Part shown: positions 1 to 44,741 of the stretch, in pieces
Layout: each line of letters starts with the position of its first letter
Numbering within the stretch: position 1 is the stretch's first letter
Assembly (NCBI GenBank): GCA_021787665.1
Contig: JAJYLN010000020.1
Span: 1-44,741, forward strand
DNA length: 44,741 bases
Direction: 5' to 3'
Origin: a bacterium
Lineage (GTDB): Bacteria > JAMCPX01
Made by a program: the position numbers and the translations under genes
The notes under the pieces: generated by a model
The model's input: the letters and a program-made list of their open reading frames with translations, nothing else
The model's database searches: none
What the model was told of the DNA's origin: nothing

Positions 1-53
1 AAAGAAACTACGGGAATGGTAAGGATGATGGTAACATCAAAGCAAGGAACAGC

Positions 54-76
54 CGTGAGAAACTCCGTTTCTCACG
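54..76. other. Hairpin upstream of hemL
   Basis: A perfect 10-bp inverted repeat (CGTGAGAAAC and its complement) surrounds a 3-nt loop. There is no clean T-run after it, only a short TCTTTT about ten bases later. It could be the terminator of a gene lying before the window or a regulatory stem. The rest of bases 1-179 shows no credible gene. Confidence 0.4.
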
Positions 77-179
77 ATAGGGATGATCTTTTCCCTTGAC
101 ACGGGCACTTTAAATGGGTGACCCCTTTTTCTCCCCGAAACTGGTGAGCACTCAAGGGATCTCACGTCGGCCATAAAAG

Positions 180-207
180 TTGACACGGACCTCTCTATCG
201 ATAGTAT
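180..207 (+). promoter_or_regulatory. Sigma70-type promoter of hemL
   Basis: A perfect TTGACA -35 box (180-185) is followed after 16 bp by TAGTAT (202-207), which matches 4 of 6 bases of the -10 consensus. Transcription would begin near 214, just before the AAAGGAG ribosome binding site at 218-224. A 10-bp palindrome, CTATCGATAG (195-204), overlaps the spacer and the -10 box and could be an operator. Confidence 0.6.
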
Positions 208-232
208 GGTGGTCTGCAAAGGAGCTTGGTCT

Positions 233-1519
233 ATGAAGAGGCCGCATTCGCACAACTACTTTATGAAGGCCGTATCCCTCATGCCGGGAGGCGTGAACAG
301 CCCGGTAAGGGCATTCAAAGCGGTCGGCGACGACCCTATCGTCGTCACGAGGGCAAAGGGTGACAGGCTCTACGATGCCGACGGGAACAGATACATAGAC
401 TACTGCATGTCCTGGGGACCGATGGTCCTCGGCCACGGCAATGTCAGGGTATCGAACGCCATACGGAAGGCCGTACGGGGAGGGACGAGCTTCGGCGCGC
501 TGTGCCCGTACGAAATACGGCTTGCCGAGCTCATCGTCCAGTCGTACCAGTCCATAGAACTCGTACGGATGGTTAGTTCCGGGACAGAGGCGGCGATGAG
601 TGCGGTACGGGTAGCCCGCGCGTATACGAAAAGGGACAAGGTCGTGAAGTTCGAGGGCGGGTACCATGGGCACGCGGACCAGTTCCTTATCAAGGCGGGC
701 TCCGGACTCACGACGCTCGGAGCTCCTTCGAGTCCGGGCGTGCCGGAGGCCTTCGCGTCTACAACCCTTACCCTGCCGTACAACGACCTGGACGCACTCA
801 AGAAGCTCATCGCTGAGCGATGGAGGGAGATAGCCGCCCTCATCGTGGAGCCTGTCGCGGGCAACATGGGAGTCGTCGTGCCGGACCCCGGCTTCCTCGA
901 GACGCTGCGGGATCTGACCACCCGGCACGGCATCATACTCGTGTTCGACGAGGTGATAACCGGGCTGAGGCTATCGCCGTCCGGCGCACAGGGCGTCTTC
1001 GGGGTGATCCCGGATATGACGATACTTGGCAAGATCATCGGCGGCGGGATGCCGGTCGGCGCCTACGGCGGCAGAAAGGAAACGATGGGTCTGGTATCCC
1101 CGGAGGGTGCTGTGTACCAGGCAGGCACACTTTCCGGCAACCCGGTTGCGATGGCCGCCGGCATTGCGACCATAAAGGAGATACAGTCGAACTCGGAGTT
1201 TTATAAGGAGCTCGGGAAGAAGACGGAGCACCTCGTGAGCGGTCTGAAGGACGCGGCACGACTTGCCGGCAGGGCGGTGACGATAAACTCCATAGGCTCC
1301 ATGTTTACCCCCTTCTTTACGGACAGGCCGGTGAAGGACCTTACCACAGCGATGGCGTCCGATACGAAACTCTATGCCGGGTTCTTTCATCGTATGTTCG
1401 AGCGCGGCGTTTATCTGCCACCATCCCAGTTCGAGGCCCATTTCATGTCCATCGCGCATTCGTCGCACGATATAGACAGGACGATCAAACATGCCTACGA
1501 GGCCTTCAAGAAGGTGTAG
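233..1519 (+). CDS. hemL: Glutamate-1-semialdehyde 2,1-aminomutase
   Basis: This PLP enzyme converts glutamate-1-semialdehyde to 5-aminolevulinate, the C5-pathway precursor of heme and other tetrapyrroles, in the cytoplasm. The 428-residue protein is the usual family length. It shows the N-terminal MPGGVNSPVR signature, the SGTEAAMSAVR and GGYHGHAD blocks, and the PLP-lysine region ILGKIIGGGMPVGAYGG with K267. An upstream in-frame ATG at 206 exists, but the AAAGGAG at 218-224 sits 8 nt before the ATG at 233, and the promoter's predicted start lies after 206, so 233 is preferred. It appears to be transcribed alone; the next gene starts over 200 bp later. Confidence 0.95.
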   Translation: MKRPHSHNYFMKAVSLMPGGVNSPVRAFKAVGDDPIVVTRAKGDRLYDADGNRYIDYCMSWGPMVLGHGNVRVSNAIRKAVRGGTSFGALCPYEIRLAELIVQSYQSIELVRMVSSGTEAAMSAVRVARAYTKRDKVVKFEGGYHGHADQFLIKAGSGLTTLGAPSSPGVPEAFASTTLTLPYNDLDALKKLIAERWREIAALIVEPVAGNMGVVVPDPGFLETLRDLTTRHGIILVFDEVITGLRLSPSGAQGVFGVIPDMTILGKIIGGGMPVGAYGGRKETMGLVSPEGAVYQAGTLSGNPVAMAAGIATIKEIQSNSEFYKELGKKTEHLVSGLKDAARLAGRAVTINSIGSMFTPFFTDRPVKDLTTAMASDTKLYAGFFHRMFERGVYLPPSQFEAHFMSIAHSSHDIDRTIKHAYEAFKKV

Positions 1520-1740
1520 TGGCAGGGGGCATCCACCTTTTCCCCTTGTTTTCAGGGCTATCTTTATGAGCCTCCTGTACAGACAGAACAAACCTCCCGC
1601 ATGGTGAGCTGAGAATGTATGAGGCTGCATTCATGCCGCAGCAATAGGACAGAGTTCTTTTTCACAGGCTTTCCTGACGATCAGGTGGCAAGGTAGCTGC
1701 GCTGCTTGTGTTTTATCGTGAGTCTTATTATACGTCTCGT

Positions 1741-2808
1741 ATGTCCGCTGATACCAGAAAAACATGGATGTTGTACGGTGCGTACGGTTATACCGGCAGA
1801 CTGGTCCTCGAACAGGCCGTCAAGAGAGGCCACACGCCGATCCTGTCAGGCCGATCCCAGGACAAGCTCCTTCCCCTTGCAAATCAGTATGGCCTCGAGG
1901 CAAGGGTCGTCGACCCCGGGATACCAGGGCAATGCAGAGACGCGCTGCGAGATGTCCATACCGTCGTGAATTGTGCAGGACCGTTCGTCCACACGTACAG
2001 GCCGATCATAGATGCGTGCCTTGAGGCAGGCACAAACTATCTCGATATTACCGGCGAGATACCGGTCTTTGAAGGTGTCTTCTCGTACGATCGGCAGGCA
2101 AAGGACAGAGGCATATGCCTCATCCCCGGCGTGGGCTTCGATGTCGTTCCGAGCGACTGTCTTGCGAAGTATGTTTCTTTGAAGCTCCCGGACGCATCCG
2201 AGCTCGAGATCGCCTTTGTGGGACTCAAGCACCCGAGTGCCGGTACGCTCAAGACGATGGTAGAGATGCTATCGAAGGGCGGTATCAGGAGAAGGAATGG
2301 CTCGATTACATCCTTTCCGCTCGGGCGCGGCGTAAAAAAGGTGCGGTTTGCAAAGGGGACCTTTACCGTCATGCCGATCCCCTGGGGAGACCTCGAGACC
2401 GCATTTTTTTCCACGCACATCCCGGACATAACGACGTACATGGCGTACCCTATGACCGTAGCGTACACGGTAAGGGTTGTCGCCCCGCTCGTGCAATGGC
2501 TGTTCAGCAAAGACGCGGTCCGGAAGGCAGCATGGTCCGCGATCGACAGAAGGGTCAGCGGGCCGGACGAAGGGATGCGTTCAAAGGGCAGATCGTTCCT
2601 CTGGGCACGCGTCATGGACAAAAAGGGTAAGACGGCCGAGGCATGGCTCGATACACTCGAGGGCTACCGGTTTACCGGGGTGTCTGCGGTCCTTGCTGTT
2701 GAGGCTGTGCTTCGGCAGAGGCCCACCGGGTCACTTACACCGTCGCTCGCGTTCGGTCCTGATTTCGTGCTCGGGATCGAAGGTACGAGGCGGTACGACC
2801 GCCTGTGA
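1741..2808 (+). CDS. Saccharopine dehydrogenase-like / trans-acting enoyl reductase family protein
   Basis: The 355-residue protein has an N-terminal Rossmann fold: WMLYGAYGYTGRLV at residues 9-22 is a GxxGxxG nucleotide-binding loop, followed by HTPILSGRSQDKL as the second strand. This matches the saccharopine-dehydrogenase-like family that includes trans-acting enoyl reductases of lipid or polyketide synthesis. True lysine metabolism is unlikely, because lysine here is made by the diaminopimelate route. The start is uncertain: a GTG at 1708 also fits the frame, but homologous proteins begin near the GxxGxxG loop and no Shine-Dalgarno supports either. The plsC-like acyltransferase follows 13 bp after the stop, so a shared lipid role is plausible but inferred. 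Substrate unknown. Confidence 0.75.
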   Translation: MSADTRKTWMLYGAYGYTGRLVLEQAVKRGHTPILSGRSQDKLLPLANQYGLEARVVDPGIPGQCRDALRDVHTVVNCAGPFVHTYRPIIDACLEAGTNYLDITGEIPVFEGVFSYDRQAKDRGICLIPGVGFDVVPSDCLAKYVSLKLPDASELEIAFVGLKHPSAGTLKTMVEMLSKGGIRRRNGSITSFPLGRGVKKVRFAKGTFTVMPIPWGDLETAFFSTHIPDITTYMAYPMTVAYTVRVVAPLVQWLFSKDAVRKAAWSAIDRRVSGPDEGMRSKGRSFLWARVMDKKGKTAEAWLDTLEGYRFTGVSAVLAVEAVLRQRPTGSLTPSLAFGPDFVLGIEGTRRYDRL

Positions 2809-2821
2809 GGAGGGCATACCT

Positions 2822-3544
2822 ATGAACAGGAGCATGAGCATAAGGCCGTACGTAACGTTTATCGCCATTGTTCTCTATACGATCGTTATAGGGTTGACCG
2901 TGATAGTGGCAGGGATGTTCGACTACGGGGGGAGGATATACGATCTGGTGTCGAAGGTTTGGTCGAGGGCCATCATCATTACAGCGGGGATCAAGGTCAG
3001 GGTGGAGGGACTCGATTCCATCGATCGGCATGCTTCATATATATTCATGTCCAATCACCTGAGCCATCTCGATTCGGCCGCGATCATGGCAAAGATACCC
3101 TTCAGAATACGGTTTTTTGCAAAGAAGGAGCTGTTACGGGTGCCGGTGTTCGGTCAGGCTATCTATATGTCGAGACAGATCATAATCGATAGAAAAAATA
3201 CGGCAGCGGCCAAGAAGAGCATCGGCGAGGCGAGGGAAAGGATAAAGAAGTATGGATTCAGCGCGCTCGTGTTTCCGGAAGGCACGAGGAGCACGACCGG
3301 GGAGCTTGGCGAATTTAAGAAGGGTGGTTTCGTGCTCGCTATCGAGGCAGGTATACCCATTGTTCCCCTAGCGGTCACGGGCAGCCGTGAGCTGCTCCCG
3401 GCCCACACCCTGCTCGTACGGTCCGGTCAGATCAAGATCAATATTGGCAAGCCCATAGCTGTGACCGACTACACGCTGGACACCAAACAGGCGCTCATGG
3501 AGAAGGTGCGGGACTCGATAATCAGGCTCGGTCAGACCGGGTAG
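2822..3544 (+). CDS. 1-acyl-sn-glycerol-3-phosphate acyltransferase family protein
   Basis: A PlsC-type acyltransferase of 240 residues, predicted to acylate lysophosphatidic acid or a related acceptor at the inner membrane. The N-terminus has a hydrophobic anchor (about residues 9-32). The catalytic block I is NHLSHLD (H79, D84), and block III is FPEGTRS (residues 151-157), which binds the phosphate of the acceptor. GAGGAGGG lies 8 nt before the ATG, which fixes the start; the gene is 13 bp downstream of the reductase and probably cotranscribed. Its 3' end overlaps the convergent methyltransferase gene by 23 bp. The acceptor cannot be deduced from sequence; a substrate other than lysophosphatidate is possible because cdsA elsewhere in the window belongs to a separate operon. 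Confidence 0.87.
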   Translation: MNRSMSIRPYVTFIAIVLYTIVIGLTVIVAGMFDYGGRIYDLVSKVWSRAIIITAGIKVRVEGLDSIDRHASYIFMSNHLSHLDSAAIMAKIPFRIRFFAKKELLRVPVFGQAIYMSRQIIIDRKNTAAAKKSIGEARERIKKYGFSALVFPEGTRSTTGELGEFKKGGFVLAIEAGIPIVPLAVTGSRELLPAHTLLVRSGQIKINIGKPIAVTDYTLDTKQALMEKVRDSIIRLGQTG

Positions 3545-4376
3545 GTGAGCCTTTTCTCGCTATGATGACGAACGACCAGCTTAATTTATGAAGGGACCTG
3601 TTTATGACAGGCGCAAGAATGGTATCGATTGTGTTTGTAAAGAATAGTATCACGGAAACAATAATATAGAGCAGTTTTGAATATCTTTTCGAGAGCTCTC
3701 CTATGTGGACATTGGCTTCAGAAAGCATATTGTAATAGCTGATATTCATAATTTCAAAGTCGTTCCTTTTCAGTGTATCCAGGACGTTCTCCGGTACACA
3801 GGCGTTTTCTCCCTCTGTAAGATACTTGAAATGCTTGCCGATCTTGTTCGCAAGGATCCTGAAGGGATTCGAGCCGCTCGGCTCCACGATAATGAACAAT
3901 CCGTTCTCTTTCAGTATTCTGCGTCCCTGACTTATGAAGGCCTCCTTGTTGATGAAATGGTGCAGCGACCTGAAGCAGAACAGGGTATCGATGGTCGAGT
4001 CGTGTAGCGGGAGCTGTTCTGCAAGGCATTGGACGAGGTCAACGTGCCCCGGGGCCACGGATGCATTCCTGACATAGTTATGGTGTGGCAGCAGTGCTCT
4101 TCTCAGAATGCCATGGGACAGGTCGCAGCCGATCGCATGACGAGCCCCGAGCGCTTTAAAGTAGAAGAGGTAGCGCGCTATATTACACCCGGTCTCGCAG
4201 ATGTCCCTCTGCATGACGGTCGAGGATGGGATGAACCTGAGCGCCCTGTCGAACGATGATCGGTAGAGCGGGTTAAACAACCTCTCCGATACGGTTGTAG
4301 CCTCTCCGAAGAAGGAAAGATATGCCGTATCGAAGAAATTCATCTCTTTGCTGTACGGTGTACTATCGCGTGCCAT
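3522..4376 (-). CDS. Class I SAM-dependent methyltransferase
   Basis: The protein has the order of blocks expected of a class I methyltransferase: a glycine loop region (ICETGCNIARYLFYF) that departs from the usual DxGxGxG, an acidic strand end (HAIGCDLS), a motif-IV-like stretch (IDTLFCFRSLHHF) and ENGLFIIVEP. A hydrophobic stretch near the C-terminus (LLYIIVSVILFFTNTID) suggests membrane association. The ATG at 4376 (MARDSTPY) is chosen, giving 284 residues; ATGs at 4412 and 4343 also fit. The gene is visibly more AT-rich than its neighbours and overlaps plsC tail to tail, so it may be acquired. The methyl acceptor is unknown. Confidence 0.75.
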   Translation of the reverse strand: MARDSTPYSKEMNFFDTAYLSFFGEATTVSERLFNPLYRSSFDRALRFIPSSTVMQRDICETGCNIARYLFYFKALGARHAIGCDLSHGILRRALLPHHNYVRNASVAPGHVDLVQCLAEQLPLHDSTIDTLFCFRSLHHFINKEAFISQGRRILKENGLFIIVEPSGSNPFRILANKIGKHFKYLTEGENACVPENVLDTLKRNDFEIMNISYYNMLSEANVHIGELSKRYSKLLYIIVSVILFFTNTIDTILAPVINRSLHKLSWSFVIIARKGSPTRSDRA

Positions 4377-4422
4377 ACCGGTTATGATACAGGAATATGA
4401 TACCATAAACAAGCTTTTTTAT

Positions 4423-4451
4423 TTGACAGATCGACATTCCTTGCATATATG
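4423..4451 (+). promoter_or_regulatory. Sigma70-type promoter of the small coiled-coil gene and ilvD
   Basis: A perfect TTGACA (4423-4428) is followed by a 17-bp spacer and TATATG (4446-4451). Initiation would fall near 4458, giving a leader of about 30 nt before the GTG start at 4490. This is one of the best sigma70-like promoters in the window. It lies in the short divergent region facing the methyltransferase gene. Confidence 0.65.
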
Positions 4452-4489
4452 TTGTGTGCATAAAAATGAAACGATAAGGAGGAATGCAA

Positions 4490-4720
4490 GTGGAAGAAAA
4501 GGAGCGACAGCTCATTATCAAGCTTTCGGATCAGAACCCGGAGCTGAAGAAGCTGTGGGGCGAGCACCTCACCTACGAGAAGAAGATCAATGATCTGGAG
4601 AAAAAGCTTCACCTGTCCCAGGAAGAGGAGCTGGAGAAGAAGAGACTGCAGAAACTCAAGCTCTCCGGCAAGGACAAGATGTTCGAGATTCTTTCGAGAT
4701 ATAACGTGGAGAAAAATTGA
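4490..4720 (+). CDS. Small coiled-coil protein, DUF465/YdcH-like
   Basis: A 76-residue charged helical protein. Heptad-like leucines ([20 protein letters not shown] and [19 protein letters not shown]) resemble the short DUF465/YdcH family, whose function is not established. An ATG at 4484 lies only 1 nt from the AAGGAGG at 4476-4482, whereas the in-frame GTG at 4490 has a normal 7-nt spacing, so GTG is preferred. The stop is 4 bp before the ilvD ATG, which suggests translational coupling. The family assignment rests on size and pattern only. Confidence 0.65.
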
Positions 4721-4724
4721 TTTT

Positions 4725-6386
4725 ATGAGAAGCGACGAGACAAAGAAGGGCATCGAGCGTGTGCCCCATCGGGCGCTGATGCATGCTACCGGGGTCGCAC
4801 GATCCGAGTTCGAGAAGCCGTTCATCGGTATCGCCTCGAGTTTTACGGACCTGGTTCCAGGCCATGTGGGGATGAGGACCCTCGAGAGGTTCCTCGAGAA
4901 CGGGGTGTACGCCGGTGGCGGCCACCCGTTTATATTCGGCATCCCCGGGATGTGCGACGGCATAGCGATGGGACACGTCGGTATGCACTACTCGCTCCCG
5001 ATGAGGGAGCTCATAGCCGACTCCGTCGAGACAGTCATCCAAGCGCACAGTCTGGACGGCGTGATCCTGCTGACGAACTGTGACAAGATCACGCCCGGTA
5101 TGCTCATGGCCGCTGCCCGGCTCGACATCCCGGCTATTGTCCTGACCGCCGGCCCGATGCTCGCGGGCAGGGCAGGGAGACTCAATAATGAACGGCTTGA
5201 TCTCGTCCACGACGCGTTCGAGGCGGTGGGCAGGTACAACAGGGGAGAGCTCACGGAGGACGATATCGTGGCAATGGAGATCGGTGCGTGTCCCGGGGAG
5301 GGGTCCTGCCAGGGGCTCTACACGGCAAATACTATGGCGTGTCTTACCGAGGCGCTCGGTATGTCCCTGTATGGTGCGGGTACCGCGCTTGCCGTCTCCT
5401 CCAGGAAGAGACATATTGCCTTTGAGACAGGCAAGAAGATCGTGGAACTCATCAAAAACAAGATCACAGCACGGCGGATCATGACGAAGGAGGCGTTCGA
5501 GAACGCGATTCGGGTCGACATGGCACTCGGCGGGTCCACGAATACCGTGCTGCATCTCACCGCGGTAGCACATGAGGCGGGCATAGATCTGCCCCTCGGA
5601 CTGTTCGACAGGATCAGCAGCGAGACGCCCAACATCACGCGGATCAGACCGTCCGGGGACTACATGATGGAAGACATCGAGTATGCCGGAGGCATCCCGG
5701 CTGTTCTCAACAGGCTCAAGGATATGCTGAAAGATAACGCGACGGTCACCGGACCTTCCCTTATCGAGCTTGCAAAAAAAGGCGTTGTGTATGACGGAGA
5801 GGTCATACGCTCGCTCGACCGGGCCTATAGCAAGAGCGGGGGCATAGCCGTACTGAAGGGCAGCCTCGCACCGGACGGTGCCGTGATAAAGGTTGCCGGG
5901 ATCGGGTCCGCAATCGAGCACTTCAAGGGCAAAGCAAAGGTCTTCGACTCAGAGCAGCAAGCGATGAAGGCGATCATGGGAAAGGAGATAAAGCCGGGCG
6001 ATGCGATAATCATCCGGTACGAAGGACCGAAAGGCGGCCCGGGCATGCGTGAGATGCTGTCGCCGACATCGGCCATATCCGGCATGGGTATGGGAGAGAA
6101 GGTCGCCCTGATCACGGATGGGAGGTTCTCCGGCGGTACCAGGGGACTCTCGATAGGTCATGTGTCGCCGGAAGCGGCGGCCGGGGGGCCGATCGGGCTT
6201 GTAAAAGATGGCGACACGATTAGTATAGATCTGAAGAAGAAGTCCGTGGACGTCGACATAGAGGATGCCGAGAAGAGCAAGAGGAAGTCAGGTCTGAAGC
6301 TGCCTGCGCCGAAGTTTACGCGCGGATGGCTTGCGCGGTACGCGCAGCTGGTGACATCGGCAAATACCGGCGCGGTGCTGAAATGA
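4725..6386 (+). CDS. ilvD: Dihydroxy-acid dehydratase
   Basis: The Fe-S dehydratase of valine, leucine and isoleucine synthesis, converting dihydroxy-isovalerate and dihydroxy-methylvalerate to the 2-keto acids. The 553-residue protein has the cluster cysteines in [10 protein letters not shown] (C119) and [18 protein letters not shown] (C189), plus the C-terminal GRFSGGTRG block. The ATG at 4725 starts [12 protein letters not shown], a typical N-terminus; GGAGA lies at 4708-4712. It is the first of four branched-chain genes here (ilvD, ilvB, ilvN, ilvC), separated from ilvB by a palindromic element. Only the two isomeropropylmalate-type leucine genes are absent from the window. Confidence 0.96.
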
Positions 6387-6404
6387 TGAACAGGTAGAGA
6401 ATGA

Positions 6405-6454
6405 AAATCACCCCTAACCCCCCCTTTGAAAGGGGGGAGTAAGAGGGATTTTTA
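6405..6454. repeat. REP-like imperfect palindrome between ilvD and ilvB
   Basis: A run of C's (CCCCCC) faces a run of G's (GGGGGG) across TTTGAAA, and the match continues outward imperfectly through TAAC/GTAA and AATC/GATT. This nested structure is typical of dispersed palindromic elements, and it could also act as an attenuating hairpin before ilvB. A shorter related-looking palindrome lies at 13295-13320. Confidence 0.6.
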
Positions 6455-6463
6455 GGAGAAACG

Positions 6464-8152
6464 ATGAAGATGAGCGGTGCAAAGATATTCGTGGAGAGCC
6501 TCAGGAAGGAGGGCGTGGACACCATATTCGGGTATCCCGGGGGGGTCGTTCTGTACATATATGACGAGCTGTACCGCGGCGGCGTACGGCACATCCTTGT
6601 GAGACACGAGCAGGGAGCTGCTCACATGGCAGATGGCTATGCGAGGGCGACCGGAAAGGTGGGGGTCGCACTCGTAACGTCCGGACCCGGTGCCACGAAC
6701 ACCGTTACCGGGATAGCGACTGCATATATGGACTCTATACCGATTGTCGTATTCACCGGACAGGTCTCGACCAATCTCGTGGGGAACGATGCGTTTCAGG
6801 AGGCGGACATCGTCGGCATAACCAGGTCGTGTACCAAGCATAACTTCCTTATCAAGAATGTCAGGGACATGGCGAGGACCATCAAGGAGGCCTTCTATAT
6901 AGCGCGGACCGGTAGGCCGGGCCCGGTGGTCGTCGATATACCCAAGGATGTCACGATCGACACGGCTGAGTTCTCCTATCCGGACGCCATCGATCTGCCG
7001 GGCTATAAGCCCACATACGAAGGGCACACAGGCCAGATCAAGCGTGCGATAGACATGATCCTCGCCTCGAAGAAGCCGGTCATTTACACCGGCGGAGGTA
7101 TCATAAGCTCCGGCGCAGCAAAGGATCTCCTCACGTTCACCGAGCTCCTGAATGCACCCATAACCAATACGCTCATGGGGCTCGGCGGCGTACCAGGCGA
7201 TCACCCGCTGTTCATGGGCATGCTCGGCATGCACGGCACGTATGCGGCAAACATGGCCGTAACGCACACCGACATGCTCATCGCGATAGGTGCCCGGTTC
7301 GATGACCGGGTGACCGGCGATATCAACGAGTTCGCGCCGGACGCGAACATCGTCCACATAGACATAGACCCGACGTCGATCAGCAAGAACGTGGAGGTCG
7401 ACATTCCCATCGTGGGCAGCGCGAAGCAGGTGCTGGCAGAGATGAACAGACTTCTCAAGGGGGACAAGAGGCTGAAGGCCTTTCACAGACAATTATCGGA
7501 CTGGAAGGCGCTCATCAGGAAGTGGCAGGAGGCGTATCCGTTGACCTACAAGAAGACCGGGAAGCTCAAGCCCCAGTTCGTCATCGAAAAGCTCTACGAG
7601 ATTACCCGCGGCGATGCCATCATCACGACAGAGGTGGGACAGAACCAGATGTGGACCGCACAGTTTTACAAGTTCAGGAAGCCGAGGACCTTCGTGACCT
7701 CCGGTGGTCTCGGGACCATGGGCTACGGCTTTCCTGCAGCGATCGGTGCAAAGATCGCGGTGCCGGACGCCACGGTCATCGATGTGGCCGGAGACGGCAG
7801 CATCCAGATGAACATCCAGGAACTCGCGACCGCCGTACAGTACAAGGTGAACGTTATCGTCGCCATCCTCAACAACAATTATCTCGGGATGGTGAGGCAA
7901 TGGCAGAGCCTGTTCTACGGCAAACGGTACTCGCATACGCACATGTCGTACAAGCCGGACTTCGTGAAGCTGGCCGAAGCGTATGGCGCAAAAGGGTATA
8001 CGGTTGACAGGGAAAAAGACGTGATACCTACATTCAGGGAGGCATTGAGGAGCAAGCTGCCGGTGCTGATCGACTTTCATGTCGAGGAAGAAGAGGACGT
8101 CTATCCCATCGTGCCTGCCGGGGCATCGCTGAAGAAGATGCTGCTGGCGTAG
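6464..8152 (+). CDS. ilvB: Acetolactate synthase large (catalytic) subunit
   Basis: The thiamine-diphosphate enzyme that condenses pyruvate with pyruvate or 2-ketobutyrate, the first common step to valine, leucine and isoleucine. It has 562 residues and three domains. The cofactor-activating glutamate is E49 in [17 protein letters not shown], and the ThDP-Mg motif is [23 protein letters not shown] precedes the ATG. The small subunit gene follows after 8 bp, so the two are surely translated together. The biosynthetic rather than catabolic form is supported by that partner and by ilvC and ilvD nearby. Confidence 0.96.
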
Positions 8153-8160
8153 GAGGGACC

Positions 8161-8664
8161 ATGAGACATACGATATCACTTACGGTGGAAAACAAGTTCG
8201 GCGTGCTGGCACGGGTGGCCGGTCTGTTCAGCGGCAGAGGGTACAACATCGAGAGTCTGAGTGTCGCCGAGACGCTGGACCCGCTGCTGTCCAAGATGAC
8301 TATCGTGACAAGCGGTGAGGACAAGATCATCGAGCAGATCATAAAGCAACTTAACAAGCTCATCAACACCATAAAGGTCACCGACCTTACCGTTACGGAC
8401 CACGTGGAGAGGGAGATGGTGCTCGTAAAGGTCTCCGCGAGCGGTGAGAGCAGGACCGAGGTACTGCGGCTCGTGGACATCTTCCGGGGGAAGATTGTCG
8501 ATGTGAGCCCGGACACCTTCGTCATAGAGTTGACCGGCGACGAGGGAAAGATACAGGCCGTGCTGAGTCTGCTGACACCCCTCGGCGTGAAGGACATCGT
8601 GAGGACCGGCAAGGTGGCGATGCAGAGGACGATCCAGCAGAAAAAAAGCCAGAAAACGGAATAA
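8161..8664 (+). CDS. ilvN: Acetolactate synthase small (regulatory) subunit
   Basis: The 167-residue regulatory subunit that activates IlvB and gives feedback inhibition by valine. The N-terminal ACT domain begins [19 protein letters not shown] and continues with [12 protein letters not shown], the effector-binding loop of the family. The second half is the ACT-like C-terminal domain of the longer IlvH-type subunits. AGGAGGG lies 5 nt before the ATG. It sits between ilvB (8 bp) and ilvC (33 bp), consistent with one transcript. The symbol ilvH would be equally valid. Confidence 0.94.
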
Positions 8665-8697
8665 AGAAAGAATAATCAACTATAAAGGGGAGGCAGT

Positions 8698-9714
8698 ATG
8701 AAAGTGTATTACGAAAAGGACATTGACCTGAAACCGCTGAAGGGTAAGACGATTGCGGTCATCGGCTACGGGAGCCAGGGGTTCGGGCACTCGAACAACC
8801 TCAAGGAAAGCGGCATGACGGTGATAATCGGCGGCAGGAAGGAAGGAAAATCGTGGGCAAAGGCGCAAGCAGCGGGATTCAAGGTTTATGCCGTTGCCGA
8901 TGCCGTCAAACAGGCGGATGTGGTCATGATCCTTCTCCCGGACGAACTGCAGGCCGATGTCTATAAGAGCGAGATAGCGCCTCATCTGAAGAAGGGTGCA
9001 TATCTGGCGTTTGCCCACGGCTTCAACATTCACTACGGGCAAATCGCACCGGCAGCTGACGTGAACGTGTTTATGGTTGCTCCGAAAGGACCGGGACACC
9101 TGGTCCGGGGTGAATACACGAAAGGCAGAGGAGTACCATCGCTGATAGCGATACACCATGACCCGTCTGGTGATACAAAGAACGTTGGACTTGCCTACGC
9201 TGCCGGGATTGGTGCAGGAAGGGCAGGCATCATCGAAACGACGTTCAAGGAAGAAACCGAGACGGATCTGTTTGGCGAACAGGCTGTCCTGTGCGGCGGT
9301 GTGACAGCATTAATGCTGGGCGGCTTCGAGACGCTGGTGAATGCTGGATATGCTCCGGAGATGGCATATTTCGAATGTATCCATGAGATGAAACTTATCG
9401 TTGATCTTATCTACGAAGGCGGTATGTCGAACATGAGGTACTCAGTGAGCAATACGGCGCAGTTTGGCGATCTGACCCGCGGGCCGAGAGTGATATCAGA
9501 CGAAGTCAAGTGCGAGATGCAATCGATTCTCAAAGAGATTCAGGATGGAAGTTTTGCAAAAGAATGGATCCTCGAAAACAAGGCCAACAGGCCTGTTTTC
9601 AACGCCCTCACACGGAAAGGCGAGGAGCACCTCGCTGAGAAGACAGGGCAGAGCCTCAGGAAGATGATGCCCTGGCTGCAGAAAGAGAAGCTCGTAGACA
9701 AAGACAAGAACTAA
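8698..9714 (+). CDS. ilvC: Ketol-acid reductoisomerase
   Basis: Mg- and NAD(P)H-dependent isomerisation and reduction of acetolactate or acetohydroxybutyrate. At 338 residues it is a class I enzyme. The nucleotide-binding loop is [13 protein letters not shown], and [10 protein letters not shown] and [12 protein letters not shown] are family signatures. The metal-binding acidic residues fall in [23 protein letters not shown] precedes the ATG. It ends the ilv run; a stem-loop at 9755-9780 lies just downstream, before a convergent gene. Confidence 0.96.
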
Positions 9715-9754
9715 CGTGTCGCAATAGGCTACTATCGTTGACCGGTGCTTGGAT

Positions 9755-9780
9755 GGGGCGGCGTCTTGACGCCTTGCCCC
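9755..9780. terminator. Strong stem-loop between ilvC and the convergent lipoprotein gene
   Basis: GGCGTC pairs with GACGCC around a two-base centre, extended by GGGGC and GCCCC with a two-base bulge. It lies 40 bp after the ilvC stop and 58 bp from the end of the opposing gene. No T-run follows on either side, so intrinsic termination is uncertain, but its placement fits a two-way barrier. Confidence 0.4.
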
Positions 9781-9837
9781 GCGCCGGATCAGTACAGAAG
9801 CCACGATAGGACATCGTTGAGTGGTGTAACTCCCGGC

Positions 9838-11526
9838 TCAATACAAAATGCTGGTATTGCATGTGAAGGTCGTCACGCTGACAGAGGCCCCGCTGATGCA
9901 CTGGCAGAAAAGCTTCTGGCGGTTGGCTTGTCGTGAGCAGTAACTCTCAAGGGCCGGTGGCGAGAGCGGGTCGCCCGCGAGCGTGGAAGAGAGGTCCGGC
10001 AGGGGCACCGACGTGCCCAGTGTCTCGTTGATCGTCTGCACAAACAGGGCCGCAATGAGAGCATACCCCGTGTTAGTCGGGTGTGCGTCGTCGAGGCTGG
10101 AGAGTCCGCCGAGGTGTTTCATCGCTACGGCCGTGTTACCAATGGTATATTGTGGGATTCCCTGCGTATTGATGGTCACGAACTGTCCTGCGATGGCCAC
10201 CCTCCCGGACAGTGCGCCGGCAAGCCGGACGACATGGACGTTGGGATACCGGGCGACGACCGAATCGAATTCGCGGTTAAACCTGTCCACGCTCAGGTCC
10301 ATCGGTACGAGCGACTCGCACGCATTGTATGCGCACGTGCTGCCCGGCCCCGCGGTGGCCGTACTGAAGGTCGCTGCACAGTTGTCTTCATCGGCGGCCT
10401 GGTCCAGCCCGAATACGCCACCCGGCACATCGCTGAACGTCATGCCGCACGGTGTCAGGCTGCTGAGAGCGGTGAGCTGGGACGTCGGGAGCAATAGGAC
10501 GGCGTGCGGTACGTCCGCCAGGAACACCTGCGCGCCTGTCGATGCGAGTGCCCCGACGTCCTGTGTTATGTACTGAACGAAGGTATCATAAGAGGTCGAT
10601 ACTTCGTTCGTGATCAGGTTGTTGATATAAAGGTCCATGCTCATGATCAGGGTCGGGTGGAGGTCGCGGGCCATTTGTATCTCGGGCCTGATGTCCTTCG
10701 TCTCGAAAAAATTGTTGTCATACGGGGCGAAGAGCACGTTGCTCAGAGCGATGATGGCGAATGACATGCTTGTCTTCGATGCGGGGCCGAGTACTTCGTC
10801 CTCGACGGTAGCGCCCGGGATGGCAATGTTATACGGCACCACCTCCGGACTCTCGAAGAGGTCCGGGAAGTTCTTTGTCCCGGCAAGGCAGGTGACGATG
10901 TCACTTATGGATCCGGTAAAGGTACCGTCGGTTGCCAGGGCATCGAATCCTGGGGCCGGCGGGATGCCGGGCATCTTGAACAGGGGTATGGGGAAGTACG
11001 CGCCTGCCTGCCGCGCAACCCACGCTGCCGGGCTATTGATCTGTGCAGTACCGTTATAGCTTCCGGACTGAAATCCTGCCGTGCCGCTTGCCCCGAACCC
11101 GACGAACGTCCTGAATGCGCTGCTGACCGGAGGCGTGTAGGTATAGGCGTTTTCGATGTCAGCACACGTGCCGGATATGTCCACTGCCACGAGCGGATAC
11201 GTGCCAGGTGTCGGGGTACCGGCCGTGGTAAAGGCTATAGACAGTTCGTTCCCTGACCTCGCTGTTACCGTGAAGCCCCTCGCTTTGTTTCCCAGAAAGA
11301 CCGCTGTAGGCGTAAACGATGGGCCGACGTCGCTGATTACCGCGGTGACCTGCTGGTCGCCGAACTGGGTGCCCCGGTCCGGAGCTATGGCTGCGAGCTG
11401 CGCCCCGGTCACACGGTCCTTGCATAGATACGCGTACGGGTCCTGTATATGGTTGCTGCCGGAGCATCCGTGTAGCGCAGTTGCGGCAAGGACCACACAG
11501 ACAAAAGTACAGCGCACCGATCCCAT
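9838..11526 (-). CDS. SGNH-hydrolase-like lipoprotein with IPT-like N-terminal domain
   Basis: The 562-residue protein starts with a signal peptide ending in the lipobox LHGC, so it should be lipid-anchored outside the inner membrane. After an Ig/IPT-like region (about residues 45-130, including GDQQVTAVISDVGPSFTP), an SGNH-type fold is suggested by FVGFGASGTAGFQSG (block I, serine within GAS) and by DDAHPTNTGYALIA (block V, DxxH) near the C-terminus. Blocks II and III are not clear, so esterase or lipase activity is an inference. The ATG at 11526 lies 4 bp after the stop of the upstream gene; a GTG at 11541 would overlap it. Several cysteines in the last 50 residues suggest disulfides. Physiological substrate unknown. 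Confidence 0.7.
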   Translation of the reverse strand: MGSVRCTFVCVVLAATALHGCSGSNHIQDPYAYLCKDRVTGAQLAAIAPDRGTQFGDQQVTAVISDVGPSFTPTAVFLGNKARGFTVTARSGNELSIAFTTAGTPTPGTYPLVAVDISGTCADIENAYTYTPPVSSAFRTFVGFGASGTAGFQSGSYNGTAQINSPAAWVARQAGAYFPIPLFKMPGIPPAPGFDALATDGTFTGSISDIVTCLAGTKNFPDLFESPEVVPYNIAIPGATVEDEVLGPASKTSMSFAIIALSNVLFAPYDNNFFETKDIRPEIQMARDLHPTLIMSMDLYINNLITNEVSTSYDTFVQYITQDVGALASTGAQVFLADVPHAVLLLPTSQLTALSSLTPCGMTFSDVPGGVFGLDQAADEDNCAATFSTATAGPGSTCAYNACESLVPMDLSVDRFNREFDSVVARYPNVHVVRLAGALSGRVAIAGQFVTINTQGIPQYTIGNTAVAMKHLGGLSSLDDAHPTNTGYALIAALFVQTINETLGTSVPLPDLSSTLAGDPLSPPALESYCSRQANRQKLFCQCISGASVSVTTFTCNTSILY

Positions 11527-11530
11527 GCTA

Positions 11531-11944
11531 TTATCGCCCACCTGCCCGGCCGTTGCCGCTCTTCCTAACGACCAGGTACGCTGCCATGATGACTGCGCCT
11601 ATGAGGAGCGGTAGCAGCACCTTCTTGATTACGCCGTACGCCAGGAGCACGACGCCTATCAGCAACGCCACATAGCCAGAAAGCCTCAGGTATCCGAGGA
11701 TTTCGTTGATCTCCGGGGAACCGTCCGCCTCGTTCTGATCCGGCATAAGCTTGAACTCGAGTGCTGCAGTCAATTGTTTTATAAACTTGTCCGCTAAGGC
11801 GGGGTAGGCACCTCTCATGTGCTGATAGCGTTGCAGGGCCTCTTTCTCAAGGTCGTTCTCCTCGCAGGCGTTCGCGTATCTCTGGTTCTGCTCCTCACTG
11901 GACGGATCTTGCACCATGCTTTCCCACAGTTCTCGTTCTATCAT
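11531..11944 (-). CDS. Hypothetical membrane protein with two C-terminal transmembrane segments
   Basis: The protein has 137 residues. The first 65 are hydrophilic and helical (EEQNQRYANACEENDLEKEA resembles a single TPR-like unit). Two transmembrane segments follow at about 88-105 and 109-128 (YVALLIGVVLLAYGVI and VLLPLLIGAVIMAAYLVV). I do not recognise the family. It sits 4 bp upstream of the lipoprotein gene and probably shares its transcript. Both are next to the 5' end of ymdB but on the other strand. Confidence 0.65.
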   Translation of the reverse strand: MIERELWESMVQDPSSEEQNQRYANACEENDLEKEALQRYQHMRGAYPALADKFIKQLTAALEFKLMPDQNEADGSPEINEILGYLRLSGYVALLIGVVLLAYGVIKKVLLPLLIGAVIMAAYLVVRKSGNGRAGGR

Positions 11945-12055
11945 GCCGTCAGTGTAGCACCGGCCAACAAAAATACCAGAAAAATAGAAAGATTAGACAA
12001 GCAGATGATTTAGGTGTTCAAGAGCCTGCTTTTGTGATACCTATCGACGGGAGCA

Positions 12056-12182
12056 CGGGTGATTCATGAATATTCTGTTTATAGGAGACATCGTCGGTAA
12101 GCCGGGCAGGCATGTCGCAGCGGGCCTCGTGTCCGGGCTGAAGGACAGATACCGGATCGACTATACGATAGCGAACGGAGAA
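12056..12182. repeat. Left copy of the 127-bp direct repeat (5' end of ymdB)
   Basis: Identical, base for base, to 20625-20751 in the same orientation. It contains 10 bp before the ymdB ATG and the first 39 codons. Homology stops at 12183, where the Fic-coding sequence begins. This left copy keeps the natural upstream DNA of ymdB (11945-12055), because that DNA adjoins the host membrane-protein gene. Confidence 0.97.
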
Positions 12183-13010
12183 TCGCACCTGCGCGATCGC
12201 GATGAAGAAGAAGTCCGGGGGTATCGTAATGCACTGAAGCTCATTCATGAGCAGGCTGCAAAACTACCGATATCCGAGCATACAATTCTACGACTGTATA
12301 CATTGGCAAAGGCCAATGTATGGGACGCAGGCAGATACAAAGAGAAAGAAAGCGACATCGTCGAAAAGTATCCTGATGGGACTTCACGCGTACGTTTTAA
12401 AACGGTCCTCTCGTCCAGAACTCCGGTATCCATGGCCGAATTGATCGATCTATGGAATCAGAGTCTGCGGGAGCGATGGATTCACCCTTTGATTGCTATG
12501 GCTGTCTTCAATCTCGACTTTCTTTCCATTCATCCTTTCCGGGACGGAAGCGGCAGGGTTTCGAGGCTGCTGTTGCTGCTGCAGTGCTATCTTCTCGGCT
12601 ACGAGGTCGGCCGCTACATCAGCATTGAGCGAATCATCGAGCATGGCAAAGACCGCTATTATGAAACCCTTGAGCAATGCTCACAAGGCTGGCACGAGGG
12701 AAGACATGACCCGTGGCCTTATATAAATTATGTCTTATACACGTTCAAGACTGCTTACAAAGAATTCGAAGAGCGGGTAGGACAGCTACGATCGCCCAGA
12801 GGCGCAAAGACCGAAATGATACGTGCCGCCATAGATTCATTTGAACGTGAGTTCACCGTATTAGACATTGAGAGAGCATGCCCCGGATTCAGTAGAGACA
12901 TGATTCGATCGGTTCTTAGAGAAGTACAAAGTCAAGGGAAAGTAACATGCCTCAGACGCGGTCCTGGGGCACGTTGGAGGAAAAGAGGCAATATCCTTAA
13001 AAGAGGGTAA
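12066..13010 (+). CDS. YmdB-Fic chimeric protein (Fic domain adenylyltransferase fused to ymdB 5' end)
   Basis: Codons 1-39 are identical to ymdB. From codon 40 the protein is a Fic-family protein: the core motif HPFRDGSGRVSR (H156 to R167) sits in a helical bundle, and a winged-helix-like C-terminus follows (FTVLDIERACPGFSRDMIRSV). Fic enzymes usually transfer AMP to target hydroxyls. The conserved GNGR is GSGR here. The join is exactly at a codon boundary and in frame. The normal N-terminal Fic region, where class II proteins carry the (S/T)xxxE(G/N) inhibitory motif, is missing, so the product may be either deregulated or non-functional. The YmdB part keeps only D8 of the metal site and cannot be a phosphodiesterase. 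The Fic part is more AT-rich than the host genes. Confidence 0.8.
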   Translation: MNILFIGDIVGKPGRHVAAGLVSGLKDRYRIDYTIANGESHLRDRDEEEVRGYRNALKLIHEQAAKLPISEHTILRLYTLAKANVWDAGRYKEKESDIVEKYPDGTSRVRFKTVLSSRTPVSMAELIDLWNQSLRERWIHPLIAMAVFNLDFLSIHPFRDGSGRVSRLLLLLQCYLLGYEVGRYISIERIIEHGKDRYYETLEQCSQGWHEGRHDPWPYINYVLYTFKTAYKEFEERVGQLRSPRGAKTEMIRAAIDSFEREFTVLDIERACPGFSRDMIRSVLREVQSQGKVTCLRRGPGARWRKRGNILKRG

Positions 13011-13528
13011 GATGTCCTTGAAGTACGAACGCACCCTGTGGACTTCATGATCGTTCGCGCACTCGAAAGCCATGGAATCGATACAATTGTTTATAAATTT
13101 CTTGTTGCCATCGTCGGATTTTTGGCGTATAAACCGTTGCATATTCCGGGAATACGAGAACATTGATAAATCCTAAAAGGAGGTTTGTCATTGCGCCCCG
13201 CCGCCGGCGGCGGGAAAGATTCCGATGGATATGCAGAATGAACGCCACAAATGGAAAAGTAAGGAGCTATGGCAAGATTTGGCTATAAAATGAAAATCCC
13301 CCTTTTTCGAGGGGGATATTTCACGCTAGCCCTTACGAGCTGTCCACCTGCGAGCTATCGCATTAGTTATATAGTACCTCCCTTATTACAAATGTCAAGT
13401 GTTAGAATGTCAAGTGTTAGAAAGTCCCAAACATTCTTCGCCCACGTCATCGAAAAAATGCCTCTTCAATCAAAAGTGCAATGCGCCATTTTCCCATATA
13501 AAACGTCGCAGCCAAAAGGAGGTTTATC
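13011..13528. other. Gene-poor leader region of cas12b with short repeats and palindromes
   Basis: No convincing gene is seen in these 518 bp. They hold a perfect 18-bp palindrome (13197-13214, CCCGCCGCC plus its complement), a C-run/G-run hairpin (13295-13320), a small hairpin TGCGA-GCTA-TCGCA (13349-13362), an exact 15-bp tandem duplication AATGTCAAGTGTTAG (13391-13405, 13406-13420), and a near copy at about 13176-13195 of the cas12b ribosome-binding region (AAAAGGAGGTTT plus TCAT). An 87-codon open frame (13269-13532) ends in an ATGA overlap with cas12b but looks non-coding. Confidence 0.55.
13060..13089 (+). other. Anti-repeat-like sequence upstream of cas12b
   Basis: GGAATCGATACAATTG (13074-13089) matches 13 of 16 bases of the complement of the CRISPR repeat, with one of the three differences being a possible G-U pair. 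A CACTC block (13060-13064), also found in the repeat complement, precedes it with a slightly longer gap. On the minus strand this reads as a degenerate repeat. It could be a repeat relic, a second tracr-like element or a control site. It is not a close enough match to be certain. Confidence 0.35.
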
Positions 13529-16500
13529 ATGAACCGTATTTATCAAGGACGGGTGACTGCCGTGGAAGTTCCTGACGGCAAAGACGATCAAGGCAAGCCA
13601 AAGTGGAAACCGCTCGAAAACTGGCAAGAAAAACTCTGGCAGCACCATGAATTGTTTCAGGACGCTGTCAATTACTATACGCTTGCACTGGCAGCGATGG
13701 TTAGAGGCGTCAAAGGAAAAGACAAACAAGAAAAAGCTTTACAAGAATGGTCAGCAAAGGTTGAAGAAACTTGGCAGATTGCAAACCGAAAATCAGAAAC
13801 TTTTGCCGGACCGCAAAAACGTCTCGCTTCAATCCTCAATCTTCCTGCAAACAGTAGTTTTGGAAAGGCAGTTACCCGGGTTATCCGATTGAGTCGGGCA
13901 ACTGCAGAGCAACGCGGCAAAGCATTGATTCAATTACTTTCTGAAAAGGGAGACTTAAACCAGATCTGCGTTTCTCGCTTACCGTGGTTGGCTACCGCTT
14001 CCGGTAAATTTACAGGGACTAGCAAGGCCGAAGCTTCATCGCAAGAAGTGAAGCGTCAACGAGAGGTACGACGGTTTCACGAGTTAACAATGAAGGAAGC
14101 ATTAAAAGAAGCAGCAACTCTTGATCTCGCCTTATTTCTAACCCAACCACCTAAGGAGTTTGTCAAAGGTGCTCTCGCTGCTAAGATGTTGCGCGATTAT
14201 TTTACAAAGGTCTCTAAAAAATTCAATAAAATCAAATCAGTGGCAAGTGCATTTGAGAAATTCGTTGTTGGTGAGACAGACAAACTTAGAATCCCGCTAT
14301 TAGGACGGAAACCAAGTGGACTTTATCCGGCTGCTGCTCTTTTTAAATTTTTCCCATGCTCAGAAACTTTAGCTACATTTCGTAACGCAACAAAAACATT
14401 GGCAGAAGCAAAAGACAAAGAACGCATGACTGATGCGATTGCTCAAGCAAGGGTTAATGACCAACCGCAATTTGACTATTTTACAAACTTAGTTTTTGTT
14501 GATGGAGATGCTGATGATGAAAGAAATAAGCGCGCAGTCTGGTTCGAATTCGACTTGGCAGCTTTTGTTGAAGCTATCAAAGCGCCTCGACGCTACCTTG
14601 ATGATACGACAACGCGTGAAGCCGATGCTGACCGTTTTCGCCAGCAAATTGCTGCTATGGAATCTCGCGGACGAGAAGGAGGTGCTACCGATGAAGACGA
14701 AGAATCACTGCCTGGTTTTGAAGGTGATAGCCGGATTGATCTACTAAAGAAAATTGTTCGGGACAGCTTGAAATGGATTGCCGAAGCTGAGGGTGATGCG
14801 GATGAAGCTGTGCGTAGAGAATATACAATTCGAGAACGTACAGTACGAGGGTTCTGTGAAATCAAGCGTCGCTGGCGCTCTGCGGTTGATACCAAAAAAG
14901 ATACAGAAAAAGAGCTTTTGGAGATTTTGAAATTGGAACAGACAGAGCATCGCGAAGATTTTGGAAGCGCTGCATTTTACCAGCAACTTGCCAAGCCCGA
15001 ATTTCATCCAATTTGGCGTGACAATAAAAGCCAGCCGTGGCATGCAGAGGATCCACTCGCAGCATGGCTAAAGTATAAAGAGCTTCAAGCCGATCTTGCC
15101 GATAAAGAGCGGGCGATCCGATTCACACCGGCCCATCCAGAACATTCTCCGCGCTTTTTTATCTTCCCGAAAAGAAGTGAATCACAACCAAAGAATGTTA
15201 AAAACCGGCCAAACAAGCCAGGCTTACTGTCGAGGCATGACCTCGGACAATTAAGTTTTACCGGCGGTATTATTCTTCCAACAAATCGTGACCTTGTTCC
15301 GTCGGTTGTGCGAATTCACTATGGCGCGCCGCGCATCTGCCGTGACCAACTTCGAACTATTGGCGATAACAATCTTTATGAGGCCCCTTGGCTACAGCCC
15401 ATGATGGTGGCGCTCGACTTGGACAAAGCTCCTGACAAAATAAACTTTGCCAATTGTAGAATTATCCTGCAGCCTACAAATAAAACAGACATTCAGTTGA
15501 CGTTCCCAGTTGAAGTGAACACTGACAAGATAAGAGCTACCGTTGCTCGCGACAATACTTGGCAAAATCAATTTAATCTCTTTCCTGATGGTAAGGAATT
15601 CTGCAATGCTTCGCTTCGCTGGCCGCATGAAAAGCAGCCGAAAAAGCCACCTGTTCCGTGGTTCGAGCAAGTCAATTTATTCAGTTGTGTTGCTACAGAC
15701 TTAGGCCAACGCAATGCAGGGGCTTTTGCAAGATTGTTGGCAAGCAGCGGCGATGATTTTGGTGAAAGACCATCACGTTTTATCGGTACAACTGGTAACA
15801 AAAGATGGCAGGCTGCATTAGTACGCTCTGGAATGTTCTGCTTGCCTGGCGAGGATGCGCACGTTTGGCGTGCGAAAAGTAGCATCGATAATCAGAATAC
15901 AGGTGATTCTGGCAAGCCATTTGATTTTCGTGAGGAGTTATGGGGCGAACGTGGACGGCCGGCACGCGATTGGGAAGCTGACGAGACAGTAAAGCTGATG
16001 GAAGAACTCGAAGTTCCACCCGACGAGAAAGAGCTTTCATTGTTGTCAGACAACTGGCGAAGTGCTCTAAGCTTTCCAGAACAGAATGACAAACTACTGA
16101 TTGCAATGAGACGTTATCAATCAAGAATTTCCCGTTTACATCGCTGGTGTTGGTTTCTCAAAGGTGACGATAAGCAGCAGAGGACTGCATGGAAAGAAAT
16201 TGTAGAATGTGAGGACACGAGGTTAATTTCAGCCCATCATCGTGAGCAAGCAAGCAAAAGTGATCCGTGTCTGTTGATACAATTGGAAACCGCTTTGAAA
16301 AAACGATTAGAAATTGCGCCTGATTTGCTTGCTCGTATCGCAAATCGGATTCTGGCATTACGTGGTCGGTCATGGAAATGGGAAAAAAATCCAGTTGCCA
16401 CAAATAGAAATATTTTGCATCTTCTGACACAAAATGGGCAAAGTTTGGATACTATGGAAAAACGGACTTGGCTGCGTGGTCAGCGCGGGTTGTCTTTTCA

Positions 16501-17758
16501 GCGCATTGAGCAGATTGAAGAATTGAGGAAACGTTGCCAATCCTTGAACCAAACCCAGCGCCGCGAAATCGGCAGTAAGCCACCTATTCGCCGTGATGAA
16601 TCTGTTCCCGATCCTTGTCCTGATTTTCTGGAAAAGCTCGATAACCTGAAGGAACAACGCATTAATCAAACTGCACATATGATTTTAGCTGAATCCCTCG
16701 GTTTGCGGCTTGCTTCGCCACCTGCCGATAAAAAAGAATTACACCAAGAACGAGATCAGCATGGCGTTTACGAAAAGATTCTCGACAAGTCTGGCAAATG
16801 GATTGGTCCGGCAGATTTTATCGTGATTGAAGATCTATCGCGTTATCGTGCAAGTCAGGGTCGTGCGCCTCGCGAAAACTCACGGCTGATGAAATGGTGT
16901 CATCGCGCTGTCAAAGATAAGCTTAAACAGCTTTGTGAAGTGTTTGGAGTGCCGGTATTGGAAACACCCGCCGCCTATTCCTCCCGCTTTTGCGCGCGGA
17001 GCGGAGTGGCCGGCTTCCGTGCCGTAGAGATTACTCCGGGATTCACCAAGCACGGCTATTGGGCATGGCTCGCCGGCAAGAAAAACGACGAAGGCGAGCC
17101 GACCGCCGACGCGAAAGAGCTGTTAAACCTCGATGATCAACTTTGCAACGCGCAGATTGACTTGGAGGCGAACTGGGAAGCGAAGCATCCCGGCGAACCG
17201 TGTCCGAAGCGCACGGCTTTGGTGCCGCAGGCTGGCGGACCAATCTTTATTCCAGTTGTTGAAACGAAAGCGAACGGAGAATTAAATTCCGCTGTTGTGC
17301 ATGCAGACATCAACGCTGCTATTAACTTAGGATTGCGTGCTATTTCAGACCCACGTCTATGGGAAATCCATCCTCGTTTGCGCACCGAACGCATAAGTGG
17401 AGAAATGAAAAAACATAGTGATAACAAGAAATCCAAAGAATCCACAGACACTATCAAGGCAACACCTGCTCTGAAAGCACGTGAAAGACGCAAATATGGT
17501 GAGTTGGGGCCGAATTTAGAACTCGATAATCCACCCAAAGGTAGCGCTGTAGAGGACACACGTAATCCAAATTATTTCTTCGATGTAGCTGGTATTGCAT
17601 CATGGGATAGAGCTAAAATTAAAGATTCAATAACAGGTAAGTCCATATCCTTGTCGAGCGGAAAGGCGCTTTGGAGTGCAGTAAAAGAACGACAACGGAA
17701 ACGATGCAAAGAAATTAATGATGCGCATTTCACTAAATGGAAAAAAAGATTGAGCTAA
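13529..17758 (+). CDS. cas12b: CRISPR-associated endonuclease Cas12b (C2c1), type V-B effector
   Basis: The RNA-guided DNA nuclease of a subtype V-B system. At 1409 residues it belongs to the long Cas12b forms. The N-terminus (IYQGRVTAVEVPDG, then HHELFQDAVNYY) is characteristic of the family's first domain. RuvC-I is ATDLGQRNAGAF with D724; a bridge-helix-like stretch NDKLLIAMRRYQSRISRLHR follows near residue 850; RuvC-II is FIVIEDLSRYR with E1101, followed by ENSRLMKWCHR and AYSSRFCARSG; RuvC-III is HADINAAINLG with D1260. All three acidic residues are present, so it is likely active. AAAAGGAGG is 8 nt before the ATG. It is clearly more AT-rich than the host genes. cas4-cas1 follows after 13 bp. 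Like other Cas12b proteins it is expected to need a tracrRNA. Confidence 0.95.
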   Translation: MNRIYQGRVTAVEVPDGKDDQGKPKWKPLENWQEKLWQHHELFQDAVNYYTLALAAMVRGVKGKDKQEKALQEWSAKVEETWQIANRKSETFAGPQKRLASILNLPANSSFGKAVTRVIRLSRATAEQRGKALIQLLSEKGDLNQICVSRLPWLATASGKFTGTSKAEASSQEVKRQREVRRFHELTMKEALKEAATLDLALFLTQPPKEFVKGALAAKMLRDYFTKVSKKFNKIKSVASAFEKFVVGETDKLRIPLLGRKPSGLYPAAALFKFFPCSETLATFRNATKTLAEAKDKERMTDAIAQARVNDQPQFDYFTNLVFVDGDADDERNKRAVWFEFDLAAFVEAIKAPRRYLDDTTTREADADRFRQQIAAMESRGREGGATDEDEESLPGFEGDSRIDLLKKIVRDSLKWIAEAEGDADEAVRREYTIRERTVRGFCEIKRRWRSAVDTKKDTEKELLEILKLEQTEHREDFGSAAFYQQLAKPEFHPIWRDNKSQPWHAEDPLAAWLKYKELQADLADKERAIRFTPAHPEHSPRFFIFPKRSESQPKNVKNRPNKPGLLSRHDLGQLSFTGGIILPTNRDLVPSVVRIHYGAPRICRDQLRTIGDNNLYEAPWLQPMMVALDLDKAPDKINFANCRIILQPTNKTDIQLTFPVEVNTDKIRATVARDNTWQNQFNLFPDGKEFCNASLRWPHEKQPKKPPVPWFEQVNLFSCVATDLGQRNAGAFARLLASSGDDFGERPSRFIGTTGNKRWQAALVRSGMFCLPGEDAHVWRAKSSIDNQNTGDSGKPFDFREELWGERGRPARDWEADETVKLMEELEVPPDEKELSLLSDNWRSALSFPEQNDKLLIAMRRYQSRISRLHRWCWFLKGDDKQQRTAWKEIVECEDTRLISAHHREQASKSDPCLLIQLETALKKRLEIAPDLLARIANRILALRGRSWKWEKNPVATNRNILHLLTQNGQSLDTMEKRTWLRGQRGLSFQRIEQIEELRKRCQSLNQTQRREIGSKPPIRRDESVPDPCPDFLEKLDNLKEQRINQTAHMILAESLGLRLASPPADKKELHQERDQHGVYEKILDKSGKWIGPADFIVIEDLSRYRASQGRAPRENSRLMKWCHRAVKDKLKQLCEVFGVPVLETPAAYSSRFCARSGVAGFRAVEITPGFTKHGYWAWLAGKKNDEGEPTADAKELLNLDDQLCNAQIDLEANWEAKHPGEPCPKRTALVPQAGGPIFIPVVETKANGELNSAVVHADINAAINLGLRAISDPRLWEIHPRLRTERISGEMKKHSDNKKSKESTDTIKATPALKARERRKYGELGPNLELDNPPKGSAVEDTRNPNYFFDVAGIASWDRAKIKDSITGKSISLSSGKALWSAVKERQRKRCKEINDAHFTKWKKRLS

Positions 17759-17771
17759 TATCGGATTAAAT

Positions 17772-19574
17772 ATGGGTGACGCAGGATTACGTACCGACGG
17801 TTTACTCGAAGCCCAGCCGAGAATGGGCGTACGCAATCTGCACAATTTCATCTACTGTCCCCGTCTATTTTACTTCCGGTGGGTTGAGAATATTTTTCAG
17901 GAGAATGCGGATACCGTCACGGGCAGCGATGTTCACCGTAACGTAGATACGCCTTCAAAGCTCAACGACCCCAAGGAACTTGGCTTGCCGGAAGGCTCGA
18001 AGCTGCGTAGTCTTAGGCTTGAAAGCGAGTCGCTCGGCCTCATAGGTGTAGTGGATATCGTTGAAGGCGGACCTGACGGTGCGGAAGTCATTGATTACAA
18101 GAAAGGCTCTGCGCGCCGTGATTCCGAAGGTGAGCGCGTGGCGAAAGAGCCGGACGCCATGCAGGTTGCCGCACACGCAATGCTGTTGCGAGAGCATGGT
18201 GTCGCCGTGGCTCATAGTGCGATTTACTATGCTGCGGACAAGCGCCGCGTACCTGTCGAGCTGACTGATGAGTTGTTGTCAAAGACCCGACAGGCCATCA
18301 CCGATGCAAAGGCATTGGCTGCTTCAGGCCATTGTCCGCCTCCGCTAAAGAACGATCCGCGTTGCTTATATTGCTCCGCATACCCGATTTGTTTACCGAA
18401 TGAATCGCTTTGGTGGGCAAGAAGGCATAAAGTTATCGGGCAGGACCCTCAGTTGAGCTTCGGCTTCACAGGATCATCCGACGAATCTATTCGGGACCAG
18501 ATTCTTGAGGCCCTGGACTTTGCCGCCGAATCAACGGATAAAGAGCCCACCCTGCAACCGCCAAGACCGGAACATAATGACGGTGAAGTGCTTGTCGTAC
18601 AGACACCGGGTACGCAAATCGGACAGCACGGTGACCAGTTGGTTGTCAGCTTAAAAGGCACGGAAATGCGAAAGATACCGGGGCAGCAGGTGAGGGCAAT
18701 CTATTGCTATGGCGCTATACAGATCACGGCTCAGGCAGTCGGGACGTGTTTGGAGCTCGGAATAGACGTTGCTTACTTCAGTCCGGCAGGGAGGTTTCTC
18801 GGTATGCTGGGCGGCTTGCCTGCAAGCGGCGTGGACGCGCGGCGCGGGCAATACCGGCTTTTTGAGTTGCCGGGTGTACGATTGCAGCTTGCGCGGGAGG
18901 TAACTCGTGCCAAGATTCATAACCAGCGTGTCATGCTTATGCGTAACGGTGATGTGCCGGATAATGTCGTACACGTGCTTGCAAGCTTTCGCGATGCAAC
19001 GGAAGCCGCGCGGGACATGACCGAGCTGCTCGGCATCGAAGGCAGTGCTGCGGCAATTTACTTCGAGCAGTTCGAATCCATGCTCAAGCAGCGCGAAGAC
19101 TGGAAGTTCGACTGGCACGGGCGCAACCGCCGTCCGCCCCGCGATCCTGTGAATGCATTATTGTCACTGGGCTACTCTATGCTTGCAAAGGAGATTACCG
19201 GAGTTTGCTATACGGTCGGACTTGACCCATTCCTCGGGTTCATGCACCAACCGCGCTATGGGCGCCCGGCACTCGCATTGGATTTGATGGAAGAATTCCG
19301 TCCCTTGATTGCGGATAGTGTCACTATAAGTCTTATCAACCGCGGAGAGCTTGGTCCGGAGGATTTCATGCGCAATGCCAATGGAACATTTCTAACGGAT
19401 CGAGGCCGCAAGCCGTTTTGGGAAGCGTGGTTCCGGAGGCTTGATACCGAGGTCAGCCATCCTGAATTCGGCTATAAGATGGCATACCGCCGGATGCTTG
19501 AAGTACAAGCTCGCCAATTATGGCGGTTCGTCCGCGGTGAAGCCTTGGCCTATCACGGGTTTGTTACGAGATGA
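17772..19574 (+). CDS. cas4-cas1: Cas4-Cas1 fusion protein
   Basis: A 600-residue fusion of two adaptation proteins, an arrangement known from type V-B and I-U loci. The Cas4 half (about 1-220) is a RecB-like exonuclease: C29 in YCPRLFYF, and C198, C201 and C207 in CLYCSAYPIC could ligate the iron-sulfur cluster, with nuclease motifs GVVDIVEG and EVIDYKKG. The Cas1 half (about 255-600) is the spacer integrase, with E474 in LAKEITG, H492 in FMHQPRYGR and D504 in LDLMEEFRP as the expected catalytic residues. No Shine-Dalgarno supports the ATG; a later ATG at 17823 also fits. The last 4 bp overlap cas2. Cas4 trims and orients prespacers and so should set the PAM of new spacers. Confidence 0.95.
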   Translation: MGDAGLRTDGLLEAQPRMGVRNLHNFIYCPRLFYFRWVENIFQENADTVTGSDVHRNVDTPSKLNDPKELGLPEGSKLRSLRLESESLGLIGVVDIVEGGPDGAEVIDYKKGSARRDSEGERVAKEPDAMQVAAHAMLLREHGVAVAHSAIYYAADKRRVPVELTDELLSKTRQAITDAKALAASGHCPPPLKNDPRCLYCSAYPICLPNESLWWARRHKVIGQDPQLSFGFTGSSDESIRDQILEALDFAAESTDKEPTLQPPRPEHNDGEVLVVQTPGTQIGQHGDQLVVSLKGTEMRKIPGQQVRAIYCYGAIQITAQAVGTCLELGIDVAYFSPAGRFLGMLGGLPASGVDARRGQYRLFELPGVRLQLAREVTRAKIHNQRVMLMRNGDVPDNVVHVLASFRDATEAARDMTELLGIEGSAAAIYFEQFESMLKQREDWKFDWHGRNRRPPRDPVNALLSLGYSMLAKEITGVCYTVGLDPFLGFMHQPRYGRPALALDLMEEFRPLIADSVTISLINRGELGPEDFMRNANGTFLTDRGRKPFWEAWFRRLDTEVSHPEFGYKMAYRRMLEVQARQLWRFVRGEALAYHGFVTR

Positions 19575-19861
19575 GCAGAATCCGTTACCTTGTCAGCTAT
19601 GATATCTGCGACCCCAAAAGGCTGCGCAATGTAGCACGTACTCTGGAAGGATTTGGCATGCGGCTGCAATATTCCGTATTTGAATGTTCACTGGGCGAGA
19701 CACGTCTTGCAAAGCTGAAAGCAGAGCTTCATCCGTTGTTGAATCACGATGAGGATCAGGTATTGTTCGTGTCGCTTGGCCCAAGCACGGGTGATGCCAC
19801 ATTGGTCATTGAAGCGATGGGCTTGCCTTATGAAGTACGATCGCTGGTTACGATAGTTTAG
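19571..19861 (+). CDS. cas2: CRISPR-associated protein Cas2
   Basis: The 96-residue structural partner of Cas1 in spacer integration. It begins with the ferredoxin-like strand YLVSYDICDPKRL carrying the conserved aspartate (D11), followed by VARTLEGFGMRLQYSVFEC, a hallmark of Cas2. The start overlaps the cas4-cas1 stop (ATGA), so translation is coupled. The tracrRNA promoter candidate begins 10 bp after its stop codon. Length and motifs are normal for the family. Confidence 0.96.
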   Translation: MSRIRYLVSYDICDPKRLRNVARTLEGFGMRLQYSVFECSLGETRLAKLKAELHPLLNHDEDQVLFVSLGPSTGDATLVIEAMGLPYEVRSLVTIV

Positions 19862-19870
19862 TCCTTGAGC

Positions 19871-19899
19871 TTGACATTTGAATCCTGATCTTTTAAGTT
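19871..19899 (+). promoter_or_regulatory. Promoter candidate for the tracrRNA
   Basis: A perfect TTGACA (19871-19876) is followed by 17 bp and TAAGTT (19894-19899), a weaker -10 box with 3 of 6 matches. Initiation would be near 19906, immediately before the anti-repeat region. Its position between cas2 and the array, and the anti-repeat just downstream, support a dedicated small-RNA promoter. Confidence 0.5.
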
Positions 19900-19905
19900 A
19901 ATAAG

Positions 19906-19989
19906 CGGCTAAGGCCACCGACCACCTTTCTTCCGCCATTGGAAAGGTACATTCTTTGAAATCGCGAATAACTGTATTTTGAATGCGGC
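19906..19989 (+). ncRNA. tracrRNA candidate with a split anti-repeat
   Basis: The complement of the repeat occurs here in the correct order in three blocks. CCGCC is at 19933-19937. The central block 19948-19974 has 22 Watson-Crick pairs, two G-U pairs, two mismatches and one bulged A against the repeat, and includes AATCGCGA and AACTG. TGCGGC is at 19984-19989. A hairpin CCTTTC/GAAAGG (19925-19930, 19942-19947) loops CCGCC out, resembling the way known Cas12b tracrRNAs fold around the repeat. Transcription in the same direction as the array is needed and fits. Ends are estimates; a further stem (19998-20006 with 20033-20041) lies downstream and the RNA may extend into it. Confidence 0.75.
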
Positions 19990-20150
19990 AAAAGCAGTGC
20001 GAGTGCGGCAGTGCTGACACAGACCGAAAGGCGTGCTCGCAAGTTGGGATTTATGCGATGAAGCAGGGTAATGTTGGGTTATTCGAATATGTTTGAGATC
20101 ACTGGTCGGCTTTAACCTTATTGCACTCGCAAATCAAGGGGAAAAATCTT

Positions 20151-20159
20151 TGGTATACA
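20151..20159 (+). promoter_or_regulatory. Extended -10 promoter for the CRISPR array
   Basis: TGGTATACA contains the extended -10 pattern TGn followed by TATACA (5 of 6 matches to TATAAT). Transcription would start near 20166, only about 12 nt before the first repeat. No good -35 box is seen, as usual for this promoter class. The AT-richer stretch 20045-20177 is therefore the probable leader. Confidence 0.45.
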
Positions 20160-20177
20160 AGAGGTTAAAGCACGGCG

Positions 20178-20500
20178 GCCGCAGTTGTCGCGATTCCTAA
20201 GAGTGTAAGGCGGCCGATTAGCGAGTTCCTTCGGGAAGCGGTATCTTTGCCGCAGTTGTCGCGATTCCTAAGAGTGTAAGGCGGCGATAAACCGCCCTCA
20301 TGGTGTCCCTTACCAGATGCCGCCGCAGTTGTCGCGATTCCTAAGAGTGTAAGGCGGCTCCTTCTCGTAACGTTTAAATCGTTCTTTAAACCGCCGCAGT
20401 TGTCGCGATTCCTAAGAGTGTAAGGCGGACAAATAGCCATAGTATTCTACAGTTACAACAGAGGGCCGCAGTTGTCGCGATTCCTAAGAGTGTAAGGCGG
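20178..20500 (+). CRISPR. CRISPR array: five identical 36-bp repeats, four spacers (type V-B)
   Basis: Repeats lie at 20178-20213, 20249-20284, 20322-20357, 20393-20428 and 20465-20500 and are identical. They begin GCCGCAGTTG, contain TCGCGATTCC and end GTGTAAGGCGG; CCGC and GCGG at the ends can pair. Spacers are 35, 37, 35 and 36 bp (20214-20248, 20285-20321, 20358-20392, 20429-20464) and unrelated to each other. The orientation is taken from the co-directional tracrRNA candidate and the leader. The array is short, and no degenerate terminal repeat is present. I see no spacer match elsewhere in the window. Confidence 0.98.
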
Positions 20501-20624
20501 GACATGAAATTTGGATAAGTGGGCACTAAGAAATAGGAAGTGTTCAAGATTCTTACTTCCTACTTGTCACTTCTCACTTTTCTTTTTCTTGAACTTTCAC
20601 AGTGGATGTGAGAATGATCGACAT
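20501..20624. other. Right end of the island, gene-free
   Basis: These 124 bp are pyrimidine-rich and hold two inverted repeats: TAGGAAGT with ACTTCCTA (20534-20541, 20555-20562), and GTTCAAG with CTTGAAC (20542-20548, 20588-20594). No gene or terminator with a T-run is clear. This sequence now serves as the upstream DNA of the intact ymdB. Confidence 0.5.
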
Positions 20625-20751
20625 CGGGTGATTCATGAATATTCTGTTTATAGGAGACATCGTCGGTAAGCCGGGCAGGCATGTCGCAGCGGGCCTCGTG
20701 TCCGGGCTGAAGGACAGATACCGGATCGACTATACGATAGCGAACGGAGAA
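20625..20751. repeat. Right copy of the 127-bp direct repeat (5' end of intact ymdB)
   Basis: Identical to 12056-12182. Divergence begins at 20624 on the left and 20752 on the right. It forms the first 39 codons of the complete ymdB, so it is the copy that restored the gene. Only 10 bp before the ATG are duplicated, so the native promoter region stayed with the left copy. Confidence 0.97.
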
Positions 20752-21420
20752 AACTCGGCCGGCGGCTACGGCATCACGCCGGAGATCGCGGGGGCTCTGA
20801 TGGACATAGGCGTAGACTGTATAACGACCGGCAACCACATATGGGAGCACAAGGATATCATTCCGTACCTTTCGGAGAGCACGGCCGTTATAAGGCCTAT
20901 GAACCTTTCGCCGATGGCACCGGGAAGGGGCTTTGCCGTAATCGCCAGGCCGGGCGCCCCCCCCCTTGCTGTGGTGAACCTGATCGGTCGGGTGTTCATG
21001 GCGCCTGCCGATTGCCCGTTCCATGCCTCGCACGGTGTGTTGGCGCAATTGGCGCGCGACGTGCCGGATGTGAAACACTTCCTTGTCGATTTCCATGCAG
21101 AGGCGACGTCCGAGAAACTGGCACTCGGGTGGTTTCTCGACGGCAGGGTGACCGCCGTCCTTGGTACGCATACCCACGTCCAGACATCGGACGAAGTCGT
21201 CCTGCCGCAGGGCACCGCATACATTACGGACGCAGGCATGACCGGGGTGGTCGACGGCGTTCTCGGTATGGACAGGGAACAGATCCTGGCGAGGTTCACC
21301 ACCTCGGTGCAAAAGCATGCTGAGGTTGCGAAGGGCAAGGAAGAGCTGCAGGGCGTGGTCGTCACAGCAGGTGATGACGGCAGGGCGGTGTCCATAACAA
21401 GGATCAAGGAGCACGCATGA
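20635..21420 (+). CDS. ymdB: YmdB/TIGR00282 family metallophosphoesterase
   Basis: A cytoplasmic dinuclear-metal phosphodiesterase of 261 residues; characterised relatives hydrolyse 2',3'-cyclic nucleotides or other phosphodiesters. Metal ligands are seen as D8 (FIGDIVG), E39-N40 (NGENS), N67-H68 (TGNHIWEH), and the histidines of VDFHAEATSE and GTHTHVQTSD. All are present, so the enzyme should be intact. The ATG has only a weak ribosome site (GGGTGATTC, inside the duplication). The stop overlaps the next start (ATGA). Because of the island, its upstream 90 bp are foreign sequence, so its expression and that of the following kinase and cdsA genes may be changed. Confidence 0.92.
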   Translation: MNILFIGDIVGKPGRHVAAGLVSGLKDRYRIDYTIANGENSAGGYGITPEIAGALMDIGVDCITTGNHIWEHKDIIPYLSESTAVIRPMNLSPMAPGRGFAVIARPGAPPLAVVNLIGRVFMAPADCPFHASHGVLAQLARDVPDVKHFLVDFHAEATSEKLALGWFLDGRVTAVLGTHTHVQTSDEVVLPQGTAYITDAGMTGVVDGVLGMDREQILARFTTSVQKHAEVAKGKEELQGVVVTAGDDGRAVSITRIKEHA

Positions 21421-22784
21421 GTAGATGGGACGTGGTAAGGAGACCTGCGGTGATACGGCTGTGGCTGAAACGGGCCATGCCGGTGTATCTCTTCGTCATC
21501 CTTTCCCTTTTGGCCATACGGTACGGATTCAAGCCTTACCTCCGACACAAGTATCCTACTATCGTAAAGAAAGAAAAGTTCCTTTTCTTCAATGTCGGCA
21601 GGAGAGTGTACCGGGGCAAATGGGTCCGCGTATACAATACCTGGTCCCCGTTCCTGTTCTCCGGGACTGCTGCGATCGCGTGCCTATGGATGCTCCTTCT
21701 CCTGAAATCAACCGTGGAACGAGCAAACGATCTGTCGATTGCTGCCCTTGAGAAAGCGGAAAAGGCACAGGCCGCAGACGAGATGTCGCAGGCGATCTAT
21801 TATCTGAAGGTCGCCTCATCCTTCACCGCGGATGCCAGGCTTAGGGAGGATATAAACAGGAAGATTCAGGAGATGAAGTCCTCCCTGGCCTCGAGGACGA
21901 CCGGCTTGGGCAGGACTTTCCCGGCACGTGCCGAGCCGGGGCTGGACAAGACAGCGGTACAGCAGGCAGGCGGCGCTGCGGAGTTCGTGGCCGGGAGGTA
22001 CAGAAGGGTGAGGAAACTCGGGCAGGGTGGCATGGGGGTCGTGTGGCTGGCCGAGGATACAACCCTCGAACGGCAGATAGCGATCAAGGAGCTGCCCTTG
22101 CAGCTCACTCAGGACAGGGATCTGCGGGACAGATTCTTCAGGGAGGCAAAGCTGCTGGCGAAGCTGACCCATCCGAACATCGTGCAGGTGTACGACATCC
22201 TTGAGGACAGCGGAGCGGTATACTATACGATGGAGTTTGTGGACGGCCTCTCGCTTGACAGGGCCGCGAAGACGACGAGGCTTCCTTTGACTACGATCGT
22301 CGGCTACGCTCTCCAGATGCTCAAAGGCATCGAGTACGCTCACGGCATGAATATAGTCCACCGGGACTTGAAGCCCATGAACATCATGGTCCGTAACGAT
22401 GGCATGATAAAGATCGCCGATTTCGGTCTTGCAAAGCTCGTCGGCAGTTCGTCTCTCACGATGGTCGGTACCGTTATGGGATCGCCGATGTACATGTCGC
22501 CGGAGCAGGCGCTCGGCGAGGACGTGGACGCGCGGAGTGATTTGTATTCCTTCTCCATGATCCTTTACGAGCTCATTACCGGCTCACCGGCATTCAGCGG
22601 TGGCACAAAGGAGATCATCGCCCAGCAGATACATGCCGTACCGGCGCCGCCTTCGTCAATCCTCGACGTACCGCGTTGGATCGATGATCTGATAGCGAAA
22701 GGAACCGCCAAAGACAAGTCGCAGCGGTATCAGAATGCGTCCGAGATAATGGCAGCGATAGAGAAGCATGCGGGGGACGTATGA
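21417..22784 (+). CDS. Membrane-anchored Ser/Thr protein kinase
   Basis: The 455-residue protein has an unusual order: two N-terminal transmembrane segments (about 19-40 and 75-95), a helical TPR-like stretch (about 98-140), then a complete kinase domain (about 195-455). The kinase shows a GQGGMGVVWLAED glycine loop, AIKE lysine, the catalytic HRDLKPMN (H315-R316-D317), DFG (D335) and the SPEQALGEDVDARSDLYSF block, so it is expected to be active. The membrane end comes first, unlike the common kinase-TM-sensor layout. It overlaps ymdB and cdsA by 4 bp on both sides, so all three are coupled. Targets are unknown; control of envelope lipid synthesis is a guess from position. Confidence 0.88.
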   Translation: MSRWDVVRRPAVIRLWLKRAMPVYLFVILSLLAIRYGFKPYLRHKYPTIVKKEKFLFFNVGRRVYRGKWVRVYNTWSPFLFSGTAAIACLWMLLLLKSTVERANDLSIAALEKAEKAQAADEMSQAIYYLKVASSFTADARLREDINRKIQEMKSSLASRTTGLGRTFPARAEPGLDKTAVQQAGGAAEFVAGRYRRVRKLGQGGMGVVWLAEDTTLERQIAIKELPLQLTQDRDLRDRFFREAKLLAKLTHPNIVQVYDILEDSGAVYYTMEFVDGLSLDRAAKTTRLPLTTIVGYALQMLKGIEYAHGMNIVHRDLKPMNIMVRNDGMIKIADFGLAKLVGSSSLTMVGTVMGSPMYMSPEQALGEDVDARSDLYSFSMILYELITGSPAFSGGTKEIIAQQIHAVPAPPSSILDVPRWIDDLIAKGTAKDKSQRYQNASEIMAAIEKHAGDV

Positions 22785-23662
22785 AGTCCGGCGAGCTCTC
22801 GAAGAGATTGATGACGGCCCTCGTCGGCATACCGATCATCGTGTTCGCTTTCGTAAAGGGGGGCAATGTCTTCCTGGCCCTTGTGCTGTTCGTCGTTCTC
22901 GTGGGCCTGTGGGAGTTCTTCACTATCATGGAGACGAAGGGGTACCGGCCGTTGAAGGTGAGCGGGTATATCTCAGGCATTCTCATCGTGTTTTCTGTCC
23001 ATCTTATCCGAGATCCCTCGATCATGCTGCTCGGCACGGTCGTGCTCATGTTGACCGTGGGACTCTTTACAGGAGACAGCGGGTCGGCCCTCTCCGGCAC
23101 CGGCGGCACGATCTTCGGAGTAATTTATATCGCCGGGCTCCTGAGCTTCGGTATCCGACTGCGCGACCTGGGGATCGTGCTGGCGCACCGGTATGGGGAC
23201 ATGTCGCCACTTCTGGCCATGCATCATATCGATGACTATACAGGAATGTACACACTCTTCTTCGTGGTCGCCGTGATATTCCTCAATGACACCGGGGCAT
23301 ACTTCGTCGGCAGGGCCTGGGGGAAGAGGCGCATTGCACCGACCATTAGCCCGAAGAAATCATGGGAGGGCGTCATGGGCGGTGCCGCCACGAGCATTGC
23401 TACGGCATGTGCTCTGTGGGTGATCGCGCCGGCGAGGTTCCCGCTGTCCGACGCGATCATCCTGTCAGTCATCCTGAGCTTCTCCGGACTCGCGGGCGAC
23501 CTGGCGGAGTCAAGGATAAAGAGGGACGCTGGGGTCAAGGACTCCGGTTCTATCTTCCCCGGACACGGCGGTATTATGGACAGGATCGACGCCCTGCTCT
23601 TCGGCCTGCCGGTCGCGTACGTCTATTTTTGGTGTTACTTCAGGCACCTGTTATCCAGATAA
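22781..23662 (+). CDS. cdsA: Phosphatidate cytidylyltransferase (CDP-diglyceride synthase)
   Basis: Makes CDP-diacylglycerol from phosphatidate and CTP at the inner membrane, the branch point of phospholipid synthesis. The 293-residue protein has about eight hydrophobic segments. The family signature is in DTGAYFVGRAWGKRRIAP and SPKKSWEGVMGG, and the conserved C-terminal block RIKRDAGVKDSG followed by FPGHGGIMDRIDALL is intact. It overlaps the kinase gene by 4 bp (ATGA). It is the last gene of this run; a tRNA gene with its own promoter follows. Confidence 0.94.
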   Translation: MKSGELSKRLMTALVGIPIIVFAFVKGGNVFLALVLFVVLVGLWEFFTIMETKGYRPLKVSGYISGILIVFSVHLIRDPSIMLLGTVVLMLTVGLFTGDSGSALSGTGGTIFGVIYIAGLLSFGIRLRDLGIVLAHRYGDMSPLLAMHHIDDYTGMYTLFFVVAVIFLNDTGAYFVGRAWGKRRIAPTISPKKSWEGVMGGAATSIATACALWVIAPARFPLSDAIILSVILSFSGLAGDLAESRIKRDAGVKDSGSIFPGHGGIMDRIDALLFGLPVAYVYFWCYFRHLLSR

Positions 23663-23700
23663 CAGCCCGTATACCGCGGGTCTAGTCCACTGCCCGTTAT

Positions 23701-23729
23701 TTGACTTTGCATGAAATACATTTTAGCTT
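23701..23729 (+). promoter_or_regulatory. Promoter candidate of tRNA-Leu
   Basis: TTGACT (23701-23706) is followed by 17 bp and TAGCTT (23724-23729). The start would be near 23736, 8 nt before the mature tRNA. The -10 box is weak (TA...T). Confidence 0.4.
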
Positions 23730-23743
23730 TATACAGTCCAAGA

Positions 23744-23824
23744 GCGAGGGTGGCGGAACTGGTAGACGCGCCAGACTTAGGATCTGGTGGGATAACCTTA
23801 GGGGTTCAACTCCCCTCCCTCGCA
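23744..23824 (+). tRNA. tRNA-Leu (anticodon UAG)
   Basis: A cloverleaf with a long variable arm, as in class II tRNAs. GCGAGGG pairs with CCCTCGC in the acceptor stem; CCAGA/TCTGG enclose the loop CTTAGGA, giving anticodon TAG (reads CUA-type leucine codons). The T arm is AGGGG-TTCAACT-CCCCT. The 3' CCA is not encoded. It is probably processed from a transcript that continues into tig, 27 bp downstream. Confidence 0.92.
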
Positions 23825-23851
23825 AATAAAAAAAGAAAGGTCAAAGCATAG

Positions 23852-25105
23852 ATGAAGGTCGTCAATGTAGAAACGCAGAGTAGTGTAAAAAGAAAGCTAT
23901 CCGTTCTGGTACCGAAAGATGCTGTCGATGATGCTCTCAAGCACAAGCTCGAGGAGTTCCGGAAGATGGCGAAGATACCGGGATTCAGGAAGGGCAGGGT
24001 GCCGGAAGAGGTCATCAAGAGCAGATTTGAGAAGGACATACGGCACGAAGCCGAGCTTGAACTGATAGACCACACCATCAACGACGCCTTATCGCAGGCG
24101 AACATCCGGGCCGTCGGCTCACCGGTATTGGAGAAAGCAGACTATGGCCCTGAAGGTGATTTCACCTACACGGTGCTGGTCGAGAACCTACCGGAGCTGG
24201 GACCTGTCGACTTCCGGGGTATCGAGATAAAAAGGCTGCCGCAGCCCCCGGTCACTGACGAGCAGGTACAGGAAGCGCTCGGCAAAATACAGAAGCGGCT
24301 TGGCGTACTTATGCCCCTGGAGGAGGCAAGGCCGCTGCGGGACAACGACCTCGCTTCTATCAGACTGGCGGAACTCGACCAGCATGGCAACGTCATCAAA
24401 GTGCACGACGATCTTCTGTGGGCAGTAGACGAAAAGCTCGGCAAGAAAGTGTACGAACAGATCGTGGGCATGTTGGTGGGCGAGAAGAGGAAGATCACGT
24501 TGAGCGAGACCAGGGGCGTGTTCTACAGAGTAGAGCTTATGGCCATAAAGTACATAAAGTATCCATCCATAGACGACGATCTTGCGAAGACGAGCGGCAT
24601 TTACAGCTCGCTCGAGGAGTTGAAATCCGCCCTGAAAAAGGATATAGAAGAGGAAATCGGAAATATCAACAGGATGATGTACCAGGACATCATCGTGTCG
24701 TCCCTGCTGAAAAGCTATCCGATAGATGTCCCGATGTCGCTGATAAAAAACGAACTGAAGCACATCGCCACCGAGGACGAGGAGCTCAAGCGGGCGCACG
24801 CGATGAATGACAAGGATCTTGCGGAGAAGAGGCTCAAGCAGCTCGAGACCTATGTGCGTATCGGCTTCGTGACGAGAATATTCTTCGATGCGATCCGGAT
24901 GCAGGAGGGCATCGCGGTCAGCGAGGAAGAGGTGAAGGCCGCCGTTAGAGACCTGGCGCGCAAGAATAACGATACGGCGGAGCATATCATGGAGAAACTG
25001 GTCAAGAGCAACGATATCGAGACGGTTAAGGGGCACCTCCTGAACGATAAGATTCTTGATTTAATTATTAATCATGCTAAATTTATAGAAGAAAAGGAAC
25101 AATAG
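23852..25105 (+). CDS. tig: Trigger factor (ribosome-associated chaperone and prolyl isomerase)
   Basis: The chaperone that meets nascent chains at the ribosome exit. The 417-residue protein has the ribosome-binding signature [12 protein letters not shown] near residue 47, then a shortened and divergent FKBP-like middle domain (about 150-240), and the helical C-terminal arms. AAAGG lies about 11 nt before the ATG. clpP follows after 1 bp, and clpX and lon come next, the usual quality-control cluster. The middle domain lacks much of the canonical FKBP signature, so isomerase activity may be weak. Confidence 0.93.
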
Positions 25106-25106
25106 C

Positions 25107-25736
25107 ATGGCACTCATACCGATCGTTGTAGAACAAACATCGCGGGGGGAAAGAGCGTATGATATTTATTCTCGCCTGCTGAAGGAGCGAATCGTGTTCA
25201 TCGGCTCTCCGATAGACGACGAACTCGCTAACATCGTCATTGCACAGCTCCTGTTTCTGGAATCCGAGGATCCGGAGAAGGACATTTATGTCTATATCAA
25301 TACCCCCGGCGGTGTCGTCACGGCGGGCCTCGCCATATACGATACGATACAGTACATAAAGTCCAGGATCGTGACGATGTGTATTGGGCAGGCCGCGAGC
25401 ATGGGCGCCGTGCTGCTGGCGGCCGGCGTCAAGGGCAAGAGATTCGCCCTACCGCACGCACGGATTATGATCCACCAGCCCTCCGGCGGTCTGCAGGGCA
25501 AGGCATCCGAGATCGATATCCACGCAAAGGAAATCCTCAAGCTGCGGGGTGAAATCAACACGATTCTGAGCCGACACACCGGCCAGCCCCTGGAGAGGAT
25601 AGAGGCAGACACCGAGAGGGACTTCTTTATGGGTGGCGAAGAGGCCATAACGTATGGTATAATAGACTCGGTGATAACGAAAAGAGAAGAGCTCATCGTG
25701 AGTGGAGGGAACGGTCTTGGTAATCAAAAAGGATGA
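25107..25736 (+). CDS. clpP: ATP-dependent Clp protease proteolytic subunit
   Basis: The barrel-shaped serine protease that works with ClpX. The 209-residue protein has the catalytic serine S98 in [14 protein letters not shown] and the histidine H123 in MIHQPSGG, with the third residue D in the DTERDFFM region. AAAGGAAC precedes the ATG. The stop lies 20 bp inside clpX, so the two genes are translationally linked. Position between tig and clpX is the standard order. Confidence 0.96.
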
Positions 25737-26976
25737 CAGCCTGTTGAAATGCTCTTTCTGCGGGAAATCGCAGCGGGACGTCAAGAAGCTCATCGCCGGA
25801 CCGAACGCTTTCATCTGCGACGAGTGTGTCGAACTGTGCAACGAGATAATAGCAGAGGACTATGAGACACAGAAAGAGGCTTTCGGCGTAAAGAAGACTG
25901 TTCCGAAGCCGGGCGATATAAAGGCGTTTCTGGACAAGTACGTTATAGGCCAGGAGAAGGCGAAGAAGATCATATCCGTTGCCGTCCATAACCACTACAA
26001 AAGGATTGAGTCCCACCAGAAAAGCGACGACGTGGAGATACAGAAGAGCAATATCCTGCTCATGGGTCCGACAGGCACGGGCAAGACGCTGCTCGCACAA
26101 ACACTCGCCAAGTTCCTCGATGTCCCCTTCACCATAGCCGATGCGACGACCCTGACGGAAGCGGGTTACGTCGGCGAAGACGTCGAGAATATCATATTGA
26201 GCCTTATCCAGAACGCAAACTACGATATCAACAGGGCACAGCGGGGTATCGTCTATATCGACGAGATAGACAAGCTCTCGCGCAAGACTGACAGTCCGTC
26301 GATCACCAGAGACGTGTCCGGCGAGGGCGTGCAGCAGGCGCTCCTGAAGATCATCGAGGGAACCATTGCGAACGTCCCTCCCAAGGGGGGCAGGAAGCAT
26401 CCGGAACAGGACTACTTCAGGGTCGATACCACCAATATCCTGTTCATCTGCGGCGGTACATTCGACGGCATCGAGAAGATCATATCGAAACGCGTCGGGG
26501 TCAAGTCCATGGGGTTCGGCGCTGACCTCAAGGGCGTGCGGGGGAGGAGCCTGACCGACATCCTGTCCGTGGTCGAGACTGAAGACCTCATCAAGTTCGG
26601 TATGATACCCGAATTTATTGGCAGGGTCCCGATTCTTGCCACTATGGAGGAACTGACGATGAACGCCCTCGTCGAGATACTCTTAAAGCCGAGGAACGCG
26701 ATCGTGAAGCAGTACCAGAAGCTCTTCTCCATGGAAGGCGTGAAGCTTATGTTTACGCACGACGCCATAGAGTCCATTGCGAAGGAGGCCATCAACAGGA
26801 AGTCCGGCGCACGGGGGCTCAGGGCCATCATGGAGAACGTTATGCTGGATGTCATGTACGAGATACCGTCGAAACCCGATGTCAAGGAATGCGTCGTCAA
26901 TGCGGACGTCATCTTCAACCATACGGAGCCGCTGCTCACCTACGAGAAGAAGGCTGAGGCGGGCGGGAGCAAGTAG
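25717..26976 (+). CDS. clpX: ATP-dependent Clp protease ATP-binding subunit ClpX
   Basis: The AAA+ unfoldase that delivers substrates to ClpP. The 419-residue protein has the N-terminal zinc-binding domain (KCSFCGKS and CDECVELC), the Walker A GPTGTGKT, a Walker B VYIDEIDK, and the ClpX signature [16 protein letters not shown]. The start is a TTG at 25717: GGAGGG at 25704-25709 lies 7 nt away, while a GTG at 25702 has no ribosome site. The first 20 bp overlap the clpP end. lon follows after 2 bp. Confidence 0.95.
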
Positions 26977-26978
26977 AC

Positions 26979-29408
26979 ATGGCCGATAATGATGTATACC
27001 GGGTCCCCCTGCTGCCCCTGAGGGACATCGTTATATTCCCCTATCAGACCACCCCTCTGATCGTAGGGAGGCAGAAGTCCGTCAACGCGGTCAAGGAGGC
27101 CATCAAGGGTACCTCGTACATATTTACCACTATTCAGAGGGACCCGAAGATAGAGGACCCGAAAGAAAAGGACATAAACATCATCGGTACCCTCTCTTCC
27201 ATCGAGCACCACATCGTGGAAAGCGATAATATAAAGTTGCTTGTGAAAGGCTTCAAGAGGGGCAAGATCGTATCCTATAACGACCGGGACTCCTCCGTGG
27301 AAGTGGAGGTCAGGGCCGTGGAGAACGTGATAAAGGATGCCCTTGGGATCGAGGCCATGAAACGGCAATTACTCTCGGCCTTTTCCGAGTACGCAAAGAA
27401 CTCCAACCTGGTCGCGCCGGACATCGTGGCGTATATGTCGTCAATCGATGACCCGGAAGTCCTTACCAATGTCATTGCGGCCAGCATCAAGATGAAGGTC
27501 GAGGAAAAGCAGGCGCTGCTGGAAATTCCGGAATTCGACCGGTACATGAGCAAACTCCTCGAGAAGCTGTTCGGGGAAATAGAGATCATCGATATCGAGA
27601 AGCGGATCAAGGCGCAGGTAAAGAAGCAGACCGAGAAGGCACAGAAAGAGTACTACCTGAATGAGCAGATGAGGGCGATACAGAAGGAGCTCGGAGAGAA
27701 GGATGAGTTCAAGACCGAGATTCGGGAGCTCGAGGACCGCATCAAAAAGAAAAAGATGTCGGACGAGGCACTGAAAAGGTGCAAAAACGAGCTCAAGAAG
27801 CTGAAGATGATGTCCCCGATGAGTGCCGAGGCCGCCGTAGTGAGGAGCTATCTCGAATGGATACTGTGCCTGCCGTGGTACGAGTATACCGAGGAAAAGA
27901 AGGACATCCACGAGGCCAAGGTGATCCTTGACAGTGACCATTACGGTCTCGAGCAGGTCAAGGAGCGTATACTCGAGTTCCTCGCCGTCAAAGCACTCAG
28001 CCCTGAGGCGAAAGGCCCTATCCTCTGCTTCGTGGGTCCGCCGGGCGTCGGCAAGACATCGCTTGCCAAATCGATAGCACGGGCTACCGGGAGGAACTTC
28101 GTACGCCAGTCGCTCGGTGGCGTCAGGGATGAAGCCGAGATACGCGGGCATAGACGGACGTACGTCAGTGCGCTCCCCGGGAAGGTCATTCAGTCGATGC
28201 GCAAGGCCGGCTCATCGAACCCGGTCTTCCTCTTCGACGAGATCGACAAAATGAGCATGGACTTCAGGGGCGACCCGTCGGCAGCCCTCCTCGAAGTGCT
28301 GGATCCGGAGCAGAACCACATGTTCAATGATCATTACCTCGATCTCGATTACGATCTCTCGAAAGTGATGTTCATCACCACCGCGAATACCGTAGCGGGC
28401 ATACCGGCGGCCTTGCTCGACCGCCTCGAGATACTGCGTTTACCGGGGTATCTGGAGGTCGAGAAGCTCGATATCGCCAGACACTTTCTGATCGACAAAC
28501 AGGTCAAGGCGAGCGGGCTGAAGCCGCAGCATATCGTGTTTACGGACAACGCCGTCCTGAAGCTGATCCGGGACTATACGCGAGAGGCAGGCGTGCGTAA
28601 CCTGGAGAGGGAGCTCTCCACTATTACCAGGAAGGTTGCGAAACACCTACTCGAGACGGGCAGCTCGACGAAAAAGAGCATCGTACGGGGCTCAAATCTG
28701 GAGAAGTACCTCGGCGTACCGCGGTACAAGCGGAGCGAGCTTGAAGAAAAGGACCTCGTGGGAGTTGCTACCGGGCTTGCCTGGACGGAAGCGGGAGGTG
28801 ACATACTCGCGATAGAGTCTGTCATCCTGAACGGAAAGGGAAAGCTCACGGTAACCGGTAATCTCGGGCAGTCGATGAAGGAGTCCGCGAGTGCGGCACT
28901 GAGCTATGTCAGGACCATATCCGCGCAACTCGGCCTTGAAAAGGAATTTTACAAGAACATCGATATTCATATCCACGTTCCGGAGGGTGCCATACCCAAA
29001 GACGGTCCGTCAGCCGGGATCACCATGGCGACCTCGCTCGTTTCTGCTCTGACGAGAATCCCGGTGAAGAAAGACCTCGCCATGACCGGAGAGATCACCC
29101 TGCGGGGCAGGGTACTCCCCATCGGTGGACTAAAGGAAAAGCTCATGGCGGCCATGCGGGCGCAGACAAAAGAAGTCCTGATACCGAAGGACAACAGCAA
29201 GGACGTGTCCGAGATACCGGAGATAATACGGAAGTCGCTCAATATCATGTTTGTCGAGCACATGAACGAAGTCATCGAGAAAGCCCTGCGTGTGGAATCA
29301 TCAGCCCAGATATGGAAGGGCAGGGGGAGTCAGGGTATCGTCGAGCCGCATTTGGACGTGGCCGGTAGCCTACCCCTGCCCACGGAACAACACCACCCCA
29401 CGAATTGA
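26979..29408 (+). CDS. lon: ATP-dependent Lon protease
   Basis: A 809-residue AAA+ protease for damaged and regulatory proteins. The N-terminal substrate domain begins with [20 protein letters not shown]-type sequence; the Walker A is GPPGVGKTS, and the protease domain carries S678 in [14 protein letters not shown] and the lysine in [10 protein letters not shown] (K719 or K721). It is a typical LonA. GGGAG precedes the ATG. It ends the tig-clpP-clpX-lon run; the next gene is convergent, 82 bp away. Confidence 0.96.
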
Positions 29409-29490
29409 CCCTCTTTCTCTTTTATCTTCTTTAAGATCGCTTAGCCGTACCGAAGAGCGCGGGCTCACCTGCCAAAAGCTGACTCCGTGT

Positions 29491-31803
29491 TTACCGTGCT
29501 GCGCCCTTGCAGCACCTGAAGCCTATCTCTATGTACGCCGACGAAGTCGGGAGCATATTGTACCGGTACGCGCAACGCGACGCCCAGTCCGGCTTCGCAA
29601 ACGAGCCTCCCTTCAGTACCCGGTCCGCTGTGTCCTGTGCAGAGAACACGCTGCTGGTCCATTCCATCACATTGCCGCTCATATCGTAGGCGCCGTAGCC
29701 GCTCACGCACGCCGGGAAGCTGCCGGATGGTGCTATGGAACGATTAGCACCACTCTTATCCTGCGTGTTACATTTCGATGGATCCCATACGTTGCCGTAG
29801 GGGTATTTCAGTCCGGACGGGCCCTTGCACGCCTTCTCCCATTCCTTCTCGGTACAGAGTCGCCTTCCCTCATCCGAACAGAGCTGGCTTGCCGTATAGA
29901 AGCTCACGCTTGATTTCGGTATCATGCCCTTCCTGTCCGGATACTCGTACTTATCGATGCAGAACGACTTGACATACATCCTCACATTAGGTTTTTCCGA
30001 GAAGTCCCTCAGCGGATCCGACAAACTGCTGCCCATGACAAAATACCCACCCGGTACCAAGACCATATCGTCCGGACACTTTGGGGGTGGTGGGAGAGGT
30101 GTTACCATGGCGACCTTCCGCTTCACCCGCGGCACATAGATGCGCTTCCTTATTTTGGGATACGGGGCCGGCGGCGCCTCTGCAGGAGGCTTGATCTGTG
30201 GCGCTGCCGGGGGAGGCGCTGCAGGCTTTTGCGGTGCGATCGGCAGGGGTGGGGGCAGCACGGCTGGCCGTTTCTTCTGCTGCGTGCTGACGGCCGTGAT
30301 ACCAGCGATCTGGACCTGCCGGTTGTTCGACCTGAGCACGACCCACAAGAGTGCAATGACACCTATAAGTGCGACCGATAGGACAATCACGATCATGGTC
30401 ATGAGTGTTTTTTCTTTCGTTTTTTGTTCGACGATCGGAGGCCTGTCAGGAGGGGCGACCTGTCCCATGATCGTCTGTGCCTTCCTGTCCTGTATCTCAT
30501 GGGTAACGGTCTCGAGGTTCTTTGCGAGCTCATCGATGCCTCCGTCGCCCCGTGAATCCTCGGTTCCGGCCTGTGCAGCCTTTGTCTCCTGCTGTCCGGC
30601 GGCATCCACTGGCTTCGGTACGTGGACCTTTTGCTTCCCCTGTACGACCGACGGAGCCTTTTGTTTCGCCGGTGCAGCTCCCCTTGTTTCATCCACGGGT
30701 TTCTTCTTTGCATCCTGGGCCTGGGGGGGCTGCTCCGTTGCCGTCTGTTGCCCTGTCTCCACGTACATAGCGAGCTCTTCGTCTATCTCTGTCTTGAGGG
30801 TCCCGCTCTGCTCCGTCGTGGCCGCAGCCTTCTGTATCCATGCCTTCTCGTCCAATATCCTTGCTTTCTGGCCGAAGACCGTGAGTAACTCCTGATAGAA
30901 CAGTGAAACATACTGCGTCCTTTGTTCGTGGTCCTGCCGGAGCGCCTTCAACAGTACCTCGTTTGTACCTTCCGGAAGATCGCTGTTGTGAGTGGAAGGC
31001 GGCGCCGCAACGCTCCCTGCTATGATGCCGGTCAACATCTCGTACACGATGACTCCGAGAGAATATATGTCGCTCACCTTTGACAGCGCTCCGCCGATGA
31101 TGACCTCCGGGGCTATGTATTTGTACGGGTCGCCGAGGTCCTGCTGTATGGATATGAAATCGAGGGGGGAGAGCGTGGCCGTGACGCCGAGCTCGGCAAT
31201 CTTGATTCCACTGGGCAGGATGAAGATGTTCTCGGGCTTCAGATCGCCGTGAGCGATGCCATTGTTGTGGACCTCGACGAGTGCCTTGCACAGGTGGGTG
31301 AGTATCGACTCGAGTTCCTCGCCCTTGAAGAACTGTTTCATGTCCTTCCTGACGTCGAGCAATTTTCTGAGCGTGAGTCCCTCTATGTACTCCGACACGA
31401 TGTAAACCACGCCATCGTCTTCTCCGTAATCGTGGATGGCGATGATCTCCGGTATGTTCATTTCCTTGATCGTTTTGACGGTGTCAAAAAAACGCTCTCT
31501 TGCGCTCTCTGATACGAAGAGCGAGGGCTTAATTTCCTTGAGAATAAAGACCTTTTTCTTTTCCCTGTCTCTCACCTTATAGGTATAGCCCGTACCTTTC
31601 CTATCGAGGATCTCCCGCACTTCGTACCGTGACTTTATCGTGTCGCCTATCTGGTATTCCCTGATCCTGGATGGGGATTGGGAGGGCGGGTCATTTTCAC
31701 CGCTTTTCCGTTGTTTTTCTGTCTTGGGGACGAGGGCCTGCCCGCAGTGAGGACACACCTCTGTCCCTGCTGGTACATCCTTCAGACATTTAAAACATCG
31801 CAC
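29491..31803 (-). CDS. Ser/Thr kinase-like protein with zinc ribbon, membrane span and FGE-sulfatase domain
   Basis: A 770-residue multidomain protein. A zinc ribbon (C3, C6, C17, C20) is followed by a kinase-like domain (about 50-320), a long low-complexity proline/alanine linker, a transmembrane helix (about 468-490), a proline-rich periplasmic stretch, and a formylglycine-generating-enzyme-like domain (about 575-768; MVLVPGGYFVMGSS, GRRLCTEKEWEKAC, YDMSGNVMEWTS). The kinase is unusual: the catalytic motif is HGDLKPEN (H185, D187, arginine replaced), and DFG is ELG (E204), so a weak or dead kinase is likely. The GTG at 31803 is chosen because GGAGG lies 7 nt away. It probably transmits or receives an envelope signal; the FGE-like fold often binds rather than oxidises. 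Confidence 0.83.
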   Translation of the reverse strand: MRCFKCLKDVPAGTEVCPHCGQALVPKTEKQRKSGENDPPSQSPSRIREYQIGDTIKSRYEVREILDRKGTGYTYKVRDREKKKVFILKEIKPSLFVSESARERFFDTVKTIKEMNIPEIIAIHDYGEDDGVVYIVSEYIEGLTLRKLLDVRKDMKQFFKGEELESILTHLCKALVEVHNNGIAHGDLKPENIFILPSGIKIAELGVTATLSPLDFISIQQDLGDPYKYIAPEVIIGGALSKVSDIYSLGVIVYEMLTGIIAGSVAAPPSTHNSDLPEGTNEVLLKALRQDHEQRTQYVSLFYQELLTVFGQKARILDEKAWIQKAAATTEQSGTLKTEIDEELAMYVETGQQTATEQPPQAQDAKKKPVDETRGAAPAKQKAPSVVQGKQKVHVPKPVDAAGQQETKAAQAGTEDSRGDGGIDELAKNLETVTHEIQDRKAQTIMGQVAPPDRPPIVEQKTKEKTLMTMIVIVLSVALIGVIALLWVVLRSNNRQVQIAGITAVSTQQKKRPAVLPPPLPIAPQKPAAPPPAAPQIKPPAEAPPAPYPKIRKRIYVPRVKRKVAMVTPLPPPPKCPDDMVLVPGGYFVMGSSLSDPLRDFSEKPNVRMYVKSFCIDKYEYPDRKGMIPKSSVSFYTASQLCSDEGRRLCTEKEWEKACKGPSGLKYPYGNVWDPSKCNTQDKSGANRSIAPSGSFPACVSGYGAYDMSGNVMEWTSSVFSAQDTADRVLKGGSFAKPDWASRCAYRYNMLPTSSAYIEIGFRCCKGAAR

Positions 31804-31890
31804 TGACAATCCTCCTTAACGTGAGCGTGTCAATTTCATAGCACAATCATGGAGATTAGCAAGAAGACGGCATATCCATCGGACACAGAG

Positions 31891-33282
31891 CTAAGCCGGG
31901 TCGCGTGCATCGGAGCGGGGCTCTTCGTTGTCCGTTCCGGTCGCGGAATGCCCCTTCATTTTGGCCTGGTTTCTCAGATAGAGGCCGTAGCCGCTGAAAA
32001 CCAGCAGGAGCCCGGAAACCTGTCCCCGGAAGCGATAAGCCGCCCCCATATTGGTAATTGCAAGCGAATAGGCGATAGACAGCACGCCGATCATCACCAG
32101 GACGGGCATGATATTGAAATTCTCCTTTCTGAACGCCTCGATGATGCCCTTTATCGCGTAATAGAAGAAAAAGTACCAAACAAGGCCTTCTGCAGTTGCA
32201 AGGTTGTGGAGCAAGCTGGCCGTTATATCCCACGGAAACGGGGCGAGGAAGAAGACCGAGAGCAGCAGCGGTGCATAGATCAGAACGTTGACCGGGCTCG
32301 AGATATTGATGGCGCCGAGCATTCTGGAGCCGCCCGTATAGAATCCGCTTCTCGTCTGCTGCAGTGTCTGAAAGACACTTTGCTGACCCGGGGACTTCGA
32401 GACCGTCTTCGACTCGTAGGAAGAGAAGAACAGGCTGAACGATACGGCGAAAGCGGCAATAATGATCGTGTTGCGGATGAAGGTCTTGCCTCGCAGCGGG
32501 ATGATCGCGGACGCAACGGCGATCAATACGATAACGAGCAGGTATCCACGAATGAACCCGATCAACACTATCAGAACAACGATGAGCACGACGTTGCCTA
32601 TTCTGAATCGCTCCTTGACCCTCAGAACGAGGTGTACGATGGATGTGATTAGGAACTGCGAATACGGGTCCTTCGTTGCCAAAGAAGTCCACAGGACAAG
32701 CGAAGGGAGGGCAGTTACGATAGCTGCGCTGTATCGGGCTGATTGGATGTTGAACAGCCGCTTTGTTATAAAATATATGTTGAGGACGGAAAGTGCACCG
32801 AGGAAGTTTACCAGGAGAAACAGGATATTCGGCCTGTAGCCGAAGAGGTAGAACACCAGTGCAGCGATAGTTGCCGGACTATCCGGATGACCGTACTGTC
32901 TGCCCGGCTGTGCCAATGCCTCGGCGAACCATCTGCCATTGAACAGTATCCCTTCTTCATCCGGTGCGAAATAGCCCGGGGGAAGGAACTTGTGGATGAC
33001 CGTGGACACGAGTATCCGCAGAGCGAGGGCGACCATGAAGATGGAAATGAGATAGCCGCGTTCTGCCCTGCCGGGAACCGTGAACACGAGGGCCGACCAT
33101 GCGATCATGACGAAGAAGGCCAGTAGTATCGTGTATTCGATGGTACCGCTGAAGCTTGGATTGAAAAGGGACCAGCCGATAAACATGGCTGCCGCAACGG
33201 ACAGTATGTATACGAGCGCATTGGAACGCATGATAAAACTGCTATCATGTTGTACGATTAAATCAAGAAAATCCTGACCCAT
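31891..33282 (-). CDS. Polytopic membrane protein, GT-C glycosyltransferase-like
   Basis: The protein has about 463 residues and at least ten transmembrane segments. A loop after the early segments reads FAPDEEGILFNGRWFAEAL, an acidic loop like that of PMT/ArnT-type GT-C glycosyltransferases, which use polyprenyl-phosphate sugars. The family call is by topology and that motif only. The ATG at 33282 has little ribosome-site support; ATG at 33231 (MRSNALVY) is an alternative. It lies 87 bp upstream of the kinase/FGE gene on the same strand and overlaps none. A role in cell-surface or polysaccharide modification is an inference. Confidence 0.6.
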   Translation of the reverse strand: MGQDFLDLIVQHDSSFIMRSNALVYILSVAAAMFIGWSLFNPSFSGTIEYTILLAFFVMIAWSALVFTVPGRAERGYLISIFMVALALRILVSTVIHKFLPPGYFAPDEEGILFNGRWFAEALAQPGRQYGHPDSPATIAALVFYLFGYRPNILFLLVNFLGALSVLNIYFITKRLFNIQSARYSAAIVTALPSLVLWTSLATKDPYSQFLITSIVHLVLRVKERFRIGNVVLIVVLIVLIGFIRGYLLVIVLIAVASAIIPLRGKTFIRNTIIIAAFAVSFSLFFSSYESKTVSKSPGQQSVFQTLQQTRSGFYTGGSRMLGAINISSPVNVLIYAPLLLSVFFLAPFPWDITASLLHNLATAEGLVWYFFFYYAIKGIIEAFRKENFNIMPVLVMIGVLSIAYSLAITNMGAAYRFRGQVSGLLLVFSGYGLYLRNQAKMKGHSATGTDNEEPRSDARDPA

Positions 33283-33329
33283 TCTCTTTCGAGCTTGACT
33301 TTTTATGGCATACTTGATAGCAGATAAAC

Positions 33330-33632
33330 ATGAGTGAACAGAAGATACAGGAGAAGGTACGAAAGATGCTGGACGCTGTAAAACATACTCTTGTAGAGCA
33401 CATGCACTTCTTTAAAAAGAAGATCAAGCTCTATGAGATTCGGAGACAGTATAACCTGTCCGTCTATGATCTGGGTCACCAGTTTTACACGACGGCGAAG
33501 TCAGGTCTCGAGGACATCAAGCTCTTCGCGCCATCGATAGAGAAGCTCAAAGAACTTGAACGCAGTATCGTGCATCTCAGGGAAGAGCTCCACGGGCAGG
33601 CAACGATGAGATCATCCGACAAGCAGAAGTGA
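33330..33632 (+). CDS. Small coiled-coil hypothetical protein
   Basis: A 100-residue, mostly helical charged protein (KKKIKLYEIRRQYNLSVYDLG, then IEKLKELERSIVHLREEL). I do not recognise a family. A TTGACT at 33295-33300 is a likely -35 element, but the matching -10 box is unclear and the leader would be very short. It is divergent from the membrane protein gene and 16 bp upstream of tRNA-Ala, so readthrough into the tRNA is possible. Confidence 0.6.
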   Translation: MSEQKIQEKVRKMLDAVKHTLVEHMHFFKKKIKLYEIRRQYNLSVYDLGHQFYTTAKSGLEDIKLFAPSIEKLKELERSIVHLREELHGQATMRSSDKQK

Positions 33633-33648
33633 ACAGGTATACCACTAG

Positions 33649-33722
<74 letters not shown>

Positions 33723-33737
33723 TTTATCCAACGAAGC

Positions 33738-34304
33738 TTACTTTTGTGGGTTCTGCATCAGTTCCTTCAACTCATCCCGCGCCCGCGAGATCCTCGATTT
33801 GACTGTCCCCAGGGATATACCGAGTGTGTCCGCTATTTCTCCGTACGAGAGGCCTTCGATCTCTTTCAAGACGATGGCGGCCCTGAGCTTTCGCGGTAGC
33901 CGATCGAGTGCTTTTTTCAGATTGAAGGCCAGTTGTCCTGACTCTGAGGCCCTTTCAGGGGAAGGCTCGTCCGACGGCTCCTGTTCGATGAGTCTTTCGT
34001 CGTCGAAGCGGTGCCTGAACAGTGACTCGAGAGATGACTTTCTTTTGTAGTCGATGCATGTGTTGACTGCGATGCGGTAGAGCCATGTGTAAACAGATGC
34101 CTCCGGCCTGAAGGCCTTGAGGCCCTGGTATGCCTTAAGGAAGGTGTCCTGTGCGGCATCCTGCGCACTGTGGTAGTCCCCGAGCATGTGGAAGCACAAC
34201 CCGTAGATACTGTCCTGATAGGCCACGACGATCTCCTGGAATGCAGAGGCATCCCCCTTTTTGAACCGTTCGAGGAGGGCAGGGGCGTTGATATTTTTTG
34301 TCAT
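33738..34304 (-). CDS. RNA polymerase sigma factor, ECF/RpoE type
   Basis: A 188-residue sigma-70-family factor. Region 2 covers about residues 10-85 (AFQEIVVAYQDSIYGLCFHMLGD, ending DTFLKAYQGL and TWLYRIAVNTCIDYKR) and region 4 about 130-185 (LPRKLRAAIVLKEIEGLSYGEI, then LGISLGTVKSRISRARDEL). A long linker of about 45 residues separates them. No anti-sigma gene is adjacent; hemW lies upstream and tRNA-Ala downstream. The ATG at 34304 is chosen, but a GTG at 34316 is possible. Its regulon is unknown; extracytoplasmic stress is usual for the class. Confidence 0.88.
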   Translation of the reverse strand: MTKNINAPALLERFKKGDASAFQEIVVAYQDSIYGLCFHMLGDYHSAQDAAQDTFLKAYQGLKAFRPEASVYTWLYRIAVNTCIDYKRKSSLESLFRHRFDDERLIEQEPSDEPSPERASESGQLAFNLKKALDRLPRKLRAAIVLKEIEGLSYGEIADTLGISLGTVKSRISRARDELKELMQNPQK

Positions 34305-34328
34305 GGAAACACGCACGTACGTCAGATT

Positions 34329-35456
34329 TCAGAACAGTTCTGTCACGATGCTGTCCATGACACACATACCTTTAACGGTAAGTCTCAGCTTGTCGTTGTC
34401 TATCCGTATAAGGCCGTCGTCTGCAAGGTGGCCAAGCAGCGCTCTGTTCTTTACGATAGCCGTGTCGACGCCTTTCCATGTCCTTATGGAGAGGAATAGG
34501 TGCTCGAGCGTCTCCGTGTCCCTGTCCAGCACCTCGACCCTGCTGATGGGGAACGCAGCATTGCCGTTGTTTCCAAATACCTTTTCCCTGTAGGCGGAGG
34601 GGGGGTATGCGTTCTCATACCGTGCCTGGGCTGTCATGCCTATCCAGGGCAGCCCGGTCTTGAAAAAGCCGTGGGCGCCGGCACCTATGCCCAGGTAATC
34701 GCCGCGCTCCCAGTAGTTCATATTGTGGACGGATCGGTATCCCTTTTTCGCAAAGTTGGATACCTCGTAGTGCTCGTACCCGGCACGGACCATTTCATCG
34801 TGTACACGCAGGTAGAGCTCCTCGAACCTCTCATCGTTGAGGGGCTTGAAATGCTTGTCCATGGAAAGGGGGGTACCTTGCTCAACGGCCAGGTAATAGA
34901 ACGAGACGTGCTCCGGGCTGACCGCCTTTATGCCGCTTAGTTCCCGTTCGATGTCCTGCGATGGGATCCCGTATATGATGTCGACATTTATGTTCCCGAA
35001 TCCGACGCTCCTCGCTTTTTCAATCGCAGAGAGGGAGGATCGGACATCGTGGAGCCTGCCGAGTGACGTGAGGACACGGTCGTCGAAAGACTGGAGACCT
35101 ATGCTGAGACGGTTGAAGCCCGCATGGTGCATAGCCATAAGTATTTCCGGAGAAGCGCTCTCCGGGTTCACCTCTATGGTAACCTCGCTGTCGTCCCTTG
35201 CCATGAGGAACCTATGCACCGTATCGAGAAGTTCCCGGAGCTGCCGGGGGGCGAGCAATGACGGTGTGCCACCGCCCACATAGATGCTTTTGATCTCTCG
35301 TCCGGACAGAAACGGTCCGTAGAGCTTGATCTCCGATCGCACGGCACCGATGTAGCTGTCGAGATCGTTGGGATCGGGCGTCATGGAGAGAAAACTACAA
35401 TACCTGCATTTTTTTTTGCAAAATGGTATGTGTATATAGACGGTACATGATTCCAT
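34329..35456 (-). CDS. hemW: Radical SAM protein HemW (heme chaperone-like)
   Basis: A 375-residue radical SAM protein. The cluster motif CKKKCRYC (C13, C17, C20) follows YIHIPFC at the N-terminus; HemW proteins lack the two-SAM coproporphyrinogen chemistry of HemN and instead transfer heme. The IYVGGGTPSLL and VNPESASP blocks and the HemN C-terminal helix region are present. HemW normally has a fourth ligand pattern in this motif, which is intact. The ATG at 35456 is preferred to one at 35498, because the promoter candidate lies between. It runs into the sigma factor gene 24 bp downstream. Confidence 0.9.
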   Translation of the reverse strand: MESCTVYIHIPFCKKKCRYCSFLSMTPDPNDLDSYIGAVRSEIKLYGPFLSGREIKSIYVGGGTPSLLAPRQLRELLDTVHRFLMARDDSEVTIEVNPESASPEILMAMHHAGFNRLSIGLQSFDDRVLTSLGRLHDVRSSLSAIEKARSVGFGNINVDIIYGIPSQDIERELSGIKAVSPEHVSFYYLAVEQGTPLSMDKHFKPLNDERFEELYLRVHDEMVRAGYEHYEVSNFAKKGYRSVHNMNYWERGDYLGIGAGAHGFFKTGLPWIGMTAQARYENAYPPSAYREKVFGNNGNAAFPISRVEVLDRDTETLEHLFLSIRTWKGVDTAIVKNRALLGHLADDGLIRIDNDKLRLTVKGMCVMDSIVTELF

Positions 35457-35469
35457 GATTATGGTGTCA

Positions 35470-35498
35470 AATATAATCTTTCCCCTATCAATAAGCAA
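35470..35498 (-). promoter_or_regulatory. Promoter candidate of hemW
   Basis: On the minus strand, TTGCTT (35498-35493) is followed by 17 bp and TATATT (35475-35470), 5 of 6 matches to the -10 consensus. Initiation would be near 35463, a few bases before the ATG at 35456. The -10 box overlaps the opposite-strand TATAAT at 35472-35477. Confidence 0.5.
35472..35477 (+). promoter_or_regulatory. -10 box candidate of the TIGR02757 gene, overlapping the hemW -10 box
   Basis: A perfect TATAAT on the plus strand, 27 bp before the ATG at 35505. No good -35 box is seen 17 bp upstream. Because it overlaps the minus-strand -10 box, polymerase bound to one promoter should exclude the other. Confidence 0.4.
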
Positions 35499-35504
35499 GC
35501 AGCT

Positions 35505-36356
35505 ATGGACCTGTTAGGGCAGACGCTGGAGACCTTTTACCGGCAGCATGACTCCAAAGTGCGTATCGATCATGACCCGGTGGCGTTTCCGCACCGTTAC
35601 CGCAGTCCCGTAGACATTGAGACTGCAGCTTTTGTGGCTACCTGCCTTGCATACGGCAGGGTCGGCCTGTTCTGGCCGGTGCTCGAGAGGATGTTCCGTA
35701 TCATGGACCCGAGCCCGTACACGTTCGTTCTGGAGTTCGATGTCCGGAGGGACGGCCCTCTGTTCTCGGGCATCAGCTACAGGATGAATAGAACGTCCGA
35801 CATTGTGGCGTTTCTGCTCCTGCTCTCGCGCATGATTCGCGATCATGGCTCTATCGGCGGATTTTTCAAAAAGGCCTTCAGGAAGTCGGATCTGAACATC
35901 TTGCGTGCGCTGTCAAGGTTTGTAAAGGTCTTTTATGCCGGTAATACGGAGGCGGTCTACGGGGATAGGACGTACCCGTTCGGGCTCTGCCAGATGCTCC
36001 CGTTCCCGGACAAGGGAGGCGCCTGCAAGCGTGCCAACCTGTTCCTGAGATGGATGGTAAGGAAGGACGACGGCGTCGATTTCGGGCTCTGGGGATTCAT
36101 CCCGACAGACAGACTCGTCATGCCGCTCGATACGCATGTCGCGAGGATAGCGCGACACCTCGGCCTCACGGAGAGAAAGACCACGGACATCAAGACTGCC
36201 CTGGAGATTACGGATCGTCTCAAGCGCTACGATCCCATTGACCCGGTCAAATATGATTTCGCACTGTGCCACCTCGGCATCTCCGGCAGGTGCCCCCGGC
36301 AGCGCTCCCGGATCTCCTGCCTCTCTTGCACGCTCAGGGACGTTTGCGTCCGGTGA
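35505..36356 (+). CDS. TIGR02757/DUF2400 family protein (HhH-GPD-like, iron-sulfur)
   Basis: The 283-residue protein matches the TIGR02757 family of uncertain function. Its core FVATCLAYGRVGLFWPVLERM and IPTDRLVMPLDTHVARIARHLGL resemble the HhH-GPD DNA-glycosylase fold, with the DTH tract near residue 205 in the place of the catalytic aspartate. A four-cysteine cluster (about 265-281, CPRQRSRISCLSC and a final C) probably holds a [4Fe-4S] cluster. DNA repair is an inference. It is divergent from hemW. A type I restriction gene relic follows after about 170 bp. Confidence 0.85.
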   Translation: MDLLGQTLETFYRQHDSKVRIDHDPVAFPHRYRSPVDIETAAFVATCLAYGRVGLFWPVLERMFRIMDPSPYTFVLEFDVRRDGPLFSGISYRMNRTSDIVAFLLLLSRMIRDHGSIGGFFKKAFRKSDLNILRALSRFVKVFYAGNTEAVYGDRTYPFGLCQMLPFPDKGGACKRANLFLRWMVRKDDGVDFGLWGFIPTDRLVMPLDTHVARIARHLGLTERKTTDIKTALEITDRLKRYDPIDPVKYDFALCHLGISGRCPRQRSRISCLSCTLRDVCVR

Positions 36357-36528
36357 TGCGGGCAAGCGAAGATGTACATCATTTCTTTGAAGACAGGGGA
36401 GTAGTATATAGATGCTGTTTTGGCATTATGACCGTTGTAATGCAAATCCTTGTTCTTTCTGACGGGGTCTGATAGGTCAATCTCATGACTGACCAACTTC
36501 CAAAACAAATTCGAACTTTTGCGGTACA

Positions 36529-36869
36529 GACGGTGTTATCGATATAATCGCAGCAGCAGGTCTCAAAAAGCCGGACATATCCATACTCTCGGATAAATTT
36601 CTTCATGAGGTACGCGGCATGCCCCAGAAAAACCTTGCCGTGGAGCTGCTCGGAGACGATACGTTGAAGACCATCTCGCGGGAGCTTGTGGAAACCGTCC
36701 ACAAAAACGTAACGATTGACTGGACAGCAAAGGAAAGCGTGAAGGCAAAGCTGCGGGTCATGGTAAAGCGCATCCTTAACAATATCATTATCCGCCAGAT
36801 ACACAGGAGAAGGCGACATTGACCGTGTTACAGCAGGCAGAACTATTGGGCGCAAACTGGGCAGCATAA
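36529..36869 (+). pseudogene. hsdR: Remnant of a type I restriction endonuclease gene (hsdR 3' end)
   Basis: The fragment reads VIDIIAAAGLKKPDISILSD, FLHEVRGMPQKNLAVELL, then GDDTLKTISRELVETVHKN and IDWTAKESVKAKLRVMVKRIL. It then continues one frame over as QYHYPPDTQEKATLTVLQQAEL, ending at TAA 36867-36869. These are the C-terminal HsdR blocks in order. The frame break near 36779 needs one inserted base. In intact relatives a longer segment normally separates AVELL from GDDTL, so an internal in-frame deletion is likely near 36653. The helicase and nuclease parts are absent, and no HsdM or HsdS gene is seen. The rest of 36357-36994 holds nothing I can name. Confidence 0.82.
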
Positions 36870-37048
36870 GAGACTGGGACAGGTAAGACAGGAACATCGG
36901 TGGAATCTTTAAGATTGCACGAAGAAGTGTGACGGCGACCGTTATTAAAGAGCTAAGCAAGAATAATCGATAAGCTTTTTATATAGGGCAAGATATGTTA
37001 TCATGCTTGTTTATGTCGTATAGATCCTTTGACAGACAGCCGGGCGTT

Positions 37049-38092
37049 ATGGCCCGGGTGCTTCTTTCTGTGCCGTTGCTGCTTATGGCGATTGCACTGG
37101 CAGCAGGATGCGGCTTGAAAGCGCCGCCGGTTCCATACCCACTCGCAAAACCTGTAGCAATACAGGACCTCACGGCATTGGCACGGGGAAAGAGCGTGAT
37201 CCTGTCATGGGCGGTGCCGGATAAGAACACCGACGGGACCGTGCTAAAAGACATAAAAGGCTTCAACCTCGTCAGGGCCGCCATCCCTTTCAGAGACATC
37301 GATACGGGTTCGAAAGAGACCTACATGCAATGGCGGTATGACTACAATCCCGGGGAGCACTATATGACCGTGAAAAACAGGGACTTGGAATACGATGTAC
37401 GCTATTCCTACGTCGTGCTTACGGTAACAAAGAACAACGTGCTGAGCGACTCATCCAACACGTGCATCGTCTCATGGAACAGGCCCTTCCGCAAACCATC
37501 GGACATCAGGGCACAGTCCGGCGATCACTTTATAGAGCTCTCCTGGATAGCTCCGACTGCGTATGTCGATGGGACTCCAATTAACAAGACCGTGTATTAT
37601 AATGTGTACAGGAGCCTGAGAATGGGCAATTTCCCTTTGTTCCCGATAAATCCGGCGCTGATCTCCGGGACGACCTATATCGACGGAGACCTGAAGAACG
37701 GCGTACCTTATTTCTATGAGGTAACGAGCGTCTCGAAGGTACGCAGCACGGCCATCGAGAGCATACCGACCTCTCAGATTATTGCCGTACCGGCAGACCT
37801 CGTATCACCGGCAAGACCGTACGGTATCTCGGCAGCACCCCTGAAGACCGGGATCGCCCTGAGCTGGGAGCCGAACACCGAGTCAGACATCCTCGGATAC
37901 GAAGTGTACAGGAGGTCCGGCAATGACCGGAGCTTCGTACGCGTCAACGCGCGGCCGGTGTCCGCTACGACGTATGTAGACACCACAGCTCGTCCGGGGT
38001 ATGATACCTACTACATAACGGCCGTGGACGACTCCCGACAGCACAACGAGAGCGCACCATCGGAAAGCTATACCATTCGTTACAGAAGATAG
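37049..38092 (+). CDS. Lipoprotein with LptM-like N-terminus and fibronectin-type repeats
   Basis: A 347-residue predicted lipoprotein: a signal peptide ends LALAAGC, so the acylated cysteine is C21. The following CGLKAPPVPYP resembles the CGLKGPLYLP motif of LptM/YifL, which lies next to lysA-dapF in proteobacteria, as here. Three fibronectin type III-like repeats follow (SVILSWAVPD, FIELSWIAPT, GIALSWEPNT cores at roughly 50-145, 160-260 and 265-345). The start is uncertain: ATG at 36995 and 37013 lie upstream. It is 2 bp before lysA. An envelope function is likely; a link to LPS transport is an inference from the motif and place. Confidence 0.7.
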   Translation: MARVLLSVPLLLMAIALAAGCGLKAPPVPYPLAKPVAIQDLTALARGKSVILSWAVPDKNTDGTVLKDIKGFNLVRAAIPFRDIDTGSKETYMQWRYDYNPGEHYMTVKNRDLEYDVRYSYVVLTVTKNNVLSDSSNTCIVSWNRPFRKPSDIRAQSGDHFIELSWIAPTAYVDGTPINKTVYYNVYRSLRMGNFPLFPINPALISGTTYIDGDLKNGVPYFYEVTSVSKVRSTAIESIPTSQIIAVPADLVSPARPYGISAAPLKTGIALSWEPNTESDILGYEVYRRSGNDRSFVRVNARPVSATTYVDTTARPGYDTYYITAVDDSRQHNESAPSESYTIRYRR

Positions 38093-38094
38093 AG

Positions 38095-39360
38095 ATGAAT
38101 TTCTTTAACTACAGGAACGGCGAGCTCTGCTGTGAGGACGTCAAGGTAAGCGCCATAACAGGACAGACGGGCACACCGGTGTATGTCTACAGCGCAAAGA
38201 CGCTGCGGCGACACTACGATGTCTTTCGCCGGGCGTTTGTCGTCACGACACCGCTGATCTGCTACTCGGTCAAGGCAAACTCCAACATTGCGGTCGTGTC
38301 CCTGTTCTCATCGATGGGGGCGGGTGCGGACATCGTATCCGGTGGTGAGCTGTTCAGGGCCATCCGGGCAGGCGTAAGGGGCGAAAGGATAGTCTATTCG
38401 GGTGTTGGCAAAACCACCGAAGAGATACGCTATGCACTTGAAAACAAGATACTGATGTTCAATGCAGAGTCGATCGAAGAACTGGACGCAATAGACTCTG
38501 TGGCAGGCAGTCTGGGTACGATCGCGCCGGTGAGTATCAGGATCAACCCCGACATAGACCCCCGGACTCATCCCTACATATCGACGGGCCTCAGGAAGAA
38601 CAAGTTCGGCATCGATATCAGGCACGCTCGTGATGCGTACACTGAGGCCAGGGCAAGGAACAACCTCAGGATAGTGGGCCTGGACATGCATATAGGCTCG
38701 CAGTTGACCGACGTGTCCCCGATAGAATCTGCCCTGAAAAGGGTCCTCGGCCTGTTCACAGATCTCAGGCACGATGGGATAGACATCCAGTATATCGACA
38801 TAGGCGGGGGGCTGGGCATAGCATACCGAGACGAGCAGGCCGCTCAGCCGGACGGTTATGCTGCGGCGATAGAAAGGGCCCTGAAAGATTTTGGGGGTAA
38901 GCTCATACTCGAACCCGGCAGGGTGCTCGTCGGTAATGCTGGCATTCTTGTAGCAAAGGTGCTATATAGAAAACAGAATGGAACCAGGAGATTTATGATT
39001 GTGGATGCCGGGATGAACGATCTCATACGACCGAGCCTTTACGATGCGTACCACGAGATAGTGCCGATCATCGAAACACGCGGAAGGAGATTCAAACAGG
39101 ACGTCGTCGGGCCGATATGCGAGTCCGGCGATTTCTTTGCCCACCGGAGGGACCTCCCCCTGCTCGACAGGGGACAGATGATAGCTTTGATGAGCGCCGG
39201 TGCCTACGGGTTCTCCATGTCCTCGAATTATAATTCAAGGAAGAGGGCAGCAGAGGTGCTTGTGGACGGCAACAACTATTATGTTATACGGGAACGGGAG
39301 ATGGATGGTGACCTAACCAGAGGAGAGCGAATCCCTCCCGCCTCAAACAGCGGGGAGTAG
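38095..39360 (+). CDS. lysA: Diaminopimelate decarboxylase
   Basis: The PLP enzyme that makes L-lysine from meso-diaminopimelate, the last step of the route. The 421-residue protein has the PLP lysine K60 in CYSVKANSNIAV, the HIGSQ block, the GGGLGIAY phosphate-binding loop, and the catalytic cysteine C342 in GPICESGDFF. It is 2 bp after the lipoprotein gene and 2 bp before dapF, so the group is one transcript. Confidence 0.96.
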   Translation: MNFFNYRNGELCCEDVKVSAITGQTGTPVYVYSAKTLRRHYDVFRRAFVVTTPLICYSVKANSNIAVVSLFSSMGAGADIVSGGELFRAIRAGVRGERIVYSGVGKTTEEIRYALENKILMFNAESIEELDAIDSVAGSLGTIAPVSIRINPDIDPRTHPYISTGLRKNKFGIDIRHARDAYTEARARNNLRIVGLDMHIGSQLTDVSPIESALKRVLGLFTDLRHDGIDIQYIDIGGGLGIAYRDEQAAQPDGYAAAIERALKDFGGKLILEPGRVLVGNAGILVAKVLYRKQNGTRRFMIVDAGMNDLIRPSLYDAYHEIVPIIETRGRRFKQDVVGPICESGDFFAHRRDLPLLDRGQMIALMSAGAYGFSMSSNYNSRKRAAEVLVDGNNYYVIREREMDGDLTRGERIPPASNSGE

Positions 39361-39362
39361 AC

Positions 39363-40193
39363 ATGCCGAAGAAGACGATACGGTTTACAAAGATGCAGGG
39401 CACCGGGAACCATTTTGTGGTGATCGATGCGATAAAAAAAGAGCAGAGACTCTCCGGCGAACAAATCAGGAAGCTCTGTACCACGGCCTTTGGCATCGGT
39501 GCGGACCAAGTGCTGATCATAGCGCCGTCGAAAGTGGCTGACTTCAGGATGCGCATTTTCAACGCGGATGGCGGAGAAGTGGAGATGTGCGGCAACGGCA
39601 TACGGTGTGTCGCAAAGTATGTGCTCGAGCACGGTTATACCGGGAAGCGCGAGCTCGAGATAGAGACCCTCGCCGGGATAAAGAAGCCGGTGATACGGGG
39701 AAACAGGATCAGGGTGGACATGGGCGAGCCGGCATTCGACGCGAGGTTTATTCCGGTACGGCTCAGCGGAAGGGTAATCAACAGGGCGATAAAGATCGAG
39801 GACGCGGAATTCAAGATCACCTGCGTATCCATGGGGAACCCACATACGGTGATCTTTATGGACAAGATAGACAAGTTCAATGTCGTAAAGTACGGGGCTG
39901 CTATCGAGAACAATAAGCTGTTTCCCCGGAAAACGAACGTGGAATTCGTCGAGAAGGTCAACGATAACGAGCTGAAGATGCGCGTGTGGGAAAGGGGTAC
40001 CGGTGAGACACTCGGGTGCGGCTCTGGTGCATGTGCGGCCGCGGTCGCAGGCGTGTTGAACAATAAAAGCAAAGAAAGGGTATTGATACACCTCAGAGGC
40101 GGTGACCTCGAGATAGAATGGACCAAGGACAACCACGTCTATCTTACCGGACCTGCGGAAGAGGTCTTCAGAGGAGAGATAGATGTCCCCTAA
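39363..40193 (+). CDS. dapF: Diaminopimelate epimerase
   Basis: Interconverts LL- and meso-diaminopimelate without a cofactor. The 276-residue protein carries the two catalytic cysteines, C76 in CGNGIRC and C219 in GCGSGACA. GGGGAG precedes the ATG by 5 nt. It overlaps dapA by 11 bp. Meso-diaminopimelate also feeds peptidoglycan. Confidence 0.96.
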   Translation: MPKKTIRFTKMQGTGNHFVVIDAIKKEQRLSGEQIRKLCTTAFGIGADQVLIIAPSKVADFRMRIFNADGGEVEMCGNGIRCVAKYVLEHGYTGKRELEIETLAGIKKPVIRGNRIRVDMGEPAFDARFIPVRLSGRVINRAIKIEDAEFKITCVSMGNPHTVIFMDKIDKFNVVKYGAAIENNKLFPRKTNVEFVEKVNDNELKMRVWERGTGETLGCGSGACAAAVAGVLNNKSKERVLIHLRGGDLEIEWTKDNHVYLTGPAEEVFRGEIDVP

Positions 40194-41073
40194 GCGGATC
40201 GGCGGCATCATTACCGCGCTCATGACGCCGTTCAAGGGCAATAACGTGGACAGGAAGTCATACCGGAGCCTCGTGGAGAGACAGATTGAGGCGGGAGTAC
40301 ACGGGCTGGTACCCTGTGGTACAACCGGGGAATCCGCAACACTCGGCTTCGATGAGCACGAGATGCTTATCGACTATACGGTGGAGATCGCAGACCGAAG
40401 GTGTTTCGTTATAGCCGGCACCGGCTCCAATAATACACGGGAAGCCATCAAGCTTACCGCTCATGCGAAAAAGGCAGGCGCCGATGCAGCACTCGCAATC
40501 ACTCCGTATTACAATAAGCCAACACAGAGCGGGCTGTACGAACATTTCAAAGCCATTGCAGAAGCCGTCGATATCTCCCTCATCCCGTACAATGTGCCGG
40601 GGAGAACGGGCGTCAACATGCTGCCTGAAACGGTGGCAAGGTTATCGGAGATAAAAAATATCGTCGGCATAAAGGAAGCAACCGGCTCCCTCCAGCAGAT
40701 GACAGAGACTATCAAGCTGTGCAAGAAGGGGTTTATCGTCCTTTCCGGGGATGACTTTACGGCGCTGCCGAGCATGGCCGTAGGGGCGAAGGGCGTTATC
40801 TCCGTAACTTCGAACATTGTGCCGGAGCAGATGGTAGAGATGTTCCTGGCATACGAGGCTGGGTCCATGGATAGGGCCAATGCTGTAAACTACAGGCTAT
40901 GGGATTTGCACACGGCAATGTTTATCGAAAGCAACCCTATCCCTGTGAAAGCTGCAGCACACCTCATGGGTTGGATCTCCGACGAGATACGGCTACCCCT
41001 GACAAAGATGACCGGGTCGAATCTGACAAGGCTCAAGACGGTCATGGTAAGACAGGGGCTCATCGATGGCTGA
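40183..41073 (+). CDS. dapA: 4-hydroxy-tetrahydrodipicolinate synthase
   Basis: Condenses pyruvate with aspartate semialdehyde, the first committed step to diaminopimelate. The 296-residue TIM barrel has the GTTGES motif, the Schiff-base lysine K164 in IVGIKEATGS, and the tyrosine in PYNVPGRTG. AGGAGAG precedes the ATG by 6 nt. It overlaps dapF by 11 bp and dapB by 8 bp. Confidence 0.96.
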   Translation: MSPKRIGGIITALMTPFKGNNVDRKSYRSLVERQIEAGVHGLVPCGTTGESATLGFDEHEMLIDYTVEIADRRCFVIAGTGSNNTREAIKLTAHAKKAGADAALAITPYYNKPTQSGLYEHFKAIAEAVDISLIPYNVPGRTGVNMLPETVARLSEIKNIVGIKEATGSLQQMTETIKLCKKGFIVLSGDDFTALPSMAVGAKGVISVTSNIVPEQMVEMFLAYEAGSMDRANAVNYRLWDLHTAMFIESNPIPVKAAAHLMGWISDEIRLPLTKMTGSNLTRLKTVMVRQGLIDG

Positions 41074-41878
41074 GACCACCGCTATCGCCATTAACGGCGC
41101 CATGGGCAGGATGGGCATGCAGATAGCGAAACTGCTGCTCGAAGACCCGTCCTGCAGTATTGCGGCCGTCGTCGAGAGAAAGGGACATCCGTCCGTTGGC
41201 ACCGATTTCGGCACGCTTACTTCCGGCAGGAAATCAGGGATTTCAGTCTCCGATGACTTCGGAGGCATAGCGGGTAAAATAGACTGCATTATCGATTTCT
41301 CAGCTCCTGTATCGACGCTTTCAGTGCTTCGGTATGCGAGGGGAAGTCATATACCGATGATCATAGGCACAACCGGGTTCTCCAAGTTGGAACTCGAGAC
41401 TATTGATCGTGCGGGCGGTGAGATAGCGATCGTCGTGGCACCTAATATGAGCGTTCTGATGAACATAGTGTTTAAGATCGTCGGGCTTTCCGCGCAGGTG
41501 CTCGGCAGCGGCTATGATGCAGAGATCGTGGAGTTACACCACAGAAACAAGGTAGACGCGCCGAGTGGCACGGCGCTGATGCTTGCGGACATCATCGCTC
41601 GTGCCTACAAGCGGCCGCTCGAAGAGTTAGCTCGGTATGATCGCCACGGCGCCGTCGGAGCGAGACACAGCGGAGAGATCGGGATCCAGGCTCTGCGGGG
41701 CGGAGATATCGTGGGCGAGCATACGGTCATGTTCATCGGGTCCGGCGAACGGCTTGAGATAACTCACCGTACAACGAGCAGAGAAAACTTTGCGCAGGGC
41801 GCCGTACTCGCGGCTAAGTGGGTTACAGGGAAAACACCCGGCATCTATACTATGAGCGATGTCCTTGGATTGAAGTAA
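41066..41878 (+). CDS. dapB: 4-hydroxy-tetrahydrodipicolinate reductase
   Basis: NAD(P)H-dependent reduction to tetrahydrodipicolinate. The 270-residue protein has the nucleotide-binding GAMGRMGMQI at residues 10-19, the substrate motif ELHHRNKVDAPSGTAL and the C-terminal signature. It ends the lysine group. The 138 bp after its stop show no gene and no clear terminator. Confidence 0.95.
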   Translation: MAETTAIAINGAMGRMGMQIAKLLLEDPSCSIAAVVERKGHPSVGTDFGTLTSGRKSGISVSDDFGGIAGKIDCIIDFSAPVSTLSVLRYARGSHIPMIIGTTGFSKLELETIDRAGGEIAIVVAPNMSVLMNIVFKIVGLSAQVLGSGYDAEIVELHHRNKVDAPSGTALMLADIIARAYKRPLEELARYDRHGAVGARHSGEIGIQALRGGDIVGEHTVMFIGSGERLEITHRTTSRENFAQGAVLAAKWVTGKTPGIYTMSDVLGLK

Positions 41879-42016
41879 TTTTTTAAGCCGTATTTAACTT
41901 CCCATAAGATATATTATGTCAACTAAGGCATTCCGCGTGAGGGTGAAACCGTAAGTTTGTGTTCAAATGCTCCCACTGGTCTATATAGGGGTCAGCTCAC
42001 GAAACGGAGTACACCA

Positions 42017-42844
42017 TCAAAAATGTGCGTAGATGGTGACCTTGTTTTGGGACCGGAGCTCTTTTTCGAGGGTATTGATTGCATCGCTCTGCCTTTGCTG
42101 CTCGATCATAGCCCTGATGTTGTCCCGCACCTGTCCCAGGCTCATGGATACCGGCGGCCTTTTCTCGACGAGCATATAGATCGCCCAGCCCGTAGTGGTC
42201 CTTATAGGTCTCGTAAGCCCGTTCGGCTTTAAGCCGGACAGCGCCGTCGCGACCTCGCCCCCGAACGCATCCTTGGTAAAGAACCCCATATCTCCGTTGC
42301 TGGGTCTGGTGGAGACATCGATGGAGTATGCCTTCACTGCGTTGTCGAATGTCACCTTTTTCAGGCGCAGCTTGCTGTATATATGCTCTGCGTCTTTCCG
42401 TGTCCTTACGACAATCCGCTTCGCATGAAAGAGCTCCGGCGTGTTGAACTGCGTCTGATGACTGGTGTAGTAATTCGCTACGTTTTTATCCGTTACGGTA
42501 ATGACCCTGCCCATGAGCGAGTCGACCGCCGCCTTTGATAGGATGTCGTAGGTAGCATCCTTGATTTTTGCCTTTATGTCGGGTTTCTTGTCCAGTCCCT
42601 GCTGTCGTGCAGCATCTACAAGCAGCAGCCTATTCACCATATCATCGAGCAACTGTTTCTTACCCTGCGGTGTGGAATAAAACCGTCTTGTGTAAGGAGG
42701 CATATTCATCATCTTCTGCTGGAGGTCATTCATTGTTATTGTATAGCTTCCGACCTTGGCCGCTATGTTCGACTGTGCAGGGGACTTGGTATGGCACCCT
42801 GCGATAATCACCACCAGCCCTAAACCCAATATCATCTTTCTCAT
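42017..42844 (-). CDS. Parvulin-type peptidyl-prolyl isomerase lipoprotein
   Basis: A 275-residue PrsA/SurA-like folding factor. The signal peptide ends LVVIIAGC, so it is lipid-anchored in the periplasm. A SurA_N-like helical region (about 20-135, QLLDDMVNRLLLVDAARQQG) precedes one parvulin domain (about 140-235; FHAKRIVVRTRKDAEHI, NGDMGFFTKDAFGGE, GWAIYMLVEKRP). GGAGG at 42858-42854 is too close to an ATG at 42853, so ATG 42844 (9 nt away) is preferred, GTG 42847 being possible. It follows the OmpL47-like gene, and the two are probably cotranscribed; substrates may be outer-membrane proteins. Confidence 0.85.
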   Translation of the reverse strand: MRKMILGLGLVVIIAGCHTKSPAQSNIAAKVGSYTITMNDLQQKMMNMPPYTRRFYSTPQGKKQLLDDMVNRLLLVDAARQQGLDKKPDIKAKIKDATYDILSKAAVDSLMGRVITVTDKNVANYYTSHQTQFNTPELFHAKRIVVRTRKDAEHIYSKLRLKKVTFDNAVKAYSIDVSTRPSNGDMGFFTKDAFGGEVATALSGLKPNGLTRPIRTTTGWAIYMLVEKRPPVSMSLGQVRDNIRAMIEQQRQSDAINTLEKELRSQNKVTIYAHF

Positions 42845-42864
42845 CACATCCATCCTCCTTGCGT

Positions 42865-44727
42865 TTATTTGTATCCGCTGCATTTTATCTCCCACACCCT
42901 CAACAGCTTATCAAGGTCAAGTCGTATCTGCCATGTATCCGTCTTGAGTCCCTTCAGCATGTCTATAGCTTGCAGTATATCCGCTACGGAATGTTGACAG
43001 TCACAATCCTCCTGTTTGCATCCCTGCGCATAGCACTCATCCAATCCCTGGAGGTCGCTTACGATCTCGTCCCGCGTCTCCTGGTTCCTGTGGGGCCTCA
43101 ATGCCTCAAGCTCTGCGATAATGCTGGCACGCAATGACTTTTCGTTGTATGGCATGCTGAATATAACGTTTGCCGCCCCCATCAGTGTAGTGCCCGACGC
43201 ATATGCGGTCGATGTGAACGTATAGGTCGTTATCACATCTGCGAGGCGTACAAGGTAGAGCAGGCTTGTCTGGGTTACTCCGTTCATAGAGAGTGTCCAG
43301 CTCACGGTATTGTTGGTCATGGATGTCGAGACTATCGGCGCTATGGGCGTGGTGTAGTTCAGCCCTACCGCAGACTGTATGGAGGCTGGTGCCTGTGCGC
43401 TGCCGTTGACCGCGAGGTCCCCACTCATGCCGAAGCTCGTTACGGTGATGCCTACCGGCACTATGCCCGAAGGTATCATGTACTCGACAACAGGGGTAAG
43501 ATAGGTAACGATGCCCTCCAGCAGTGCCTCATAGTTGGCTTCGCTGCTCTGTGACTCCGCAGATTCTCCGAGGGAGAACGCTACCACGGTCGTACGACCG
43601 AGGTTGTACGGGTTCAGCACTATTGCGGGCATGGAGACAGTCTCTCCGCATTTTTTATTATGATCGACGCATTGTTCCTTGCCATCTCTGTCATCTTTAC
43701 AGCTTGTCTGTGCCGTTATGGTGCCGGCGATTCGGGCAAGTGTACCGATCACCTTCAGCTTCAGCACCTTGCCCGCTATCTCGATGGAGCCCTGCTTCGT
43801 TGCAGGCGTGTTATAAAGCGTAGCGACCCTGTTGTCGGAGGGCAGGTATCCGATGAACTCCGTACCGAGAAGATCAGAGCCCTGCGGTCCTGCCATTTCA
43901 TCGCTGAGCTTATCGTACCGTACCACGACTATCCCCTGTCCCGAGTTCACATGCTCCATGAGCTCATCGGTCACATGGTCCTCGAGCGGCTTCTCGACGT
44001 CCATGATCAGATAGATGTTATAGAGGTCCGTGCGCATCTGGTCCACGAACTGTTCCTCGTTACACCCTCCTTCCTGCTCACCGCAATCGGCTTTATCCCG
44101 ATCATCGTTCGACTCTATCTCATGCTTGTCATCGTTGCCGCAAGTCACGATGCTGTAGAACACCCCCATGTTCTGGAGCGTGGATTCCGCTATCGCTCTA
44201 TTGCGCTCCCCCTGCGCCCACACAAGGACCCGTGGCACCCTGCTTATGCCCATCCCGAGCTGTACAAGGACCAGATCTACCGTGAGCTCATGGGATGGCT
44301 CTGTATTCCCGAGGTTATCGACACTGAAATACCGGATCGTGTGCATGCTCGGCGCATAGGTGCCTATGCTGAACGGCGTAGAATAGAGCTGCCATGCCCC
44401 GTTGTCTACGCTCCATTCGATGGCTTTTACCCCTGAGCCGGCGTCGGTAGCTGCTATACTGAATCTCGTATTCGGATAGACATCGATGACATTGTTTGTC
44501 GTCTGCGATGGGCTGTAGGTGATTGTCGATACCGGCGGTGTATTGTCGACGTATACATCTGCATAGCGTGCAGGCTCTGTGTTTCCCGCTCTATCGATGC
44601 TGTAATACTCGATGCTGTGCATTCCGTCACCTGTGATCGTGAACGCACCTGCATAAAGCGAAAGGCTACCGTCCATGATGTCGTATGTCGCAGCAACGCC
44701 TGAGGGGCTGTCATACGCCGATAGCAT
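42865..44727 (-). CDS. Surface protein with OmpL47-type repeats, 5' end unresolved
   Basis: At least 620 residues. Two OmpL47-like repeats stand at the N-terminal end (SIEYYSIDRAGNTEPARY and the similar TIRYFSVDNLGNTEPS); a central region with DxxK-rich, cysteine-containing stretches (CGNDDKHEIESNDDRDKADC) and a C-terminal region with a second cysteine cluster (CYAQGCKQEDCDCQ) follow. No signal peptide is seen. Upstream, a TAG at 44739-44737 closes the frame 14 bp from the window edge, although the sequence resembles the start of another repeat in a shifted frame. The true start is thus probably outside the window or lost to a frameshift. It ends 20 bp before the PPIase gene. Confidence 0.65.
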   Translation of the reverse strand: MLSAYDSPSGVAATYDIMDGSLSLYAGAFTITGDGMHSIEYYSIDRAGNTEPARYADVYVDNTPPVSTITYSPSQTTNNVIDVYPNTRFSIAATDAGSGVKAIEWSVDNGAWQLYSTPFSIGTYAPSMHTIRYFSVDNLGNTEPSHELTVDLVLVQLGMGISRVPRVLVWAQGERNRAIAESTLQNMGVFYSIVTCGNDDKHEIESNDDRDKADCGEQEGGCNEEQFVDQMRTDLYNIYLIMDVEKPLEDHVTDELMEHVNSGQGIVVVRYDKLSDEMAGPQGSDLLGTEFIGYLPSDNRVATLYNTPATKQGSIEIAGKVLKLKVIGTLARIAGTITAQTSCKDDRDGKEQCVDHNKKCGETVSMPAIVLNPYNLGRTTVVAFSLGESAESQSSEANYEALLEGIVTYLTPVVEYMIPSGIVPVGITVTSFGMSGDLAVNGSAQAPASIQSAVGLNYTTPIAPIVSTSMTNNTVSWTLSMNGVTQTSLLYLVRLADVITTYTFTSTAYASGTTLMGAANVIFSMPYNEKSLRASIIAELEALRPHRNQETRDEIVSDLQGLDECYAQGCKQEDCDCQHSVADILQAIDMLKGLKTDTWQIRLDLDKLLRVWEIKCSGYK

Positions 44728-44741
44728 GATGGGAGTCTACG

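Follow-up and report, generated by a model that had tools for sequence, protein, structure and literature searches.

The anti-repeat element between cas2 and the CRISPR array of the window (the whole 44,741-nt stretch of DNA that was analysed) is very probably, at roughly 93%, the tracrRNA gene of a type V-B (Cas12b) CRISPR locus, with a pseudoknot architecture predicted from its sequence. The assignment is firm because relatives carry a matching hairpin, stem 2 covaries, the short anti-repeat changes together with the repeat end, and anti-repeats score highest with their cognate repeats. An earlier note on this DNA had read the tracrRNA as unusual; it is genuine and of ordinary Cas12b architecture, since the published BhCas12b duplex and ten folded loci show the same layout. 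The paired motif CTCGCAA in the leader that follows matters more than the tracrRNA and is the part that deserves a second look.

The V-B locus lies on the + strand of the window and consists of cas12b, a cas4-cas1 fusion, cas2 and a CRISPR array:

13529..17758, + strand: cas12b (1409 aa); equivalog NF033949, 758.5 bits against a cut-off of 150; PADLOC Cas12b; RuvC motifs
17772..19574, + strand: cas4-cas1 fusion (600 aa); NF049935 cas4g_cas1g, 607 bits against a cut-off of 560; Pfam Cas1 and Cas4
19571..19861, + strand: cas2 (96 aa); Pfam PF09827, 7.5e-20
20178..20500, + strand: CRISPR array; five identical 36-nt repeats, 35-37-nt spacers

The equivalog match identifies the effector as the Cas12b of a type V-B system, and its three RuvC motifs lie at residues 721, 1098 and 1257. 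Other Cas12 types were considered and dropped, the match to Cas12i being weak (1.5e-05). The adaptation genes are likewise those of type V-B, with the Cas4-Cas1 fusion and Cas2 adjoining the effector. All five copies of the repeat read GCCGCAGTTGTCGCGATTCCTAAGAGTGTAAGGCGG, and the spacer lengths agree with the mode of 35 nt in the Alicyclobacillus V-B system (PMC9419969). The window Cas12b is large, and the proteins closest to it (67%, 59% and 52% identity) belong to other phyla.

The predicted tracrRNA gene and its parts are as follows:

19871..19876, + strand: TTGACA, likely -35 box of the tracrRNA promoter; position conserved among loci
19906..19990, + strand: tracrRNA, predicted extent; start 3' of the promoter, end where repeat complementarity stops
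19924..19948, + strand: stem 2 hairpin with an 11-nt loop; arms ACCTTTC (19924-19930) and GAAAGGT (19942-19948)
19933..19937, + strand: short anti-repeat CCGCC in the stem 2 loop; exact complement of the repeat end GGCGG
19948..19974, + strand: long anti-repeat; pairs with repeat positions 7-33 counted from the 3' end
19984..19989, + strand: TGCGGC, third block; exact complement of the first six bases of the repeat, across a bulge; not significant

The coordinates and complementarity of these blocks are as the earlier note gave them, and its central proposal, a tracrRNA with a split anti-repeat in a Cas12b locus, is borne out both by the identity of the effector and by the strength of the duplex. 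The best duplex with the repeat in 19862-20177 scores 45, a value reached by none of 1000 dinucleotide shuffles (mean 26.5, SD 3.8, maximum 42). As in a tracrRNA, a long anti-repeat complementary to the repeat stands beside the array, and a short anti-repeat matches the repeat end next to the guide exactly. The hairpin said to separate the first two blocks in fact encloses the first: CCGCC sits inside its loop, and its pairing with the repeat end therefore forms a pseudoknot. The element is present in a single copy in its genome, and an Rfam scan returned two tRNAs and nothing else.

We compared the element with Cas12b loci from genomes of a single other phylum (the named records are Verrucomicrobia and Lentisphaerae), with an Alicyclobacillus dauci plasmid as the named control locus; no relatives of Cas12b turned up in viral contigs or phage records. 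A matching hairpin stands at the same site upstream of the array in all 24 relatives whose stretch includes repeats, A. dauci among them. The hairpin loop carries the complement of the repeat 3' end in 23 of the 24; L002, whose repeat is truncated where the contig stops, was left out of this count. In L078 and L080, the hairpin was located by direct search some 200 bp upstream of the array. The hairpin shows some variation, with a weaker stem in L081 and a shorter loop in L072.

Covariance folding against relatives, which had been proposed as a check, agrees with the assignment. All six aligned pairs of stem 2 show compensatory changes on both sides, with 100% of cells paired across 14 distinct sequences, and the covariation score for the whole structure is 0.594 versus 0.232 in shuffles. 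The short anti-repeat and the repeat end change together from locus to locus, forming the pairs CCGCC/GGCGG, CCGTC/GACGG, GTGCC/GGCAC and GTGTC/GACAC. Anti-repeat:repeat scores average 45.9 for cognate versus 21.9 for non-cognate combinations, and each repeat scores best with its own locus. The sole exception among the anti-repeats is that of L004, which scores slightly higher with the window repeat than with its own (44 versus 42).

Additional tracrRNA copies or tracrRNA-like elements were seen at two loci, both numbered in the orientation that puts cas12b on the + strand. L031 carries three tandem tracrRNA copies, 95 nt apart, at 14484-14727; every copy has stem 2 and both the short and the long anti-repeat, and the third differs at its 3' end. 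In L036, a second, shorter tracrRNA-like hairpin (TCCTCT-CCCCGCCATTG-AGAGGA) lies directly 3' of the anti-repeat at 2907-2935 and is followed by a partial anti-repeat.

The TTGACA promoter of the earlier note is present and plausible by position: of the 23 loci scanned, 12 have TTGAC(A/G/T) with its first base 53-61 nt before stem 2. The window has a weak -10 box. A conserved promoter position, which is short of proof, would plausibly put the RNA start near stem 1. We identified no intrinsic terminator 3' of the anti-repeat. By analogy with known Cas12b systems, transcription from the promoter with TTGACA at 19871 would start near 19906, and stem 2 (19924-19948) would present CCGCC in its 11-nt loop, with the long anti-repeat directly after it. 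The long anti-repeat would then pair with the repeat of the pre-crRNA, and the loop CCGCC with the last five repeat bases beside the guide, closing a pseudoknot to be bound by Cas12b. The long duplex would be trimmed by a host RNase, probably RNase III.

This layout is close to that of characterized Cas12b guides. The guide RNA of BhCas12b has a long repeat:anti-repeat stem of about 30 bp with a bulge, and a 5-bp short stem in a pseudoknot (PMC11246509), and small-RNA sequencing at other Cas12b loci placed the tracrRNA between cas12b and the array (PMC6342934). The window element resembles the Cas12b tracrRNAs of B. hisashii, B. thermoamylovorans and Alicyclobacillus in its array-adjacent site, its hairpin enclosing a 5-nt short anti-repeat, its bulged long anti-repeat of about 30 bp, and its pseudoknot next to the guide; its sequence is fully diverged from the known Bacillus and Alicyclobacillus ones. 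In the ten loci that we folded, the predicted duplexes form 22-29 of 31 long-stem pairs and, in every case, all five short-stem pairs; the window, with 28+5 predicted pairs, falls just under A. dauci (29+5). Near-full pairing is thus normal in the family, and the claim of an unusually complete duplex does not hold. The distinct processing that had been read from it is unsupported, the architecture being the known Cas12b one. Unlike A. dauci, L027, L040 and L070, which have a longer stem 2 loop with an inner hairpin, the window has an 11-nt loop without one, as do most relatives; the inner hairpin varies within the family and was not treated as defining for a Cas12b tracrRNA. The window tracrRNA adds a compact Cas12b scaffold, together with about 24 comparable loci, which helps guide design.

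The anti-repeat had been described as three blocks, of which the first two stand and the third does not. With TGCGGC added, the predicted energy of the duplex falls from -27.9 to -34.3 kcal/mol, and the close relatives L002 and L004 have YGCGGC at the matching place. However, 47 of 500 shuffled tails did equally well or better, so nothing should rest on the third block, which also lacks co-variation with the repeat. Block 3 would need a CA of the repeat that block 2 also pairs with; in most relatives, pairing of the repeat 5' end involves no comparable loop. Given also how usual near-complete pairing is in the family, it is highly improbable that the window forms a branched duplex of three blocks that is unusually complete and processed by a pathway of its own, and we retain the ordinary Cas12b architecture with one short and one long anti-repeat.

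The DNA 3' of the anti-repeat is the CRISPR leader. This includes the 3' part of 19871-20041, the interval listed in the earlier note; that part is leader rather than tracrRNA and reaches into the first of two copies of a paired motif:

20036..20042, + strand: CTCGCAA, upstream copy of the paired leader motif; 142 bp before repeat 1
20126..20132, + strand: CTCGCAA, proximal copy of the paired leader motif; 52 bp before repeat 1

The 22 loci have 36 occurrences of CTCGC 3' of the anti-repeat, versus 4.2 expected. Across V-B loci, the proximal copy is 50-52 bp away from repeat 1 and the upstream one, in most cases, 130-145 bp; in the A. dauci leader, the place of the proximal motif is taken by CACTCGTTC. 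We searched for the core [AC]TCG in a 10-bp interval at fixed distance before repeat 1, also in type I-G loci from the same class, which have the same kind of Cas4/1 fusion, unrelated repeats and, in the loci examined, no Cas12b. Controls were 27 flanks of arrays beside unfused cas1 in related genomes, with both flanks of an array counted where available, since either could be the leader side. The core is present at the proximal distance in 20 of 20 V-B leaders and 15 of 15 type I-G leaders, versus none of the 27 control flanks; these counts ignore shared ancestry, over a span in which repeats and anti-repeats have almost wholly diverged. The motif has what is expected of an adaptation leader element: sequence conservation, a set spacing from repeat 1 and association with the Cas4/1-Cas2 module.

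The same motif could instead be part of an RNA element, such as a tracrRNA 3' hairpin, a terminator or a switch, rather than a DNA site. In the window, TGCGAG at 19998-20003 can pair with CTCGCA at 20036-20041, and TGCGAGTGC can pair with GCACTCGCA at 20123-20131, as such an element would require. However, several loci lack the partner GCGAG but keep CTCGC, which argues that the conserved thing is a DNA motif, and the motif recurs at the same distance before type I-G arrays, with their unrelated repeats and no Cas12b. An RNA element is therefore unlikely. The hairpin at 19998-20041 was also rejected as a terminator: no T run follows it, its 5' arm is absent in several relatives, and its 3' arm is the leader motif itself, found before I-G arrays as well.

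Taken as a DNA site, the motif is probably a docking or positioning site for the Cas4/1-Cas2 adaptation complex, a putative role suggested by its association and spacing. Known leader motifs that guide spacer integration include the IHF site in types I-E and I-F, the leader-anchoring sequence in II-A, and the distal and proximal motifs in I-A (PMC9456107). Like these, CTCGCAA is short conserved DNA at set distances before repeat 1; unlike them, it has this particular sequence, occurs as two copies about 80-92 bp apart, and is common to V-B and I-G loci with Cas4/1 fusions. Cas4/1 and Cas2 alone were reported to be sufficient for acquisition in E. coli (PMC9419969). The chances are about even that V-B and I-G loci have in common an undescribed leader code of two CTCGCAA copies (at -52 and at about -130 to -145) to which the Cas4/1-Cas2 integrase or a DNA-bending protein of the host docks, and which was preserved through exchanges of effectors, repeats and tracrRNAs. 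We found no description of the motif in the literature searched, outside which the main leader-motif survey lies, and its novelty is unproven. Leader targeting by Cas4-containing adaptation complexes is unsettled outside a few types, and the motif offers a short, positioned and mutable candidate site.

The V-B locus lies in an island with an exact 127-bp direct repeat on either side (12056-12182 and 20625-20751), which corresponds to the 5' end of ymdB. Cas12b was absent from all eight other genomes examined of the same phylum, and GC content is 46% in cas12b versus about 55% in the flanks. None of the genes upstream of ymdB in relatives matches the left flank of the window; the gene found before ymdB in those genomes is located within a different contig in the present assembly. 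The absence of Cas12b from these genomes, the GC contrast and the context on the ymdB side fit horizontal gain of the island. The 127-bp repeat could stem either from an insertion that duplicated the gene start or from an assembly join; 127 is a common assembler word length, which makes a join possible, so the host assignment of the locus needs care. The repeat around the island, the low GC content of cas12b and an array of only five repeats could also be expected of a decayed locus whose tracrRNA is a relic. This is very unlikely, since all three cas reading frames are open, Cas12b has its RuvC motifs, the five repeats do not differ from one another and the pairing is intact.

The ORF at 12066-13010 starts with 40 codons of the ymdB start and continues as a Fic-domain protein. 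It is a fusion created by the 127-bp repeat, and the Fic gene may belong to the island.
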